Shown piece after piece: positions 1 through 64,000 of a DNA stretch of 64,000 bases (position 1 is the first letter of the stretch; every line of letters begins with the position of its first letter). Both the position numbers and the translations under genes were made by a program. This DNA is from Agromyces sp. H66 (GTDB lineage Bacteria; Actinomycetota; Actinomycetes; Actinomycetales; Microbacteriaceae): assembly GCF_004959775.1 (NCBI RefSeq), contig NZ_SJZG01000001.1, positions 558,001 through 622,000 on the forward strand, given 5' to 3'. Below the pieces are notes generated by a model, which made no database searches, was not told the origin of the DNA, and saw only the letters and a list, made by a program, of their open reading frames with translations.

Positions 1-384
1 GGCGAGCGCGTCGAGTGCCGGGGCGACGTCGTCGTGCAGCGCCCACGATTCGCGGTAGCGCTCGAAGTACTCGGCGAACCACCGGCTGGCGCCGTGCTCG
101 TCGAGTTCCTCGCCGAAGAGCCGGGCGAACTCGGCCGCGCGAGCCCGGCGCTGGCCCTCGAACGTGAGCGCACCCGCGAGGTACGCGAGGTAGTGCTCCT
201 CCTCGAGCTCGTGCCATCGGCGCATCGCGTCGGACTCGTCGCCGCGATACGCGCGGGCGCGCATGTGCAGCACGATGCCGGCGGCGACCGCCTCGCGGTG
301 CGCCATCAACGTGTCGTCGAGGTCGAACAGCACCACGGGTCGGCTCGTCGGTGCCACCGGCTCGGGCTCCGAGGGCGGGGTCAC
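1..384 (-). CDS. HAD-family hydrolase, partial (C-terminus beyond window)
   Basis: This is the first 128 codons of a haloacid-dehalogenase-like phosphatase; the remainder lies off the left edge. After a roughly 17-residue leader the protein shows the HAD motif I sequence FDLDDTL, whose first Asp is the phosphoryl acceptor in the family. A helical cap-like stretch rich in Arg and Glu follows. The chosen start is a GTG at 384 that overlaps the stop of the upstream GNAT gene in a GTGA arrangement, which implies translational coupling. The substrate cannot be told from this part. The family assignment is firm; the exact function is unknown. Confidence 0.8.
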   Translation of the reverse strand, partial: MTPPSEPEPVAPTSRPVVLFDLDDTLMAHREAVAAGIVLHMRARAYRGDESDAMRRWHELEEEHYLAYLAGALTFEGQRRARAAEFARLFGEELDEHGASRWFAEYFERYRESWALHDDVAPALDALA

Positions 385-962
385 GCGGCGGCCCCGAGCA
401 CGGCGTCCCAGCTCGCGTGCGCAGCCGGATCGACGGATGCCTCACGCACCGCGTACCACGCGGGCAACGTGACCGTGCCGTCGCGCGTGGGCACCGTGGC
501 ATCCGCAGGTTCGATCCGCCGGAACCCCACCGCCCTGGCGACCCTCGCGGATGCGACGTTGCCTTCCACGGCACGCCAGAGGACCGTCGTGGCGCCGCGG
601 ATGCCGCCATCGAGCGTCCAGTCGACGACCGCCGTCGCGGCTTCGCTCATGAGCCCCTCGCCGCGATGCTCGGCGCCCATCCAGAAGCCGAGCTCGTGCT
701 GGGTGTCGCGCACGCTGATCACTCCGAGGAGGGGACCGCCCTCGACCCGACGGAGCGCCCAGGTGAGCTCCGTGCCGCTCGCCCAGGACTCGGGCACGTG
801 CTCGCTGAGGAACGCACGGGCGTCGGCCCGTGTGTACGGCCACGGCGTCGTGAGGTACCGCTCGAACAACGGGTCCTGGCAGTACCGGGTCACCAGCTCG
901 GCGTCGGCCGGCACGGGCAGGTCGAGCACGAGTCGCGTCGTGCGGATGCCGACGGGTCGCAC
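381..962 (-). CDS. GNAT-family N-acetyltransferase (RimJ/RimL-like)
   Basis: This 193-residue protein has the layout of the RimJ/RimL branch of GNAT acetyltransferases: an N-terminal strand of the form TTRLVLDLPVPADAE, a central acetyl-CoA-binding stretch around residues 90-105 (GFWMGAEHRGEGLMSEA), and a late N-x-A-S-x-R-V-A-x-x-x-G-F motif near residues 135-148. Members acetylate protein N-termini or small molecules; the substrate is not predictable here. The GTG start at 962 follows the trpS stop by one base, and the stop overlaps the next gene, so it is probably co-transcribed with trpS and the HAD gene. Confidence 0.85.
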   Translation of the reverse strand: MRPVGIRTTRLVLDLPVPADAELVTRYCQDPLFERYLTTPWPYTRADARAFLSEHVPESWASGTELTWALRRVEGGPLLGVISVRDTQHELGFWMGAEHRGEGLMSEAATAVVDWTLDGGIRGATTVLWRAVEGNVASARVARAVGFRRIEPADATVPTRDGTVTLPAWYAVREASVDPAAHASWDAVLGAAA

Positions 963-963
963 G

Positions 964-2845
<1,882 letters not shown>

Positions 2846-2852
2846 GACTCCG

Positions 2853-2858
2853 ATCCTA
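2853..2858 (-). promoter_or_regulatory. -10 box TAGGAT for xthA
   Basis: On the minus strand TAGGAT is followed by 7 nt and then the ATG at 2845. This is the spacing expected when transcription starts at the first base of the start codon. No clear -35 is visible. Confidence 0.55.
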
Positions 2859-4013
2859 CGGGAGCCGTCCGACGTCGCTTCCCGTCGGGCCGGCCGCGGA
2901 CGCCTCGGCGCGGGCGAGTTCCGCCTCGGCCCGGGCGAGGTGTCGGCGGGCCAGGGGCCGACCGAACCAGTTCGCCTCGGCGAGCTCCCGCCGAGCCTCT
3001 CGCACGCGCACGCCGGCGGCGGTGACGAGGGCGCGCTGCTCCTTCGCCCGCTGCTCGGCGATGAGCTGCTCGGAGGTGACCTGCCGGAGCGTCTCGTGGT
3101 TGTCGGCGGCCTCCACCGCGATCCAGCTCGCGGCCACGAGCATCACGATGCTCGTGAGCCGGAACCAGAGGAGGAGCGCGATGAAGACCGCGAAGGTGGC
3201 GAGCAGCGGATTGCTGCTCGTCTCCGATACGAGGAATCCGCTGAGGAACTGCAGCACGGAGATCGCCGCGGATCCGAGCAGGGAGCCGACCCACATGCGG
3301 CGCCAGGGCATCGCCGCGCCCGACAGGAACCGGAACAGCACCGCGAGCGCGAGCGTGTCGATGACGAAGACCACGAGGACCGCGCCCGACTGCAGGAGGC
3401 CGGCCTGCCATCCTCGGTCGCCCGCGAGGCCGATCAGGTTGAGGAGCCAGCCGAAGAACGACGTCGCCACGACGGACAGCACGGTGGCGACGAGGATGAT
3501 CGTGCCGAACGCGAGCCCCGCGAGCAGATCGCGCGCCTTGAGGTAGAGGTAGGCACGGTTGTCCTTCGGGAGTCCGAAGATGCTTCGCACCGCCATCCGC
3601 GAGAGCGTGATCCACGCGATCGCGGTCCAGATCAAGCCGGCGAGCGCGACCGCGCCCGTCCAGCCGAACAGGCTCGTGCTCGTGGAGGCGATCGCGGTGA
3701 GCTCGTCGGTCGAGATCACGCCGTGCTCGCCGATGAGGCCGGGCGCGTAGGTGTTGAGGAGCAGGACGAACGCCTCGAGGGTCCTCTCGTTGCCGGTGAG
3801 CCAGATGCCGGCGACGGCGAACACCACGTAGACGGCCGCGAAGATCGCGAACAGGGCTTGGTAGCTCATGCCCGCCGACAGGAGGAACCCGTTGCGGGCG
3901 AGGAAGTGACGCCACACCCGCACGGGGAACAGCGCCAGCGTCTTGTTCGTGAGCGTGGTGACCCGTTCGATCGGCTCCTCGAGCCGGTCACGGATCCGAT
4001 GGCGGTCGCTCAC
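2856..4013 (-). CDS. YihY/BrkB family inner membrane protein
   Basis: A 385-residue polytopic membrane protein of the YihY/virulence factor BrkB family (often wrongly called ribonuclease BN). About six hydrophobic spans lie between residues 40 and 300, including the family-typical SAGMSYQALFAIFAAVY stretch and LLLWFRLTSIVMLVAA. The last 80 residues are a charged, probably cytoplasmic helix rich in Arg, Ala and Glu. Its molecular role is not established for the family. The GTG start at 4013 sits 6 nt after TAGTCT, so the gene appears leaderless and has its own promoter just beyond the sdh terminator. Confidence 0.9.
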   Translation of the reverse strand: MSDRHRIRDRLEEPIERVTTLTNKTLALFPVRVWRHFLARNGFLLSAGMSYQALFAIFAAVYVVFAVAGIWLTGNERTLEAFVLLLNTYAPGLIGEHGVISTDELTAIASTSTSLFGWTGAVALAGLIWTAIAWITLSRMAVRSIFGLPKDNRAYLYLKARDLLAGLAFGTIILVATVLSVVATSFFGWLLNLIGLAGDRGWQAGLLQSGAVLVVFVIDTLALAVLFRFLSGAAMPWRRMWVGSLLGSAAISVLQFLSGFLVSETSSNPLLATFAVFIALLLWFRLTSIVMLVAASWIAVEAADNHETLRQVTSEQLIAEQRAKEQRALVTAAGVRVREARRELAEANWFGRPLARRHLARAEAELARAEASAAGPTGSDVGRLP

Positions 4014-4019
4014 GCCCTC

Positions 4020-4025
4020 AGACTA
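4020..4025 (-). promoter_or_regulatory. -10 box TAGTCT for the YihY/BrkB gene
   Basis: TAGTCT on the minus strand, then 6 nt, then GTG at 4013. It abuts the terminator hairpin of the sdh operon. Confidence 0.5.
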
Positions 4026-4056
4026 ACGAGGCCGCGGGCAACGCCCGCGGCCTCGT
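4026..4056 (-). terminator. Hairpin terminator after sdhB
   Basis: A perfect 14-bp GC-rich inverted repeat (arms 4026-4039 and 4043-4056, 3-nt loop) lies 22 bp past the sdhB stop. The downstream T-tract is poor, as is common in high-GC actinomycetes. It would end the sdhCDAB transcript before the YihY gene. Confidence 0.8.
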
Positions 4057-4077
4057 GCATGTCGAGTGGTCGACGCG

Positions 4078-4836
4078 TCACGGCCTGCCGCGCATGATCG
4101 CCTGCTTCACCTCGGCGATCGCCTTCGTCACCTCGATGCCACGCGGGCACGCCTCGGTGCAGTTGAAGGTGGTGCGGCAGCGCCACACGCCCTCCTTGTC
4201 GTTCAGGATGTCGAGGCGCACGTTCGCGGCGTCGTCGCGGTCGTCGAAGATGAACCGGTGCGCATTCACGATGGCCGCGGGGCCGAAGTACTGGCCGTCG
4301 GTCCAGAACACGGGGCACGACGAGGTGCACGCCGCGCACAGGATGCACTTCGTGGTGTCATCGAAGATCTCGCGCTTGGCGATCGACTGGATGCGCTCCT
4401 TGCCGGCTTCGGGCCGCGAGTTCGCGATGAGGAACGGCTGCACCTCGCGGTAGCTCGCGAAGAACGGCTCCATGTCGACGATGAGGTCCTTCTCGAGGGG
4501 GAGGCCCTTGATCGCCTCGACGTAGATGGGCTTCGAGATGTCGAGGTCCTTGATCAGCGTCTTGCAGGCGAGGCGGTTGCGACCGTTGATGCGCATGGCG
4601 TCGGAGCCGCAGATGCCGTGCGCGCACGAACGGCGGAACGTCAGCGAGCCGTCCTGCTCCCACTTGATCTTGTGCAGGGCGTCGAGCACGCGGTCGGTCG
4701 CGTACATCTCGACGTCGAAGTCCTGCCAGCGCGGCTCGGTGTCGACGTCGGGGTCGAACCGGCGGATCAGGAAGGTGACGGTGAACGACTGGATCGCGGC
4801 ATCCGTCGACGTGGTCTCGAGCGTGGCGGTGGACAC
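4078..4836 (-). CDS. sdhB: Succinate dehydrogenase iron-sulfur subunit
   Basis: The 252-residue SdhB carries electrons from the flavoprotein to the membrane anchor of complex II. Its three cluster-binding regions are visible: a [2Fe-2S] set around SCAHGICGSDA plus a later Cys in NRLAC, then CILCAACTSSCPVF and CTEACPRGIEV for the [4Fe-4S] and [3Fe-4S] centres. The GTG start at 4836 is one base past the sdhA stop and is preceded by a GGAAAGGAAG ribosome-binding site. It is the last gene of sdhCDAB and is followed by a strong hairpin. Confidence 0.97.
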   Translation of the reverse strand: MSTATLETTSTDAAIQSFTVTFLIRRFDPDVDTEPRWQDFDVEMYATDRVLDALHKIKWEQDGSLTFRRSCAHGICGSDAMRINGRNRLACKTLIKDLDISKPIYVEAIKGLPLEKDLIVDMEPFFASYREVQPFLIANSRPEAGKERIQSIAKREIFDDTTKCILCAACTSSCPVFWTDGQYFGPAAIVNAHRFIFDDRDDAANVRLDILNDKEGVWRCRTTFNCTEACPRGIEVTKAIAEVKQAIMRGRP

Positions 4837-4837
4837 G

Positions 4838-6646
4838 TCAGTACTTCCTTTCCATCGGCTGGTAGCGGGTGACGGTCACGGGTTTCCAATCGAGCCGGAT
4901 GTGGTCGTCGGCGAGCGAGGACTGCGGGTCGCCCGAGAGATAGGCCATGGTGTGCCGCATGTACTGCTCGTCGTCGCGGTTGGGGAAGTCGTCGCGCATG
5001 TGCCCGCCCCGGCTCTCCTTGCGGTTGCGCGCCGAGAACACCACGACCTCGGCGAGGTCGAGGAGGAATCCGAGCTCGACGGCCTCGAGCAGGTCGGTGT
5101 TGAAGCGCTTGCCCTTGTCCTGGACGGCGACGTTGCGGTAGCGCTCGCGGAGGCGCGCGATGACCTCGGTGACGTGGGCGAGGGACTCGTCGGTGCGGAA
5201 CACCTGGGCGTTCTTGTCCATCTCGTCCTGCAGTTCCTTGCGGATCGCGGCGATCCGCTCGGTGCCGTTCGAGTTGCGGAGCTCGTCGAGCATGCGCCGC
5301 ACCGCACCGGCCGGGTCGTCGGGCAGCGGCGTGAAGTCGACGCCCTTGGCGTATTCGACCGCGTTGCGGCCCGCCCGCTTGCCGAACACGTTGATGTCGA
5401 GCAGCGAGTTGGTGCCGAGGCGGTTGGAGCCGTGCACCGAGACGCACGCGCACTCGCCGGCCGCGTAGAGCCCGGGCACGACGGTCGTGTTGTCGCGGAG
5501 CACCTCGGCGGCGACGTTGGTGGGGATGCCGCCCATGGCGTAGTGCGCGGTCGGCATGACCGGCACCGGCTCGTACACCGGGTCGACGCCGAGGTAGGTG
5601 CGGGCGAACTCGGTGATGTCGGGCAGCTTCGTCTCGAGCACCTCGGCGCCGAGGTGCGTGCAGTCGAGGAGGACGTAGTCCTTGTGAGGACCGGCGCCAC
5701 GCCCCTCGGCGACCTCCTGCTGCATGCAGCGGCTCACGATGTCACGCGGGGCGAGGTCCTTGATGGTGGGCGCGTACCGCTCCATGAAGCGCTCGCCGCT
5801 CGCGTTGCGCAGGATGGCGCCCTCGCCGCGCGCGCCCTCGGTGAGCAGGATGCCGAGGCCCGCGAGGCCGGTCGGGTGGAACTGGAAGAACTCCATGTCC
5901 TCGAGCGGAAGGCCCTTGCGCCAGACGATGCCGACGCCGTCGCCGGTGAGGGTGTGGGCGTTCGAGGTGGTCTTGAAGATCTTGCCGAAGCCGCCGGTCG
6001 CGAAGATGATCGCCTTCGCCTGGAACACGTGCAGTTCGCCCGTGGCGAGCTCGTAGGCGACGACGCCCGAGGGCTGCTGGACGCCGTCGACCTCGCTCAT
6101 GACGAGGTCGAGCGCGTAGAACTCGTTGTAGAACTCGATGCCGAGCTTCACGCAGTTCTGGAAGAGGGTCTGCAGGATCATGTGGCCGGTGCGGTCGGCC
6201 GCGTAGCACGCGCGTCGCACCGGCGCCTTGCCATGGTCGCGCGTGTGGCCGCCGAAGCGGCGCTGGTCGATCTTGCCCTCGGGCGTGCGGTTGAACGGCA
6301 GGCCCATGTTCTCGAGGTCGATGACCGCGTCGATGGCCTCCCTGGCGAGGATCTCGGCCGCGTCCTGGTCGACGAGGTAGTCGCCGCCCTTGACCGTGTC
6401 GAAGGTGTGCCACTCCCAGGTGTCCTCCTCGACGTTCGCGAGGGCGGCGGCCATGCCGCCCTGCGCGGCGCCCGTGTGCGAGCGGGTCGGGTACAGCTTC
6501 GAGATCACCGCGGTCCGCGCACCGGGCCTGGCCTCGATCGCCGCGCGCATCCCGGCGCCGCCGGCGCCGACGATGACGACGTCGTACTGGTGGTGGTGGA
6601 CACCGTCGACGACCTTCGTCTCGACGGGGGCGCTCTCAGGATTCAC
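4838..6646 (-). CDS. sdhA: Succinate dehydrogenase flavoprotein subunit
   Basis: The 602-residue catalytic subunit oxidises succinate to fumarate. The FAD-binding Rossmann motif [13 protein letters not shown] is at residues 24-36, and the covalent flavin His is His57 in [10 protein letters not shown]. The succinate-site block with the HPTG motif (FQFHPTGL) and the C-terminal domain are complete. The GTG at 6646 has an AGGAGA site 4 nt upstream, just after the sdhD stop. Quinone reduction takes place through the two anchors encoded immediately upstream. Confidence 0.97.
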
Positions 6647-6653
6647 GTTTCTC

Positions 6654-7100
6654 CTAGACGGCGGGGCAGAACGAGGGAAGCAGGTCGGCAGGGGCGCCGG
6701 CGGGGCAGGGGTCGAAGGTGAACACGACGAGCGTGCCGAGCACGATGAGCACCACCGCGGCGGCCAGGAGCGCGCCCTTCAGCACCTTCTGCACGACGCC
6801 GGGGCTCGTGTAGTCGTTGACGAGCGTGCGCATGCCGTTGGCGCCGTGGATGAGGGCGAGCCAGAGCATCAGCACGTCCCACCACTGCCAGAACGGGTCG
6901 GCCCACTTGCCGCCCACGAATCCGAAGTCGATGGCCTTCACGCCCTCGCCGACCATGAGGTTCACGAAGAGGTGGCCGAAGATGAGCACGATGAGCACGA
7001 CGCCGGAGGCGCGCATGTAGATCCAGCCCCACTTCTCCCAGTTCATGCCGCGCCGGGGGGCGGGGCGCACCGGGCTGCGAGGCGCTTCGATGGCAGTCAT
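6654..7100 (-). CDS. sdhD: Succinate dehydrogenase membrane anchor subunit
   Basis: A 148-residue hydrophobic anchor with three predicted membrane spans (about residues 28-50, 68-88 and 105-125). It has the haem/quinone-site pattern [13 protein letters not shown] typical of SdhD. The ATG at 7100 has a perfect AGGAGG at 7109-7114 located directly after the sdhC stop, which settles the start. Together with SdhC it docks SdhAB to the membrane and passes electrons to menaquinone or ubiquinone. Confidence 0.93.
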
Positions 7101-7114
7101 GTCGCAGGCCTCCT

Positions 7115-7537
7115 CTAGTGGCTGAAGACGTTGATCAGGTGGCGGGGCACGAAGGCGAGCATCGTGACGATCCAGAGGGCGATGACGACGTAGAACAGCA
7201 CGCGCTGGTGCCGCGTCGCCCAGGTCCAGAAGTCGACCAGGATGATCCGCAGGCCGTTGAAGGCGTGGAAGACGATGGCACCCACGAGCGCGACCTCGCC
7301 GAGGCCCATGATGGGCGTCTGGTAGGTGCCGATCACCGCGTTGTACGCCTCGGGGCTCACCCGCACGAGGGCCGTGTCGAGCACGTGCACCAGGAGGAAG
7401 AAGAAGATCGCGACACCGGTGATCCGGTGCAGCACCCACGACCACATTCCCTCGCGGCCGCGATACAGCGTGCCGCCCGGCTTCTGCTTCGCCGGCTTGG
7501 CGGGTGCGGTCAGGGTTCCTGCCGAGTTCTCTGGCAT
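7115..7537 (-). CDS. sdhC: Succinate dehydrogenase cytochrome b556 subunit
   Basis: The first gene of the sdh operon: 140 residues with three membrane spans and the anchor-subunit motifs SWVLHRITGVAIFF and FHAFNGLR (candidate haem-ligand His). I chose the ATG at 7537 because a GGGAGGG ribosome-binding site lies 6 nt before it. An upstream in-frame ATG at 7576 would add 13 residues but leaves that site inside the gene. A double palindrome upstream (7655-7675) may be an operator for the operon. Confidence 0.93.
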   Translation of the reverse strand: MPENSAGTLTAPAKPAKQKPGGTLYRGREGMWSWVLHRITGVAIFFFLLVHVLDTALVRVSPEAYNAVIGTYQTPIMGLGEVALVGAIVFHAFNGLRIILVDFWTWATRHQRVLFYVVIALWIVTMLAFVPRHLINVFSH

Positions 7538-7654
7538 GAACAACCCTCCCTGGCTGTGTGAGATGGCCCGTGACATGCGGGCGCGACGGGCCGGAAGCCC
7601 GGTTCAGAGTCTAGTCCCGCGTCGCGAGCGGCGTTGCGGCGGGGCGCCCGACTC

Positions 7655-7675
7655 TCTCGACGTCGAGATATCTCG
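7655..7675. promoter_or_regulatory. Two overlapping palindromes between sdhC and the guanylyltransferase gene
   Basis: The 14-bp palindrome TCTCGACGTCGAGA (7655-7668) overlaps the 12-bp palindrome CGAGATATCTCG (7664-7675). The site lies in the 207-bp divergent gap about 120 bp upstream of sdhC and 57 bp upstream of the TATCCT box. It is a candidate operator; I cannot name the regulator. Confidence 0.4.
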
Positions 7676-7731
7676 GTGAGGATGCCCCGAGCGGCACGCA
7701 CATCGTCGGAACCGAGTCGGTGCATGGCCGC

Positions 7732-7737
7732 TATCCT
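7732..7737 (+). promoter_or_regulatory. -10 box TATCCT for the guanylyltransferase gene
   Basis: TATCCT, 7 nt, then ATG at 7745. A leaderless transcript is likely. Confidence 0.55.
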
Positions 7738-7744
7738 CGAACGC

Positions 7745-8869
7745 ATGTCCGACGCACCCCTCCCGCTCGACGGCTTCTACGCCGTCATCCCAGCCGGCGG
7801 CGTCGGCTCACGGCTCTGGCCGCTGTCCCGCGCCGACGCGCCCAAGTTCCTGCATGACCTCACCGGGTCGGGCCAGACGCTGCTCAAGGACACGTGGGAC
7901 CGACTCGCGCCCATCGCCGGCGAGCAGCGCATCATGATCGTGACCGGCCGGGCGCACCGGGCCGCCGTCGAGCGGCAGCTCCCGGACCTCGCCGACGCCA
8001 ACATCGTGCTCGAGTCGGAGCCGCGCGACTCCACGGCGGCGATCGGCCTGGCCGCCGCCATCCTCGAGCGGCGCGAGCCGGGGGTCGTGATCGGCTCGTT
8101 CGCCGCAGACCACGTGATCTCGGGCGAGGCCCTGTTCCGCTCGGCGGTCGTCGACGCGGTCGCCGCCGCGCGGGCCGGCTACATCGTGACCATCGGCATC
8201 ACGCCCACCGAGCCCGCCGTCGGCTTCGGCTACATCGAGTGCGGCGGCCCGGTCGCCGTGCCCGGGGCCAAGCTCGTCGAAAAGGTGGCGGACTTCGTCG
8301 AGAAGCCCGACCTCGAGTCGGCGCGGCGCTACCTCGAGGGCGGTCGCCACCTCTGGAACGCCGGCATGTTCATCGCGAAGGCCTCGACCCTGCTCGACGA
8401 GCTCGCGCGCACGAAGCCCGACCTGCATGCGGGCCTCGTCGAGCTCGCCGCGGCGTGGGACGACCCGGCCACCCGCGGACCTGCGGTCGACCGCATCTGG
8501 CCGAAGCTCGAGAAGATCGCCATCGACTACTCGATCGCGGAGCCCGCCGCTGAGGAGGGGCGACTCGCCGTCGTCCGCGGCCACTTCCAGTGGGACGACG
8601 TGGGCGACTTCGCATCCCTCGCCAAGCTCAACACGGCGGGCCGGTCGGGCGAGCTCGCGATCCTCGGCGAGCACGCCCGCGTCCTGGCCGACGCGTCGAG
8701 CGGCATCGTCGTGAGCCGGTCGAATCGGGTGATCAGCCTGATCGGCGTGCACGATATCGTCGTGGTGGACACGCCCGACGCACTCCTCGTGACCACGAGC
8801 GAGCACGCCCAGCGGGTCAAGGCGGTCGTCGACGCCCTCCGGCTCGGCGGATCGAACGACGTGCTCTGA
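7745..8869 (+). CDS. manC: Mannose-1-phosphate guanylyltransferase (ManC-like)
   Basis: A 374-residue nucleotidyltransferase that makes GDP-mannose from mannose-1-phosphate and GTP. The N-terminus has the signature YAVIPAGGVGSRLWPLSRADAPKF (residues 11-34, including the G-G-x-G-x-R-L-x-P-L-S loop), and FVEKPD is in the middle. The length fits the single-domain guanylyltransferases without the isomerase half. The ATG at 7745 is favoured by the -10 box 7 nt upstream; in-frame upstream starts lie before that box. GDP-mannose could feed the surface-glycan genes in the right half of the window. Confidence 0.88.
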   Translation: MSDAPLPLDGFYAVIPAGGVGSRLWPLSRADAPKFLHDLTGSGQTLLKDTWDRLAPIAGEQRIMIVTGRAHRAAVERQLPDLADANIVLESEPRDSTAAIGLAAAILERREPGVVIGSFAADHVISGEALFRSAVVDAVAAARAGYIVTIGITPTEPAVGFGYIECGGPVAVPGAKLVEKVADFVEKPDLESARRYLEGGRHLWNAGMFIAKASTLLDELARTKPDLHAGLVELAAAWDDPATRGPAVDRIWPKLEKIAIDYSIAEPAAEEGRLAVVRGHFQWDDVGDFASLAKLNTAGRSGELAILGEHARVLADASSGIVVSRSNRVISLIGVHDIVVVDTPDALLVTTSEHAQRVKAVVDALRLGGSNDVL

Positions 8870-8893
8870 GCACGCGAGAGGAAGGGGCAGCGG

Positions 8894-9955
8894 ATGTCGG
8901 TGCGTCGATGGGTCGGCCTCGGGGCGACGGTGGTCGCGGCATCCGTGGCCCTGGCGGCGTGCGCCCCCGCGCCCGAGTCCGGCGGTGAGGATGCCGCGAG
9001 CGAGTCGTGCGTGCGGATGGTCACGAACTCGGGCGGTCTCGAGGACCGCTCGTTCAACCAGGCGAGCTGGGAGGGCCTGCAGCGCGCCGAGGCCGAGCAC
9101 GACATCGACGCGGAGGCGATCGTCTCGACAGGCGAGACCGACCTGGCGCCGAACGTGCAGCAGGCGGTCGACTCGGGCTGCGAGCTCATCGTGACGGTCG
9201 GCTGGGAGCTCGCCGACGCCACGCTCACGCAGGCGGAGGCCAACCCCGACCTCGCCTTCGCCATCGTCGACGAGACCGTCGACGCCCAGAACGTCAAGCC
9301 GGTCGTGTTCGACACCGCGCAGGCGTCGTTCCTCGCGGGCTACCTCGCCGCGGGCGTGTCGAAGACCGGCGTCGTGGCGACGTTCGGCGGGGGCAACCAG
9401 CCGCCGGTGACCCTCTTCATGGACGGCTACGTCGACGGCGTCGCGGAGTACAACCGGGCGCACGGCACGGCGGTGCGCGTCCTCGGCTGGGACAAGGCCG
9501 CGCAGGACGGCGCGTTCACGGGCGACTTCGAGGACATCAACAAGGGCAAGGCGCTCTCCGAGAGCCTCATCGACCAGGGGGCGGACGTGATCCTTCCGGT
9601 CGCCGGCCAGGTCGGTGAGGGCGCGACGTCGGCCGCGCTCGAGCGCGGCGGCGTCTCGGTGATCTGGGTCGACAGCGACGGCTACGAGTCGCTCGCGGCG
9701 GAGTTCCGGCCGGTGCTGCTCACGAGCGTGCTGAAGAACACGCAGGACGCCATGGTCGAGATCGTCGGAGCCGTGCTCGACGACACCTTCACGAGCGAGC
9801 CCTACGTCGGCACGCTCGAGAACGGCGGCGTCGAGATCGCGCCGTACCACGACCTGGCGCCGCTCGTGAGCGCCGAGCTCGACGCCGAGATCGATGAGCT
9901 GCGCGGGCGGATCATCTCGGGCGACCTCGTCGTGGAGTCCCCGAGCGCGCCCTGA
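8894..9955 (+). CDS. BMP-family substrate-binding lipoprotein, copy 1
   Basis: A 353-residue lipoprotein of the basic membrane protein (BMP/PnrA, Med) family, which binds nucleosides outside the membrane for an ABC importer. The signal peptide ends in the lipobox LAAC with Cys23. Family features include SGGLEDRSFNQASWEGL (residues 46-62), FDTAQASFLAGYLAAG and the C-terminal YVGTLENGGVEIAPYHD. It has a GGAAGGGG ribosome-binding site and is followed by a T-rich terminator. It is about half identical by eye to the second copy 170 bp downstream, so the pair is probably a tandem duplication. Confidence 0.92.
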   Translation: MSVRRWVGLGATVVAASVALAACAPAPESGGEDAASESCVRMVTNSGGLEDRSFNQASWEGLQRAEAEHDIDAEAIVSTGETDLAPNVQQAVDSGCELIVTVGWELADATLTQAEANPDLAFAIVDETVDAQNVKPVVFDTAQASFLAGYLAAGVSKTGVVATFGGGNQPPVTLFMDGYVDGVAEYNRAHGTAVRVLGWDKAAQDGAFTGDFEDINKGKALSESLIDQGADVILPVAGQVGEGATSAALERGGVSVIWVDSDGYESLAAEFRPVLLTSVLKNTQDAMVEIVGAVLDDTFTSEPYVGTLENGGVEIAPYHDLAPLVSAELDAEIDELRGRIISGDLVVESPSAP

Positions 9956-9964
9956 TCGACGGTC

Positions 9965-9988
9965 GCCCGGCGATGACCGGGCTTTTCT
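9965..9988 (+). terminator. Rho-independent terminator after BMP copy 1
   Basis: A 6-bp GCCCGG/CCGGGC stem with a 6-nt loop, followed directly by TTTTCT. It separates the first BMP gene from the second. Confidence 0.75.
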
Positions 9989-10004
9989 GCTCATATGAGC
10001 AGAA
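9985..10004. promoter_or_regulatory. 20-bp perfect palindrome, candidate operator
   Basis: TTCTGCTCATATGAGCAGAA reads the same on both strands. It sits about 70 bp upstream of the TAACGT box that may drive the second BMP gene and overlaps the tail of the preceding terminator. A perfect palindrome of this length with an AT centre in very GC-rich DNA fits a dimeric repressor site for the nucleoside-uptake genes. No regulator gene is nearby. Confidence 0.5.
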
Positions 10005-10126
10005 TGTCGCGTCTTCATAACCATTGCGTGTCCGCCGCCCCGGGGGCCTGAGCGCTCGGCGCAACATTCGGTAACGTGACTGCACGAGTCCCACGGAGGT
10101 TGGGGCCGAAGTCTTTGGAGGACACA

Positions 10127-11221
10127 GTGAAGATCACGACCAGGAAGGCCGCCCTCAGCGGCCTTGCCATCTTCGGCGCAGCCGTGCTGCTCGCCGGCTG
10201 CGCATCCGCTCCCGAGGACACCGACGGCGGCGATGGGGGCGAGGCCATCGACTTCCTGCCCTGCATGGTCTCCGACGCGGGCGGCTTCGACGACAAGTCC
10301 TTCAACCAGTTGAGCTTCGAGGGCCTGCAGCAGGCGGCCGAGGAACTCGGCGTCGACACGATCGAGGTCGAGTCGCAGTCCGAGACCGACTACGCGCCGA
10401 ACCTCACGAGCCTCGTCGACCAGGGCTGCGACCTCATCGTCACCGTCGGCTTCGCGCTCTCGGCCGCGACGGTCGAGTCGGCCCTGGCGAACCCCGACAT
10501 CGAGTACGTCATCATCGACGACGCCGCCGACAACGACTTCGACGGCACCATCGACGCCGAGAACATCAAGCCGATCCTCTTCGACACCGCGCAGGCGGCG
10601 TTCCTCGCCGGCTACGCGGCGGCCGACTTCACGACCACCAACACGGTCGGCACCTTCGGCGGCATGAACTTCCCGACCGTCTCGATCTTCATGGACGGCT
10701 TCAAGCAGGGCGTCGACCACTACAACACGGAGAAGGGCAAGGGCGTCACGGTCCTCGGCTGGGACGGCACCGACGGCCTGTTCACCGGTGGCTTCGAGGC
10801 CAACGACACGGCCCGCCAGACCGCGCAGAGCCTGATCGACCAGAACGTCGACGTGCTCCTGCCCGTCGGTGGCCCGATCTACCAGTCGGCCGCCGCCGCC
10901 ATCCGCGAGGCCGGCCGTGACATCGCCATGATCGGCGTGGACGCCGACTTCACCGAGACCGACCCGTCGGTCGCCGACCTGATGCTGACCTCGATCCTCA
11001 AGGGCATCGACGTCGGTACCTACGAGGCGGTCCTCGCCGCGGGCGAGGGCAACTTCGACCCGACGCCGTTCATCGGCACGCTCGAGAACGAAGGCGTCGG
11101 CATCGCACCGTTCCACGACTACGAGTCGCTGGTCTCCGACACGCTGCAGGGCGAGCTCGACGACCTGAAGGCCGCGATCATCGCGGGCGACATCGAGGTG
11201 ACGTCCTACCTCGCCGGATAA
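10127..11221 (+). CDS. BMP-family substrate-binding lipoprotein, copy 2
   Basis: A 364-residue nucleoside-binding lipoprotein of the BMP family, paralogous to the gene just upstream. The signal peptide has the lipobox LAGC with Cys25. Shared family blocks are SDAGGFDDKSFNQLSFEGL, FDTAQAAFLAGYAAADF and FIGTLENEGVGIAPFHDYESLV. The start is the GTG at 10127, with GGAGG 5 nt upstream; the frame is open earlier, but only this start gives a proper lipoprotein signal. It is separated from the ABC ATPase by a strong hairpin, so it may be expressed above the transporter genes, as is usual for binding proteins. Confidence 0.93.
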   Translation: MKITTRKAALSGLAIFGAAVLLAGCASAPEDTDGGDGGEAIDFLPCMVSDAGGFDDKSFNQLSFEGLQQAAEELGVDTIEVESQSETDYAPNLTSLVDQGCDLIVTVGFALSAATVESALANPDIEYVIIDDAADNDFDGTIDAENIKPILFDTAQAAFLAGYAAADFTTTNTVGTFGGMNFPTVSIFMDGFKQGVDHYNTEKGKGVTVLGWDGTDGLFTGGFEANDTARQTAQSLIDQNVDVLLPVGGPIYQSAAAAIREAGRDIAMIGVDADFTETDPSVADLMLTSILKGIDVGTYEAVLAAGEGNFDPTPFIGTLENEGVGIAPFHDYESLVSDTLQGELDDLKAAIIAGDIEVTSYLAG

Positions 11222-11243
11222 CCCTTCGGCAGGCTCAGGGACC
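11221..11243. repeat. REP-like dispersed repeat (CTTCGRCRGGCTCAGG type)
   Basis: ACCCTTCGGCAGGCTCAGGG followed by ACC, starting at the last base of the BMP stop. A related inverted pair occurs inside birA (33713-33772). This family of short palindromic-type repeats is widespread in actinobacterial intergenic DNA, as I recall it. Confidence 0.55.
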
Positions 11244-11250
11244 ATTTCAA

Positions 11251-11282
11251 TCGGGGAGGTCGGCGGTCGCCGGCCTCCCCGA
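11251..11282 (+). terminator. Strong hairpin between BMP copy 2 and the ABC ATPase
   Basis: A 14-bp stem (arms 11251-11264 and 11269-11282, one G-U pair, 4-nt loop) without a T-tract. It probably terminates or attenuates transcription from the binding-protein gene into the transporter genes. Confidence 0.65.
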
Positions 11283-11387
11283 TCCGCGTCCGGACGCGCA
11301 CCGGTGCGCTCACGCCAACATCTGAGCGCGCGCCATCCGGGCCGTTCAACATTCGCGCAGCATCTCCAACGGATGCAGCCATCTCAG

Positions 11388-11393
11388 TAGGAT
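11388..11393 (+). promoter_or_regulatory. -10 box TAGGAT for the ABC ATPase gene
   Basis: TAGGAT, 7 nt, then ATG at 11401. This indicates a separate, leaderless transcript for the transporter operon. Confidence 0.6.
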
Positions 11394-11400
11394 CGGGGAC

Positions 11401-12918
11401 ATGAAGCTCGAACTTCGCGGCATCACGAAGCGATTCGGCAGCCTGGTCGCCAACGACCACATCGACCTCACCGTGGAGGCCGGCGAGATCCACGCCCTCC
11501 TCGGCGAGAACGGTGCCGGCAAGTCGACGCTCATGAACGTGCTCTACGGCCTCTACCAGGCCGACGAGGGCGAGGTGCTCCTCGACGGCGAGGTGCAGCA
11601 CTTCCAGGGTCCCGGCGATGCGATGGCGGCGGGCATCGGCATGGTGCATCAGCACTTCATGCTCATCCCGGTGTTCACGGTCGCCGAGAACGTCATGCTG
11701 GGCCACGAGTCGACGAAGGCCGGCGGTGTGCTCGACCTCGCGGCCGCACGTGAGAAGGTCGATGAGATCTCCCGGCGGTTCGGGTTCCACGTCGATCCCG
11801 ACGCGGTCGTCGAAGACCTGCCGGTCGGCCTCCAGCAGCGCGTCGAGATCATCAAGGCGCTCTCCCGCGATGCCCGCGTGCTCGTGTTCGACGAGCCGAC
11901 CGCGGTGCTCACGCCGCAGGAGACCGATGAGCTGATGGGCATGATGCGCCAACTGAAGGAGACGGGCACCTCGATCGTCTTCATCACGCACAAGCTCCGC
12001 GAGGTCCGCGAGGTGGCCGACCGCATCACGGTCATCCGCCTGGGCAAGGTCGTGGGCGAGGCTGCGCCGACGGCCTCCAATGCCGAGTTGGCATCCATGA
12101 TGGTCGGACGCGCGGTCGAACTCACGGTGCACAAGGACGAGCCGAAGCTCGGCGATGAGGCCCTCGTGGTCGACCATCTCAGCGTCATCGACCATCTCGG
12201 CCATCTCGTCGTGAACGACCTGAGCTTCACCGTTCGGCGGGGCGAGATCCTCGCCGTCGCCGGCGTGCAGGGCAACGGGCAGACCGAGCTCACCGAGGCG
12301 CTCCTCGGCCTGCATCCGCGGGTGCAGGGCTCGGTCACGCTCGACGGGCAGGAGCTCGTCGGCTCGAGCGTGCGCAGGATCCTCGACGCGGGCGTCGGGT
12401 TCGTTCCCGAGGACCGCACCGAGGACGGCCTCGTCGGCGAGTTCACGATCGCCGAGAACCTGATGCTCGACCGGAGCTCGGGTCCGCCGTTCGTCCGCGC
12501 GGGCAACCTGCAGCGCGGCGCGCTCGCCGAGTTCGCGCGCGAGAAGGTGGAGGAGTTCGACATCCGCACGCAGGGCATCGACGAGTGGGCGAACCGGCTG
12601 TCGGGCGGCAACCAGCAGAAGGTGGTGCTCGCCCGCGAACTGAGCCGCGAGCTGCGCCTCCTCGTCGCGGCGCAGCCGACGCGCGGCGTCGACGTCGGCT
12701 CGATCGAGTTCATCCACAAGCGCATCGTCGCGGCGCGCGACTCGGGGGTCCCCGTGGTCGTGGTCTCGACCGAACTCGACGAGGTCGCCGCCCTCGCCGA
12801 CCGGATCATGGTGATGTATCGCGGGCGCATCGTCGGCATCGTGCCGGGCGACACGCCGCGCGAGGTGCTCGGCCTGATGATGGCCGGGGAAACCCCCGCA
12901 GAAGGAGCCGCCGCATGA
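11401..12918 (+). CDS. Nucleoside ABC transporter ATP-binding protein (two NBDs)
   Basis: A 505-residue ATPase with two fused nucleotide-binding domains, the layout of sugar- and nucleoside-type importers (RbsA/YufO/NupO). The first domain has the Walker A motif GENGAGKS at residues 35-42, a variant signature VGLQQR and Walker B VLVFDEPTA. The second has the family's degenerate P-loop (GVQGNGQTE) and the signature LSGGNQQK. With the two permeases and BMP lipoproteins it should import nucleosides. Its stop overlaps the next start as ATGA, so the operon is translationally coupled. Confidence 0.95.
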   Translation: MKLELRGITKRFGSLVANDHIDLTVEAGEIHALLGENGAGKSTLMNVLYGLYQADEGEVLLDGEVQHFQGPGDAMAAGIGMVHQHFMLIPVFTVAENVMLGHESTKAGGVLDLAAAREKVDEISRRFGFHVDPDAVVEDLPVGLQQRVEIIKALSRDARVLVFDEPTAVLTPQETDELMGMMRQLKETGTSIVFITHKLREVREVADRITVIRLGKVVGEAAPTASNAELASMMVGRAVELTVHKDEPKLGDEALVVDHLSVIDHLGHLVVNDLSFTVRRGEILAVAGVQGNGQTELTEALLGLHPRVQGSVTLDGQELVGSSVRRILDAGVGFVPEDRTEDGLVGEFTIAENLMLDRSSGPPFVRAGNLQRGALAEFAREKVEEFDIRTQGIDEWANRLSGGNQQKVVLARELSRELRLLVAAQPTRGVDVGSIEFIHKRIVAARDSGVPVVVVSTELDEVAALADRIMVMYRGRIVGIVPGDTPREVLGLMMAGETPAEGAAA

Positions 12919-14300
12919 GCGACCCCACCGAGCCGCGGGGCGACGCCCCCGGCGTGAACGAGCCCGACGCCGACGTCGCCCTCGAGGAGTCCGTGGCCGC
13001 GTCGCCCGACAAGGGCACGGCCGCACAGGACGCCGAGGCCGCCGGATCCGGCCCCGGCCCCAGGGCGGCGGGCGGAGCCGACGTGCCGCCGCCGTCGAAG
13101 TGGCACACGATGCTCAACCAGATCGCCACCGGCAACGCGATCATCTCGGTCTTGGCGGTGCTGCTGGCACTGATCGTCGGTGCGATCATGATCGCGTTCA
13201 CCGACGAGCGGGTCCAGGAGACGATCGGCTACTTCTTCGCGCGGCCGGGTGACACCTTCGCGGCCATCTGGGATTCGGTCGCCGGCGCGTACTCGGCCCT
13301 GTTCCAGGGTGCGATCTACAACTTCCGGCGCGACACGTTCGCCGCCGGCATCCGGCCGCTCACCGAGACGCTGACGTTCGCGACGCCGCTGATCGCCGGC
13401 GGCCTCGGCGTCACGCTCGCGTTCCGTGTCGGCATGTTCAACATCGGCGGTCGCGGCCAGATGCTGATCGCGGCATCCGTCGCCGGCTGGATCGCGTTCG
13501 GCTTCGACCTGCCGTGGGGCATCCACATGCTCGTCGCCCTCGTCGGCGGCCTCGTCGGCGGTGCGCTCTGGGCCGGCATCGCGGGTGTCCTGAAGGCTCG
13601 CACCGGTGCGCATGAGGTCATCGTGACCATCATGCTGAACTACGTCGCGTTCTACCTGGTCTCGTGGATGCTGCGAACCCCCGGCCTGCTGCAGGCGCCC
13701 GGGTCGTCGAACCCGAAGACGCCGCCCATGAAGGAGACGGCGATCTTCCCCGAACTGCTCGGGCCGCAGTACAACCTCCACTTCGGCTTCGTGCTCGCGG
13801 TGCTCGCGACCCTCGTCGTGTGGTGGATCCTCAACCGGTCCAGCCTCGGGTTCAAGTTCCGCGCTGTCGGCATCAACCCGAACGCCGCGCGCGTGGCCGG
13901 CATCGACGTGAAGGGCGTGTACGTCTGGGCGATGCTCATCGCCGGCGCCCTGCTCGGCCTCGCGGGTGTCAGCCAGGTGCTCGGCACCGTCACCAGCGGA
14001 TTCACGGCCGGCATCGACGCGGGTATCGGCTTCGACGCGATCACCGTGGCGCTCCTCGGCCGATCCACGCCGTGGGGCACGTTCATCGCCGGCATCCTGT
14101 TCGGCGCATTCAAGGCCGGCGGCTTCTCGATGCAGGCCGCCGAGGGCGTGCCGATCGAGATCGTGCTCGTCGTGCAGTCGCTCATCGTCCTGTTCATCGC
14201 GGCGCCGCCGCTCGTGCGCACGATCTTCGGGTTGCCCGATCCCGAGCGCAAGAAGAAGCGAGCACGCAAGAAGGCCATGAAGGAGGTGGCGGCGAAGTGA
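12915..14300 (+). CDS. Nucleoside ABC transporter permease 1
   Basis: A 461-residue permease of the BPD_transp_2 family (YufP/NupP type). The first 60 residues are a hydrophilic, Ala/Pro/Asp-rich extension before the first membrane span. About nine further hydrophobic segments follow, with the family block FRVGMFNIGGRGQMLIAA near residue 175 and VGINPNAARVAGIDVKGVYVWAM later. The ATG at 12915 overlaps the ATPase stop. The C-terminus is a Lys/Arg-rich tail (KKKRARKKAMK), probably cytoplasmic. Confidence 0.93.
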   Translation: MSDPTEPRGDAPGVNEPDADVALEESVAASPDKGTAAQDAEAAGSGPGPRAAGGADVPPPSKWHTMLNQIATGNAIISVLAVLLALIVGAIMIAFTDERVQETIGYFFARPGDTFAAIWDSVAGAYSALFQGAIYNFRRDTFAAGIRPLTETLTFATPLIAGGLGVTLAFRVGMFNIGGRGQMLIAASVAGWIAFGFDLPWGIHMLVALVGGLVGGALWAGIAGVLKARTGAHEVIVTIMLNYVAFYLVSWMLRTPGLLQAPGSSNPKTPPMKETAIFPELLGPQYNLHFGFVLAVLATLVVWWILNRSSLGFKFRAVGINPNAARVAGIDVKGVYVWAMLIAGALLGLAGVSQVLGTVTSGFTAGIDAGIGFDAITVALLGRSTPWGTFIAGILFGAFKAGGFSMQAAEGVPIEIVLVVQSLIVLFIAAPPLVRTIFGLPDPERKKKRARKKAMKEVAAK

Positions 14301-15586
14301 GCACCACCGCCGACCAGCGGCCCATCGCGCCGCAACCCGCCGCACTCGACACGACCACCGTGACGAGCTGGAAGGCGCCGATCGCCCTCGGCGTCTTCAC
14401 CCTCCTCGGCCTCGCGCTCGCGGTGTTCGCGCCGCGACCGGGCGATACCACGTACCGGCTCTCGCTGGCGAGGGACGTCATCCAACTGCCCGAGCTCGTC
14501 GTGCCGACGATGCCCGCGCTGTGGTCCGTCATCGTGCTGCTCGCCCTCGCGACCGCGTACTCGGCCTACCTCGTCAGCCGGAAGCGCCGGGTGCCGCTGT
14601 GGCTCATCGTGGTCTTCGCGCTCCTGGCGGTCTTCGGCTTCCTCACCTGGGCCGGAGCCGGGGCATCCCTCCCCATGATCGGCCTCCTGTTCGGGTCGCT
14701 GAGCCTCGCCGTGCCGCTCATCTTCGGTTCGCTCGCCGGCGTCATCGGCGAACGATCGGGCGTCGTCAACATCGCGATCGAGGGCCAGCTGCTCGCCGGC
14801 GCGTTCACCGCCGCGGTCGTCGCTTCGGTGACCGGCCAGCCGCTGCTCGGGCTCGTCGCGGCCATGGTCGCGGGAATGCTCGTCGGCATGGTGCTCGCCG
14901 CGTTCGCGATCAAGTACTTCGTCGACCAGATCATCGTCGGTGTCGTGCTCAACGTGCTCGTCGTCGGCCTCACGAGCTTCTTCTTCTCGCAGGTTCTCGC
15001 ACCGAACGCGGCCATCCTGAACACCCCGCCCCGGTTCGATCGCCTCCCGATCCCGATCCTCAGCGAGATCCCGATCATCGGACCGGTGCTGTTCCGCCAG
15101 ACCCTCGTCGTGTACCTGATGTACATCGCGGTCGCGCTCGTCTGGTTCGGGCTCTTCAAGACCAGGTGGGGCCTGCGGACCCGCGCGGTCGGCGAGCACC
15201 CGCAGGCGGCCGACACCGTCGGCATCAACGTCAACCGCACGCGGTTCTGGAACGTCGCCCTCGCGGGCGCGATCGCCGGCCTCGGCGGCACGTTCTTCAC
15301 GATCGGGTCGGGCATCGCGTTCAACCGCGAGATGACCGCGGGCGCGGGCTTCATCGCCCTCGCGGCCGTCATCTTCGGCCAATGGGACCCGATCAAGGCG
15401 ACCCTCGCCGCGCTCCTGTTCGGCTTCGCCTCGAACCTGCAGAACACGCTCTCGGTGATCGGCTCGCCCGTGCCCAGCGAGTTCATGCTCATGCTGCCGT
15501 ACGTCGTGACGATCTTCGCCGTCGCCGGGTTCGTCGGGAAGTCCCGCGCACCCGCGGCCGACGGCAAGCCGTACATCAAGTCCTGA
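14297..15586 (+). CDS. Nucleoside ABC transporter permease 2
   Basis: A 429-residue permease, partner of the preceding gene (YufQ/NupQ type). About ten membrane spans; the block GERSGVVNIAIEGQLLAGAF and RAVGEHPQAADTVGINV are typical. The GTG at 14297 overlaps the upstream stop (GTGA), and an almost perfect AAGGAGGTG Shine-Dalgarno, itself inside the upstream gene, precedes it. Cytidine deaminase follows 58 bp later, which supports nucleosides as the cargo. Confidence 0.93.
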   Translation: MSTTADQRPIAPQPAALDTTTVTSWKAPIALGVFTLLGLALAVFAPRPGDTTYRLSLARDVIQLPELVVPTMPALWSVIVLLALATAYSAYLVSRKRRVPLWLIVVFALLAVFGFLTWAGAGASLPMIGLLFGSLSLAVPLIFGSLAGVIGERSGVVNIAIEGQLLAGAFTAAVVASVTGQPLLGLVAAMVAGMLVGMVLAAFAIKYFVDQIIVGVVLNVLVVGLTSFFFSQVLAPNAAILNTPPRFDRLPIPILSEIPIIGPVLFRQTLVVYLMYIAVALVWFGLFKTRWGLRTRAVGEHPQAADTVGINVNRTRFWNVALAGAIAGLGGTFFTIGSGIAFNREMTAGAGFIALAAVIFGQWDPIKATLAALLFGFASNLQNTLSVIGSPVPSEFMLMLPYVVTIFAVAGFVGKSRAPAADGKPYIKS

Positions 15587-15644
15587 TCGGCGACGGACGT
15601 CTCCGATCTACCACGAACCGACTCATCCTGAACGGGGGAGCACC

Positions 15645-16064
15645 ATGACCGCAACGGATGCGATCGACTGGGACTCGCTGCGCGAACGTGCGCGCGAGGC
15701 GATGGCGAAGGCCTACGTGCCGTACTCCGAGTTCCCCGTCGGCGCTGCCGCGATCGTCGACGACGGCCGCGTCGTCAGCGGCTGCAACGTGGAGAACGCG
15801 TCGTACGGGGTGACGCTCTGCGCCGAGTGCGGGCTCGTCTCGGCGCTCATCATGTCGGGCGGCGGCAAGCTCGTCGCCTTCACGTGCGTCGACGGCCACG
15901 GGGCCACGCTGATGCCCTGCGGCCGCTGCCGGCAGCTGCTCTACGAGCACTCCGCCGAGGGGATGCTCCTCGAGACGGTGTCGGGCCTGAAGACCATCGA
16001 CCAGGTGCTTCCCGACGCCTTCGGCCCGCGCCAGCTCGCGGAGTTCCACGGGGCTCGGTCGTGA
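15645..16064 (+). CDS. cdd: Cytidine deaminase
   Basis: Converts cytidine and deoxycytidine to uridine and deoxyuridine in pyrimidine salvage. The 139-residue protein has the zinc site: CAE in SYGVTLCAECGL (Cys ligand and catalytic Glu) and PCGRC with the two further Cys ligands, all in the order of the short tetrameric family. The ATG is preceded by GGGGGAGCACC. The stop overlaps the phosphorylase start as GTGA. Confidence 0.95.
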   Translation: MTATDAIDWDSLRERAREAMAKAYVPYSEFPVGAAAIVDDGRVVSGCNVENASYGVTLCAECGLVSALIMSGGGKLVAFTCVDGHGATLMPCGRCRQLLYEHSAEGMLLETVSGLKTIDQVLPDAFGPRQLAEFHGARS

Positions 16065-17362
16065 CCGCCGTCGAGCGATTCGACGCCGTCGACCTGATCC
16101 GCGCCAAGCGCGACGGCCATGAGCTCGAGACCGCGGAGATCGACTGGCTGATCGACGCGTACACCCGGGGCTACGTCGCCGACGAGCAGATGTCGGCCAT
16201 GACGATGGCGATCTTCCTCAACGGCATGACGCGCCGTGAGATCCGCGACCTGACCATGGCCATGATCGCCTCGGGCGAGCGCATGGACTTCTCGAAGCTC
16301 GGCAAGCCGACGACCGACAAGCACTCCACCGGCGGCGTCGGCGACAAGATCACACTCCCGCTCATGCCGCTCGTCGCGACCTTCGGCGTCGCGGTGCCGC
16401 AGCTCTCGGGCCGCGGCCTCGGCCACACCGGCGGCACGCTCGACAAGCTCGAGTCGATCCCCGGATGGCGCGCCGACCTCACGAACGACGAGATGTTCGC
16501 GCAGCTGCGAGACGTCGGCGGCGTCATCTGCGCCGCCGGTTCGGGGCTCGCGCCGGCCGACAAGAAGCTGTACGCGTTGCGCGACATCACGGGAACCGTC
16601 GAGGCGATCCCGCTCATCGCCTCGTCGATCATGTCGAAGAAGATCGCCGAGGGCACCGGAGCGCTGGTGCTCGACGTGAAGTTCGGTTCGGGGGCGTTCC
16701 TCCAGGACATCGAACGCTCTCGGGAGCTGGCCCGCACGATGGTCGAGCTCGGCGAGGACGCCGGCGTCGCGACATCCGCCCTCCTCACGAACATGAACGT
16801 GCCGCTCGGGCGCACCATCGGCAACGCGAACGAGGTGCGGGAGTCGGTCGAGGTGCTCGCCGGCGGGGGGCCGTCCGATGTCCGCGCGCTCACGGTCGCG
16901 CTCGCCCGGGAGATGCTGGAGCTCGCCGGCGTGCACGACGCCGATGTCGAGTCCGCGCTCGACGACGGCTGCGCGATGGACACCTGGCGCCGGGCCATCT
17001 CCGCGCAGGGGGGAGACCCCGACGCGGCACTGCCGATCGCCCGGGAGCGGCACGTCGTGACCGCCGACCGCGACGGCGTGCTCGTGGCCCAGCAGGCGCT
17101 GCCGTTCGGCATCGCCGCGTGGCGTCTCGGTGCCGGGCGCGCCCGCAAGCAGGATCCCGTGCAGCACGCCGCCGGCATCGACCTGCACGCGAAGCCGGGC
17201 GACGCGGTGCGGAAGGGCGAGCCGCTCTTCACCCTGCACGCCGACGAACCCGAGCGCTTCGCCCGTGCGCTCGAGGCCGTCGAGGGTGCGTATCGCATCG
17301 GCGACGCCGGCGACCCGATCGAGGACGGCGGCCCACTCATCGCCGACCGCATCGGCCGATGA
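16061..17362 (+). CDS. deoA: Thymidine/pyrimidine-nucleoside phosphorylase
   Basis: A 433-residue phosphorylase that splits thymidine or uridine-type nucleosides to base and (deoxy)ribose-1-phosphate. The family signature SGRGLGHTGGTLDKLES lies near residue 112, and KHSTGGVGDK marks the phosphate site. A C-terminal PYNP domain is present (HAAGIDLHAKPGDAV). The GTG at 16061 overlaps the cdd stop. Whether it prefers thymidine (deoA) or any pyrimidine nucleoside (pdp) cannot be decided from the sequence alone. Confidence 0.93.
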   Translation: MTAVERFDAVDLIRAKRDGHELETAEIDWLIDAYTRGYVADEQMSAMTMAIFLNGMTRREIRDLTMAMIASGERMDFSKLGKPTTDKHSTGGVGDKITLPLMPLVATFGVAVPQLSGRGLGHTGGTLDKLESIPGWRADLTNDEMFAQLRDVGGVICAAGSGLAPADKKLYALRDITGTVEAIPLIASSIMSKKIAEGTGALVLDVKFGSGAFLQDIERSRELARTMVELGEDAGVATSALLTNMNVPLGRTIGNANEVRESVEVLAGGGPSDVRALTVALAREMLELAGVHDADVESALDDGCAMDTWRRAISAQGGDPDAALPIARERHVVTADRDGVLVAQQALPFGIAAWRLGAGRARKQDPVQHAAGIDLHAKPGDAVRKGEPLFTLHADEPERFARALEAVEGAYRIGDAGDPIEDGGPLIADRIGR

Positions 17363-17447
17363 CGTCGCCGCCGGCGCTCGCTCGCCGATCACGGATGGCG
17401 CGCGGCGTGGCTTCGAGAATGCCGAGACTTCGCGGCGGGCGCGCCGC

Positions 17448-17453
17448 TATCGT
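17448..17453 (+). promoter_or_regulatory. -10 box TATCGT for add
   Basis: TATCGT, 6 nt, GTG at 17460; likely a leaderless transcript. Confidence 0.6.
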
Positions 17454-17459
17454 TGAGTC

Positions 17460-18581
17460 GTGAACACGATTCCGACGGAGTATCGCCTCGAGGGCGACGG
17501 CACGAGCATCCAGGAGCTGCCGAAGATCTCGCTGCACGACCACCTCGATGGCGGTCTGCGTCCGCAGACCCTCCTCGAGCTCGCCGACGAGCTCGGGCTC
17601 GAGCTGCCCGCGTCCGACGCCGAGGGGCTCGGGGCCTGGTTCTCGGAGCAGTCCAACTCCGGCTCCCTCGTCGAGTACCTGAAGACGTTCGACCTCACGA
17701 CCGCCGTCATGCAGACGCGCGAGGGCCTCACGCGCGTCGCACGCGAGTTCGTGCAGGACCTCACGGCCGACGGCGTGATCTACGGCGAGATCCGGTGGGC
17801 GCCCGAGCAGCACCTCGCACGCGGGCTCTCGCTCGACGAGGTCGTCGAGGCCGTGCAGGCCGGCATCGAGCAGGGCATCGACGACGCGCGTCACCAGGGC
17901 CGCGGCATCCGTGCCGGACAGCTCGTCACGGCCATGCGCCACCACGACCGCGGACTCGAGATCGCCGAGCTCGCGGTTCGCCACCGCGACCGCGGCGTCG
18001 TCGGCTTCGACATCGCAGGTCCCGAGGCGGGGTTCCTGCCCAGCCGCCACCGCACCGCGTTCGACTTCCTCGCCGGGCAGTTCGTTCCGGTCACGGTGCA
18101 CGCGGGCGAGGCCGATGGGCTCGACTCGATCCGCAGCGCGCTGTTCGACGGCCGGGCGCTCCGGCTCGGCCACGGGGTGCGGATCGCCGAGGACCTCACC
18201 ATCGAGCGGCAGGACGACGAGAACACGTACGTGTCGCTCGGGCCGGTGGCGCAGTGGATCCGCGACCGCGAGATCGCCCTCGAGCTGAGCCCCTCCTCGA
18301 ACCTGCAGACCGGTGCCATCGCGGCGTGGGGCGACGAGCTCGTCGACCACCCGTTCGACCTGCTCTACCAGCTCGGCTTCCGGGTGACGGTGAACACCGA
18401 CAACCGCCTGCAGAGCGGCACCAGCCTCACGCGCGAGCTCGCCCTGTTGAGCGATGCGTTTGGATACGACCTCGAGGACTTCGAGACGTTCCAGCTGAAT
18501 GCCGCCGCGGCATCCTTCCTGCCGCTCGACGATCGGGAAGAGCTCGTCGAACTCATCCAGGACGGCTTCGACCGAGCCTGA
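17460..18581 (+). CDS. add: Adenosine deaminase
   Basis: The 373-residue enzyme deaminates adenosine and deoxyadenosine to (deoxy)inosine. It shows the metal-binding HDHLDGGLRP near residues 24-33, a later VHAGEAD block with the third His and Glu, GHGVRI, and SPSSNLQTG with NTDNR near the C-terminus (metal-binding Asp). The product can be cleaved by the purine-nucleoside phosphorylase encoded at 21143-21970. The GTG at 17460 lies right after a -10 box, so this gene has its own promoter and is not simply the tail of the cdd-deoA operon. Confidence 0.96.
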   Translation: MNTIPTEYRLEGDGTSIQELPKISLHDHLDGGLRPQTLLELADELGLELPASDAEGLGAWFSEQSNSGSLVEYLKTFDLTTAVMQTREGLTRVAREFVQDLTADGVIYGEIRWAPEQHLARGLSLDEVVEAVQAGIEQGIDDARHQGRGIRAGQLVTAMRHHDRGLEIAELAVRHRDRGVVGFDIAGPEAGFLPSRHRTAFDFLAGQFVPVTVHAGEADGLDSIRSALFDGRALRLGHGVRIAEDLTIERQDDENTYVSLGPVAQWIRDREIALELSPSSNLQTGAIAAWGDELVDHPFDLLYQLGFRVTVNTDNRLQSGTSLTRELALLSDAFGYDLEDFETFQLNAAAASFLPLDDREELVELIQDGFDRA

Positions 18582-18627
18582 ACGCCCCCACCGGTCTTCC
18601 CCTCTCCGCCGCCCCGATCGGACCAGC

Positions 18628-19104
18628 ATGACCCCGCTCCCGCCGCTTCCCGACACCGCCGTGGTGCTCGGCGCGCAGGTCTCCGACTGGCGCGCCGCCG
18701 TGCGCGAGGCGGGCCGGGCGCTCGCCCGCTCGGGCGCCGCCCGGGTGGAGTACGCCGATCGCATGATCGCCGTGATCGAGGAGTTCGGCGCCTACGTGGT
18801 CATCGCCCCCGGGCTGGCGCTCGCGCACGCGCGACCCGGTCCCGACGTCCGTCGCGAGGGACTCGCGGTGGTCACGCTGGCCGACCCGGTGGCGTTCGGC
18901 CATCCGCACAACGACCCGGTGCGGGTCGTCATAGGTCTCGCCGCCTCCAGTGCGGAGGAGCATGTGGCTTCGGTCGCGCAGCTCGCGAATGCGTTCAACG
19001 ACCAGCGCATCGTCGGTCGCATCGCCCGCGCCGCCTCGCCAGCCGAGGTGCGCGACCTGCTGGGCCTCGCGGCGCCCGCCGTCGACGGCGCGGTCGGCGC
19101 ATGA
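18628..19104 (+). CDS. PTS sugar transporter subunit IIA (ascorbate/mannitol-type)
   Basis: A 158-residue EIIA domain protein. The likely phosphorylated His is His67 in LALAHARPGP, matching the PHA motif of type-2 IIA domains. The protein would take phosphate from HPr and pass it to the IIB encoded by the overlapping next gene. No IIC permease is found in the window. The ATG at 18628 was chosen because the IIA fold begins a few residues later; no obvious ribosome-binding site is seen. Confidence 0.82.
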   Translation: MTPLPPLPDTAVVLGAQVSDWRAAVREAGRALARSGAARVEYADRMIAVIEEFGAYVVIAPGLALAHARPGPDVRREGLAVVTLADPVAFGHPHNDPVRVVIGLAASSAEEHVASVAQLANAFNDQRIVGRIARAASPAEVRDLLGLAAPAVDGAVGA

Positions 19105-19385
19105 GGATCGTCGCCGTCTGCGGGGTCGGCATCGGCACCTCGGCGATCCTGCAGGTGAACGCCGAGCGTGCGCTGTCCCGGCTCGGGCTCACGGCCGACG
19201 TCAGCGCGAGCGACCTCGCGAACGTGGCGGATGCCGCGGCCGACGCCCAGGTGATCCTCACGTCGACCGAACTCGCCGACGCGGTACGCGCGGCCATCGG
19301 CCGCAGCTACGCCGAGATCATCGAGGTCGTCAACTACTTCGACGTGGAGGAGATCGCGGGCAAGCTCGAGGCGTCGCTCGGCTGA
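19101..19385 (+). CDS. PTS sugar transporter subunit IIB (UlaB-like)
   Basis: A 94-residue IIB protein of the ascorbate/galactitol class, with the phosphocysteine loop VCGVGIGTS at residues 6-14 (Cys7). The ATG overlaps the IIA stop (ATGA). Without a IIC gene the pair could serve a permease encoded elsewhere or act as a regulatory phosphorelay. The position between adenosine deaminase and a phosphohexomutase suggests a link to pentose or nucleoside-sugar use, which is inference only. Confidence 0.85.
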   Translation: MRIVAVCGVGIGTSAILQVNAERALSRLGLTADVSASDLANVADAAADAQVILTSTELADAVRAAIGRSYAEIIEVVNYFDVEEIAGKLEASLG

Positions 19386-19386
19386 G

Positions 19387-19424
19387 GTTGAGGCCGCTCG
19401 CGACCGCCGCGCTCGCGCCTCAAC
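19387..19424. terminator. Hairpin between convergent IIB and phosphomutase genes
   Basis: An 8-bp GTTGAGGC/GCCTCAAC stem (19387-19394 with 19417-19424) encloses a GC-rich loop with further internal pairing. It overlaps the phosphomutase stop codon and could act in both directions. Confidence 0.5.
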
Positions 19425-21132
19425 CCGCGATGAGCTCGCGCATGCCGGCCTCGATGCGGGCGACCGCGTCGGTTGCCGCCGCGCGACGCTCGGCGACCGA
19501 GCCCTCGGTGCCGACCGCGTCGATGTAGACCTTGAGCTTCGGCTCGGTCCCGCTCGGACGCACCATGACGCGACCGCCGCCCTCGAGCACGATGCGCAGC
19601 ACGTCCGACGGAGGAAGCGCCCCGAACCCGTCGACGAGATCCTCGATCCGCTCCACCCGGATGCCGTCGACGGCGGCGGGCGGCTCGGCGCGCAGGCGTG
19701 CCATGATCTCGCCGATGCGAGAGAGGTCGGTGACGCGCAGTGAGATCTGCGCGGAGGCGTGGCATCCGAACCGCTCGATGAACTCGTCGAGATGGTCGGC
19801 GACCGTCTTCCCGGCCGCCTTCAGGTCGGCGGCGAGCGAGAGGAACGCGAGCGCGGCCGAGATGCCGTCCTTGTCGCGCACGGTCTCGGGGTTCACGAGA
19901 TAGCCGAGTGCCTCCTCGAAGCCGAACACGAGCCCCGGTGCGCGTGAGATCCACTTGAATCCCGTGAGGGTGGCCTGGAAGTCCAGGCCGTACGCCTTCG
20001 CGACGGCCTCGAGGCCCGGCGACGACACGATCGAGCAGGCGAGCGTGCCGTTCGGCCCGCCCTCGCCGGGAGCCGCCGCGGCGGCGCGTCGCGCCGCCCG
20101 CCAGCCGAGGAGCAGGCCCACCTCGTTGCCGGTGAGACGGCGGTAGCCCTCGGTCGACGCCGCGTCGGGGATCGCGACGGCGAGCCGGTCGGCGTCGGGG
20201 TCGTTCGCGATGACGAGCTCCGCATCGGCCTCGCGGGCGCGCGCGAAGCTGAGATCCATCGCACCGGGCTCCTCGGGGTTCGGGAACGCGACGGTCGGGA
20301 ACGCGGGATCGGGCGAGATCTGGTCGTCGACGACGGCGGGCGCGTCGAAGCCGGCGACCGCGAGCACGCGGGCGGTCGTCTCCCATCCGACGCCGTGCAT
20401 GGCCGTGTACACCACGCGAGGCTGCGCCGACGGGGCGTCGGCGACGAGCGCGGTCTGACGCACGTACTCGTCGATGACCGATTCGGGCGCGGTCTCGAAC
20501 TCGCCACGGGGCAGTTCGGGCACCGTCGTCGACTCGGCGACGCGGAGGATGTGCGCGGCGATCTCGGCGTCGGCGGGAGCCACGATCTGCGAGCCGTGGT
20601 CGGCGCCGCCGAGGTAGACCTTGTAGCCGTTGTCGTTCGGCGGGTTGTGCGATGCGGTGACCATGACGCCCGCCGAGGTGTCGAGGTGGCGCACCGCGAA
20701 GGCGAGCACGGGCGTCGGCAGCATCTGCGGCAGAAGCACGGCACGCACGCCGGCGCCCGCCATGATCGCCGCCGAGTCTCGGGCGAACACGGCCGAGTTC
20801 TTGCGGCCGTCGTAGCCGACCACGACCGACGGCGTCGTGCCCGGCTCGGCGTGCTCGAGGAGGTAGGCGGCGAGCCCCGCCGCGGCCTGCGACACGAGCA
20901 CCCGGTTCATCCGGTTCGGGCCCGCGGCGATCTCGCCGCGAAGGCCCGCGGTGCCGAACGCGAGACGCGTGTCGAATCGGTCGGCGAGGTCGGCGGATGC
21001 CGCGGGGTCGCCCGAGCGGGCGGTTTCCACGATCGCCGAGAGCTCGGCGCGGGTCTCGGGGTCGGGGTCTTGCGCGATCCATGCCTCGGCGAGGGCGAGG
21101 CGCTCGGCGTCGACGGGGTTCAGCTGCGACAT
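19420..21132 (-). CDS. Phospho-sugar mutase (phosphoglucomutase/phosphomannomutase family)
   Basis: A 570-residue alpha-D-phosphohexomutase. The phosphoserine loop TASHNPPNDNG has Ser161 as the active residue; FGTAGLRGEI near residue 60, the metal loop DPDADR and the phosphate-binding RPSGTEPKLK near the C-terminus are all present. The length matches the PgcA/PMM2-like long forms, which can also act on ribose phosphates (phosphopentomutase). The pnp gene lies 10 bp upstream, with AGGAGG before the ATG, so conversion of ribose-1-phosphate to ribose-5-phosphate is a plausible role. Confidence 0.9.
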   Translation of the reverse strand: MSQLNPVDAERLALAEAWIAQDPDPETRAELSAIVETARSGDPAASADLADRFDTRLAFGTAGLRGEIAAGPNRMNRVLVSQAAAGLAAYLLEHAEPGTTPSVVVGYDGRKNSAVFARDSAAIMAGAGVRAVLLPQMLPTPVLAFAVRHLDTSAGVMVTASHNPPNDNGYKVYLGGADHGSQIVAPADAEIAAHILRVAESTTVPELPRGEFETAPESVIDEYVRQTALVADAPSAQPRVVYTAMHGVGWETTARVLAVAGFDAPAVVDDQISPDPAFPTVAFPNPEEPGAMDLSFARAREADAELVIANDPDADRLAVAIPDAASTEGYRRLTGNEVGLLLGWRAARRAAAAAPGEGGPNGTLACSIVSSPGLEAVAKAYGLDFQATLTGFKWISRAPGLVFGFEEALGYLVNPETVRDKDGISAALAFLSLAADLKAAGKTVADHLDEFIERFGCHASAQISLRVTDLSRIGEIMARLRAEPPAAVDGIRVERIEDLVDGFGALPPSDVLRIVLEGGGRVMVRPSGTEPKLKVYIDAVGTEGSVAERRAAATDAVARIEAGMRELIAG

Positions 21133-21142
21133 CCGGTGCCTC

Positions 21143-21970
21143 CTAGAGTTCTCCGACGATCTTCGCGAGCAGGGCCGAGATCACGGGCTCGGCGGCGCGG
21201 CCGGCCTCGAGCACCTCCTCGTGGCTGAGCGGGGTCTGCTGGATGCCGGCGGCGAGGTTGGTCACGAGCGACATGCCGAGCACCTCCATGCCGGCCTGGC
21301 GCGCCGCGATCGCCTCGAGCGCGGTGGACATGCCCACGATGTGGCCGCCGATGGTCTTGGCCATCTGCACCTCGGCCGGGGTCTCGTAGTGCGGGCCGCG
21401 GAACTGCACGTACACGCCCTCGTCGAGGCTCGGGTCGATCGAATGGGCGAGGTCGCGCAGTCGCTTCGAGTACAGGTCCGTGAGGTCGACGAACGTGGCG
21501 CCCTCGAGCGGCGAGGCGGCGGTGAGGTTGATGTGGTCGCTGATGAGCACGGGCGTGCCGGGAGTCCAGTGCTCCTTGATGCCGCCGGCGCCGTTGGTGA
21601 GGATCATCGTCGTCGCCCCGGCGGCGGCCGCGGTGCGCACCGAGTGCACCACGCGGCGAACACCGTGTCCCTCGTAGAAGTGGGTGCGAGCACCGATGAC
21701 GAGCGCGCGCTTGCCGCTCGGCAGGGCGACCGACCGGAGCGTGCCGCCGTGGCCCTCGAGCGCGGGCGCCGAGAAGCCGGGCACCTCCGTGGCCGGGAAC
21801 GTGTGCGTCGTCTCGCCGATGAGGTCGGCGGCCCGGGCCCAGCCGCTGCCGAGGGTGAGTGCGAGATCGTGATGGGCGACGCCCGTGAGCTCGGCGATCT
21901 TCGCGGCGGCCTCGGCGGCGATGGCGAAGGGATCGGCGGCGGGGTCGTCGAGAGGGTTCGCAGCATGCAT
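21143..21970 (-). CDS. punA: Purine-nucleoside phosphorylase
   Basis: A 275-residue trimeric-type PNP that cleaves inosine and guanosine to base and ribose-1-phosphate. Typical blocks are LGSGWARAAD (phosphate-binding loop, residues 41-50), RTHFYEGHG, ILTNGAGGI and the substrate-site GPHYETPAEV. It precedes the phospho-sugar mutase in a two-gene operon, and its product is that enzyme's likely substrate. The ATG at 21970 lies 6 nt after TAGAGT, so the transcript is probably leaderless and divergent from the flavoprotein gene. Confidence 0.93.
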   Translation of the reverse strand: MHAANPLDDPAADPFAIAAEAAAKIAELTGVAHHDLALTLGSGWARAADLIGETTHTFPATEVPGFSAPALEGHGGTLRSVALPSGKRALVIGARTHFYEGHGVRRVVHSVRTAAAAGATTMILTNGAGGIKEHWTPGTPVLISDHINLTAASPLEGATFVDLTDLYSKRLRDLAHSIDPSLDEGVYVQFRGPHYETPAEVQMAKTIGGHIVGMSTALEAIAARQAGMEVLGMSLVTNLAAGIQQTPLSHEEVLEAGRAAEPVISALLAKIVGEL

Positions 21971-21976
21971 CCCACC

Positions 21977-21982
21977 ACTCTA
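21977..21982 (-). promoter_or_regulatory. -10 box TAGAGT for the pnp-mutase operon
   Basis: TAGAGT on the minus strand, 6 nt, then ATG at 21970. It shares an 84-bp gap with the divergent flavoprotein promoter. Confidence 0.6.
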
Positions 21983-22042
21983 ATGAGCGGGCGGATGCCG
22001 CGGCGGCGGGTGCTCGTGTGCGGGCGTCCGGCGGGGATGCGA

Positions 22043-22048
22043 CAGAAT
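22043..22048 (+). promoter_or_regulatory. -10 box CAGAAT for the LpdA-like gene
   Basis: CAGAAT, 6 nt, then ATG at 22055. It keeps the A and T at positions 2 and 6 of the consensus. Confidence 0.45.
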
Positions 22049-22054
22049 GTGAGC

Positions 22055-23485
22055 ATGGCCTACGAGTTCGAGCGCACGCAACGCATCGCCGTCCTCGGGG
22101 GTGGTCCGGGCGGGTACGAGGCCGCACTCGCGGGCGCGCAGCTCGGCGCCGAGGTCACCCTCGTCGAGCGGGCGGGCGTCGGCGGCTCGGCGGTGCTCAC
22201 CGACGTGGTGCCGTCGAAGTCGCTCATCGCGACCGCCGAGGCGTCGAACGCGGTCAAGGAGGCCGCCGACCTCGGCGTGCAGTTCTACGCCAGGGGCGCC
22301 GGCGACAAGGCGGTGAAGCCCGATGTCGCGATCAACCTGGCCGCCGTCAACAAGCGGCTCCTCGGACTCGCCGCCCAGCAATCGGAGGACATGCGGTCGA
22401 ACCTGATCGACGCGGGCGTGCGCCTCGTGCAGGGGGAGGGGCGGCTCGACGGCTCGAACGCCATCATCGTGTCGACGGCCAAGGGCGGCACCGACTTCGA
22501 TCGCATCGAGGCCGACACGCTCGTGCTCTCGGTCGGCGCGACCCCGCGGGTGCTGCCGACCGCCGTGCCCGACGGCGAGCGGATCCTCACGTGGAAGCAG
22601 GTGTACGACCTCCCCGAGATCCCCGAGCACCTCATCGTCGTCGGGTCGGGTGTCACGGGCGCGGAGTTCGCCTCGGCGTATCGGGCCCTCGGCGCGAAGG
22701 TCACGCTCATCTCGAGCCGCGACCAGGTGCTGCCCGGCGAGGATGCGGACGCGGCATCCGTCATCGAGAAGGTCTTCAAGCGCAACGGCATGAAGGTGAT
22801 GAGCAAGTCGCGTGCGGCGTCGGTGGTGCGCGACGGCGACTCGGTCGTGGCCACCCTCTCGGACGGCCGGGAGGTGCGCGGCAGCCACTGCCTGATGGCG
22901 GTCGGCTCGGTCCCGAACACGCGCGACATCGGCCTCGAGGAGGCCGGCGTGCAGCTGTCGGACAGCGGGCACATCCGCGTGAACCGCGTCGCGCGCACGT
23001 CGATGCCGAACATCTACGCGGCCGGCGACTGCACCACCTACGTCCCCCTCGCGTCGGTCGCGTCGATGCAGGGACGCACGGCGGTGTTCCACGCGATGGG
23101 TGACATCGTGAATCCGCCCGAGGAGCGCAACATCACCTCGAACATCTTCACCCAGCCCGAGATCGCGACCGTCGGCTGGACGCAGAAGGACATCGAGGAG
23201 GGCGTGGTGCCCGGCGTCATCTACAAGCTGCCACTCGCCTCGAACCCGCGGGCGAAGATGATGGAGATCCGTGACGGCTTCGTGAAGCTCTTCGCGTCGA
23301 ACGGCTCGGGCGCGATCATCGGCGGCGTCATCGTGGCGCCGAAGGCGTCGGAGCTCATCTTCCCGCTCGCGCTGGCGATCGAGCACCGCCTCACCGTCGA
23401 CCAGTTCGCCGAGGCGTTCCCCGTGTACCCGTCGCTCACGGGTTCGCTGACGGATGCCGCGCGCGCCATGCACATCGTGCGCTGA
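22055..23485 (+). CDS. lpdA: LpdA-like NAD(P)H-quinone dehydrogenase
   Basis: A 476-residue pyridine-nucleotide-disulfide-oxidoreductase family flavoprotein with an N-terminal FAD motif (AVLGGGPGGYEAA), an NAD(P) motif (VVGSGVTGAEFASAY) and the dimerisation domain. The place of the redox disulfide (normally GGTCLNxGCxPSK) reads GGSAVLTDVVPSK, so both cysteines are absent, and the C-terminal His-Glu pair of true lipoamide dehydrogenases is also missing (FPVYPSLTGSL). This matches the mycobacterial LpdA (Rv3303c) class, which reduces quinones. It should not be called lipoamide dehydrogenase. Confidence 0.88.
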   Translation: MAYEFERTQRIAVLGGGPGGYEAALAGAQLGAEVTLVERAGVGGSAVLTDVVPSKSLIATAEASNAVKEAADLGVQFYARGAGDKAVKPDVAINLAAVNKRLLGLAAQQSEDMRSNLIDAGVRLVQGEGRLDGSNAIIVSTAKGGTDFDRIEADTLVLSVGATPRVLPTAVPDGERILTWKQVYDLPEIPEHLIVVGSGVTGAEFASAYRALGAKVTLISSRDQVLPGEDADAASVIEKVFKRNGMKVMSKSRAASVVRDGDSVVATLSDGREVRGSHCLMAVGSVPNTRDIGLEEAGVQLSDSGHIRVNRVARTSMPNIYAAGDCTTYVPLASVASMQGRTAVFHAMGDIVNPPEERNITSNIFTQPEIATVGWTQKDIEEGVVPGVIYKLPLASNPRAKMMEIRDGFVKLFASNGSGAIIGGVIVAPKASELIFPLALAIEHRLTVDQFAEAFPVYPSLTGSLTDAARAMHIVR

Positions 23486-23576
23486 CCTCGGGGGCCTGCG
23501 CTGGGGCCGGTCGCCCGCTCGGTCGGCTTCGCCGGCCGTGCGGCGACGCGTATGACGCCGCCGCCCACGACCTGCT

Positions 23577-23755
23577 CAGAATTCAGGAACTGGCGGCTGG
23601 TGCCCGTCGCTTTCGTGCACAGAATTCAGGTACCCGCCGCGCGGAAGGCGCGGTCGCTCGCTGGAATCACCGGCTGATCACGCGCGACACGTGGTTGCGT
23701 CCTGAATAATGAACGCGGCGATCGGATGTCGCGGGGTTGCCCTCCAGAATTCTGG
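23577..23755. repeat. Nested inverted-repeat element A (CAGAATTCAGG motif)
   Basis: Four motif copies: forward at 23577-23587 and 23620-23630, reverse (CCTGAATAATG, degenerate) at 23701-23711, and the palindromic CCAGAATTCTGG at 23744-23755. Outer and inner copies can pair as two nested stems. Distances between successive copies are about 43, 80 and 44 bp, so the layout is symmetric about its centre. A second element with almost the same spacing lies 311 bp further on. Confidence 0.75.
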
Positions 23756-23887
23756 GCATCGAGTTCTCCTCCACATGGTGGGAATCGGGGAGGGCGCTCA
23801 CCGGCGGCGATTCCGACGCCCACGCGGGCGTCGACTCGTTCGATGATCCCGGAATGTCACGTCTTCCTGAGGTCCTCGATGAGTTGT

Positions 23888-24056
23888 CCAGTATTCAGGA
23901 ACCCGAGTTCCGGGGCATCCGCACGGTTGTGCAGAATTCAGGCAGGGATGCACGGAGCACGGGTTCAGCTCGCGCGAACGCTGCGGAATGACGAACACGA
24001 GGTCGGGTGCTCCTGAATTCTGCGACCGTGGGACGGCGGGCGCTCCTGAATTCTGG
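23888..24056. repeat. Nested inverted-repeat element B (CAGAATTCAGG motif)
   Basis: Four motif copies: forward at 23888-23899 (CCAGTATTCAGG) and 23932-23942, reverse at 24011-24022 (TCCTGAATTCTG) and 24044-24056 (TCCTGAATTCTGG). Offsets from the matching copies in element A are about 311, 312, 311 and 300 bp. The DNA between motifs is not obviously similar between the two elements, so the spacing and not the filler is kept. Confidence 0.75.
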
Positions 24057-24105
24057 ACGTGGGAGGTGGCGCCGCGTGCGGCGGATCCGCGCGGTGACGC
24101 GCCCG

Positions 24106-25875
24106 CTACGCGTCGTTGATGGCGAGCAGCAGGTGCCCGCTCGAGACGGTCGAGCCGGCCTCGGCGTTCACGAGGCCGATCACGCCGTCTTTATGGGCGA
24201 CGATGGGCTGCTCCATCTTCATGGCCTCGAGCACGAGCACGAGGTCGCCCTTGACGACCTTGTCGCCCTCGGCGACGGCCACCTTCACGACGGTCGCCTG
24301 CATGGGCGCCTTCACGGCGTCGCCCGTCGCGGTGTCGACCGCGTGGTGCAGGGCGCGGCGACGCGGCGCGGGGCCCGCCGTGTGGTTGCCGGATGCCCCG
24401 CCGACGAGCCGCTTCGGCAGCGTCACCTCGATGCGGCGGCCGCCCACCTCGACGACGACCCCGGTGCGGGCTGCCGGACCGCTCGTCTCGGCGATCTCGC
24501 CCGTCCACGGCTCGAGGCCGTTGTCGTACTCGGTCTCGATCCAGCGCGTGTACACCGAGAAGGGCTCGTCGCCGTCGGGCGCGAACGCCGGGTTCCGCAC
24601 GATGTCCCGGTGGAACGGCAGCACGGTCGGCAGCCCCGCGATCTCGAACTCGTCGAGCGCGCGGCGGGCCCGCTCGAGCGCATCGCGACGCGTCGAACCG
24701 GTCACGATGAGCTTCGCGAGGAGCGAGTCGAACGCGCCCGAGATCTCGTCGCCGGTGGTCACGCCGGAATCGATGCGGATGCCGGGGCCACCCGGGAAGC
24801 GCAGCTGGTGCACCGGACCGGGGGCCGGCAGGAAGCCCCGCCCCGGGTCCTCCCCGTTGATGCGGAACTCGATCGAGTGCCCCGTGGTCACGGGGTCGGG
24901 GTAGTCGAGCACGCCGCCCTCGGCGAGTCGGAACTGCTCGCGCACGAGGTCGAGGCCCGTGACCTCCTCGGAGACCGGGTGCTCGACCTGGAGTCGCGTG
25001 TTCACCTCGAGGAACGAGACCGTGCCGTCCTGGCCGACGAGGAACTCGCACGTTCCCGCGCCGACGTAGCCCACCTCGCGCAGGATCGCCTTGGACGCGT
25101 CGTAGAGCAGGCGGTTCTGCTCCTCGGTGAGGAAGGGCGCGGGCGCCTCCTCGACGAGCTTCTGGTGCCGCCGCTGCAACGAGCAGTCGCGCGTGGAGAC
25201 GACGACCACGTTGCCGTGCTCGTCGGCGAGGCACTGGGTCTCGACGTGCCGGGGCTTGTCGAGGTACTTCTCGACGAAGCACTCGCCGCGGCCGAAGGCG
25301 GCGACCGCCTCGCGGGTCGCCGAGTCGAAGAGCTCCGGCACCTCGTCGCGGGTGCGGGCGACCTTGAGGCCGCGGCCGCCGCCGCCGAAGGCGGCCTTGA
25401 TCGCCACCGGCAGGCCGTGCACGTCGACGAAGTCGAGCACCTCCGAGGCATCCGCCACCGGGTTCAGGGTGCCCGGCGCGAGCGGGGCGCCGACCTTCTC
25501 GGCGACGTGACGGGCCGAGACCTTGTCGCCGAGGCGCTCGATGGCCTCGGGGGAGGGTCCGATCCAGATGAGGCCGGCGTCGATGACGGCGCGGGCGAAG
25601 TCGGCGTTCTCGGCGAGGAAGCCGTAACCGGGGTGCACGGCGTCGGCGCCGGAGCGGCGCGCGACCGAGAGCAGCTTGTCGACCACCAGGTAGGTCTCGG
25701 CGCTCGTGGAGCCGTCGAGCGCGTACGCCTCGTCGGCGAGCTTCGCGTGCCGGGCGTCGCGGTCCTGGTCGGCGTACACCGCGACCGACCCGATCCCGGC
25801 GTCGCGGGCGGCGCGGATGACGCGTACGGCGATCTCTCCACGGTTGGCGATGAGGACCTTGGTGATGCGCGGCAT
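24106..25875 (-). CDS. accA: Acyl-CoA (acetyl/propionyl-CoA) carboxylase alpha subunit
   Basis: A 589-residue chain with biotin carboxylase and biotin carrier domains. It carboxylates its own biotin with ATP and bicarbonate. The N-terminus [18 protein letters not shown] and the ATP-grasp glycine loop ([10 protein letters not shown]) are typical, and the biotinylated Lys553 is in EAMKM, 36 residues before the end. The ATG at 25875 follows a TAGGCT box by 8 nt. It works with the beta and epsilon subunits encoded at 31.3-33.1 kb and is the substrate of BirA at 33.2 kb. Confidence 0.95.
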
Positions 25876-25883
25876 AATGCTCC

Positions 25884-25889
25884 AGCCTA
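25884..25889 (-). promoter_or_regulatory. -10 box TAGGCT for the carboxylase alpha gene
   Basis: TAGGCT on the minus strand, 8 nt (GGAGCATT), then ATG at 25875. The GGAG in that spacer could be a weak ribosome-binding site instead. Confidence 0.45.
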
Positions 25890-25925
25890 TTGGGATGCCG
25901 CGACCGCCCTTTGGGATGCATCCAC

Positions 25926-25950
25926 AAAAAAGACCCGCGACCCTTGCGGA
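25926..25950 (-). terminator. Rho-independent terminator after maf
   Basis: On the minus strand a short GC stem (CCGC/GCGG with a 7-nt loop) is followed by GTC and six T residues. It lies between the maf stop and the carboxylase alpha start. Confidence 0.6.
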
Positions 25951-25984
25951 CGCCGACAATGGCTTCGGCGGTCGGGGTGTCCCC

Positions 25985-26623
25985 TCAGCGCCGGTTCCAG
26001 AGCGAGGGCCAGTCCACGCCGAGCTCCCGCACGAGGTCGCGGAGGGTCGACAGCGAGAGACCCACGACGGTCGACGGGTCGCCCTCGACGCGGCGGATGA
26101 ACGGCCCGCCCAGGCTGTCGATCGTGAAGGCGCCCGCGACGAGCAGCGGCTCCTCGGTCGCGATGTAGGCGTCGATCTCGGCCTCGTCGAGCGCGGCGAA
26201 GCGCACGGTCGCGACATCCGGACGCCCGACCGCGCCCCGCGCGACCCCGCCGCGGTGATCGATGAGCCAGTGGCCCGACCAGAGATCGCCGTGTCCGCCG
26301 TTCTGGGCGAGCCAGCGCGCCTTCGCGACGTCGGGCCGGTACGGCTTGCCGTGCAGCTCGCCGCCGGTGAGGAACGCCGAATCGCCGCCGAGGACGAGTC
26401 CGTCGATGGGTTCGCCGTCGACGGTCGCGCCGACGATCGCCTCGGCCTTCGCGCGGGCGAGCAGCTGCACCAGGTCGGCGGGCGCGAGCGGGCCGGATGC
26501 CGCCTCCCGAGCCGCGACGAGCGCCTCCTCGTCGACGCCGGGGGCGATCGCGACCGGCTCGATCCCCGCCGCCCGGAGCGTCTGCAGGCGGGCGGGGGAG
26601 GTCGACGCGAGGTAGAGGCGCAT
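25985..26623 (-). CDS. maf: Maf-like nucleoside triphosphate pyrophosphatase
   Basis: A 212-residue Maf/Ham1-type pyrophosphatase that hydrolyses non-canonical or modified nucleotides. The N-terminal [12 protein letters not shown] is the family phosphate loop. The block around GGDSAF and GKPYRP matches the central motif, with GGDS replacing the more usual GADT. The ATG at 26623 is preceded by CAGGAT and 6 nt, or by GGGAGG directly against the start, so the mRNA is probably leaderless. Maf beside an acyl-CoA carboxylase gene is common in actinobacteria. Confidence 0.87.
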
Positions 26624-26629
26624 CCTCCC

Positions 26630-26635
26630 ATCCTG
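26630..26635 (-). promoter_or_regulatory. -10 box CAGGAT for maf
   Basis: CAGGAT, 6 nt, then ATG at 26623 on the minus strand. Confidence 0.4.
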
Positions 26636-26669
26636 CCGTCTGCCGTGCGGGCTGTGGAATGCTCGAAGC

Positions 26670-28040
26670 ATGGCTGAGCCCCGTCGACCCCGCCGCCCCG
26701 AAGCACGGAGGCGCGGGGCGACCCGCGGTCCGGCGCGGAAGGCGCCCGCACCCCGGCCGCAGGAGGCCGCCGACGGGCCCGTCATCGAGCTCGAGGTCGA
26801 GCGCGTCGCCCACGGCGGCGTCTTCGTCGCCCACCACGAGGGCCGCGTCGTGTTCGTCGCCGACGCCGTCCCCGGCGAGCGGGTGGTCGCGCGGGTCACC
26901 GACCGGCAGCACGACCGGTACTGGCGGGCCGAGACGCTCGAGGTGCTGCGCGCGTCGCCCGACCGGCGGCCGCACGTCTGGCCCGAGGCATCCGTCGACC
27001 GGCCACCCGGGCAGCGCGCGGGCGGCGCCGAGCTCGGGCACATCCGGACGGAACGCCAGCGCGACCTCAAGGCCGAGGTGCTGCGCGACGCGCTCGCGCG
27101 CATGGGCGGGGTGGAGGTCGATACCCCCGTGCGTCCCGTCGATGCGTCGCTCGCGCCGGGGGCGTCGCTCGAGCTCGGCACCGGCTGGCGCACGCGCGTG
27201 CGGCTGCACGTGGCGGACGACGGCACGGTCGGCCCCTACGCGGCCCGCAGCCACACGGTCGTCCCCGTGGCATCCGTGCCGCTCGCCGTGCCCGAGCTCG
27301 CCGCGATCGCGCCGCTGGCCGAGCGATTCCCCGGAGCGCGGGCGATCGACCTCCTGGCGCCGAGCGTGGGCGACCCCGAGGTCGTGGTCGTCACGGGCGA
27401 GCGGATGCCGCGAGCCGCCCGCCCGAGGATCGAGGAGCGCGTCGGCGACCGACGGTTCCGCCTCGACCGCGACGGATTCTGGCAGGTGCACCGCGGCGCG
27501 GCGGCCACGCTGACGCGTGCCGTGCAGGAGCTCGTCGACCCCGACCTGTTCGATCCGCGCGCCGCGAACCTCGACCTGTACGGCGGCGTGGGCCTGCTGG
27601 CGGCCGCGATCGGCGACCGGTTCGGCGACGCCGTGCGCATCACGTCGGTCGAGTCCGACGTGCGCGCGACGGAGCACGCGGGCGCGAACCTGGCGGACTG
27701 GGTCGGCGCCCGGGCGGTCACCGCCCGGGTGGACCGCTTCCTCGACGACCTGGCCGCCGAGCCGGGAGCGGGCGGCGGCCCGACCGAGCGCGCCCGGCTC
27801 CGGGGGGCGACGGTCGTACTCGACCCGCCCCGATCGGGCGCCGGACGCCACGTCGTCGATCGGCTCGCCGAGCTGGGCCCGCGCCAGCTCGTCTACGTCG
27901 CGTGCGACCCGGTGGCGCTCGCGCGCGACGTCGGGCTGCTGGGCGAACGCGGCTACGAGCTCGTGGAGGTGCGGGCGTTCGACCTGTTCCCGAACACGCA
28001 CCACGTCGAGGCCGTGGCGAGACTCACCGCTATCGTGTGA
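26670..28040 (+). CDS. TrmA/RumA-family RNA (uracil-5-)methyltransferase
   Basis: A 456-residue SAM-dependent RNA methyltransferase with an N-terminal basic tail, a TRAM domain (about residues 38-95) and a C-terminal Rossmann domain. Motifs are [18 protein letters not shown] (residues 384-390) and the nucleophile Cys412 in [12 protein letters not shown]. The Fe-S cysteines found in RumA are absent: the equivalent stretch reads [12 protein letters not shown], and Cys412 is the only cysteine I see. The target RNA is unknown. The gene diverges from maf across 46 bp and ends just before the two-component operon. Confidence 0.88.
28031..28036 (+). promoter_or_regulatory. -10 box TATCGT for the response regulator operon
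   Basis: TATCGT overlaps the last codons of the methyltransferase gene. With a start about 7 nt downstream it gives a short leader containing the GGAAGGGGG ribosome-binding site (28046-28054). Confidence 0.45.
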
Positions 28041-28058
28041 CTGACGGAAGGGGGACAC

Positions 28059-28745
28059 GTGTCGGGAGCTGACGGGACGGACGCCGCCGCGACCGTGGCG
28101 ATCGTCGACGATCACGAGGCCGTGCGCCTCGGGTTGCGCGCGGCCTGCCGTGACGCCGGCTACGAGGTCGTGGCCGAGACGGCCGACGTGCCCGAACTGC
28201 TCGAGGCGCTCGGGGGGTCGTCCTGCGATGTCGTCGTGCTCGACCTGTCGCTCGGCGACGGTTCCTCCGTCACCGAGAACGTGCGCGCCGTGCTCGACAC
28301 GGGCAGTGCCGTGCTCGTGCACAGCATCGCCGACCGCGTCGCCGCGGTGCGGGAGGCACTCGCGGCCGGAGCCGCCGGCGTCATCCCGAAGGACTCGCCC
28401 ATGGCGACCGTGATCGCCGCGATCGCCACGGTCGCGAAGGGCGAGGTGCTGAACAACGTGGAGTGGGCGAGCGCGATCGAGGCCGATCGCGAGTTCGCCA
28501 AGGCGCAACTCGGCCGCCGCGAACGCGACGTGCTGCACCTCTACGCGTCGGGGCTGCCGCTCAAGCTCGTCGCCATGCAGCTGGGCATCGCGCATTCGAC
28601 GGCGCGTGAGTACCTCGATCGCATCAGGGCGAAGTACATCGAGGTCGGACGCCCGGCGCCCACGAAGGTCGACCTCCTGCGAAGGGCGGTGGAGGACGGC
28701 ATCCTGCCGGGTCTCGACGGCGAAGGCGGGGATGCCCGCCGCTGA
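28059..28745 (+). CDS. LuxR/NarL-family response regulator
   Basis: A 228-residue regulator with a receiver domain (acidic pair Asp17-Asp18, phosphoacceptor Asp62 in VVVLDLSLGDG, Lys111 in VIPKDSP) and a C-terminal HTH (about residues 148-205, with ERDVLHLYASGLPLKLVAMQLGIAHSTAREYLDRIRAKY split around the turn). It should bind DNA when phosphorylated by the kinase encoded next, whose start lies inside its last codons. A GGAAGGGGG site supports the GTG start. The target genes are unknown. Confidence 0.92.
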   Translation: MSGADGTDAAATVAIVDDHEAVRLGLRAACRDAGYEVVAETADVPELLEALGGSSCDVVVLDLSLGDGSSVTENVRAVLDTGSAVLVHSIADRVAAVREALAAGAAGVIPKDSPMATVIAAIATVAKGEVLNNVEWASAIEADREFAKAQLGRRERDVLHLYASGLPLKLVAMQLGIAHSTAREYLDRIRAKYIEVGRPAPTKVDLLRRAVEDGILPGLDGEGGDARR

Positions 28746-29967
28746 GTGGCGGGTCCCGCGGCTCAGCACGAAGCGAGCCGCCGTCACCCGCGCGCAGGTC
28801 GAGACGGTCACGGGTCGCGCACTCGGGTTGTTCGGCCTGGTGTTCGGTGCGCAGACCATGCCGGTCGCGATGGAGCAGTCGTCGGCGCTCGTCGACGGCG
28901 CGGGCGCGGCGTTGATGGCGATCCTCTACGGCGCGCTGGTGGTGCTCGCCGTCGCGAGCGTCGCGAAGGTCGCCGTGCGCGGCGCGGCGCTCACGTTCGC
29001 CGTGCTGTACGCGGTCGCCCTCGCGGCGTGGCCGTTCCTCGTGGAGGATCCGGCCGTGCTCCACGGCGGGACGCCGTGGCTCTACTACATCTGCACCGTC
29101 GCGACGACCGCCGCCGTCGTGGCCGTGCCCGCCCCGGTGGCCACGGCGTACACCATCGTCGTGCCCGCCACGTACGGCGTCATCAGGCTGCTGCCCGCGG
29201 GCGGTGGCGCGGTGCCGCTGCTCGCCGTGCTCGACGCGATGTACGCGGTGATCCTGGGCGTCGTGGTGCTCATCATCGTCACGATGCTGCGCCAGGCCGC
29301 GGAAGCCGTGGACGGCGCGCAGGAGGCGGCCCTGCAGCGCTACGACGTCGCCGCACGCCAGCATGCCACCGAGAGCGAGCGTGTGAAGGTCGACGCGCTC
29401 GTGCACGACAGCGTGCTCACGACCCTCCTCTCGGCCGCGGCGGCGGACTCGCCCGACGAGCGGGAACTCGCGGCGCGGATGGCGCGCGACGCGATCAAGC
29501 GGCTCGACGAGGCCGGCGCCTCGGGCCCGCGGGCGCTGGAACGGGTCGGGTTGCCCGTGCTCGTGCGGCGCCTGCGGGCGGCGCTCACGACGTTCGCCGC
29601 ACCGTTCACCGTGCGAGTCGTGAACGCCGGCGGCGTGGAGCTTCCCGTGGAGGCGGTCGACGCGCTCTACTCGGCGGCGGTGCAGGCGATGGTCAACAGC
29701 ATGCAGCACGCCGACGAGCCCGGGCGCGGCACGCGGCGGGAGCTGCGCATCCGCGGCGTGCGTGCGGGCGGGTGCGTCATCGAGATCGCCGACAACGGCG
29801 TCGGCTTCGACCGTCACGACGTGCCGGTGGAGCGCCTCGGGTTGCGGGTCTCGATCGAGGAGCGCATGGCCAATGCGGGCGGCGGCGCCGAGATCGAGTC
29901 GACCCCCGGGCACGGCACGACGATCACGGTCGCGTGGCCCGCCGGAGCGCTGGGGGGCGACGCATGA
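28732..29967 (+). CDS. Membrane sensor histidine kinase (HATPase_c, NarL-partner type)
   Basis: A 411-residue kinase with five or six membrane spans in residues 28-188, a short helical region, the likely phospho-accepting His225 (ALVHDSVLTTLL) and a C-terminal ATPase domain. The ATPase motifs are clear: the N-box around QAMVNSMQHADE, G1 in IADNGVGFD and G2 in LGLRVSIEERMANAGG. The ATG at 28732 overlaps the regulator by 14 bp. The signal sensed is unknown. The next gene overlaps its stop, which implies a three-protein system. Confidence 0.88.
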   Translation: MPAAEWRVPRLSTKRAAVTRAQVETVTGRALGLFGLVFGAQTMPVAMEQSSALVDGAGAALMAILYGALVVLAVASVAKVAVRGAALTFAVLYAVALAAWPFLVEDPAVLHGGTPWLYYICTVATTAAVVAVPAPVATAYTIVVPATYGVIRLLPAGGGAVPLLAVLDAMYAVILGVVVLIIVTMLRQAAEAVDGAQEAALQRYDVAARQHATESERVKVDALVHDSVLTTLLSAAAADSPDERELAARMARDAIKRLDEAGASGPRALERVGLPVLVRRLRAALTTFAAPFTVRVVNAGGVELPVEAVDALYSAAVQAMVNSMQHADEPGRGTRRELRIRGVRAGGCVIEIADNGVGFDRHDVPVERLGLRVSIEERMANAGGGAEIESTPGHGTTITVAWPAGALGGDA

Positions 29968-30974
29968 TCGGCGTGCCCCGGTGGCTCCTCCTCGTGCTGG
30001 GGGCGCTCTTCTCGACGTACCACGTGGTGCTGGGGATCTACTCGCTCGACGTGCCGAGCTCCCCGTGGCCGACCGTCGTGGCACTCGCGCTCTACTCGAT
30101 CGCGACGATCGCGAGCCTGTGGCCGGTCGAGCGGCTGCGCATGCCCGACTGGCTCGCGGCGTTCGACCTGGCCGTCTGCATCGTGCTGCCCCTGCTCGTG
30201 ACGAGCCAGCTCGACGCCGACGCCGACAACGGGTACGCGACGTGGTACGTCGCGGCCGTCGGCACCCTCATGACGATCGCCGCGGCCAGGCGCCAGCTCA
30301 CCGCCGCCTGGCTCGGCGTCGTCGCGCTCGCCGTGCAGAGCGTGGCGTGGGCCGGGCCGCTCTCGCTCGGCACGATCGGCGTCATCGGCAGCATCGTGTG
30401 GGTCGGCATCGCGCACATGCTGACGTCGGCGCTCACGGCTGCGGCGCGCGAGACGCGTCGCTACGCGCAGGCCGAGCGGGAGGCGGCGGCGTGGCAGGCC
30501 GCGCAGGACGCGCACCTGTTCGAGGGGCGCATGCGACTCGCGCAGACGAACCGCATCGCCGCCCCGATGCTGCGTCGCATCGCCGACCGGGGCGGCGCGC
30601 TCACCGAGGCGCAACGCCAGGAGTGCCGCCTGCTCGAGGCGGCCATCCGCGACGAGATCCGGGGGCGGATGCTGCTCACCGACGCCGTGCGCACCGAGGT
30701 GCAGCGCGCTCGCGAGCGCGGCACCATCGTCATGCTCCTCGACGAGGGCGGCATCGACGACCTCGACGAACCGACGCGCGACCGCGTGCTGTCCCGCCTG
30801 GCCGAGGCGGTCGCGGACTCGAAGGCGGATCGGATCATCGCGCGCACGGCCGCCGAGGGATCGCCCGTCGCGGTGACGGTCGTGGGACTTCGCGAGCCCG
30901 AGGGCGACGGCCTGCCGTCCGATGACACCGACGAGCTCGAGGTCGAGTTCTGGCTGGAGATCCCCCGGACATGA
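29964..30974 (+). CDS. Membrane protein of a three-gene two-component operon
   Basis: A 336-residue protein I do not recognise. Roughly the first 160 residues hold five or six membrane spans, laid out like the sensor half of the kinase just upstream. A long Arg/Glu/Ala-rich coiled helix follows (about residues 160-190), then a soluble domain of about 145 residues without histidine kinase N, G1 or G2 boxes. The ATG overlaps the kinase stop (ATGA). It looks like a kinase relative that has lost its catalytic domain, or an accessory sensor. A GC-rich hairpin follows the stop. Confidence 0.8.
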   Translation: MIGVPRWLLLVLGALFSTYHVVLGIYSLDVPSSPWPTVVALALYSIATIASLWPVERLRMPDWLAAFDLAVCIVLPLLVTSQLDADADNGYATWYVAAVGTLMTIAAARRQLTAAWLGVVALAVQSVAWAGPLSLGTIGVIGSIVWVGIAHMLTSALTAAARETRRYAQAEREAAAWQAAQDAHLFEGRMRLAQTNRIAAPMLRRIADRGGALTEAQRQECRLLEAAIRDEIRGRMLLTDAVRTEVQRARERGTIVMLLDEGGIDDLDEPTRDRVLSRLAEAVADSKADRIIARTAAEGSPVAVTVVGLREPEGDGLPSDDTDELEVEFWLEIPRT

Positions 30975-31258
30975 AGGTGGGGGACCGATCGATGATCGGC
31001 CCCCCAACAAGCCCGAGCCACGGCGACAACCCGAATATCGCCCTGACTCGCCCCCAACGGTCACCGGTTACCCGACCGGTGACGGTGGCGACTCCTGCGG
31101 AGTCTGCAGTACCCATCCTGACGTACCGTCCAGCGTCGCGCAGTCGTCATTTCGGGGGACATCCGTGGTCCCCCTCCACTATGGCCATCGCGGAGAGACG
31201 AGTGTTCTTCACGTAACTCGGGGGACAGGCGGTGCGAAACGGGGGACACGCCCGGCGC
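30975..31258. other. Convergent intergenic region with hairpins and GGGGGACA repeats
   Basis: 284 bp without a convincing gene. It holds a hairpin at 30979-31005 just past the stop, an 8-bp stem GTCACCGG/CCGGTGAC (31060-31067 with 31076-31083), a 7-bp stem GGGGGAC/GTCCCCC (31154-31174) and three direct copies of CGGGGGACA at 31153, 31219 and 31240. Confidence 0.6.
30979..31005 (+). terminator. Hairpin after the two-component operon
   Basis: A 12-position stem (GGGGG, one A-C mismatch, CCGATC against GATCGG and CCCCC) with a 3-nt loop, starting 5 bp past the stop. There is no T-tract. Confidence 0.55.
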
Positions 31259-31525
31259 TCAGCGCAGGGACCGGCTCCAGCTTCCCGGCCCCACGGTGAT
31301 GGGCGAGCGCAGCGCGTGGCCGCTCTGCACCCACGGGTGCCGGGGCGGTTCCTCGACGGATGCCTCGACGGACTGCTCATCCATCGCCGCGAGGATCACG
31401 GCGGTCACCGCGGCGGCCTCCTCGTGGCTCACGCCGCGCGTGATGAAGCGGAGGTCGGCGGCGCGAGCGTCGGCCTCGGGGTCTGTCGGGGTCCCGTTGT
31501 TCCCGGAGGGGTTCGTGTCGTCCAT
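31259..31525 (-). CDS. accE: Acyl-CoA carboxylase epsilon subunit
   Basis: An 88-residue protein of the actinobacterial carboxylase epsilon family, which stabilises the alpha-beta complex. The recognisable core is ITRGVSHEEAAAVTAVI (residues 28-44), followed by a variable acidic part and a Trp-rich C-terminus. It lies 7 bp after the beta-subunit gene on the same strand, the usual order. The short charged N-terminus before the core is typical. Confidence 0.88.
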   Translation of the reverse strand: MDDTNPSGNNGTPTDPEADARAADLRFITRGVSHEEAAAVTAVILAAMDEQSVEASVEEPPRHPWVQSGHALRSPITVGPGSWSRSLR

Positions 31526-31532
31526 GGTCGCC

Positions 31533-33131
31533 CTACAGGGGGATGTTCCCGTGCTTCTTCGGCGGCAGGCTCGCCCGCTTGGTGCGGAGTGCGCGCAGCG
31601 CCTTGGTCACGGCGACGCGCGTGGCGGCCGGTTCGATGACGCCGTCGAGCTCGCCCCGCTCGGCGGCGAGGAACGGCGACGCGACGTTGTAGGTGTACTC
31701 GTTGGCGAGCTTCGTGCGCACCGCCGCGACATCCTCGCCGGCCTCCTCGGCGCGCTTGATCTCACCGCGGTAGAGGATGTTGACGGCGCCCTGGCCGCCC
31801 ATCACCGCGATCTCGGCGGTCGGCCAGGCGAGGTTGATGTCGGCGCCGAGCTGCTTGGAGCCCATCACGATGTAGGCGCCGCCGTAGGCCTTGCGCGTGA
31901 TCACCGTGACGAGCGGCACCGTCGCCTCGGCGTAGGCGTAGAGCAGCTTCGCGCCGCGACGGATGACGCCCGTCCACTCCTGGTCGGTGCCGGGCAGGTA
32001 GCCGGGCACGTCGACGAGCGTGAGGATCGGGATCGAGAACGCGTCGCAGAACCGCACGAAGCGCGACGCCTTCTCGCCGGCGGCGATGTTGAGCGTGCCC
32101 GCCATCTGGCTGGGCTGGTTCGCGATGATCCCGACGGAGCGACCCTCGACGCGCGCGAAGCCGATCACGATGTTCGGCGCGAACAGCGGCTGCACCTCGA
32201 GGAAGTCGCCGTGGTCGACGATGCCCTCGATCACGGTGTGCATGTCGTACGGCTGGTTCGGCGAGTCGGGGATGATCGCGTTGAGCCGGCGGTCGTCGTC
32301 GGTGATCTCGAGCTCGACCTCGGCGTCGTACACCGGGGCATCCGTCATGTTGTTGTCGGGAAGGAACGCCACGAGCGTGCGCGCGTAGTCGAGGGCGTCG
32401 GACTCATCGCTCGCGAGGTAGTGCGCCACGCCCGAGATCGTGTTGTGCGTGAGTGCGCCGCCGAGCTCCTCCATGCCGACGTCCTCGCCCGTGACGGTCT
32501 TGATGACGTCGGGGCCGGTGACGAACATCTGGCTCGTCTTGTCGACCATGATCACGAAGTCGGTGAGCGCGGGGGAGTACACCGCACCGCCCGCGGCCGG
32601 GCCGCACACGATCGAGATCTGTGGGATGACGCCGGAGGCCTGCGTGTTGCGGCGGAAGATCTCGCCGTACTTGCCGAGCGCGACCACACCCTCCTGGATG
32701 CGCGCGCCACCCGAGTCGAGGATGCCGATGATGGGCACGCCCGTCTTCAGGGCGAGCTCCATGACCTTGATGATCTTCTCGCCGGCGACCTCGCCGAGCG
32801 AGCCCCCGAAGATCGTGAAGTCCTGCGAGTACACGGCCACCTGGCGGCCGTGGATGGTGCCGGTGCCCGTGACCACGGCGTCGCCGTACGGGCGCTTGGC
32901 GTCCATGCCGAACGCATGCGTGCGGTGCCGCACGAACTCGTCGAGCTCGACGAACGAGCCCGGATCGAGGAGCTCGGCGATGCGCTCCCGCGCCGTCATC
33001 TTGCCCTTGGCGTGCTGCTTCTCGATGGCCGCCTCGCCCGATGCGGTCACGGCCTCGTGATAGCGCTGCTTGAGGTCGGCGAGCTTGCCGGCGGTCGTGG
33101 AGAGGTCTGGGCCGTCAGTCGCTTCGGTCAC
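31533..33131 (-). CDS. accD: Acyl-CoA carboxylase beta subunit (carboxyltransferase)
   Basis: A 532-residue carboxyltransferase that moves CO2 from biotin to acetyl- or propionyl-CoA. Both crotonase-like halves are present, with the acyl-CoA-binding [13 protein letters not shown] and the second-half [12 protein letters not shown] and [16 protein letters not shown]. The GTG at 33131 is chosen because TAGAGT lies 7 nt before it. A GTG at 33140 is also in frame but overlaps that box. With accE it forms one operon; the alpha subunit is 7 kb away, split off by the methyltransferase and two-component genes. Confidence 0.94.
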
Positions 33132-33138
33132 GCCGTTC

Positions 33139-33144
33139 ACTCTA
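33139..33144 (-). promoter_or_regulatory. -10 box TAGAGT for the accD-accE operon
   Basis: TAGAGT, 7 nt, then GTG at 33131 on the minus strand. It argues against the upstream in-frame GTG at 33140. Confidence 0.55.
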
Positions 33145-33241
33145 CCGGCGAGCCTTGCGCCAACTTCGTTGAGGGATTCCTACAAATCCCGCCGCCGACG
33201 TGGTGCCTTCCACCGACGCACGGAACTGGGAGACTGTCGGC

Positions 33242-34150
33242 ATGGACCTCCCGCTGAGCCGCGCCGCGGTGCCGCGCCTGGAATTCGTCGCGAGCACCGG
33301 TTCGACCAACGACGACCTGCGCGAGGCCGCCACCGGGCCCGAGGCGGCGGCGTGGCCGCACGGATCGGTCATCGTCACCGACGACCAGACCCGCGGCCGC
33401 GGACGCATGGGGCGCACCTGGCTCGCCCCGACGGGCAAGACCCTCGCGATCTCGGTGCTTCTGCGGCCCGAGCTTCCGGGTGGGGCGTCGTTGCCGCCCG
33501 AGGCGTACGGGTGGATCCCGCTGATGGCCGGGGCCGCCATGACGGAGGCCGTTCGCCGGGCCGTCGACGCCGCGGCATCCGCGAAGGCCGATCTCGAGGA
33601 CGACGACGACACGGGCGGCGTCGAGGTCGTGCTGAAGTGGCCCAACGACGTGCTCGTCTCGGGCTACAAGATCTGCGGCATCCTCTCGGAACTGCTGCCG
33701 GTCGCCGAGCCCGTCGCTGAGCCCGTCGAAGCGGCCCCGTCGACGGGCTCCCGTCGTCAGGCTCGGGGACCGTCGGTCGTGGTGGGCGCCGGCCTCAACC
33801 TGACACTCGACGAGCACGACCTGCCGACGCTCACGTCGACCTCGCTCCTGCTCGCCACGGGCGTGCGACCCGACGCGGACGCGGTGCTCTCGGACTACCT
33901 CTCGGGCTTCCTCGGACTCGTGCGCGCGTTCGCGGAGCACGGCGGGGACGCCGAGGCGAGCGGGATCGCCGACCGGGTCGCGACCCTCTGCGGCACGCTG
34001 GGCTCCGAGGTGCGGGTGGAGCTGCCCGGCGATCGCGAGCTCATCGGCGTGGCCGAGCGCATCGACCGGGACGGTCGCCTCGTGGTGCGCGACCGGAACG
34101 GCGAGGCCCAGTCTGTCGCCGCGGGCGACGTCACGCACCTGCGGTATTAA
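33242..34150 (+). CDS. birA: Biotin-[acetyl-CoA-carboxylase] ligase, no HTH domain
   Basis: A 302-residue ligase that makes biotinyl-AMP and attaches biotin to the carboxylase alpha subunit. Motifs are TGSTNDDL, RGRGRMGRTW (biotin/ATP loop), KWPNDVL and VVVGAGLNL, plus a C-terminal SH3-like domain. It lacks the DNA-binding domain of the E. coli regulator. Between SELLPV and PSVVV it carries about 22 extra residues encoded by an in-frame REP-like inverted repeat (33713-33772). It is divergent from accD, its pathway partner. An in-frame start 42 bp upstream is possible. Confidence 0.92.
   Translation: MDLPLSRAAVPRLEFVASTGSTNDDLREAATGPEAAAWPHGSVIVTDDQTRGRGRMGRTWLAPTGKTLAISVLLRPELPGGASLPPEAYGWIPLMAGAAMTEAVRRAVDAAASAKADLEDDDDTGGVEVVLKWPNDVLVSGYKICGILSELLPVAEPVAEPVEAAPSTGSRRQARGPSVVVGAGLNLTLDEHDLPTLTSTSLLLATGVRPDADAVLSDYLSGFLGLVRAFAEHGGDAEASGIADRVATLCGTLGSEVRVELPGDRELIGVAERIDRDGRLVVRDRNGEAQSVAAGDVTHLRY
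33713..33772. repeat. REP-like inverted repeat inserted in frame in birA
   Basis: A perfect 11-bp stem GAGCCCGTCGA (33719-33729) / TCGACGGGCTC (33740-33750) with a 10-nt loop, plus a further GTCAGGCTCGGGGACC tail (33757-33772). The arms match the reverse of the CTTCGACGGGCTCAG-type dispersed repeat, and a related copy lies at 11221-11243. The 60-bp segment is a multiple of three, so the frame is kept. Confidence 0.7.
34145..34150 (+). promoter_or_regulatory. -10 box TATTAA for the PH-domain gene
   Basis: TATTAA overlaps the birA stop codon and is followed by 7 nt and ATG at 34158. It is the most AT-rich hexamer of the area. Confidence 0.5.
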
Positions 34151-34157
34151 TGGGCGT

Positions 34158-34718
34158 ATGAGCCCAGCTGCGAGCCAGGATGCCCCGCGGCCCGCGGCAT
34201 CCGCTGAGCGGGTCGTCGCCCGGCTGCGGCGGCACGCCCGCGTGCTCATCCTGCCGGCCCTGCTGCTGATCGTCGTGGCCGGCGCCTCCGCCTACGCGGT
34301 CGTCGTGGTCGCCGAGTGGTGGCAGCGGCTCGCCGTGGTCGGCATCGCCCTGCTCGTCGTGGTCACCGGATGCCTCGTGCCGTTCCTCGCGTGGCTCACG
34401 CGTCGCACCACGATCACGACGCGTCGCATCATCCTTCGCCGCGGCGTGTTCGTGCGCGTCCGGCAGGAACTGCTCCATGCCCGCGGCTACGACGTGATGG
34501 TGCGCCGCACCTGGGCGCAGCGCGCGTTCGGCTCGGGCGACGTGCGCATCGACACCGGTCACGAGCATCCGGTCGTGCTCCACGACGTGCCGAACCCGAA
34601 CCTCGTGCAGTCGGCCCTGCACGAGCTCATGGAGCACGAGCACGGCCGGATCGCCGACCAGCGACGGGCCGAGCCGTCCATCGCCGACGGGGACACCTAC
34701 GTGTGGGGCGCGCGCTGA
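34158..34718 (+). CDS. PH-domain-containing membrane protein
   Basis: A 186-residue protein with two adjacent membrane spans (about residues 29-50 and 55-78) followed by a bacterial PH-like domain (bPH2/YdbT type): TRRTTITTRRIILRRGVF is the characteristic start, then RQELLHARGYDVMVRR. The function of such proteins is unclear; they are often linked to envelope stress. The start lies 7 nt after a -10 box inside the birA stop. Confidence 0.82.
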   Translation: MSPAASQDAPRPAASAERVVARLRRHARVLILPALLLIVVAGASAYAVVVVAEWWQRLAVVGIALLVVVTGCLVPFLAWLTRRTTITTRRIILRRGVFVRVRQELLHARGYDVMVRRTWAQRAFGSGDVRIDTGHEHPVVLHDVPNPNLVQSALHELMEHEHGRIADQRRAEPSIADGDTYVWGAR

Positions 34719-34815
34719 GCGTCCCGTGAGGTGCCGCGGCATCCACTCGGAGCGCGTAACGTAGAAGTTCGGTCTCGTGCGCCCCCGGCGCGAGCCGAGC
34801 GATGAAGGGTTCCAC

Positions 34816-35661
34816 GTGGCCGACGAATGCATCCACGGTTTCGACGACGGCCTCTGCGCCATCTGCTTCCCCCCGCCTGAGCCCGAGCCGAAGAAGGTGG
34901 TCGCCCCGCCACGCCCGAGCCGCTCCACCGGACCGCGGTCGTCTCGGCCCGCCCGGCAGGCGGCGCGGGTCGCCGGAGCCGCGAGCGCGCGGACGCTCCA
35001 CGAGGCGCCGGTCGACCCCAAGACCGTTCGCATCTACCACGTCACGCACGTCGACAACCTCGCATCGATCCTCGGCGAGGGCGCGCTCCTCGCCGATCGC
35101 GCGGGTGCCGAGCCCGTCGTCGACGTGTCCGCGCCGTCGGCGCGCGAGTTCCGCCGCTCCGCCCCGGTGCCCGGCGGCGACGCGGTGGTCGCCGACTACG
35201 TCCCGTTCCTCCTCTCCACCGACGCGCACGTGTGGAACGCCGTGCGCACCGGCACCCCCGACCCCCGGCTCGCGGTCGACGCGGTCGAGCGCCAGCCCGC
35301 CGACCACGTCATCCTGGTGAGCTCGGTGGCGAGTGCCGTGGGGGCGCGCACCGAGGTCCAGGGCGCGGTCGCCGTCACCGACGCGGATGCCGCGGCCGGC
35401 GGCGTCGACGCGGCATCCGCGTGGCCCGACGTGCTCCGCATGCTGCAGCGGCTCCACCGCGACGACGAGGGGTCGCGTCTGCGCTCGGCCGAGTTCCTCG
35501 TGCACGAGTCGTTGCCGCTCGAGCGGGTGCTGCTCATCGCGGTCGGCAACGACCGGGTGCGAGACCGGGTGCGCGCCGCGCTCGACGCGGTCGGTCTCAG
35601 GACGCGGGTGGCGGTGTATCCGCCGTGGTTCCAGCCGACCCCCGACGAGCCGGGGGAGTAG
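34816..35661 (+). CDS. DarT-like (DUF4433) ADP-ribosyltransferase with N-terminal zinc-ribbon-like motif
   Basis: A 281-residue protein. The C-terminal 210 residues match the DarT/DUF4433 family, whose studied members ADP-ribosylate thymidine in single-stranded DNA: IYHVTHVDNLASIL (residues 73-86), REFRR (110-114), VADYVPFLLS (125-134) and the probable catalytic Glu226 in SAEFLVHESLPLE. Residues 5-17 form C-x-H-x(6)-C-x2-C, a possible zinc site. A proline-rich linker joins the two. I chose the GTG at 34816 because GAAGGG lies 6 nt before it. No DarG macrodomain antitoxin is adjacent, so it is an orphan. Its activity is inferred from family only. Confidence 0.78.
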   Translation: MADECIHGFDDGLCAICFPPPEPEPKKVVAPPRPSRSTGPRSSRPARQAARVAGAASARTLHEAPVDPKTVRIYHVTHVDNLASILGEGALLADRAGAEPVVDVSAPSAREFRRSAPVPGGDAVVADYVPFLLSTDAHVWNAVRTGTPDPRLAVDAVERQPADHVILVSSVASAVGARTEVQGAVAVTDADAAAGGVDAASAWPDVLRMLQRLHRDDEGSRLRSAEFLVHESLPLERVLLIAVGNDRVRDRVRAALDAVGLRTRVAVYPPWFQPTPDEPGE

Positions 35662-36229
35662 CGGCCGGGACATCCGACCGGCGAGCCTCGGGCTCCTCGA
35701 TCGGCTCGGGCTCCTCGAAGAGGGAGCGCTGCGCCTCCTCGACGCGGTCGAGGTTCGAGAGTCCGTCGGCGCGGTGGTGCCCGTAGACCCAGAAGCGGTA
35801 CAGGAGGAACCGGAACGCCGTGCCGAGCGCGAGCCCCACCACGTTGGTCGCGATGTTGTCGGCGACGAGGCTCGTGTAGCCCAGCACGTGGTGGCTCACC
35901 CAGAGGCAGAGCAGGGCGATCGCCATGCCGCCGAGCGAGACGACGACGTACTCGGCGAACTCGCGCACGTAGTTGCGGCGACGGTGCCGGCGGAACGTCC
36001 AATAGCGGTTGCCCAGCCAGTTGAAGACGATCGCGACGCTCGTGGAGATCGTCTTCGCGCCGATCGCCGACTGCGCCCAATGCCCTTCGCCGAAGACCCC
36101 GAGCCGGAGCAGGTTGAACAGCGTCACGTCGATGACCAGGCCGACCAGACCCACGATGCCGAATTTCACGGCGTACGCGAGCAGCCCGTGCCAGATCCGG
36201 GCGAGCACCCTGCCGGCTGCGATGGTCAC
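35597..36229 (-). CDS. GtrA-family membrane protein
   Basis: A 210-residue protein with four membrane spans in residues 15-150 and the GtrA-type blocks FGIVGLVGLVIDVTLFNLL and FNWLGNRYWTFRRHRR. GtrA proteins are thought to flip undecaprenyl-linked sugars. The last 60 residues are an acidic, Pro-rich tail. The 3' end overlaps the convergent DarT-like gene by 65 bp. The GTG at 36229 lies 6 nt after TAGGAT and is preferred over the GTG at 36235, which would start inside the spacer. Confidence 0.88.
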   Translation of the reverse strand: MTIAAGRVLARIWHGLLAYAVKFGIVGLVGLVIDVTLFNLLRLGVFGEGHWAQSAIGAKTISTSVAIVFNWLGNRYWTFRRHRRRNYVREFAEYVVVSLGGMAIALLCLWVSHHVLGYTSLVADNIATNVVGLALGTAFRFLLYRFWVYGHHRADGLSNLDRVEEAQRSLFEEPEPIEEPEARRSDVPAATPPARRGSAGTTADTPPPAS

Positions 36230-36235
36230 CGGCAC

Positions 36236-36241
36236 ATCCTA
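36236..36241 (-). promoter_or_regulatory. -10 box TAGGAT for the gtrA gene
   Basis: TAGGAT, 6 nt (GTGCCG), then GTG at 36229 on the minus strand. A TAGACT box for purK faces the other way at 36258-36263. Confidence 0.55.
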
Positions 36242-36316
36242 TGCCGCGGGGTCCCGCCTAGACTGAACGGGGCGTCCGTCGGGGCGCAGACGGCTTCAGG
36301 CGGACGGAGGGCACGG

Positions 36317-37447
36317 GTGCGGGTCGGAGTGATCGGCGGCGGGCAGCTCGCACGGATGATGATCCCAGCGGCGATCGAGCTCGGAGTCGACCTCCGGGTG
36401 CTCGCCGAGACCGAGGGCATGTCGGCGGCGCTCGCCGCGCAGCGGGTCGGCGACTACACGGACGCCGAGACCGTGCTCGCGTTCGCGCGTGAGGTCGACG
36501 TCGTGACGTTCGACCACGAACACGTGCCGCAGGACGTGCTGCACGCGATGATCGACGCGGGCGTGACGGTGCGCCCCGGTCCCGAGGCGCTCAAGGTCGC
36601 GCAGGACAAGCTGCTCATGCGCCGACGCCTGTCGGAGCTGGGCCTCCCGGTGCCCGACTGGGCGCGCGTCGAGTCGGCGGCCGAGCTCGACGACTTCATC
36701 GCCGAGCACGGCGGCGCGGCGGTCGTGAAGACCCCGCGCGGGGGCTACGACGGCAAGGGCGTGCGCATGGTGCGCTCCGCGGCCGAGGTCGGCGAGTGGT
36801 TCGCGACCATCGCGGAGGACGGCCGCGGCGGGGCGCTCCTCGTCGAGGAACTCGTCGACTTCCGTCGTGAGTTGGCCCAGGTGGTGGCGCGCCGCCCGTC
36901 GGGCGAGGTGGCGGCGTGGCCCGTCGTCGAGACCGTGCAGGTCGGCGGAATCTGCAGCGAGGTCATCGCACCCGCACCGCGATCGGCCGGGCGGCTCGCG
37001 GATGTCGCGGCCGACGTCGCGATCTCGATCGCCGAGGGCCTCGACGTCACGGGCGTGCTCGCCGTCGAGTTGTTCGAGACGAGCGACGACCGTATCCTCG
37101 TGAACGAGCTCGCGATGCGTCCGCACAACAGCGGCCACTGGTCGATGGACGGGTCGACGACCAGCCAGTTCGAGCAGCACCTCCGCGCCGTGCTCGACCT
37201 GCCGCTCGGCGGCACCGGATGCCACGCCGACTGGGCCGTGATGGTGAACATCCTCGGCGGCCCCGAGGAGGGCACCCTCGCCGAGCGCTACGACGAGGCA
37301 CTCGCGGGACATCCGACCGTGAAGCTGCACAACTACGGCAAGGAGCCCCGCCCCGGCCGCAAGGTGGGACACGTCACGGCCATCGGCGACGACCTCGACG
37401 ACGTCGTGTACGAGGCGCGGGCCGCGGCGGCGGTGTTCCAGGACTGA
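36317..37447 (+). CDS. purK: N5-carboxyaminoimidazole ribonucleotide synthase
   Basis: A 376-residue ATP-grasp enzyme that carboxylates AIR to N5-CAIR in purine synthesis. It begins with VGVIGGGQLARMM and has the ATP-grasp TPRGGYDGKG near residue 138 and the C-terminal NELAMRPHNSGHWSMDGSTTSQFEQH signature region. The GTG at 36317 has a GGAGGG site. Its product is the substrate of PurE encoded 88 bp downstream. Confidence 0.96.
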   Translation: MRVGVIGGGQLARMMIPAAIELGVDLRVLAETEGMSAALAAQRVGDYTDAETVLAFAREVDVVTFDHEHVPQDVLHAMIDAGVTVRPGPEALKVAQDKLLMRRRLSELGLPVPDWARVESAAELDDFIAEHGGAAVVKTPRGGYDGKGVRMVRSAAEVGEWFATIAEDGRGGALLVEELVDFRRELAQVVARRPSGEVAAWPVVETVQVGGICSEVIAPAPRSAGRLADVAADVAISIAEGLDVTGVLAVELFETSDDRILVNELAMRPHNSGHWSMDGSTTSQFEQHLRAVLDLPLGGTGCHADWAVMVNILGGPEEGTLAERYDEALAGHPTVKLHNYGKEPRPGRKVGHVTAIGDDLDDVVYEARAAAAVFQD

Positions 37448-37523
37448 TCTGCAGCTGCTCGCGGGCGGCCTCCTCGATCCGCGGGCGCTGCGCGCCCTCC
37501 CGGCTTCTCACAGGGCCCGGCCC

Positions 37524-37529
37524 TAAGAT
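37524..37529 (+). promoter_or_regulatory. -10 box TAAGAT for purE
   Basis: TAAGAT, 6 nt, then GTG at 37536. It gives purE a promoter of its own and a leaderless mRNA. Confidence 0.6.
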
Positions 37530-37535
37530 CGTCGG

Positions 37536-38039
37536 GTGACCGAAGCAACCACCCCGCTCGTCGGCGTCGTCATGGGATCGGACTCCGACTGGAACGTCAT
37601 GCGCGAGGCATCCGAACTGCTCGACGAGTTCGGCGTCGCGCACGAGGTCGAGGTCGTCTCCGCGCACCGCACGCCCGAGAAGATGATCGCCTACGGCAAG
37701 CAGGCGGCCGACCGCGGCCTCAAGGTGATCATCGCCGGGGCCGGCGGCGCCGCGCACCTGCCCGGCATGCTCGCCTCGGTCACGACGCTGCCCGTCGTGG
37801 GCGTGCCCGTGCCGCTGTCGCGGCTCGACGGGCTCGATTCATTGCTCTCCATCGTGCAGATGCCCGCCGGCGTGCCCGTCGCGACGGTCTCGATCGGCGG
37901 CGCGAAGAACGCCGGGCTCATCGCCGTCAAGATCCTCGCGACATCGGATGCCGCGCTGAGCTCCGCGCTCGCCGACTACGCCACCGCCCTCGCCGACCTG
38001 GTCGAGGAGAAGAACGAGCGCCTCAAGTCGAACCGATGA
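37536..38039 (+). CDS. purE: N5-carboxyaminoimidazole ribonucleotide mutase
   Basis: A 167-residue class I PurE, which rearranges N5-CAIR to CAIR. Family motifs are [10 protein letters not shown] at residues 13-22, [10 protein letters not shown] with the catalytic His, and [10 protein letters not shown]. It follows purK but has its own leaderless promoter. Its stop overlaps the start of the LCP gene (ATGA), so LCP expression is coupled to purE. Confidence 0.96.
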
Positions 38040-39406
38040 GCCTCGCCGCCAGCCCGATCCGCTTCCCCGACGCCACCTCGCGCCCGCTCATGACGCGCCG
38101 CGCCTGGTGGCTCGTCGTGCTCAACCTCCTCATCCCGGGCTCCGCGCAGGTGCTCGCGGGCGACCGCCGGCTGGGTCGCTTCGGCCTGGGCGCCACGCTC
38201 ACGCTCTGGACCCTGGCGATCGTGGCGTTCGTCGTGTGGCTGCTCTGGCCCGCGGTGGTCTACACGGTGATCTCGACGACCGTCACGCTGTGGGTGATCG
38301 CCGCCGTGCTCGTGTTCTACGCGGTGCTCTGGGTGATCCTGACGCTCGACACGCTGCGGCTGGTGCGGTTCGTGAAGACCACGCCGTCGGCCCGGGCCTG
38401 GGTCGCCGCGTTCGCGGTCGTCGTGATGGCGACCGTGTCGGGCACGGCCGCCTACGGCGCCTACCTCGCCACTGCGGCGAGCGGCTTCCTCTCGTCGGTG
38501 TTCGTCGCGGGTCCGAGCGAGCCGCCGATCGACGGGCGCTACAACATCCTGCTGCTCGGTGGCGACTCGGGTCCCGATCGGGAGGGCATGCGTCCCGACA
38601 GCATGCGGGTGATCAGCGTCGATGCCGAGACCGGTCAGGCGGTGACGATCGGACTGCCCCGCGACCTGGAGTACGTGCCGTTCCCTGACGGTTCGCCGCT
38701 CGCCGCGGCATACCCCGAGGGCTACGGCGCGATCGACGGCTGCGAGGTCGATGTCTGCCAGCTGAACTCGATCTACACCGAGGTGGAGCTGAAGAGTCCC
38801 GAGATGTACCCGAACGCGGTCGCCGAGGGAAGCGAGCCCGGTATCGAGGGCATGCGCGACGCAGCCGAGGGCGTGACGGGCCTGGAGATCCAGTACTACG
38901 TGCTCATCGACATGCAGGGATTCGAGCAGCTGATCGACGCGCTCGGCGGCGTCGACATCAATGTGGAGACCCCCATCCCGATCGGCGGCGACGAGAACAA
39001 CGAGAACGTCGACAGCTGGATCGAGCCCGGCCAGCACCACCTGAACGGCTACCACGCACTGTGGTACGGCCGCGCCAGGTACGGGGTGGCCGGCGGCGAC
39101 TACGAACGCATGGAGCGGCAGCGCATCCTGCAGGAGGCGATCCTCCAGCAGTTCACGCCCGTCAACGTGCTGACCAAGTTCCAGGAGGTCGCCTCCGCGG
39201 GTGCCGACACCGTGAAGACCGACATCCCCCAGTCGATGCTGGGCTACTTCGTGGACCTCGCCTCGAAGACGAGGGAGCTGCCGGTCACGTCCGTCGACCT
39301 CGTGCCCGAGAACGGCGTCGATCCGACGGAGCCCGATTGGGCGTACATCCGCTCGCTCATCGACGGCGCGCTCGTGCCGCCGACGGAGGCTCCCGCCGAG
39401 GGCTGA
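38036..39406 (+). CDS. LytR-CpsA-Psr (LCP) family glycopolymer ligase
   Basis: A 456-residue membrane protein with several N-terminal spans (about residues 24-145) and an extracellular LCP domain. LCP enzymes transfer lipid-linked glycopolymers to peptidoglycan. The domain starts at [11 protein letters not shown] (about residue 178) with the Asp and Arg residues that bind pyrophosphate ([19 protein letters not shown]). A further domain block is [22 protein letters not shown]. The ATG overlaps the purE stop. The glycan locus begins right after it, so it may attach that polymer. Confidence 0.92.
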
Positions 39407-39416
39407 GGCGCGGGGC

Positions 39417-39433
39417 CGTCGGCGCGGCCGACG
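39417..39433. terminator. Hairpin between convergent LCP and GT4 genes
   Basis: CGTCGGC/GCCGACG stem with a 3-nt loop in the 34-bp gap; GC-only stem without a T-tract. It could serve both directions. Confidence 0.5.
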
Positions 39434-39440
39434 TGCCGCG

Positions 39441-40574
39441 TCAGATCTCGGCGTGCAACTGCCAGACGCGCTGGCCGGCCTCGAGCCAGCTGAACGCCTT
39501 CGCCCGGTCGGTGCCCGACACCGAGAGCCGATCGGCGAGGGCGTCGTTCTCGACGACGGAGGTGACGGCCGCGGCGAGGCGGTTGACGTATCCGACGGTG
39601 CCGACGGGCACCGTGAGACCGGCGTCGGCCGACACCTCGACGTAGGCCGGGGCGTCGGAGTGGATCACCGGTACGCCGAGGCTGAACGCCTCGATGATCG
39701 AGGTGCCGGCGCCGTCGTCGTGGCTCGGCGCGACGAACGCGGTCGCCGCCGACAGGACCGTCGCGAGGTCGGCGGGATCGTCCACCTGGAGGGCGCGCAC
39801 CCGCGCGGGAGGCACGCCCGCCTCCTCGGCGGCGTTGGCGAGGTGCACCTCGCCCCACGACTCCGGCCCCAGCACGATCACCCGGATGTCGGGGACCCCG
39901 GGGCGGCCGAGGGCCTCGAGCAGGTCGACGATGCCCGTTCGGGGTTCCAGCGTGCCCGCGGTGAGGAGGTAGTCGGAGGGGAGGCCGAGGCGGCGGGCGC
40001 GGTCGGCTGCGTCGGCGGGAAGGTGGAGGCCGGGCCGGGGCGCCGTGCCGATCACGCGCACGCGGTCGCCGAAGTCGGCCACCGTCGAGAGCCGTTCGGC
40101 CAGGGCATGGGTCGGGACCACGATCGCGTCGGCGTGCTTGCGTGCGCGCTTCATCATCGCTCGATGCCACGCGGCCGTCGTCGCGGTGAGCGACTCGGGG
40201 TGCGTCCAGGGGAGGAGGTCGTGGACGGTGACGACGACCTGGTCGCCCGCGGCGTGGTCATGGCGGCGCAACGGCGCGAAGAGGCTCGGCGCGTGGATCA
40301 TGCCCGGGCCGGGAGAGGTCGTGAGCCCGAGCTGCCAGGCCGCGGCGAGTTCGCGCCTCGCGAGCGAGGTCTTGTAGATGCCGGAGAGCCCCGGGAACAT
40401 CTGGAGCACGCGGTCGTAGTCCTCTGGGAGGGAGGACGAGACGATGCCCTCGACCTGGCAGCCCGGGGGAGTGCTCTCGATGACGGCGCTCGTGAGGGCC
40501 TGCGTGTAGATGCCCAGCGGACCCGGTACCGGAGCGACGACCTGGTCGACGATCATCCGGAGGGTCGTGGGCAT
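39441..40574 (-). CDS. Glycosyltransferase family 4 (GT-B)
   Basis: A 377-residue GT-B fold protein that should add a sugar to a growing glycan on the cytoplasmic side. The C-terminal half has the nucleotide-sugar site typical of family 4: LLTAGTLEPRTGIVDLLEAL, VLGPESWGE, then FVAPSHDDGAGTSIIEAFSLG with the E-x7-E-type pattern and VPVIHSDAPAYVEV. The ATG has AAGGAG 4 nt upstream. Donor and acceptor are unknown. It faces away from the rest of the glycan cluster. Confidence 0.87.
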   Translation of the reverse strand: MPTTLRMIVDQVVAPVPGPLGIYTQALTSAVIESTPPGCQVEGIVSSSLPEDYDRVLQMFPGLSGIYKTSLARRELAAAWQLGLTTSPGPGMIHAPSLFAPLRRHDHAAGDQVVVTVHDLLPWTHPESLTATTAAWHRAMMKRARKHADAIVVPTHALAERLSTVADFGDRVRVIGTAPRPGLHLPADAADRARRLGLPSDYLLTAGTLEPRTGIVDLLEALGRPGVPDIRVIVLGPESWGEVHLANAAEEAGVPPARVRALQVDDPADLATVLSAATAFVAPSHDDGAGTSIIEAFSLGVPVIHSDAPAYVEVSADAGLTVPVGTVGYVNRLAAAVTSVVENDALADRLSVSGTDRAKAFSWLEAGQRVWQLHAEI

Positions 40575-40723
40575 GTTGCTCCTTCGTGCGAGGTGGGGCT
40601 CGGCAACCGAACCAATCTACCGTCGGCTCGCCCCGAATCAGGCGGAAAACGACCACCTGTGGAGGGAGCCGCCTCGCGGACAGGGCAAGATGGTGTGGTC
40701 CCCGTCACCGATTCCGAGAGCCG

Positions 40724-41671
40724 ATGAGTCCGTCACCTGTGCGCCCCCGCGTCGTCGCCGTCGTCGTCGCGTACAACCGACGAGACCTCCTCGCCGAGGT
40801 CCTGCACGCGCTCGCCGCCCAGCGGGCTCCCCTCGCCCGGGTCGTCGTCGTCGACAACGCGTCGACGGATGACTCGGCCGACGTCGCCCGCTCGGCCGGC
40901 CGACTCGTCGACCTGGTGTCCCTGCCGAGGAACACCGGCGGCGCCGGCGGCTTCGCCGCCGGCATGGCGGTCGCGCTCGACCGGCACGACCCCGACTGGC
41001 TCTGGCTCATGGACGATGACACGGTGCCGGAGCCCGGCGCGCTCGAGGCGCTGCTGGCCGCCGTCGACGGCACCGACCTCGTGGCGGCCGGATCCAGGGT
41101 CGTGTGGACCGACGGCACCGAGCATCCGATGAACACGCCTCGCCCGAAGCCGTTCGCCTCGCGGCGTGAGCGTGCCGCCGCGGCGAGGGCCGGAGGCATC
41201 CCGATCAGGAGCACCTCGTTCGTGTCGATGCTGGTTCGTGCCGATGTCGTGCGCGAGGTGGGCCTCCCCATCGCCGACTACTTCATCTGGAACGACGATT
41301 TCGAGTACTCCACGAGGGTGCTCCGCGGCCGACGAGGGGTGCACGTGCCGGCATCCGTGGTCGTGCACAAGACGAAGGTGCTGGGCTCCACCGACGCCGA
41401 CCCGGGACCCCGGTTCTACTACGAGGTGCGCAACAAGCTCTGGATGTTCCGGCGTTCGACGAGCCTCAGCCCGTTCGAGAAGGTCGTCTACGGCGGGTCC
41501 AGCGTGCGCCGCTGGGTGCGGACCTTCCTTCGCTCCGCCGACCGCGACGTGCTGCGCGACGGATGGCGGCGCGGACGGCGCGACGGCATGCGCACGAGGC
41601 CGCGACCGAACGCGATGTCGCTCGCCGACCTCGGGGAGGCGGCCGACGCGGTGGCCCGGGTGGAGGCATGA
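40724..41671 (+). CDS. Glycosyltransferase family 2 (rhamnosyl/galactofuranosyl-like)
   Basis: A 315-residue GT-A enzyme with the start VAVVVAYNRRDLLAEVL, VVVDNASTDDSAD (residues about 36-48) and the metal-binding WLWLMDDDTVPE. The triple Asp and the later FIWNDDFEYSTR resemble the GlfT/rhamnosyltransferase-like branch of family 2. It is the first of three overlapping genes with the next GT2 and galE. UDP-galactose from GalE, or UDP-Galf, could be the donor, but this is inference. Confidence 0.88.
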   Translation: MSPSPVRPRVVAVVVAYNRRDLLAEVLHALAAQRAPLARVVVVDNASTDDSADVARSAGRLVDLVSLPRNTGGAGGFAAGMAVALDRHDPDWLWLMDDDTVPEPGALEALLAAVDGTDLVAAGSRVVWTDGTEHPMNTPRPKPFASRRERAAAARAGGIPIRSTSFVSMLVRADVVREVGLPIADYFIWNDDFEYSTRVLRGRRGVHVPASVVVHKTKVLGSTDADPGPRFYYEVRNKLWMFRRSTSLSPFEKVVYGGSSVRRWVRTFLRSADRDVLRDGWRRGRRDGMRTRPRPNAMSLADLGEAADAVARVEA

Positions 41672-42519
41672 TGGGCGAGCCGTTCACGCTCCTCATGCCC
41701 GTCTATCGCGGAGACGACGCGGCCCACTTCACGAAGGCGTTCTCGTCGAGCGTGACCGCTCAGTCCAGGCGCCCCGACCAGGTCGTGCTCGTGCAGGACG
41801 GCCCGGTGCCCCCGCAGCTGGACGACGCGATCCGGGCCGCCGTCGAGGGGTCGGTCGTGCCCGTCTTGCATCACCGGATCCCCGAGAACGTGGGGTTGGC
41901 GGAGGCGCTCACGCAGGGCCTGTCGCTCAGCGACCACGACATCGTCGCTCGCATGGATGCCGACGACATCTCGCTTCCCGAGCGGTTCGCGAAGCAGGTC
42001 CCGCTCATCGAGGGCGGGCTCGACCTCGTCGGCACCGGCATGCTCGAGTTCCTCGACGACGTCGGCTCGATCGTGGGCCAGCGCGTGCCGCGCACCGAGC
42101 AGGCCGACATCGTGCGGTACGCGAGATTCCACGATCCGTTCAGCCATCCGACCGTCGTGTACCGGCGTGCCGCGGTGGAACGCGCGGGCGGCTACCAGCC
42201 GCTCGGGCTCATGGAGGACTACTGGCTCTTCGCGCGGATGATCGACAGCGGCGCCAGGGTCGGCAATCTCGCGGAACCCCTCGTCATGTACCGGGTCGGC
42301 GCGGGGGCCTACGCGCGGCGCGGGGGGAGCGCGCAATGGCGCAGCGAGCTGCGGTTGCAGCGGGCCATGCGGGACATCCGCTTCACGACCCGGGCGGAGT
42401 ACGTTCGCAACGTCGTCGTGCGGGGCCTGTACCGGTTCGTGCCGGAGCGGCTGCGCAAGGTCGCGTATCGGCGGCTGGTCGCCGGTGGGCCGACCCCGAA
42501 GGCGGAGGCGAACCCGTGA
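41668..42519 (+). CDS. Glycosyltransferase family 2
   Basis: A 283-residue GT-A glycosyltransferase. The N-terminus FTLLMPVYRGDDAAHF, VLVQDGP and the ARMDADDISLPERF block (DxD) are typical of family 2, and GLMEDYWLFARM follows as the acceptor-side acid. The ATG at 41668 overlaps the upstream stop; an ATG directly after it at 41671 is also possible. The stop overlaps galE. Confidence 0.88.
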   Translation: MMGEPFTLLMPVYRGDDAAHFTKAFSSSVTAQSRRPDQVVLVQDGPVPPQLDDAIRAAVEGSVVPVLHHRIPENVGLAEALTQGLSLSDHDIVARMDADDISLPERFAKQVPLIEGGLDLVGTGMLEFLDDVGSIVGQRVPRTEQADIVRYARFHDPFSHPTVVYRRAAVERAGGYQPLGLMEDYWLFARMIDSGARVGNLAEPLVMYRVGAGAYARRGGSAQWRSELRLQRAMRDIRFTTRAEYVRNVVVRGLYRFVPERLRKVAYRRLVAGGPTPKAEANP

Positions 42520-43514
42520 CCGTGCTCGTGACCGGCGGCGCCGGGTACATCGGCGCCCACGTCGTGCGCCTGCTCGTCGAGCGCGGAACCCGGGTCGTGG
42601 TGGTCGACGACGTCTCGACCGGTGCGCGCGACCGGGTGAGCGGAGCCCCGCTCGAGGCCCTCGACCTCACGGATGTGCGGGCGGCCGACCGACTGGTGGA
42701 CATCGCAGAGAGGCACGACGTGGATGCGATCATCCACCTCGCCGCCAAGAAGCAGGTCGGCGAATCGATGCTGCGGCCGACGTGGTACTACCGGCAGAAC
42801 GTCGGCGGGCTGGCCAACGTGCTCGACGCGGTCGAGCGCGCCGGCATCGAGCGATTCGTGTTCTCGTCGTCGGCCGCGGTCTACGGCGCGCCCGATCGGG
42901 CGGTGGTCGACGAGACGGTCGACACCGCGCCGATCAACCCCTACGGCGAGACGAAGCTCATCGGCGAATGGATGCTGCGCGACGTGACCCGCGTCTGCGG
43001 GCTGCGAGCCGTGAGCCTCCGCTACTTCAACGTCGCCGGAGCAGGCTGGCCCGAGTTGGGTGACCCGAAGGCGCTCAACCTCGTCACGATCGTGCTCGAC
43101 CGCATGGAGCGCGGTGAGCGTCCGATCGTCTTCGGCCGCGATTTCGACACCCCCGACGGCACCGGGATCCGCGACTACGTGCACGTGCTCGACCTCGCCG
43201 AGGCGCACCTCGCCGCACTCGATCACCTCCGTCACGATGGCCCCGGCTTCGACGTGTTCAACGTCGGGACCGGCGCGTCGGCGTCGGTGCTCGAGGTGAT
43301 CGGCCAGATCGAGCTGGCGAGCGGGCGTCGACTGCAGGCCGAGTTCGTCGAGCGGCGGGAGGGGGATCCCGCCGCGCTGATCGCGGATCCCACGCGGATC
43401 AACGCCGAGCTCGGTTGGCGCGGTCGCAGGAACCTCCCCGAGGTCGTGGCGTCGGCATGGCAGGCGCACCGGTATCGGATCGATCGGGACCGAGCCGCTG
43501 GCGCCCGGGCGTGA
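42516..43514 (+). CDS. galE: UDP-glucose 4-epimerase
   Basis: A 332-residue extended short-chain dehydrogenase that interconverts UDP-glucose and UDP-galactose. NAD-binding VLVTGGAGYIGAHV is at residues 3-16, the catalytic Ser lies in FSSSAAVYG, and the Tyr-Lys pair in PYGETKLIGE. RYFNVAGA and GIRDYVHVLDLA complete the GalE pattern. The GTG at 42516 overlaps the GT2 stop, so it is the third gene of a coupled operon. The exact substrate (GlcNAc versus Glc) is open. Confidence 0.93.
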   Translation: MTVLVTGGAGYIGAHVVRLLVERGTRVVVVDDVSTGARDRVSGAPLEALDLTDVRAADRLVDIAERHDVDAIIHLAAKKQVGESMLRPTWYYRQNVGGLANVLDAVERAGIERFVFSSSAAVYGAPDRAVVDETVDTAPINPYGETKLIGEWMLRDVTRVCGLRAVSLRYFNVAGAGWPELGDPKALNLVTIVLDRMERGERPIVFGRDFDTPDGTGIRDYVHVLDLAEAHLAALDHLRHDGPGFDVFNVGTGASASVLEVIGQIELASGRRLQAEFVERREGDPAALIADPTRINAELGWRGRRNLPEVVASAWQAHRYRIDRDRAAGARA

Positions 43515-43527
43515 CGAGGCGAGCGGC

Positions 43528-43533
43528 TACACT
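43528..43533 (+). promoter_or_regulatory. -10 box TACACT for the leader ORF and DUF6541 gene
   Basis: TACACT, 7 nt, then GTG at 43541. It starts a new transcription unit 14 bp past galE. Confidence 0.55.
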
Positions 43534-43540
43534 TTACGGC

Positions 43541-43606
43541 GTGCTGTCCCCCCGCGTCCCTGAAGCCTCGACCGAAACGATCCTGACGCGCGGTCGAGCC
43601 GCATGA
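43541..43606 (+). CDS. 21-codon leader ORF overlapping the DUF6541 gene
   Basis: A short reading frame of 21 sense codons (VLSPRVPEASTETILTRGRA then A and stop). Its GTG lies exactly where a leaderless transcript from the TACACT box would begin, and its TGA overlaps the ATG of the following membrane protein (ATGA). It could be a leader peptide that couples translation of the 651-residue protein, or the true 5' end of that transcript with regulatory use. No family is recognised. The region between box and ATG has no other ribosome-binding site. Confidence 0.5.
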   Translation: MLSPRVPEASTETILTRGRAA

Positions 43607-45558
43607 GCTGGCTCGAACTCGTCCCGGCCGTGCTCGTCGCGATCGGCTGGCTCGCCGTGCCCGGCATCGCGGCACTGTGGCTGATCGGGGTCCGGGGCCT
43701 GCCGCTCGCCGCGGGCGCCGGCGCGGTCTCGGTGGCCTTCATCGGCGGTGTGGCGATCCTCTTCGGCATGCTCGGCGTGCCGTGGAATCCGCTCACCGTC
43801 TTGGCGGCTGTCGTGGCGGCCGCAGCGGTGCTGGGCGTCATCCGTCTGCTTCTGCGTCGACGGTGGCCGTTCTCGCCGCCGCAGCGTGAAGCCGGCGCGG
43901 TCCCGGCGTGGACGACCATCGGCGCGTGGGCGCTTGCCGCCGTCGTCATCTCGGTGCAGTTGGCCATCGGGATCGGCGGGCCGGATGCGATCTCGCAGAC
44001 GTTCGACAACGGGTTCCACCTGAACGCGGTGCGTCACATCCTCGACACGGGGAACGCGTCGACCTTCGCCATCAGCGGCGTCATCAACGGCAGTGGCGCG
44101 TACCCCGCGGCCTGGCACGACCTCACGTCGCTCGTGGTCATGAGCAGCGGTGCGGGCATCCCGGCCGCCGCGAACGCCGTGAGCATCGCGGTCTCGGCGT
44201 TCGTGTGGCCGGGCGCGGTGCTCCTGCTCGCGCGCGTGCTGTTCCCCAAGCGCCGAGCCGCCGTCTGGATCTCGGCGGTGCTCAGTGCGGGATTGCCGTG
44301 GTTCCCGCTCCTCATGCTCACGTTCGGCGTGCTGTTCCCGTTCTTCCTGGCCGTCGCCTTCCTGCCGCTGGCATTCGGGCTCATCGTCTCGCTCCTGCGC
44401 AAGGGTTCGTCGCTCGGGGAGCCGGTCGCGGCCAGGCTGGTGATGCTGGTGAGCACGGTGGCGGCGATGGCGCTCGCGCAGCCCGCGGTGGCGCTGGGAC
44501 TCCTCGCGTTCGCGTTGCCGGTCGGGGTCTCGGCGGTGGTCGACCTCGTGCGGCGTGCGCCCGGTGTCGGCCGGAGGGCGGCGATCATCGTGGGCGCGGT
44601 CGTGGCCATCGGCGTGATCGCGTTCGTCTGGCGTCGTGTGGGTGCGATCGGATTCAACGCTCCGTGGGGCCAGCAGGTGGAGGCGTGGGAGGGCGTCTTC
44701 GAGGTGCTCCTCTACTTCGTCGAGGGGGATCCGCCCACGGTCGCGTTCGCGATCCTGGTGCTCGTCGGCCTGATCGTCACGACGATGCGACCCGGACGCA
44801 GGTGGATGGCCGGCACCTGGCTCGTCGGCGCCGGGCTCCTCTTCGTCGCGGAGGTGATCCCGCACTCGGATCTCCGCAACCTCACGATCGGCCTCTTCTA
44901 CAAGGACCCGCCCCGCCTGGCGACCCTCTTCATGGTGATGAGCCTGCCGGTCGCCATCGCCGGGGCGCTCTTCGCCTGGAAGCAGGTGCAGCGTCTCGTC
45001 GCCCGACTGCGACCCGAGGCGGGCTCGCGCGTCGGCCTCGTCGCCGGGGCGATCGGCGTCGCCCTGCTGTTGGTCGCGCTGCAGGGCGTGGCCATGCGCG
45101 CGGCCATCGACCATGCTCGTGCCGCCTACCGGATGAGTGCGACCTCGCCCATCCTGACATTCGACGAGCTCGCCCTTATCGAGCGACTCCCCGCGACGAC
45201 CGGGCTCGAGGGTCGCGCCGCCGGCAATCCTTGGACGGGCAGCAACCTCGCGTACGCGCTCGCCGGACAGCCGGTGCTCAACCCGCACTTCAATGCGCCG
45301 TGGCAGCCCGAGATCGCCCTGCTGAACCACGAACTCAACGAGGCGGCCTCGAGTCCCGAGGTCTGCGATGCGGTGCGCGCGCTCGACGTCAGGTGGGTGC
45401 TCGACTTCGGCTCGTACTTTCGGGACGCTGCCGACGAACTGTCGTTCGACAGCACGGCCGGCTACGAGGGCCTGCTCGACCTCGAGGAGGCACCCGGCTT
45501 CGTCGAGGTCGACCGCGAGGGTGGGGCCGTGCTCTACCGCGTGGATGCCTGCAACTGA
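43603..45558 (+). CDS. DUF6541-like polytopic membrane protein
   Basis: A 651-residue membrane protein with about fourteen hydrophobic spans in the first 500 residues. The last 150 residues are mostly outside the membrane and include TGLEGRAAGNPWTGSNLAYALAG in segments, a pattern I associate with the actinobacterial DUF6541 family found in surface-polysaccharide loci. A GT-C-like role (lipid-linked sugar transfer on the outer face) is plausible but not shown. The ATG overlaps the 21-codon leader ORF; there is no separate ribosome-binding site. Confidence 0.8.
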   Translation: MSWLELVPAVLVAIGWLAVPGIAALWLIGVRGLPLAAGAGAVSVAFIGGVAILFGMLGVPWNPLTVLAAVVAAAAVLGVIRLLLRRRWPFSPPQREAGAVPAWTTIGAWALAAVVISVQLAIGIGGPDAISQTFDNGFHLNAVRHILDTGNASTFAISGVINGSGAYPAAWHDLTSLVVMSSGAGIPAAANAVSIAVSAFVWPGAVLLLARVLFPKRRAAVWISAVLSAGLPWFPLLMLTFGVLFPFFLAVAFLPLAFGLIVSLLRKGSSLGEPVAARLVMLVSTVAAMALAQPAVALGLLAFALPVGVSAVVDLVRRAPGVGRRAAIIVGAVVAIGVIAFVWRRVGAIGFNAPWGQQVEAWEGVFEVLLYFVEGDPPTVAFAILVLVGLIVTTMRPGRRWMAGTWLVGAGLLFVAEVIPHSDLRNLTIGLFYKDPPRLATLFMVMSLPVAIAGALFAWKQVQRLVARLRPEAGSRVGLVAGAIGVALLLVALQGVAMRAAIDHARAAYRMSATSPILTFDELALIERLPATTGLEGRAAGNPWTGSNLAYALAGQPVLNPHFNAPWQPEIALLNHELNEAASSPEVCDAVRALDVRWVLDFGSYFRDAADELSFDSTAGYEGLLDLEEAPGFVEVDREGGAVLYRVDACN

Positions 45559-45669
45559 CGGATGGCGTCGCTCCGGACGACCGCAACGCGGCTCGCCGGA
45601 CAGCGATGGTCCCCACATGACACTTGCGACGTAGCATGTCGCGGGGGATGAGCACGTGTTGGGGGTTCC

Positions 45670-48018
45670 ATGCGACAGAAGGTGTTGCGGGTGACCGCGA
45701 CGCTCGCGGCGGCGGCCTTGGTGGGAACGCTGCTGGCCGCTTCCGCCATGGGCGATGGAGCTGAGCGGGCCGAGGCGGCGAACGGAGCGGACTTCGATCC
45801 CGGCATGATCATGTCCGATGAGGTCTTCTACAACTCGGCGACGATGGGGGTCGACGATATCCAGGCATTCCTCAACGCGCGAGTGCCGACCTGCAGCGCG
45901 GGGTACACGTGCCTGAAGGACTACTGGCAGACGACGAGCAGCCAGCCGGCTCGCGCGGAGGGGTGCGCACCGTATGCAGGCCAGTGGGAGTCCGCGGCAC
46001 GCATCATCTACAAGGTCGCAGTCGCGTGCGGCATCAACCCGCAGGCGCTCGTCGTGCTTCTCGAGAAGGAGCAGGGGCTCGTTTCCGATTCGTCTCCGGG
46101 CACGTATCAGTATCGGTCGGCCACCGGCTATGGATGCCCCGACACCGCGGATTGCGACGCGAACTACTACGGCTTCTTCAACCAGGTCTACAACGCGGCC
46201 TGGCAGTTCAAGAAGTATCGGGCGAATCCCTCGATCCGGGCGTACCAGGCGGGCCGGCTCAACACGATCCTCTGGCATCCGAACACCGCATGCGGTTCGT
46301 CGCAGGTGTACATCCAGAACCAGGCGACAGCCGGCCTCTACATCTACACGCCGTATCGGCCGAACGCGGCCGCCCTGAAGAACCTCTACGGTACCGGCGA
46401 CGCCTGTTCGAGCTACGGCAATCGGAACTTCTGGCGTATGTTCACGGACTGGTTCGGGCCGACGACCGCACCGGCGGCCCCGCCCGCAGCGCCCCTGGAT
46501 TCCGTGCCGCTCCTCTATGCGTTCGAACCGGACGGGGACCTTCACGTGTATCCGGGCGATGGCCGTGGTGGCTGGAGACCGCCGATGCAGAGCGGAGTGG
46601 GCTGGACCTCCATGCGACTGGTCACCGGTGCCGGAGACCTCGATGGGGACGGGCACCGAGATCTCCTGGCCATCGACGGGGACGGCGTGCTCTGGAACTA
46701 CCCGACCAACGGGTTGGGAGGCTTCAACGACCGAATCAGAGTCGGTGACGGGTTCGGTGCGGTCACGGCCGTGGTCGGCGCGGGCGACTTCAACACGGAT
46801 GGCACGCAGGACTTCTTCGTACGGGCATCCGATGGATCGCTGGTGCTGCATGCGAACAACGGAACCGGCCAGTTCACTGCGAGGCGCGTCGGAATCGGTT
46901 GGGGAGCCTTCACCAGCCTCACCGGCGGGATCGACGTCGACGGGGACGACTTCGTGGATCTTGTGGCGCGTGCCCCGAGCGGCGATCTCTGGTTGTACCC
47001 GGGTGACGGTCGCGCCGGCTGGGGTCCAGCGACGCGCGTCGGACATGGCTGGAACATGATGGCCGGCATCGTCTCACCCGGGGACTTCGACGGCGACGGG
47101 ATCGACGACCTGCTCGCACGTACCGTGAGCGGCGAGATGTGGCTGTACACGGGCACCGGCAGGGCTGGGTGGCTCGCACCGCGGCTGGTGGGTTCCGGGT
47201 GGTCGTCGATGGTCTCGGTTGCAGGACCTGGTCGACCGGCGACCGCGCCCGTGCCGCTCACCGGGGGCTTGGGCGATGTCACCGGAAACGGGAGTGGCGA
47301 CGTCCTTGCCCGCGCGAGCGACGGGGCGTTGTGGCTCTATCCCACAGACGGCCGCGGCAGTTGGCTGACACCGTCACGATTGGCCGAGGGGTGGTCGGCG
47401 ATGACCGCGATCTTCCCGGGCGGTGACTTCGACCGGAACGGTCGACGGGACGTCTTCGCACGCGATGGCGCAGGAGATCTTTGGCGCTATGAAGTGGACG
47501 GTTCGGGTCGCCTCACGACAGGCATCAAGTCCGGCATCGGGTGGGGTTCATTCACCGCGCTCGTCGGAGGCCTCGATGCGGACAACGATCGCCGATCGGA
47601 TGTGCTCGCGCGGGATGCCGCCGGTCGGCTCTGGTTCTATCCCGGGAACGGCGCAGGGGGGTTCGGGAACCCGCAGCAGATCGGGTCCGGCTGGGCGGGC
47701 ATGACCCGGATCATCAGCCCTGGTGATTTCGACGGCGACGGCCTCAGCGATCTCATCGCCATTTCCTCGAGCGGCGACGCGCTGCTCTATGCGGGAAACG
47801 GTGCCAAGGGTTTCGCGGCGGCGCGGAAGATCGGTCACGGGTGGGGCGCCATGGAGCTCGTGTTCAGCCCCGGCGACTTCGATGGCGATCTCCATCCCGA
47901 TGTGGTGGCGCGCGGCCCGGATGGTGCGCTGTGGCTCTACCCGGGCGATGGTGCGGGCGGTTGGAAGCTGCCGAAGCAGATCGGATCGGGCTGGGGCTCG
48001 ATGAACGTGATCGACTGA
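45670..48018 (+). CDS. Secreted FG-GAP/VCBS-type repeat protein with N-terminal lysozyme-like domain
   Basis: A 782-residue exported protein. A signal peptide (about residues 1-37) is followed by a domain of some 220 residues with eight cysteines, and then ten repeats of about 48 residues (280-782). Each repeat has W/LYPGDGRGGW-like, GxGW and GDFDGDG-type Ca-binding motifs, which predicts a beta-propeller. The N-terminal domain has the helix ALVVLLEKEQGLV (Glu132, Glu134), GYGCPD and YYGFFNQVYNAAWQF, reminiscent of transglycosylase/lysozyme folds; this is inference. It is less GC-rich than its neighbours. GGGGG before the ATG may serve as ribosome-binding site. Confidence 0.85.
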   Translation: MRQKVLRVTATLAAAALVGTLLAASAMGDGAERAEAANGADFDPGMIMSDEVFYNSATMGVDDIQAFLNARVPTCSAGYTCLKDYWQTTSSQPARAEGCAPYAGQWESAARIIYKVAVACGINPQALVVLLEKEQGLVSDSSPGTYQYRSATGYGCPDTADCDANYYGFFNQVYNAAWQFKKYRANPSIRAYQAGRLNTILWHPNTACGSSQVYIQNQATAGLYIYTPYRPNAAALKNLYGTGDACSSYGNRNFWRMFTDWFGPTTAPAAPPAAPLDSVPLLYAFEPDGDLHVYPGDGRGGWRPPMQSGVGWTSMRLVTGAGDLDGDGHRDLLAIDGDGVLWNYPTNGLGGFNDRIRVGDGFGAVTAVVGAGDFNTDGTQDFFVRASDGSLVLHANNGTGQFTARRVGIGWGAFTSLTGGIDVDGDDFVDLVARAPSGDLWLYPGDGRAGWGPATRVGHGWNMMAGIVSPGDFDGDGIDDLLARTVSGEMWLYTGTGRAGWLAPRLVGSGWSSMVSVAGPGRPATAPVPLTGGLGDVTGNGSGDVLARASDGALWLYPTDGRGSWLTPSRLAEGWSAMTAIFPGGDFDRNGRRDVFARDGAGDLWRYEVDGSGRLTTGIKSGIGWGSFTALVGGLDADNDRRSDVLARDAAGRLWFYPGNGAGGFGNPQQIGSGWAGMTRIISPGDFDGDGLSDLIAISSSGDALLYAGNGAKGFAAARKIGHGWGAMELVFSPGDFDGDLHPDVVARGPDGALWLYPGDGAGGWKLPKQIGSGWGSMNVID

Positions 48019-48084
48019 GGGCGTGATCCGAGTGTCGCCTCGGACGCAACTCGATCATGTCGACCGGGCGACGGTCTCCGAGCG

Positions 48085-48480
48085 TCAGTGAGCCGCGTCG
48101 TCGTTCGAAGTCCCCTCATGCGGCCGGTGGATCGACGCCGAATCCTCGGTCGCGGCCTGAGCCAGCGTGATCTGGCGCGCGAGCAATGTCAGTTTCCGGT
48201 TCGTGGCCACGTTCCGGCGGTATGTCGTGGCCACGAAGACGAGGAACGCGAGGACGAGCGCGTACAGGAGCAGGTCCGCCCCCCGACCGACACCGATGAG
48301 GTTCGCGAGCCAGCTCAGCCACTGAGGGAAGAGAATCGACAGTATCGCCACGATCACGAAGGCCGCCATGAACAGCCGGCGGAGTGCGAGGTGGCTGTCG
48401 CCCCCGGTCGGGCGCGCGAGGAAGAGGCCGACGGTGATGACGCCGACGACGAGCAGGAGCTGGATCCACATGACGTTCAT
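48085..48480 (-). CDS. DUF2304-family membrane protein
   Basis: A 131-residue protein with three membrane spans (about residues 5-20, 36-52 and 68-85) and a hydrophilic tail. The pattern RRLFMAAFVIVAILSILFP followed by WLANLIGVGRGADLLLYAL fits DUF2304, which almost always sits beside a DPM-type glycosyltransferase, as here: its ATG overlaps the stop of the GT2 gene. The likely role is to hold or assist the transferase at the membrane. Confidence 0.87.
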   Translation of the reverse strand: MNVMWIQLLLVVGVITVGLFLARPTGGDSHLALRRLFMAAFVIVAILSILFPQWLSWLANLIGVGRGADLLLYALVLAFLVFVATTYRRNVATNRKLTLLARQITLAQAATEDSASIHRPHEGTSNDDAAH

Positions 48481-49187
48481 CGCACCAACAGGTCCACGAG
48501 GATGTTGACCGAGTTCAGGACCGACTGGCCCTTCGCCCTCGAGTAGTCCGTGTAGAGGAGTTCCACGGGGTATTCCCTCCAGGGCAGCTTGGTGCGCCCG
48601 AGCTTCAGCACGATCTCGGTGGCGTGCGCCATGCGATCCTGCTCCAGATGGATCGCACGCGCGGCATCCGCCCTGATGACGCGGAGCCCGTTGTGCGCAT
48701 CGGTCAGCCGAAGTCCGGTGGTGAGATTCGTGACCCAGACCACGGTCTTCAACATCACCCGCTTCAGCCAGCCGGGATCGGTGCGATCATCGAGGAAGCG
48801 CGACCCGAACACGATGGCGAGATCCTGGCTCTTCGCGAGGTCGAGCATCTCCAGTGCATCCTCGACGCGGTGCTGTCCATCCGCGTCGAAGGTCACGATG
48901 TAGTCCGCCTCGTTGCGTCCGACGACGTACTCGAAACCCGTCTGCAACGCCGCACCCTGCCCGAGGTTGATGGGGTGACGCAGCACTCGAGCTCCGGCCG
49001 CTTCCGCGGATGCCGCGCTCCCATCGGCGCTTCCATCGTCGATGCAGACGATGTGATCGAAGTAGGCCGCGAGCTCGCCGACGACGCGCGCGATGACCGA
49101 AATCTCGTTGTAGAGCGGGATGACGACCCATGTGTCCGCGGCGTGCCGGCGGGGGTCGGTCGCCGGCTCCGGCGCGGGTACCTGCAT
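48477..49187 (-). CDS. Glycosyltransferase family 2 (dolichyl-phosphate-sugar synthase type)
   Basis: A 236-residue GT-A enzyme with VVIPLYNEISVIARVV, CIDDGSADGSA, INLGQGAALQTGFEY and VTFDADGQHRVEDA (DxD), the layout of polyprenyl-phosphate sugar synthases. A region typical of this group follows (FGSRFLDD, NGLRVIRADAA). It lacks C-terminal membrane spans; the overlapping DUF2304 gene supplies a membrane partner. The ATG at 49187 follows AACAAT by 6 nt, so a leaderless start is possible. The product would be a lipid-phosphate sugar donor for outer-face transferases such as the DUF6541 protein. Confidence 0.88.
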   Translation of the reverse strand: MQVPAPEPATDPRRHAADTWVVIPLYNEISVIARVVGELAAYFDHIVCIDDGSADGSAASAEAAGARVLRHPINLGQGAALQTGFEYVVGRNEADYIVTFDADGQHRVEDALEMLDLAKSQDLAIVFGSRFLDDRTDPGWLKRVMLKTVVWVTNLTTGLRLTDAHNGLRVIRADAARAIHLEQDRMAHATEIVLKLGRTKLPWREYPVELLYTDYSRAKGQSVLNSVNILVDLLVR

Positions 49188-49216
49188 CTGACCATTGTTG
49201 CAGAACGCGATAAGCT
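49188..49216 (+). promoter_or_regulatory. Promoter of the diacetamido-sugar operon (-35 CTGACC, -10 TAAGCT)
   Basis: CTGACC (49188-49193) and TAAGCT (49211-49216) are separated by 17 bp, the best -35/-10 pair I find in the window. The leader would be about 50 nt and ends in AGGAG before the GTG at 49273. Confidence 0.55.
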
Positions 49217-49272
49217 TGCCGACAGTGCCCGGATCCACCCCACCTTCCACCCCGACCGCCAGGAGCCCGCTT

Positions 49273-49881
49273 GTGACGACAATTCCCGGTGTCCGGATCG
49301 CGGATTCGGCCGACGTCGCCGGCGCCGCCCGAATCGGAGAGGGCAGCTCCATCTGGCACCTCGCCCAGGTTCGGGAGCACGCCGTCCTCGGCAGGAACTG
49401 CATCGTCGGGCGAGGCGCCTACGTCGGCACCGGCGTGGTCATGGGCGACAACTGCAAGATTCAGAATTACGCCCTGGTATACGAACCTGCGGTGCTCGCC
49501 GACGGGGTCTTCATCGGCCCGGCAGTCGTGCTGACGAACGACACGTACCCGCGTGCGGTCAATCCCGATGGGTCCCTGAAGAGTGCGCACGACTGGAAGC
49601 CGGTGGGCGTGACGATCGGGCCGGGCGCTTCCGTCGGCGCTCGTGCGGTCTGCGTGGCGCCGGTCTCGATCGGCGCGTGGGCCACGATCGCGGCCGGTGC
49701 GGTCGTGACGAGAGACGTGCCGGACCATGCGCTGATGGCCGGTGTGCCGGCGCGCAGGCTTGGTTGGGTGGGCAAGTCCGGCCAGCCGCTCGTTCGGAGG
49801 GACGACGAGTGGGTATGCCCGGAGACCGGCGCGCGCTATCGGGAGACCGACGGACAGCTTGAGGAGCTGGAGGAAGCATGA
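49273..49881 (+). CDS. Hexapeptide-repeat sugar N-acetyltransferase (WbpD/WlbB-like)
   Basis: A 202-residue left-handed beta-helix acetyltransferase. The N-terminus (GVRIADSADVAGAARIGEGSSIWHLAQV) and the CKIQNYALVYEPAVLADGVFIGPAVVLTNDTYPRA region, read in parts, match the enzymes that acetylate the 3-amino group of UDP-GlcNAc(3NH2)A. The active His is expected in SSIWHLAQV. The GTG at 49273 has AGGAG 7 nt upstream, which decides the start. The next gene encodes the matching aminotransferase. Confidence 0.87.
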   Translation: MTTIPGVRIADSADVAGAARIGEGSSIWHLAQVREHAVLGRNCIVGRGAYVGTGVVMGDNCKIQNYALVYEPAVLADGVFIGPAVVLTNDTYPRAVNPDGSLKSAHDWKPVGVTIGPGASVGARAVCVAPVSIGAWATIAAGAVVTRDVPDHALMAGVPARRLGWVGKSGQPLVRRDDEWVCPETGARYRETDGQLEELEEA

Positions 49882-50978
49882 CAGACCGTTTCATCCCCGC
49901 GGCGAAGCCGATCATCGGCGATGAGGAGCGAGAAGCCGTCGACCGTGTGCTGCGGTCCGGGATGGTCGCACAGGGTCCAGAGGTCGCCGAGTTCGAACGC
50001 GAGTTCGCGGCGTCGCTCGTCGAGGGGCGTACGAGTGTCGCCGTGAACTCCGGTACCTCGGGCCTGCATCTCGGATTGCTCGCTGCGGGTGTGGGTGCCG
50101 GCGATGAGGTCATCGTGCCCTCGTTCACGTTCGCAGCCACCGGCAACTCCGTCGCGCTGACGGGCGCGACGCCCGTGTTCGCGGACATCGAACCTGATTA
50201 CTTCACCCTCGACCCCGACGCCGTCGAGGCGGCGATCACCCCTCGCATCAAGGGGATCATGCCCGTGCACCTCTACGGCCACCCGGCGCTCATGGGTCGG
50301 CTGCGGGGCGTGGCCGATGCGCACGGTATCGCGCTCTACGAGGATGCCGCGCAGGCACACGGTGCCGAAATCGACGGACATCGCGTGGGAACGTTCGGCG
50401 CGTTCGCGATGTTCAGTCTCTACCCGACGAAGAACATGACCAGCGGCGAGGGCGGCATGGTCGCCTGCGCCGACGAGGGCATCGCCCGGGCGGTGAGATT
50501 GCTGCGGAATCAGGGGATGGAACGCCAGTACGAGAACGAGGTCATCGGGTTCAACAACCGGATGACCGACATCCACGCCGCCATCGGTCGCGTGCAGCTT
50601 CGCAAGGTTGACGCGTGGACGGAGACGCGTCGTGCCAACGCCGCATTCTTCGACGAGCACTTGAACGGTGTCGTGGTCCCGCCCGTCGCACCCGGCGCCC
50701 GACACGTGTACCACCAGTACACGATTCGCGTGCCCGAGGACCGCGACGGTTTCGTGGCAGCGCTCCGCGACGAGTACGAGATCGGGTCGGGCGTCTACTA
50801 CCCGATCCCGAATCATCGGCTTCCCTCGCTTGCCGGATTCGCCCCCGGGCTCGATCTGCCCGAGACGGAGCGAGCCGCCCGGGAGGTGGTTTCGCTCCCG
50901 GTGCATCCGTCGCTGTCGGCGGGTGACCGCGAGCGCATCGTCGACGCCGTCAACACCCTCGCGAAGGCGGGTTCGTGA
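49878..50978 (+). CDS. DegT/DnrJ/EryC1/StrS aminotransferase (WbpE/WlbC-like)
   Basis: A 366-residue PLP-dependent sugar aminotransferase. It starts with IPAAKPIIGDEEREAVDRVL, has SGTSGLHLGLLAAGVG and the PLP Lys in SLYPTKNMTSGEGG (about residue 185). The C-terminal YHQYTIRVPEDRDGF is typical. With its neighbours it should turn the 3-keto sugar into UDP-GlcNAc(3NH2)A. The ATG overlaps the acetyltransferase stop and its own stop overlaps the dehydrogenase start. Confidence 0.92.
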   Translation: MTDRFIPAAKPIIGDEEREAVDRVLRSGMVAQGPEVAEFEREFAASLVEGRTSVAVNSGTSGLHLGLLAAGVGAGDEVIVPSFTFAATGNSVALTGATPVFADIEPDYFTLDPDAVEAAITPRIKGIMPVHLYGHPALMGRLRGVADAHGIALYEDAAQAHGAEIDGHRVGTFGAFAMFSLYPTKNMTSGEGGMVACADEGIARAVRLLRNQGMERQYENEVIGFNNRMTDIHAAIGRVQLRKVDAWTETRRANAAFFDEHLNGVVVPPVAPGARHVYHQYTIRVPEDRDGFVAALRDEYEIGSGVYYPIPNHRLPSLAGFAPGLDLPETERAAREVVSLPVHPSLSAGDRERIVDAVNTLAKAGS

Positions 50979-51967
50979 TGTCGGAACTGCGCGCCGGGCT
51001 GCTCGGCGTCGGCGCCATGGGTCGACACCACGCGCGCGTGCTTCGCGAGGTGGAGGGCGTCGAACTCGTTGCGATCGCCGATCCCGGCGGAGACCCGCAT
51101 GGGGTGGCCGGCGGGCTCGACGTGCTGCCCGACCTCGACGCTCTCCTCGACGTCGGCATCGACATGGCCGTCGTCGCCGTACCGACGCAGTTCCACGAGG
51201 ATGCTGCGCTCAAGCTCGCAGCGGCGGGCGTGCACGTGCTCGTGGAGAAGCCCATCGCCCATTCGATCGAGGCGGGCGAGCGGATGGTCGAGGCGTTCTC
51301 CGAACGCGGTCTCGTGGGCGCCGTCGGCCACGTCGAACGCTTCAACCCGGCATTGCAGGAGCTGCGCCGTCGTCTCGCCTCGGGAGACCTGGGCGAGGTC
51401 TACCAGATCGCGACCCGCCGGCAGAGCAACTTCCCGGCGCGCATCGCCGATGTCGGCGTGGCCAAGGACCTCGCCTCGCATGACATCGACCTCACCGCAT
51501 GGGTCGCGCAGAGCGAGTACGCGTCGGTGTTCGCGCAGACGACCTTCAAGAGCGGTCGCAACCACGAGGACATGATCGCCGTCACCGGGCGGCTCACGAA
51601 CGACGTCATCGTCAGTCACCTCGTGAACTGGCTGAGTCCCATGAAGGAGCGCGTCACCGTGGTCTCCGGCGACCGCGGCGCGTACGTCGCCGATACGGCG
51701 ACGGGTGACCTGACCTTCTTCGCCAACGGCACGATCCCGCTGGAGTGGGAGTCGGTTTCGACCTTCCGTGGTGTCTCCGAGGGCGACGTGACCCGCTACT
51801 CGTTCGCGAAGCGCGAGCCGCTTCGCGTCGAGCACGAGGCATTCCGTGACGCGGTGCTCGGAAGTCCGAGCGACATCGTGTCGCTCCAGCAGGGCCTGCG
51901 CACGCTGGTCGTGGTCGAGGGCGCCCTCGAGTCCGCTCGCAGTGGGCTCCCGATCCGCTTCTCATGA
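50978..51967 (+). CDS. Gfo/Idh/MocA oxidoreductase (WbpB/WlbA-like)
   Basis: A 329-residue NAD-dependent dehydrogenase: Rossmann start LLGVGAMGRHHARVLREV, the EKP motif in VEKPIAHS (residues about 90-97), and the catalytic HVERFNPA region. WbpB/WlbA members oxidise C3 of UDP-GlcNAcA. The ATG at 50978 overlaps the aminotransferase stop (TGATG); a GTG one codon earlier would add one residue. It forms a tight set with the two genes before it. Confidence 0.9.
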   Translation: MSELRAGLLGVGAMGRHHARVLREVEGVELVAIADPGGDPHGVAGGLDVLPDLDALLDVGIDMAVVAVPTQFHEDAALKLAAAGVHVLVEKPIAHSIEAGERMVEAFSERGLVGAVGHVERFNPALQELRRRLASGDLGEVYQIATRRQSNFPARIADVGVAKDLASHDIDLTAWVAQSEYASVFAQTTFKSGRNHEDMIAVTGRLTNDVIVSHLVNWLSPMKERVTVVSGDRGAYVADTATGDLTFFANGTIPLEWESVSTFRGVSEGDVTRYSFAKREPLRVEHEAFRDAVLGSPSDIVSLQQGLRTLVVVEGALESARSGLPIRFS

Positions 51968-53127
51968 TCCGGGTCGTGCTGGTCACGCGGATCTTCGCAC
52001 CCGAGGCCGCGGCGGCGTCGTTCCGTCTGGACGCGCTCGCCACGGCGCTCGGATCGGCGGTGGGGCCGGTCACCGTGCTGACCGCCGTCGCGCCCCCGGG
52101 GCTCCGCACCAGGTTCGTCCCTGCCCGCAAGGGCGTGGAGGTCCGACGTGCCCCCGTGCTTCGCGACCGCTCGGGCTACGTGCGGGGGTACTTGCAGTAC
52201 CTCAGCTTCGACGTGCCCGCATTCTTCCGGCTGCTGTTCGCGGGCCGCGCCGACGTGGTGGTCGTCGAGCCGCCCCCCACCACCGGACTGTCGGTGCGTG
52301 TCGCCTGTGGCCTGCGCCGCATCCCGTACGTGTACTACGCAGCGGACATCTGGTCGGATGCGACGGAGTCCACTGGGGCGCCCGCGCTGGTCGCCCGCAT
52401 GGTCCGCTGGGTGGAGCGGCGTGCCCTCGTGGGCGCTCGAGCAGTGATCGCAGTGAGCGACGGTGTGCGGGATCGGGTACTCGAGCTGGCTCCCGGCGCC
52501 GAAGTCGCGGTGGTGACGAACGGGATCGACGCAACGGTGTTCGCGCCCGACGGTGAACGCATCGAACCGGCGCCCTGGGCGGTCTACGCGGGCACCGCGA
52601 GCGAATGGCAGGGCGCCGATGTGTTCGTTCGCGCGATGCCCGCGGTGCTCGCGCAGTTCCCCGACGCGCGAATCGCATTCATCGGCCAGGGGAGCGCATG
52701 GGAGGCCCTGCGCGCCCTTGCGGAACGCCTCGCGCCGCACGCCGTCGAATTCCACGACACCCTCCCGCCCGAGATCGCGGCCCGTTACCTGCGATCTTCG
52801 CGGGCAGGGCTGGTCAGCCTCGTACCCGGCCAGGGATACGACTTCGCCATCCCGACGAAGATCTTCGCCACCGCCGCGGCCGGCACGCCCGTCATCTTCG
52901 CCGGTGTCGGCCCGTCACGCGACGTCATCGCACGCGGTGGGCTCGGAGTGGCGGTCGACCATGACGCCGACGCCGTTGCGGCCGCGATGATCGAACTGTT
53001 CCGGGCGGCCGACGATGGCGGCCGCGAAATGCGAGCGGCGTGGGTCGCGGCGAACGCGTCGAGCGCATCCAGAGCGCGGGATGCCGCGGAGGTCGTGCGT
53101 CGTGCGGCGAAGGGCGGGCGATCATGA
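51964..53127 (+). CDS. Glycosyltransferase family 4 (WbuB-like)
   Basis: A 387-residue GT-B enzyme. The N-terminus (VVLVTRIFAPEAAAASFRLDALATAL) and the VVVVEPPPTTGLSVR and YYAADIWSDA blocks resemble the WbuB group, which acts on aminosugars. The sugar-nucleotide half has AVYAGTASEWQGADVFVRAM and ASGTPVIFAG-type elements. The ATG overlaps the dehydrogenase stop, suggesting that it may use the diacetamido sugar made by the preceding genes. Confidence 0.88.
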   Translation: MIRVVLVTRIFAPEAAAASFRLDALATALGSAVGPVTVLTAVAPPGLRTRFVPARKGVEVRRAPVLRDRSGYVRGYLQYLSFDVPAFFRLLFAGRADVVVVEPPPTTGLSVRVACGLRRIPYVYYAADIWSDATESTGAPALVARMVRWVERRALVGARAVIAVSDGVRDRVLELAPGAEVAVVTNGIDATVFAPDGERIEPAPWAVYAGTASEWQGADVFVRAMPAVLAQFPDARIAFIGQGSAWEALRALAERLAPHAVEFHDTLPPEIAARYLRSSRAGLVSLVPGQGYDFAIPTKIFATAAAGTPVIFAGVGPSRDVIARGGLGVAVDHDADAVAAAMIELFRAADDGGREMRAAWVAANASSASRARDAAEVVRRAAKGGRS

Positions 53128-54248
53128 CCGAGCGACTGCTCATCCTCTCGTTCTCGCCGATCGCGAACGACGCGCGCGTGCTCAAGCAGGTCGAGGCGTT
53201 CCGAGACGAGTACGAGGTGACCACGTGCGGGTACGGCGACGCACCCGACGGAGTGGCCCGTCACATCCGGATCCCCGACGACGTGCTGCACAATGTCCTG
53301 AACGACCGATACATCCGGACGCGCGCGTACCGTCTGGCCTACTGGACGCTCTGGTCGGTCGCCTGGGTGCGCAGGCATGTGCCGCGGCGGACCTTCGACA
53401 TCGTCCTCGCCAACGACGTCGAGGCCGTTCCGATCGCCCTTGCGCTGAAGCCCGCGAAGGGCGTGCACGCCGACCTGCACGAGTACTCGCCGCTGGTGAA
53501 CGAGCATTGGCAGGGATGGCGGGAGAAGATCACACCCTATGTGGAATGGCTCTGCCGCCGATACGTCACGAGGGCATCGTCGTGGTCGACCGTCAGTGGT
53601 GGTCTCGCCCGGGAGTACGAACGCAACTTCGGATTCCGCGCGGAACTGGTCACGAACGCTGCTCCGTACCAAGAGGCGGTTCCCACCCCGGTCGCCGACC
53701 CCGTGCGGCTCGTGCATTCGGGCGCCGCACTCGGAGAGCGCAGGATCGAGGACATGATCGACGGGGTCATCAGATCGCGTTCGGGCTGCACCCTCGACCT
53801 GTATCTGACGCCCAACCAGCCCGCGTACGTCGACGAGTTGAAACGCCAGGCGGACGGTTCAGGCGGTCGCGTGCGAATGCTGGACCCCGTTCCCTATGCC
53901 GACCTGGCCGCAACCCTTCGCGGCTACGATGTGGGTCTCTCGGTGATCCCGCCGACCACGTTCAACAGCGCCTGGGCGCTCCCCAACAAGATCTTCGACT
54001 ACGTGCAGGCGCGCCTCGGCGTGATCGTCGGCCCCTCTCCGGAGATGTCCGACACGGTCGAGCGTTTCGGCATCGGCGTTGCGACCGCCGGCTTCACGCC
54101 GGAGGACCTTGCGGCCACCCTCGACGCCATGACGGCCCAGGACGTCTCGGCGTGGAAGCGGGCATCGCACGCGAATGCGAGAACGCTTTCCGCGGAGTCG
54201 CAGGTCGCCGTGTGGAAGCGCGCGATCGCGGCGCTCGCCGCGACGTGA
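53124..54248 (+). CDS. Glycosyltransferase family 4
   Basis: A 374-residue GT-B transferase. The N-terminus LLILSFSPIANDARVLKQV and the DIVLANDVEAVPIAL region are typical; the donor half has VRLVHSGAALGERRIEDM and LPNKIFDYVQARLGVIVGPSPEM. The ATG at 53124 overlaps the previous stop. Substrates are unknown. It ends 49 bp before the ABC exporter gene, which has its own TAAGGT-type box (54283-54288). Confidence 0.86.
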   Translation: MTERLLILSFSPIANDARVLKQVEAFRDEYEVTTCGYGDAPDGVARHIRIPDDVLHNVLNDRYIRTRAYRLAYWTLWSVAWVRRHVPRRTFDIVLANDVEAVPIALALKPAKGVHADLHEYSPLVNEHWQGWREKITPYVEWLCRRYVTRASSWSTVSGGLAREYERNFGFRAELVTNAAPYQEAVPTPVADPVRLVHSGAALGERRIEDMIDGVIRSRSGCTLDLYLTPNQPAYVDELKRQADGSGGRVRMLDPVPYADLAATLRGYDVGLSVIPPTTFNSAWALPNKIFDYVQARLGVIVGPSPEMSDTVERFGIGVATAGFTPEDLAATLDAMTAQDVSAWKRASHANARTLSAESQVAVWKRAIAALAAT

Positions 54249-54297
54249 GATTCGCCCCGGCTGCCGGTCATCCGGCCGATGATAAGGTCAGTCCCCG

Positions 54298-56097
54298 ATG
54301 AAGCTCCTCTGGAACACCCTGCGCGACCTCCTCCCGCTGCTCCCTGCGGGCGCCCGACGGTTCTTCGTCGTGTACATCGTCATCACGAGTGCGCTCACGC
54401 TGCTGGACGTCGGCGCCATGGCACTGCTGGCACTCATCATCTCGCCCATCGTCACGGGTGCGCCGATCAATCTCCCGGTCATCGGCGAACTGCCGTCCTC
54501 GGCTGCGCCGGCTCTCGTCCTAGTCGCGTGCATCCTCATCATTCTGAAGAGCGCGCTCTCCGTCGGCCTCCATTGGGTCGCGACCCGCCGGTTCGCCCGC
54601 TACGAACTGCAGATCGGGCAGCGACTGTTCAGCGCGTACATCCACTCGTCGTGGGAGGAGCGCTCGAAGCGCAGCGTCGCGGAGATCACGCGCATCGCCG
54701 ACGCCGGGATCGCGAACACCGTGCAGGGATTCATCCTCCCTCTTGCGCTCATCCCCGGCAGTCTGCTCACCTTCGTGCTCATCCTCGTGGTGCTCATCGT
54801 GGCGCAGCCGCTCACCGCCGTCATCGCCCTGCTCTACCTCGGTCTCATCGCGTTCATCGTCAACAACTTCGTGACCAAGCGCGCGCTCGTCGCGGGACGG
54901 GTCAACCGCGACGCGAGCTACCGTGTCGCGAGGTTCATGACCGAGATGGTCGAGGCGCTCAAGGAGATCACCCTCCGGAACAGGCTCGAACAGGTGATGG
55001 GCGTCGTGACCGTGGAGCGCCACCGAGCGGTCAAGGCGCGCGCGAACGGATCGTTCCTCAGCATCATCCCGAAATACGCGTTCGAGGCGGCGCTCGTCGG
55101 CGGGTTCCTCCTCGTCGGCGGCACGGCGTTCATCTTCGCCGGCCCCGAGCAGGCCATCGTCTCGGTGGCCCTCTTCGCGATCACGGGCTTCCGCCTGATC
55201 CCCGCGATCAACGGCGTGCAGAGCAGCATCGTCGCCTCGACCGCGAGCATCCCGAGCGCACAGGACGTCATCGGCGACATCCGCCGTGCCGAGGCGGACG
55301 TCGATGCCACCGATACCGGTCGGGACCGTCGAGCACTGCCCGCCGAGCCGGCAGTGCTCTCGCTGCGTGATGTGCATTTCCAATACCCGGGTAGCGGCGA
55401 GCCGGTGCTGCGCGGCGTCGACATCGACATCCCGTTCGGGAGCTCCCTCGGCATCGTCGGCCCGTCGGGCGCCGGGAAGTCGACCCTGATCGACATCCTG
55501 CTCGGCCTCAGCACGCCCACGAGCGGGAGCCTGACCATCGACGGGATGCCGCTGGTCGACGTGCTCCGCGCCTGGCGGGGGCGCGTCGGGTACGTCCCGC
55601 AGAAGGTCGCGTTGTTCGACGGTTCGATCGCCCAGAACGTCGCCCTGACGTGGGACGACGATTTCGACCCCGACCGCGTGACGAAAGCGATCGAGATGGC
55701 CCAGTTGGCCGGGATGGTGGCGCAGCGGGCCGACGGCATCCACTCCAGGATCGGCGAGCGCGGCTACGCCCTCTCGGGCGGCCAGCAGCAGCGACTCGGC
55801 ATCGCGCGCGCCCTGTACGCCGACCCGCTGGTCCTCGTGCTCGACGAGGCCACGAGCTCGCTCGACACGAAGACCGAGGACGATGTCTCGCGAGCGATCC
55901 GCGGTCTGCAGGGAGAGCTCACGATCGTGTCTGTGGCGCATCGACTCTCGACGATCAAGGACTACGACCGGATCTGCTACCTCGACGACGGCATCGTGCT
56001 CGGACTCGACTCGTTCTACGAGCTCGCGCACGCGCTCCCGGCGTTCGGGGAGCAGGTCGCCCTCGCTGGGCTCGCCCGTCCCGGGACCGTACGGTGA
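54298..56097 (+). CDS. ABC exporter, fused membrane and ATPase domains
   Basis: A 599-residue half-transporter of the MsbA/PglK type. Six membrane spans lie in residues 15-315; the ATPase domain follows with Walker A GPSGAGKST (about residue 388), the signature LSGGQQQRLGIARAL and Walker B VLVLDEATSSLD, then the switch His in VAHRLST. In a glycan locus such a protein may flip a lipid-linked oligosaccharide, but lipid or peptide cargo cannot be excluded. No Wzx/Wzy pair is seen here. The next gene overlaps the stop (GTGA). Confidence 0.93.
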   Translation: MKLLWNTLRDLLPLLPAGARRFFVVYIVITSALTLLDVGAMALLALIISPIVTGAPINLPVIGELPSSAAPALVLVACILIILKSALSVGLHWVATRRFARYELQIGQRLFSAYIHSSWEERSKRSVAEITRIADAGIANTVQGFILPLALIPGSLLTFVLILVVLIVAQPLTAVIALLYLGLIAFIVNNFVTKRALVAGRVNRDASYRVARFMTEMVEALKEITLRNRLEQVMGVVTVERHRAVKARANGSFLSIIPKYAFEAALVGGFLLVGGTAFIFAGPEQAIVSVALFAITGFRLIPAINGVQSSIVASTASIPSAQDVIGDIRRAEADVDATDTGRDRRALPAEPAVLSLRDVHFQYPGSGEPVLRGVDIDIPFGSSLGIVGPSGAGKSTLIDILLGLSTPTSGSLTIDGMPLVDVLRAWRGRVGYVPQKVALFDGSIAQNVALTWDDDFDPDRVTKAIEMAQLAGMVAQRADGIHSRIGERGYALSGGQQQRLGIARALYADPLVLVLDEATSSLDTKTEDDVSRAIRGLQGELTIVSVAHRLSTIKDYDRICYLDDGIVLGLDSFYELAHALPAFGEQVALAGLARPGTVR

Positions 56098-57158
56098 ACC
56101 CGGTCGTCGACCTCATCATCGCCGCGCACGATCCCGGACGACGCGTCGATCGTGCCGTGTCATCCGTCCTCGACGGCACGGCGACGCGTGTTCGGGTCAC
56201 CGTCGTGGCGCACGGGATCGACGCGACGGCGTTCGACGCGCAATTGGCTCCGTTCCTCCACGACGAGCGTCTACGCGTCGTCGAGTTCTCCGACGGCGCC
56301 CACTCACCGGCCGGGCCGTTCCAGCACGGCCTCGATCTTGCCGACGCTGAGTTCGTGTCGATCATGGGATCGGACGACTTCCTCGAACCAGGTGCGGTCG
56401 ACGCGTGGACCGCACATGCGACGCACCATGGGACGGACTACCTGATCGCCGGTCTCCGCGACCAGGATGGTGCCGTCTGGCGGGATCCGCTCACACGTCC
56501 GCTGCGCCGGAACAGACTCGATCCCGTCCGGGACCGACTGAATTACCGGGCGGCCCCGCTGGGGCTCATCCGTCGCGAGTATCTCGCCCGCGTCGGGATC
56601 GGGTTGACCCGGGGACTCGCCACAGGGGAGGACATCGAACTCGGACTCGCGCTCCTGAACCTCGGCGGTCGCATCGACGTCGCCGACCGCCCCTCGTACG
56701 TCATCGGGGGCGACGCGCCGCAGCGGGTCACGCTCCTCGGCCGCTCCGCAGCGGCGGAGTCGGAAGCGCTCCTGCTCCTCGCGGAGCGAGCATGGATCAC
56801 TCGGCTCGATCCCGGCCGTCGCCGGGCGGTCGCGATCAAGCTCTGGCGAATGAACGTCGTGCCCGCGATGCTCATCCGTCCGGAGCCCACCGATTGGTCG
56901 GGCCGCGACCTCGACGCGCTCGCGACGGTCGCCGACTGGTTGCAGGACCTCTCACCCGAAGCGCTCCGCTCGCTCTCGCGGACCGAGGCCGCGCTCGCCG
57001 ATGCCGCGGCACGCCGCGACGCGTCGGCCGTGGCCGAGGCCGTTGCGTTCGCCAGGCAGGCGAGCCGAGCCGACCGCACGCTCACCCGGCGCCTGGCCGA
57101 CGCATTCGGCAGTGACACGATTCTGCGCCGCGTCGTTCGTCTCCGTATGGGTCGCTGA
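56094..57158 (+). CDS. Glycosyltransferase family 2, paralogue 1
   Basis: A 354-residue GT-A protein with VDLIIAAHDPGRRVDRAVSSVLDG at the N-terminus and SIMGSDDFLEPGAVDAW as the DxD-like metal site. The R-R-x-x-L-D-P-V-R-D-R-L-x-Y-R-x-A-P-L-G-L-I motif near residue 145 is shared with the convergent gene at 59646-60746, marking the two as paralogues. The C-terminal 130 residues are helical and of unknown function. The GTG overlaps the ABC exporter stop. Confidence 0.84.
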   Translation: MNPVVDLIIAAHDPGRRVDRAVSSVLDGTATRVRVTVVAHGIDATAFDAQLAPFLHDERLRVVEFSDGAHSPAGPFQHGLDLADAEFVSIMGSDDFLEPGAVDAWTAHATHHGTDYLIAGLRDQDGAVWRDPLTRPLRRNRLDPVRDRLNYRAAPLGLIRREYLARVGIGLTRGLATGEDIELGLALLNLGGRIDVADRPSYVIGGDAPQRVTLLGRSAAAESEALLLLAERAWITRLDPGRRRAVAIKLWRMNVVPAMLIRPEPTDWSGRDLDALATVADWLQDLSPEALRSLSRTEAALADAAARRDASAVAEAVAFARQASRADRTLTRRLADAFGSDTILRRVVRLRMGR

Positions 57159-57191
57159 GGCAAGGCCACTGAACGAAGGAATGAGCGCACC

Positions 57192-58445
57192 ATGGGCATC
57201 CTGAACCGCGTCGCGAGTCTTCCTCGCGGTGTCGTCGATCGGATGCTGCGCGACCGCACGCGCCTCCCGTCGTGGCTGAACCGACTGATCGACCACGTCG
57301 CCGACCACCCCGACGGACTCCTCGGGCGCATCGCCGCTCGCTCGCTCGGGTCATTCCGCCCCGACGACGTTCCCGCGCCCACCGCGGCGCCGGAGACGGC
57401 GACGAGGGTCTACATCGGTCCGACCAACTACGCCGCGCAGGGCTGGCTCTGGGCGCGCGCCCTCGACCGCGCGCCCGGCGACGTGGGCGCGAGGAACATG
57501 GCGGTCGACGTCCCCGGCGGATTCTCGTTCCCCGCGGACACCGAGGTCCCCGTCCCCGTCTACACGCGGTCCCGGGAATGGCAGGAGGCGGAGCTCGCCG
57601 CCGTCTCCCGATTCACCCACGTGCTCTTCGAGGCCGAGCGCGCGCTCTTCGGGCGGCTGTTCTCGCGTGACATCGCCGAGGAGGAGCGGATTCTGCGAAC
57701 GAGGGGGCTGTCCACCGCCTTCATGTGCCACGGCTCGGACATCCGCCTTCCGAGTGCGCATCTCGCGTTCACGCCATGGTCGCCGTTCGCCGATGCGGGC
57801 ACCTACACCGACAAGCTCGAGCGCGACGCGCGACGCAATCGCGCCGTCCTCGACTCGGCGGCCCGGCCGACGTTCGTGTCCACGCCCGATCTGCTCGTGG
57901 ACGTGCCGTACGCGGCATGGTGCCCCGTCGTCGTCGACCTCGAGCGGTGGCGTGAGCCCGAGTTGACCGGCACGCGGTCCCGCCCGATCGTCGTGCACGT
58001 GCCGAGCAAGTCCCACATCAAGGGCACTCACCTGATCGAGCCGGCCATGCGCGCGCTGCACGAGGACGGTGTCATCGAATTCCGCTCGATCAGCGGGATT
58101 CCTTCGGCGCAGATGCCGGAGATCTACCGGAATGCCGACCTCGTGCTCGACCAGTTCCGGCTCGGTTCGTACGGCGTCGCCGCCTGCGAGGCGATGGCTG
58201 CAGGACGTGTCGTGCTCGGCCATGTCGTCGACCAGGTGAGGGACACAGTCCGGCGAGAGACCGGCCACGACCTGCCGATCGTCGAGGCGACACCCGACAC
58301 CATCGGCGACGTGGTCGCGGGCCTCGTGGACGATCGCGATCGCATGCGCGCCGCAGCGGCATCCGGCGTCGCCTTCGTCGGCGAGGTCCACGACGGACGC
58401 ACGAGCGCCCGCGTGCTCCTGGAGGATTGGATCACCGCATCGTGA
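57192..58445 (+). CDS. GT-B-like glycosyltransferase, tandem paralogue 1
   Basis: A 417-residue protein, probably a glycosyltransferase of GT-B fold. The N-terminal 75 residues are variable; the core begins with YIGPTNYAAQGWLWARAL. Strong motifs shared with the next gene are MCHGSDIRLPS, TFVSTPDLL, HVPSKSHIKGTHLIEPAM and ADLVLDQFRLGSYGVAACEAMAAGRVV, the last being like the nucleotide-sugar site of family 4. No close named family comes to mind. GAAGGA precedes the ATG at a rather long distance. Confidence 0.8.
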   Translation: MGILNRVASLPRGVVDRMLRDRTRLPSWLNRLIDHVADHPDGLLGRIAARSLGSFRPDDVPAPTAAPETATRVYIGPTNYAAQGWLWARALDRAPGDVGARNMAVDVPGGFSFPADTEVPVPVYTRSREWQEAELAAVSRFTHVLFEAERALFGRLFSRDIAEEERILRTRGLSTAFMCHGSDIRLPSAHLAFTPWSPFADAGTYTDKLERDARRNRAVLDSAARPTFVSTPDLLVDVPYAAWCPVVVDLERWREPELTGTRSRPIVVHVPSKSHIKGTHLIEPAMRALHEDGVIEFRSISGIPSAQMPEIYRNADLVLDQFRLGSYGVAACEAMAAGRVVLGHVVDQVRDTVRRETGHDLPIVEATPDTIGDVVAGLVDDRDRMRAAAASGVAFVGEVHDGRTSARVLLEDWITAS

Positions 58446-59614
58446 GACCACCGTCGCTGCTCGAGCTGTGGCGCCGACTGCCGTCCTGGATCCAGGACCC
58501 GCTGTCGGTCGCGATCGCGTGGGCCCGCGGCGAGCGGGTACCGCCGCCGCCGCGCCCGAAGAGCCGACCCATCAGGCTCATGATCGCTCCGGCGAACTAC
58601 GCCGGACAGGGCTACCGGTGGGCGCGGGCCGTCGAGGAGAACCCCGAGATCGCCGCCATGAACATGGTGTACGACTCGATCAACCCGTTCGGGTATCCCG
58701 TGGACTATCCGGTACCCGGGCGCATCGCCGGTCATTCGCGGAAGTGGCAGAAGGCGCAGCTGCGTGCGCTCGCCGAGCACTTCACGCACATGCTGATCGA
58801 GGCAGAGATGCAGCCGCTCGGTAGCCTCCTCGGCGGCGACGTGCTCGAGCAGGCGCGCGCGATCCAGCGCTCGGGCGTGCGCGTGGCGATGCTGTGCCAC
58901 GGCTCGGACATCAGGCTCCCATCCCGGCACGCGGCATCCGACCCGTGGTCGCCCTTCCACAACGACGACTGGGTGCCGGTCGCCAAGCTCGAGGAGGTCG
59001 TGCTCGGCAATCTCGCGGTGCTCGACGCCCTCGAAGTCCCCACGTTCGTGTCGACACCGGGCCTCATGCTCGATGTGCCGACCGCGCACCTGCTGCCCGT
59101 CGTGATCGACGTCGGGATGTGGCATCCGCTCGAACCGGTGCTCGAACGAGCGCGACCGCGCGTGCTGCATGTGCCGTCGAACCCGCTCGTGAAGGGCACC
59201 GCCGAGATCGCGCCGGTGCTCGAGCGGCTCGACAGCGAGGGTGTCATCGAGTACGTCACGGTGAGTGGCGTCGACCACGCGAGCATGCCCGACATCTACG
59301 GTTCGGCCGACCTCGTACTCGACCAGTTCCGCCTGGGCGACTACGGTGTCGCCGCGTGCGAGGCGATGGCCGCCGGCCGCGTGGTCGTCTCGCACGTGAG
59401 CGACCACGCCCGCGGGACGGTCCTCGATGAGACCGGGCACGAGCTGCCCATCGTGGAGGCGAACCTGGACAACCTCGAGACGGTGATCCGCGACGTCCTC
59501 GGGAACCGGGAACGGTACCGCGCGGTCGCGGCGACGGGGCCGGTCTTCGTCTCGGCGGTGCACGATGGTCGGATGTCTCGCCGCGTGCTCGAGGAGCGTT
59601 TCCTGCTCTCCTGA
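58442..59614 (+). CDS. GT-B-like glycosyltransferase, tandem paralogue 2
   Basis: A 390-residue paralogue of the gene just upstream, with IAPANYAGQGYRWARAV, MLCHGSDIRLPSRHA, HVPSNPLVKGTAEIAPVL and YGSADLVLDQFRLGDYGVAACEAM. The GTG at 58442 overlaps the upstream stop (GTGA). By eye the two share about half of their residues from the core onward, so they stem from a duplication and may add similar sugars one after the other. Donor and acceptor are unknown. Confidence 0.82.
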   Translation: MRPPSLLELWRRLPSWIQDPLSVAIAWARGERVPPPPRPKSRPIRLMIAPANYAGQGYRWARAVEENPEIAAMNMVYDSINPFGYPVDYPVPGRIAGHSRKWQKAQLRALAEHFTHMLIEAEMQPLGSLLGGDVLEQARAIQRSGVRVAMLCHGSDIRLPSRHAASDPWSPFHNDDWVPVAKLEEVVLGNLAVLDALEVPTFVSTPGLMLDVPTAHLLPVVIDVGMWHPLEPVLERARPRVLHVPSNPLVKGTAEIAPVLERLDSEGVIEYVTVSGVDHASMPDIYGSADLVLDQFRLGDYGVAACEAMAAGRVVVSHVSDHARGTVLDETGHELPIVEANLDNLETVIRDVLGNRERYRAVAATGPVFVSAVHDGRMSRRVLEERFLLS

Positions 59615-59649
59615 CCGCGGTCCGACCCCGCTTCGGACGACTCGGTCAG
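59611..59649. terminator. Bidirectional hairpin between convergent glycosyltransferase genes
   Basis: Stem of 7 bp (CTGACCG with CGGTCAG) plus 6 bp (GTCCGA with TCGGAC) around a 7-nt loop and a small internal bulge. It spans both stop codons of the two convergent genes. Confidence 0.6.
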
Positions 59650-60746
59650 CGCCGCCGTCGGGGGAGATCGATCAGGGCCGCAGCCGAGGCTGCGCTGAAG
59701 CGGAGCGGACCCTCGCGGTGCAGCCACGAGCCGAGCTCGCGCGTCGTCAGAGACGCGGCGGCGACTCGCCGCCGGCGGCGACGTTCGGCGGCGAGCAGTG
59801 ACTCGACCGGCACATCGGGATCGAGGATCGCGTCGAGCAGGTTCCGATCAGCACGCGACAGCGCACGCTCGACCCCGCCGCCTGCGGCGATCACCGCAGC
59901 CGCGCGGGCCGCGAGGGCTGAACGTTCCCCGACCGTCCAGCGGTCGACCTCGGGCCGGTTGCGCACCGCGCCGAACAGGTTGATCCGGATCAGCTTCACG
60001 GCGACCGCCGAGCGTTGCGCGGGCGACATCCGCACGAACTGTTCGGAATCGATGACCGCGGAGAGATACGCGAACTCGTCGTCGATGGCCATCGCCGCGT
60101 GCGTGACGCGGTCTCGAGCATCGGCGTGGGCGAGGTACGGCGGCCCCGTGCGGTCGAGCGAGATCGGATGCCCCGAGAACCACACCGTCGTGACATACGG
60201 GATGTCCTCACCGCTGGCCAGCCCGGTCGGGAACCGCAGATCCGCGAAGTGGGCGCGCGAGATGAGCCCGAGCGGGGCACTGCGATAGCTCAACCGATCG
60301 CGGACGGGGTCGAGGTGCCGCCGGCGCAGGGGGCGAGCGGGGGGAGTCGGCACCGCGGGACCCCCTGCGTGGCGCAGGCGCGCGATCACGCCGGCGGCCC
60401 GATCTCGGCGGGCAATGCGCAGCCATGAGTCCACGGCGCCCGGCGCGAACTCGTCGTCCGACCCGAGAACGGACGTGAAGGACCCCGTCGCCTCCTCGAG
60501 GCCGAGGTTGAACGGTCCCGACGGGCTGCGGATCCCGTCGTCGAGATGCAGGATGCGTATGTCGTCGCGGTGCACCAGCGTGCCGAGTCGTGCCGCGATG
60601 CCCTCGGGATCGGTGTTGTGCGCGACGACCGTGATGCGAACGCGTGCGTGCTCGTTCACCAACGCGGAGGCCACGGCCCGCTCGACGGGCCGCTGCGGCG
60701 TGTGCACGGCGACGATCACGTCGACGTCGGGAGCTCGGGTGCTCAC
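59646..60746 (-). CDS. Glycosyltransferase family 2, paralogue 2
   Basis: A 366-residue GT-A protein related to the gene at 56094-57158: VDVIVAVHTPQRPVERAVASAL, SVLGSDDEFAPGAVDSW and RRHLDPVRDRLSYRSAPLGLI are the matching blocks. It faces the opposite way, so the copy was inverted. The C-terminus is Arg-rich. The GTG at 60746 is the first plausible start. Substrates are unknown; it likely adds a sugar to the same surface polymer. Confidence 0.84.
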   Translation of the reverse strand: MSTRAPDVDVIVAVHTPQRPVERAVASALVNEHARVRITVVAHNTDPEGIAARLGTLVHRDDIRILHLDDGIRSPSGPFNLGLEEATGSFTSVLGSDDEFAPGAVDSWLRIARRDRAAGVIARLRHAGGPAVPTPPARPLRRRHLDPVRDRLSYRSAPLGLISRAHFADLRFPTGLASGEDIPYVTTVWFSGHPISLDRTGPPYLAHADARDRVTHAAMAIDDEFAYLSAVIDSEQFVRMSPAQRSAVAVKLIRINLFGAVRNRPEVDRWTVGERSALAARAAAVIAAGGGVERALSRADRNLLDAILDPDVPVESLLAAERRRRRRVAAASLTTRELGSWLHREGPLRFSAASAAALIDLPRRRR

Positions 60747-60822
60747 GCCGCCGTCACCACTCGCATGATCTCAACGCTAGCAGGACGCCGGCTCCCGGCC
60801 CGGCTGCTCCGGGGCGGCCCGA

Positions 60823-60828
60823 TACACT
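60823..60828 (+). promoter_or_regulatory. -10 box TACACT for the UDP-GlcNAc 2-epimerase-like gene
   Basis: TACACT, 8 nt, then GTG at 60837. Confidence 0.5.
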
Positions 60829-60836
60829 GGGGCACC

Positions 60837-61901
60837 GTGAAGATCCTCAGCGTCGTCGGCGCGCGCCCCCAGTTCGTGAAGCTCGCCCCGATCGCGAGGG
60901 CTGCGGCATCCGCCGGCGTGGAGCACACGATCGTGCACACCGGCCAGCACTACGACCCGATGCTGTCCGACGTGTTCTTCTCCGAACTCGGCATCTCGGC
61001 GCCCGACGTGCACCTCGGGGTCGGCTCGGGGTCGCACGGGGTGCAGACGGGCGCGATGCTGGGTGCGCTCGACGCGGTCTTCGACGAGCACCGGCCCGAT
61101 TGGGTGCTCGTGTACGGCGACACCAACTCCACGCTCGCCGCCGCGCTCTCGGCCGTGAAGCTGCACCTGCCGGTGGCGCACCTGGAGGCCGGGCTCAGAT
61201 CGTTCAACAGGCGGATGCCGGAAGAGCACAACCGCGTGCTCACCGACCACGCCGCGGACCTCCTGCTCGCCCCGACCGCGACCGCCGTGGAGCATCTCCG
61301 CGACGAGGGCCTCGCCGAGCGCACCGTTCTCGTGGGCGACGTGATGACGGACGTGCTGTATCAGGTGCGCGACGCCATCGGCGACACGCCCTCCGCGTTG
61401 ATCGACCGGTTGGGGCTGGAACCACACGGGTACTACTTGGCCACGATCCACCGGGCGGACAACACCGACGAGGCCGACCGCCTCCGCGACATCGTGGCCG
61501 GCCTCGCGGCCTGCGACCGGCCGGTCGTGCTGCTCGCCCACCCGCGTCTGGTCGCCAAGGCAGCGGAGCACGGGATCACGCTGTCCTCGGGCGCGCTCGT
61601 CGAGCACCCGCCGTTGGCGTATGCGGACCTCCTTTCCGCCGCTATGGGCAGCCGCGGCGTCATCACCGACTCGGGCGGCCTGCAGAAGGAAGCGTTTCTG
61701 CTCAGGGTTCCATGCACGACGGTGCGCACCGAGACGGAATGGGTCGAAACCGTCGACCTCGGGTGGAACGTGCTCGTGCCCGAAGCCCGGCGGATCCCGG
61801 CCGCGGCGGCGCGTCCTACGCCGTCACCGACCGATGTGACCCCGTACGGTGACGGACGCGCTGCCGAGCGCGTGATCCGAGAGTTGCTCGACCGCGCCTG
61901 A
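60837..61901 (+). CDS. Non-hydrolysing UDP-N-acetylglucosamine 2-epimerase family (WecB/WbpI-like)
   Basis: A 354-residue epimerase. It starts with VKILSVVGARPQFVKLAPI and has HTGQHYDPMLSD, VYGDTNSTLAAALSA, HLEAGLRSFNRRMPEEHNR and ITDSGGLQKEAF, all family hallmarks. It converts UDP-GlcNAc to UDP-ManNAc (WecB) or, in loci with WbpB/D/E enzymes, UDP-GlcNAc(3NAc)A to the manno form (WbpI). The presence of those enzymes at 49-52 kb favours the latter, though the sequence alone cannot decide. The GTG lies 8 nt after TACACT. Confidence 0.93.
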   Translation: MKILSVVGARPQFVKLAPIARAAASAGVEHTIVHTGQHYDPMLSDVFFSELGISAPDVHLGVGSGSHGVQTGAMLGALDAVFDEHRPDWVLVYGDTNSTLAAALSAVKLHLPVAHLEAGLRSFNRRMPEEHNRVLTDHAADLLLAPTATAVEHLRDEGLAERTVLVGDVMTDVLYQVRDAIGDTPSALIDRLGLEPHGYYLATIHRADNTDEADRLRDIVAGLAACDRPVVLLAHPRLVAKAAEHGITLSSGALVEHPPLAYADLLSAAMGSRGVITDSGGLQKEAFLLRVPCTTVRTETEWVETVDLGWNVLVPEARRIPAAAARPTPSPTDVTPYGDGRAAERVIRELLDRA

Positions 61902-61930
61902 GCGCCCGACGAGTCGGCGAGCCCGACGCC

Positions 61931-63079
61931 TCACTCGGGGAGGTCGGCGTGCTCCCGTGCGCGGCGCGCATCGACCTTGGCCTGCTGCCAGCGACGGAGG
62001 CGGCGCTCGAGAGGCTTCTCGACCCAGAGGTGGAGGGCCGCGGCGGCAGCGGTCGCGACCACGAGCAACGCTGCAGTCCAGCCGAGGTTCGCCCACCGCG
62101 TCGGCTGCTGCCCGAACAGCTCGAGCGCCGTGTAGATGAGCGTGGCGTGGATGAGGTAGAAGGCGAAGGACCACTCGCCGAGCGCCACGATCGGTCGCGC
62201 CGTCATCCAACCGGCTCGGCCCCTGAGCTCGCGGGAGGCGGTGGCCACGATCAATGCCCCGCAGAGCACGGTCACGATCTCGCTCGAGTAGGGGGAGACC
62301 ACGACCTCGACCGGCCGGAACGGCGCGAAGCCCTCGGCGCCGACGATCACCACGAAATAGGCCAGGATCGCCGCGAACGGGATCGCCGGGTGCCAGCGCG
62401 GCCGCCAACCTTGGCGGAACGCCCACGCGAGGAGCATGCCGAGCGCGAACTCGTTGAGACGGAGCACCGGCCAAGGCAGCGTCGCAAGCCAGCTGGTCGG
62501 GGCGAGCTGGATCACGACCCTGGTCGCCGTGGCGAAGGCCACGACGCCGAGCGCTCCCCACAGCGCCGCGCGCTTGGAGAAGCGACGCACCACGGCGGCC
62601 ACGAACGGATGCACCGCGTAGAAGAACATCTCCGCGGTGAGGGTCCACGCGGCAGGGTTGCCTGAGAAGAGGATCGCAGGGTCCCGCGACCAGCCCTGGA
62701 GGAGGAACACCGAGAGCAGCAGGACACCGATCGAGAACGGCTTCACCCACCACTCCGACGGGTCGGGATCGAAGCTGTAGAACACCGGGATCGCGAGGAG
62801 CAGCGTGACGAAGTGAAGCGGGTAGATGCGAGCGAAGCGCCGCCAGTAGAACGTGCTCTTCGGCGTGCCCGCTCGCATCGACCACGTGAGCACGAATCCC
62901 GAGAGCACGAAGAAGAACGTCACGCCGAAGTGCCCGAACTGGAGGAAGCCCGAGACGACCCCCGGAAGCGGCGCGAAGACGAGGATGTGATACCCGAAGA
63001 CGACGAACGCCGCCCACCAGCGGAGGCCGGTGATCGCGTCGAGTCGCGCGGCTTGCGCGGACGGGGCAGGCTGGGTCAC
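61931..63079 (-). CDS. Acyltransferase family 3 membrane protein
   Basis: A 382-residue protein with about ten membrane spans, typical of OafA-type O-acyltransferases that acetylate surface sugars. Visible blocks are LDAITGLRWWAAFVVFGYHI with the catalytic His, FGVTFFFVLSGFVLTW, FYWRRFARIYPLHFVTLL and SFAFYLIHATLIY. I chose the GTG at 63079 because TAGACT lies 8 nt before it and the fold starts a few residues later. It diverges from the dehydrogenase gene across 78 bp. Confidence 0.9.
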   Translation of the reverse strand: MTQPAPSAQAARLDAITGLRWWAAFVVFGYHILVFAPLPGVVSGFLQFGHFGVTFFFVLSGFVLTWSMRAGTPKSTFYWRRFARIYPLHFVTLLLAIPVFYSFDPDPSEWWVKPFSIGVLLLSVFLLQGWSRDPAILFSGNPAAWTLTAEMFFYAVHPFVAAVVRRFSKRAALWGALGVVAFATATRVVIQLAPTSWLATLPWPVLRLNEFALGMLLAWAFRQGWRPRWHPAIPFAAILAYFVVIVGAEGFAPFRPVEVVVSPYSSEIVTVLCGALIVATASRELRGRAGWMTARPIVALGEWSFAFYLIHATLIYTALELFGQQPTRWANLGWTAALLVVATAAAAALHLWVEKPLERRLRRWQQAKVDARRAREHADLPE

Positions 63080-63087
63080 GAGCGCCC

Positions 63088-63093
63088 AGTCTA
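63088..63093 (-). promoter_or_regulatory. -10 box TAGACT for the acyltransferase gene
   Basis: TAGACT, 8 nt, then GTG at 63079 on the minus strand. An identical hexamer serves the divergent gene at 63146-63151. Confidence 0.5.
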
Positions 63094-63145
63094 CCGGTGA
63101 CCATGGGAGATACTCCGTCGCGCCGTCGGCCCATCCGGGCGCACT

Positions 63146-63151
63146 TAGACT
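63146..63151 (+). promoter_or_regulatory. -10 box TAGACT for the nucleotide-sugar dehydrogenase gene
   Basis: TAGACT, 6 nt, then GTG at 63158. Confidence 0.6.
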
Positions 63152-63157
63152 TGCACG

Positions 63158-64000
63158 GTGCGTATCGCAGTCATAGCCCTCGGCAAGATCGGCCTCCCCC
63201 TCGCAGCACAGTTCGCGGAACGCGGGCACGAGGTGACGGGCGTCGACGTGAACTCCGACCTCGTCGCTCAGGTGAACGACGGCCACGAGCCGTTCCCGGG
63301 TGAAGCCGGCCTGCAGGAACGCCTCGATCGGCTGGTTCCGAGCGGTCGCCTTCGGGCGACCACGGACTATGCCCAGGCGGTGCCCGAGGCGGACGCCGTG
63401 GTCGTGGTGGTGCCGCTCGTCGTCGACAACGAGACGTGGGAGCCCGACTTCGGCTGGATGGACGCCGCGACCCGGTCCCTCGCCCAGCACCTCACGCCGG
63501 GCACGCTCGTGTCCTATGAGACCACCCTCCCGGTGGGCACGACTCGCACGCGATGGAAGCCCATGCTCGAAGTAGGCTCCGGTCTCGTGGAGGGCGAGGA
63601 CTTCGACCTCGTGTTCTCGCCCGAACGAGTGCTGAGCGGGCGCATCTTCGCCGACCTGCGCCGATACCCGAAGCTCATCGGCGCGCTCGGCGACCGCGGC
63701 GCCGCCCGTGCGCGCGAGTTCTACGAGGCCGTGCTCGAGTTCGACCATCGCGACGATCTCCCCCGTGCGAACGGGGTGTGGGACCTCGGCAGCGCAGAGG
63801 CGGCTGAGTTCGCCAAGCTCGCCGAGACCACCTACCGCGACGTGAACATCGGCCTCGCGAACGAGTTCGCCCTGTTCGCTGACCAGGTGGGCGTCGACGT
63901 CTACGGCATCATCGAGGCCTGCAACTCGCAACCGTACAGCCACATCCACCGCCCTGGCATCGCCGTCGGCGGACACTGCATCCCGGTCTACCCCCGCCTC
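63158..64000 (+). CDS. UDP-N-acetyl-hexosamine 6-dehydrogenase, partial (WbpA/WecC-like)
   Basis: The first 281 codons of a nucleotide-sugar dehydrogenase; the end lies beyond the window. Rossmann motif VIALGKIGLPLAAQFAERGH, VVVPLVVDNE, YETTLPVGTTRT, FSPERVLSGR, AEFAKLAETTYRDVNIGLANE and the catalytic Cys in GGHCIPVYPRL are present. It oxidises C6 of UDP-GlcNAc or UDP-ManNAc to the uronic acid. Given the WbpB/E/D-like genes nearby, the first step of UDP-ManNAc(3NAc)A synthesis is the likely role. The GTG is 6 nt past TAGACT. Confidence 0.92.
   Translation, partial: MRIAVIALGKIGLPLAAQFAERGHEVTGVDVNSDLVAQVNDGHEPFPGEAGLQERLDRLVPSGRLRATTDYAQAVPEADAVVVVVPLVVDNETWEPDFGWMDAATRSLAQHLTPGTLVSYETTLPVGTTRTRWKPMLEVGSGLVEGEDFDLVFSPERVLSGRIFADLRRYPKLIGALGDRGAARAREFYEAVLEFDHRDDLPRANGVWDLGSAEAAEFAKLAETTYRDVNIGLANEFALFADQVGVDVYGIIEACNSQPYSHIHRPGIAVGGHCIPVYPRL

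Follow-up and report, generated by a model that had tools for sequence, protein, structure and literature searches.

Paired inverted repeats in Agromyces sp. H66: a candidate orphaned remnant of a REPIN/RAYT-like partnership with an AbiEi-EDxHD nuclease-like gene

In the stretch of the Agromyces sp. H66 genome (G000) analysed here, 64,000 nucleotides long and hereafter called the window, a gap between two convergent genes carries two elements composed of short inverted arms. We read them, with a probability of roughly 70%, as the orphaned remnant of a partnership resembling that of REPINs and RAYTs, in which an unrelated nuclease would bind, cleave and copy its sites. This reading is based on the fact that the motif family is dispersed and also brackets nuclease-like genes, and it implies that the window would once have held such a gene with a bipartite docking element on either side.

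The gap lies between a forward-strand gene called lpd (22049..23485), the anchor for orthologous loci, which we take by sequence to be dihydrolipoamide-dehydrogenase-like, and a reverse-strand gene called acc (24106..25875), the anchor for gap comparison, presumably biotin-dependent carboxylase alpha chain-like on the same grounds. Element A (23577..23755, steps 43-81-43) comprises two forward arms, A1 (23577..23587) and A2 (23620..23630), both exact CAGAATTCAGG, and two reverse arms, A3 (23701..23711; CCTGAATAATG, two mismatches) and A4 (23744..23754; one mismatch, the palindromic CCAGAATTCTGG). Element B (23889..24055, steps 43-80-33) has the forward arms B1 (23889..23899, one mismatch to CAGAATTCAGG) and B2 (23932..23942, exact) and the reverse arms B3 (24012..24022) and B4 (24045..24055), both exact. 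Corresponding arms of A and B are 312, 312, 311 and 301 bp apart. The sequence-only reading of this DNA had described eight arms in two forward-forward-reverse-reverse elements within the convergent gap, which we verified, its steps and offsets being correct to within 1 bp; our recount of GAATTC, with nine places in the window, six in the repeat region and isolated sites at 33281, 52747 and 58077, likewise agrees with it. With up to one mismatch, CAGAATTCAGG occurs at eight positions in the window (GC 70%), all eight inside the 480 bp and corresponding to seven arms, the palindromic arm being counted at two offsets. A dinucleotide model predicts 0.25 such sites for the whole window and 0.002 for 480 bp, which rules out a chance origin of the cluster; at three mismatches there was no surplus across the window (61 observed, 64.5 expected).

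Orthologous lpd loci were fetched for 30 of 60 Agromyces genomes, acc being present in the fetched stretch at 10 of the 30. Just past lpd, two elements about 1 kb apart enclose a single gene in G059 and G066 (arms like CACAACTCAGGA), in G015 (TTCACTTTTCAGGA) and in G007 (CAGAATTCAGGA); the lpd-acc gap measures 1300 bp in G015 and 1270 bp in G007, and acc was not found in the fetched G059 and G066 stretches. In G024 and G045 a gene of the AbiEi-EDxHD family described below adjoins lpd; with TTTTCAGGA and TTCTCAGGA as arms, these loci passed the both-flank test. The G007 gene is truncated, part of its nuclease-like domain missing relative to other copies. Aligned with G007 DNA, the window matches from about 23507 through all four arms of element A, equivalent to the lpd-proximal element of G007 (in which the counterpart of arm A3 is also degenerate), and into the gene start; the best BLASTN piece has an E value of 5e-5. 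Collinear in this alignment, which runs on from element A, lies what is probably the N-terminal stub of an AbiEi-EDxHD nuclease-like gene since lost (23812..23886, forward strand); its 25 residues align within residues 1-70 of the G007 protein (p = 0.0005, 2000 shuffles); no significance was obtained against the G059, G015 and G055 proteins, giving one of four relatives overall. Since the G007 alignment enters the gene start and element B then follows, the window is interpreted as element A, gene stub and element B, and the nuclease-like gene has probably been lost apart from the stub. This arrangement of two elements bracketing a lost gene is preferred to a simpler one, in which A and B would be two copies of one element whose filler has drifted. 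The closest of the 60 genomes by a 99-residue lpd piece is G012 (99% identity), and in its 1004-bp lpd gap there is neither the motif nor an inverted pair nor a remnant of the gene; gene remnants were not found in the lpd gaps of G020, G041 and G068 either. The sequence-only reading had held that its proposal would fall if close relatives kept neither motif nor spacing here. The outcome is mixed: the two elements and a truncated gene persist in G007, and G012 has neither motif nor gene at this gap.

The AbiEi-EDxHD family has at least one gene in 55 of the 60 Agromyces genomes (E 1e-10). Bracketing was scored with a both-flank test, defined as one 9-mer forming an inverted pair in each flank with equal spacing (±2). 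It was passed by 11 of 30 Agromyces loci, compared with 0 of 600 dinucleotide-shuffled loci, 0 of 22 gene-free lpd loci, and 11 of 870 combinations of mismatched left and right flanks, the latter probably being related loci that share motifs. Moreover, passes were obtained at 7 of 14 Cryobacterium loci (mismatched flanks, 11/182) and at 6 of 26 loci in a class-wide draw that included three from Agromyces (mismatched flanks, 0/650). Shuffles were applied to the Agromyces set alone, and loci shorter than 3500 bases (1/15 Cryobacterium, 3/29 class-wide) were left out. The strict test failed at 19/30 Agromyces, 7/14 Cryobacterium and 20/26 class-wide loci and at all three family genes of G000, and both-flank motifs are present at 24 of 73 loci overall; in G000, arms of 20 and 21 bp flank the L184 gene on each side when one mismatch is allowed. 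CCGAATTCAGG, a motif dispersed in Cryobacterium, brackets three genes of that genus (L188-L190). Furthermore, arm motifs are more alike where the proteins are more nearly identical (Mantel rho 0.46, p 0.0005), also among the 270 pairs with less than 60% protein identity (rho 0.43, p 0.0005), genus composition being uncontrolled in both tests. A further family gene of G000, at C29:23372-24189 (L183/L186), is represented by two adjacent matching pieces, perhaps of a broken gene, with inverted pairs of CATGAG-type arms alongside.

The structure model of the family protein matches AbiEi and I-Bth0305I/Vsr, in a fold-match list dominated by winged-helix matches to residues 1-55. As modelled, the protein looks like an AbiEi-antitoxin-like half joined to a Vsr/EDxHD homing-endonuclease-like half. 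In Pfam, the G059 protein matches DUF559 above and MTES_1575 below the cut-off, and the G007 protein matches AbiEi_4 below it. In none of five scanned family proteins does AbiEi_4 reach the cut-off, and in some it is missing altogether; of 120 homologues listed, many are annotated with it. Homologues carry source names such as "very-short-patch-repair endonuclease" and "type IV toxin-antitoxin AbiEi family antitoxin domain-containing". Conserved positions are E185, D212, E222, D224, H229 and D238. The 1300-bp lpd-acc gap of G015 contains the family gene and two elements, and at this one locus no AbiEii toxin gene was found beside the family gene.

A second motif family, GCGGATATACGATC, forms 31 inverted pairs in G000 with a spacing of 52-53 bp, two of which bracket an intact-looking family gene on C8. 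The reversed-pattern control yielded 1+1 pairs, and a two-mismatch search of G000 added no paired arms. Among the 28 copies at spacing 52, 50 of 56 half-sites are perfect and 6 carry one mismatch, the maximum allowed; beyond the core, fixed and free positions alternate along the half-site. The centres are only weakly alike (0.414 vs 0.373 shuffled), which implies either old copies or a centre free to vary. By our own gene caller, 28 of the 31 elements are intergenic (14 between convergent, 13 between tandem and 1 between divergent genes), with 2 in a predicted ORF and 1 at a contig edge.

Exact GCGGATATACGATC pairs were present in 13 of the 60 Agromyces genomes, and among the matches listed the family gene adjoins an element in 7 of these 13 carriers; since one of the three G068 matches falls outside those listed, this count may overlook a weak gene in the remaining six. 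The gene lies between two elements in G018, G021, G051, G067 and G000 (in the last, on C8, the second bracketing element carries one mismatch). In G002 and G044 it adjoins a single exact element, and the G044 gene has an internal stop. Solo elements number 0, 3, 4, 6, 6, 9 and 26 in carriers with the gene and 1, 1, 1, 1, 2 and 4 in those without, a weak difference over 13 carriers (one-sided p 0.03), and G012, G019, G045 and G057, which have one exact copy each and no gene among the matches listed, count against a simple rule. In G000, G021, G051, G067 and G044 the gene occupies one syntenic locus. Several solo elements are found at orthologous places, with near flanks and centres drifted; since these orthologous elements were found by the exact core, conservation of the core is partly a product of data selection. 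In this context, a G012 element located by its flanks alone has a decayed core, and no flanked second-family gene was seen in that genome among the matches listed.

Arms of the CAGAATTCAGG/GAATTCAGG type are also dispersed, with more arrays or pairs in G000 on C2, C3, C14, C23 (two), C28, C29 (three) and C30. Inner arms stand 80-81 bp apart in both window elements, C2, both C23 arrays, two of the three C29 places and C30; the exceptions are C14 (17 bp), C28 (31 bp), and C3 with the third C29 place (130-131 bp). Across the 60 Agromyces genomes, 22 exact GAATTCAGG-N55-85-CCTGAATTC pairs occur in seven; as N55-85 was allowed, these pairs do test the spacing, and 20 have a filler of N69-71 and 2 of N59. 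In G053, two copies (L031, L038) have a 59-bp filler in place of one of 69-71 bp, together with longer arms, GTGCAGAATTCAGGATGC. A scan of 84,980 species genomes returned 77 stretches, of which 25 are from Cryobacterium, no test of spacing because N68-71 was preset in the scan, 10 from Agromyces, and 42 (one from Naasia) from elsewhere; the 42 were set aside, several resembling unrelated repeats. Among the latter, GAATTCAGG inverted pairs sit within seemingly unrelated repeat families in the Patescibacteria isolate B100T1L10 (L047, L051, L079, L095, L116) and in Acidobacteria bin132 (L071, L097, L113).

Neighbouring arms on the same strand are also regularly placed. In 16 Agromyces array entries, all 32 steps measure 21-23, 32-33, 42-43 or 53 bp, with a vector strength of 0.95 at 10.5 bp. 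This set consists of 16 chosen arrays, C23a and C28 being omitted, with steps of 12-70 bp only and palindromic partner hits removed, and its nominal significance is overstated because two entries coincide at a single place (L082 and part of L127) and because orthologues occur among the arrays; some of the 22-23 bp steps may be tandem duplications. A genome-wide motif search, suggested by the sequence-only reading, finds the motif again in G000, in other Agromyces and in Cryobacterium, mostly near 80 bp inner spacing, and these copies rule out a single-locus binding site. The proposal that motif positions matter and the filler does not is in line with a mostly fixed inner spacing around dissimilar filler, and the suggested sites for a multimeric DNA-binding protein are consistent with the phasing near 10.5 bp, the fixed spacing, the AbiEi-like gene family and the lack of arm covariation reported below.

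In Cryobacterium, copies at loci that are otherwise unrelated align as a discrete unit about 98 bp long (L048 and L090 share 87% over 100 bp). Its sharp edges and unrelated flanks point to copying at some time, although no insertion event was caught. At three loci of Cryobacterium glucosi and a syntenic one of C. algoricola (L048 5993-7865, L078 5263-7146, L107 1096-2605, L098 3438-5315), a GAATTCAGG element abuts a DUF222-HNH gene, and homology between these loci starts at the element edge. At C. algoricola L090 2529-2663, the element is followed by a short stretch resembling the end of that DUF222-HNH gene, perhaps a deletion remnant, and in Cryobacterium fucosi (L085, near 3470-3640) tandem GAATTCAGG elements, one with a centre of 58 instead of 69, precede a G run.

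Three other explanations were considered. If the elements were the termini of a classical small transposon or MITE that an unrelated transposase mobilised, the discrete Cryobacterium unit would be accounted for, but we regard this as improbable: second-family centres drift almost to random while the arms stay, and the sole gene between elements at G059, G015, G007 and C8 of G000 is the AbiEi-EDxHD one. Furthermore, neither target duplication nor a clean empty site was seen at the one locus compared, C2, where 30 bp in G001/G006 replace about 193 bp and the edges are not clean; for the second family, a two-element stretch was queried and the one alignment studied (G012) gave no clean edges or target duplication. 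By eye, the gap in L207, L211 and L215, orthologues of the G000 C2 gap, holds differing inverted repeats. Mobile-element ends or a REP-like role, both raised by the sequence-only reading, are partly upheld, in so far as the elements are dispersed, mostly extragenic and bracket a nuclease-like gene.

The elements may alternatively be operators of an AbiEi-type regulator, with an incidental nuclease half and a regulon made up of the dispersed copies, since AbiEi autoregulates via inverted repeats (PMC3985639) and the elements adjoin the gene with cores that look conserved; this is unlikely, though the least so of the three, given that the elements flank both sides of the gene and that the nuclease-like half has strongly conserved residues. 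Only 1 of the 31 second-family elements lies between divergent genes and 14 lie between convergent ones (own gene caller), an arrangement at odds with operators and suited to RNA hairpins, that is, bidirectional terminators or REP-like 3' structures. Although 23570-24060 also folds better than its shuffles (z -3.4), nested hairpins, another suggestion of the sequence-only reading, are not favoured and seem very improbable: within-copy covariation is lacking at variable arm positions in the second family (P 0.89 and 0.98), in Agromyces GAATTCAGG arms (P 0.54, 0.09, 0.48) and, within genomes, in Cryobacterium arms (P 0.41 and 0.44), where it is present unstratified and disappears within genomes. 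Moreover, same-strand arms are phased at about 10.5 bp, and no Rfam family was matched, a search of 23000-24600 returning ASdes alone, under its threshold and outside the elements.

A partnership of gene and dispersed sites remains our preferred reading, and known systems offer partial likenesses to it. A REPIN joins two conserved motifs, inverted with respect to each other, across a spacer of lower conservation, and its copies are scattered through extragenic DNA (PMC3116915, PMC8049555); the window-type elements share this build and setting. In both systems a nuclease gene at a fixed locus lies beside its own motif class, and gene-bearing genomes hold more copies. In contrast to REPINs and RAYTs, the protein here has an AbiEi-like plus Vsr/EDxHD fold instead of a REP-associated tyrosine transposase, the arms are complementary in sequence yet show no hairpin-type covariation, and there are extra helically phased arms. 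Because the enzyme differs and the arms lack hairpin pairing, membership of the REPIN/RAYT system fails, although the arrangement works like it. AbiEi itself binds inverted half-sites split by a spacer (PMC3985639), and the DNA-binding half of the family protein has a predicted AbiEi fold; compared with the AbiE type IV toxin-antitoxin system, the protein adds a nuclease-like domain, the G015 gap has no toxin gene, and the sites are genome-wide and on either side of the gene. The catalytic-domain fold resembles that of I-Bth0305I/Vsr, I-Bth0305I acting as a dimer on a long target, whereas an EDxHD homing endonuclease gene interrupts one site and the family gene is bracketed by two whole ones (PMC3943268). 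DUF559/MTES_1575 Vsr-like REases share the Pfam families of the C-terminal half, and the excerpted text on them describes no dispersed repeat partner (PMC3710099). We found no description of the gene-family/dispersed-site pairing in open-licence PMC literature, and the initial remark that no named family was recognised stands.

Under the partnership reading, each arm would act as a double-stranded half-site, and two inverted half-sites about 80 bp apart would constitute one docking element. The cognate protein, in which an AbiEi-like winged-helix part presumably binds DNA and a fused Vsr/EDxHD homing-endonuclease-like part would be catalytic, would assemble as a dimer or larger complex on the two half-sites, so that the nuclease-like domains could meet above the unconserved centre; additional arms, lying outward by two to five turns of the helix and on its same face, would allow more protein to bind, as their phasing suggests. 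The gene would remain at a fixed locus and the sites would scatter mainly at gene ends, site and protein diverging jointly, and both may persist by mutual dependence, as has been argued for REPINs and RAYTs (PMC3116915, PMC8049555). In G000 the GAATTCAGG-type gene would have been lost and its sites orphaned, the populous GCGGATATACGATC family (31 copies) retaining its gene.

In brief, we tentatively propose, at somewhat less than even odds, a second, independently evolved class of gene plus dispersed sites in Actinomycetes, in which genes for homing-endonuclease-like AbiEi-EDxHD proteins would be inherited vertically at fixed loci, maintain bipartite double-stranded docking sites at gene ends for long periods, diverge jointly with them into many distinct specificities and leave orphans that decay after gene loss, the window being one such case. 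AbiEi/DUF559 proteins are common in Agromyces, and we met no assigned function for them; pairing the proteins with dispersed sites gives a candidate target sequence for each. If true, this would provide a range of proteins that each naturally recognise a different long DNA sequence, as well as an independent comparison for why domesticated nuclease genes and short repeats persist jointly.
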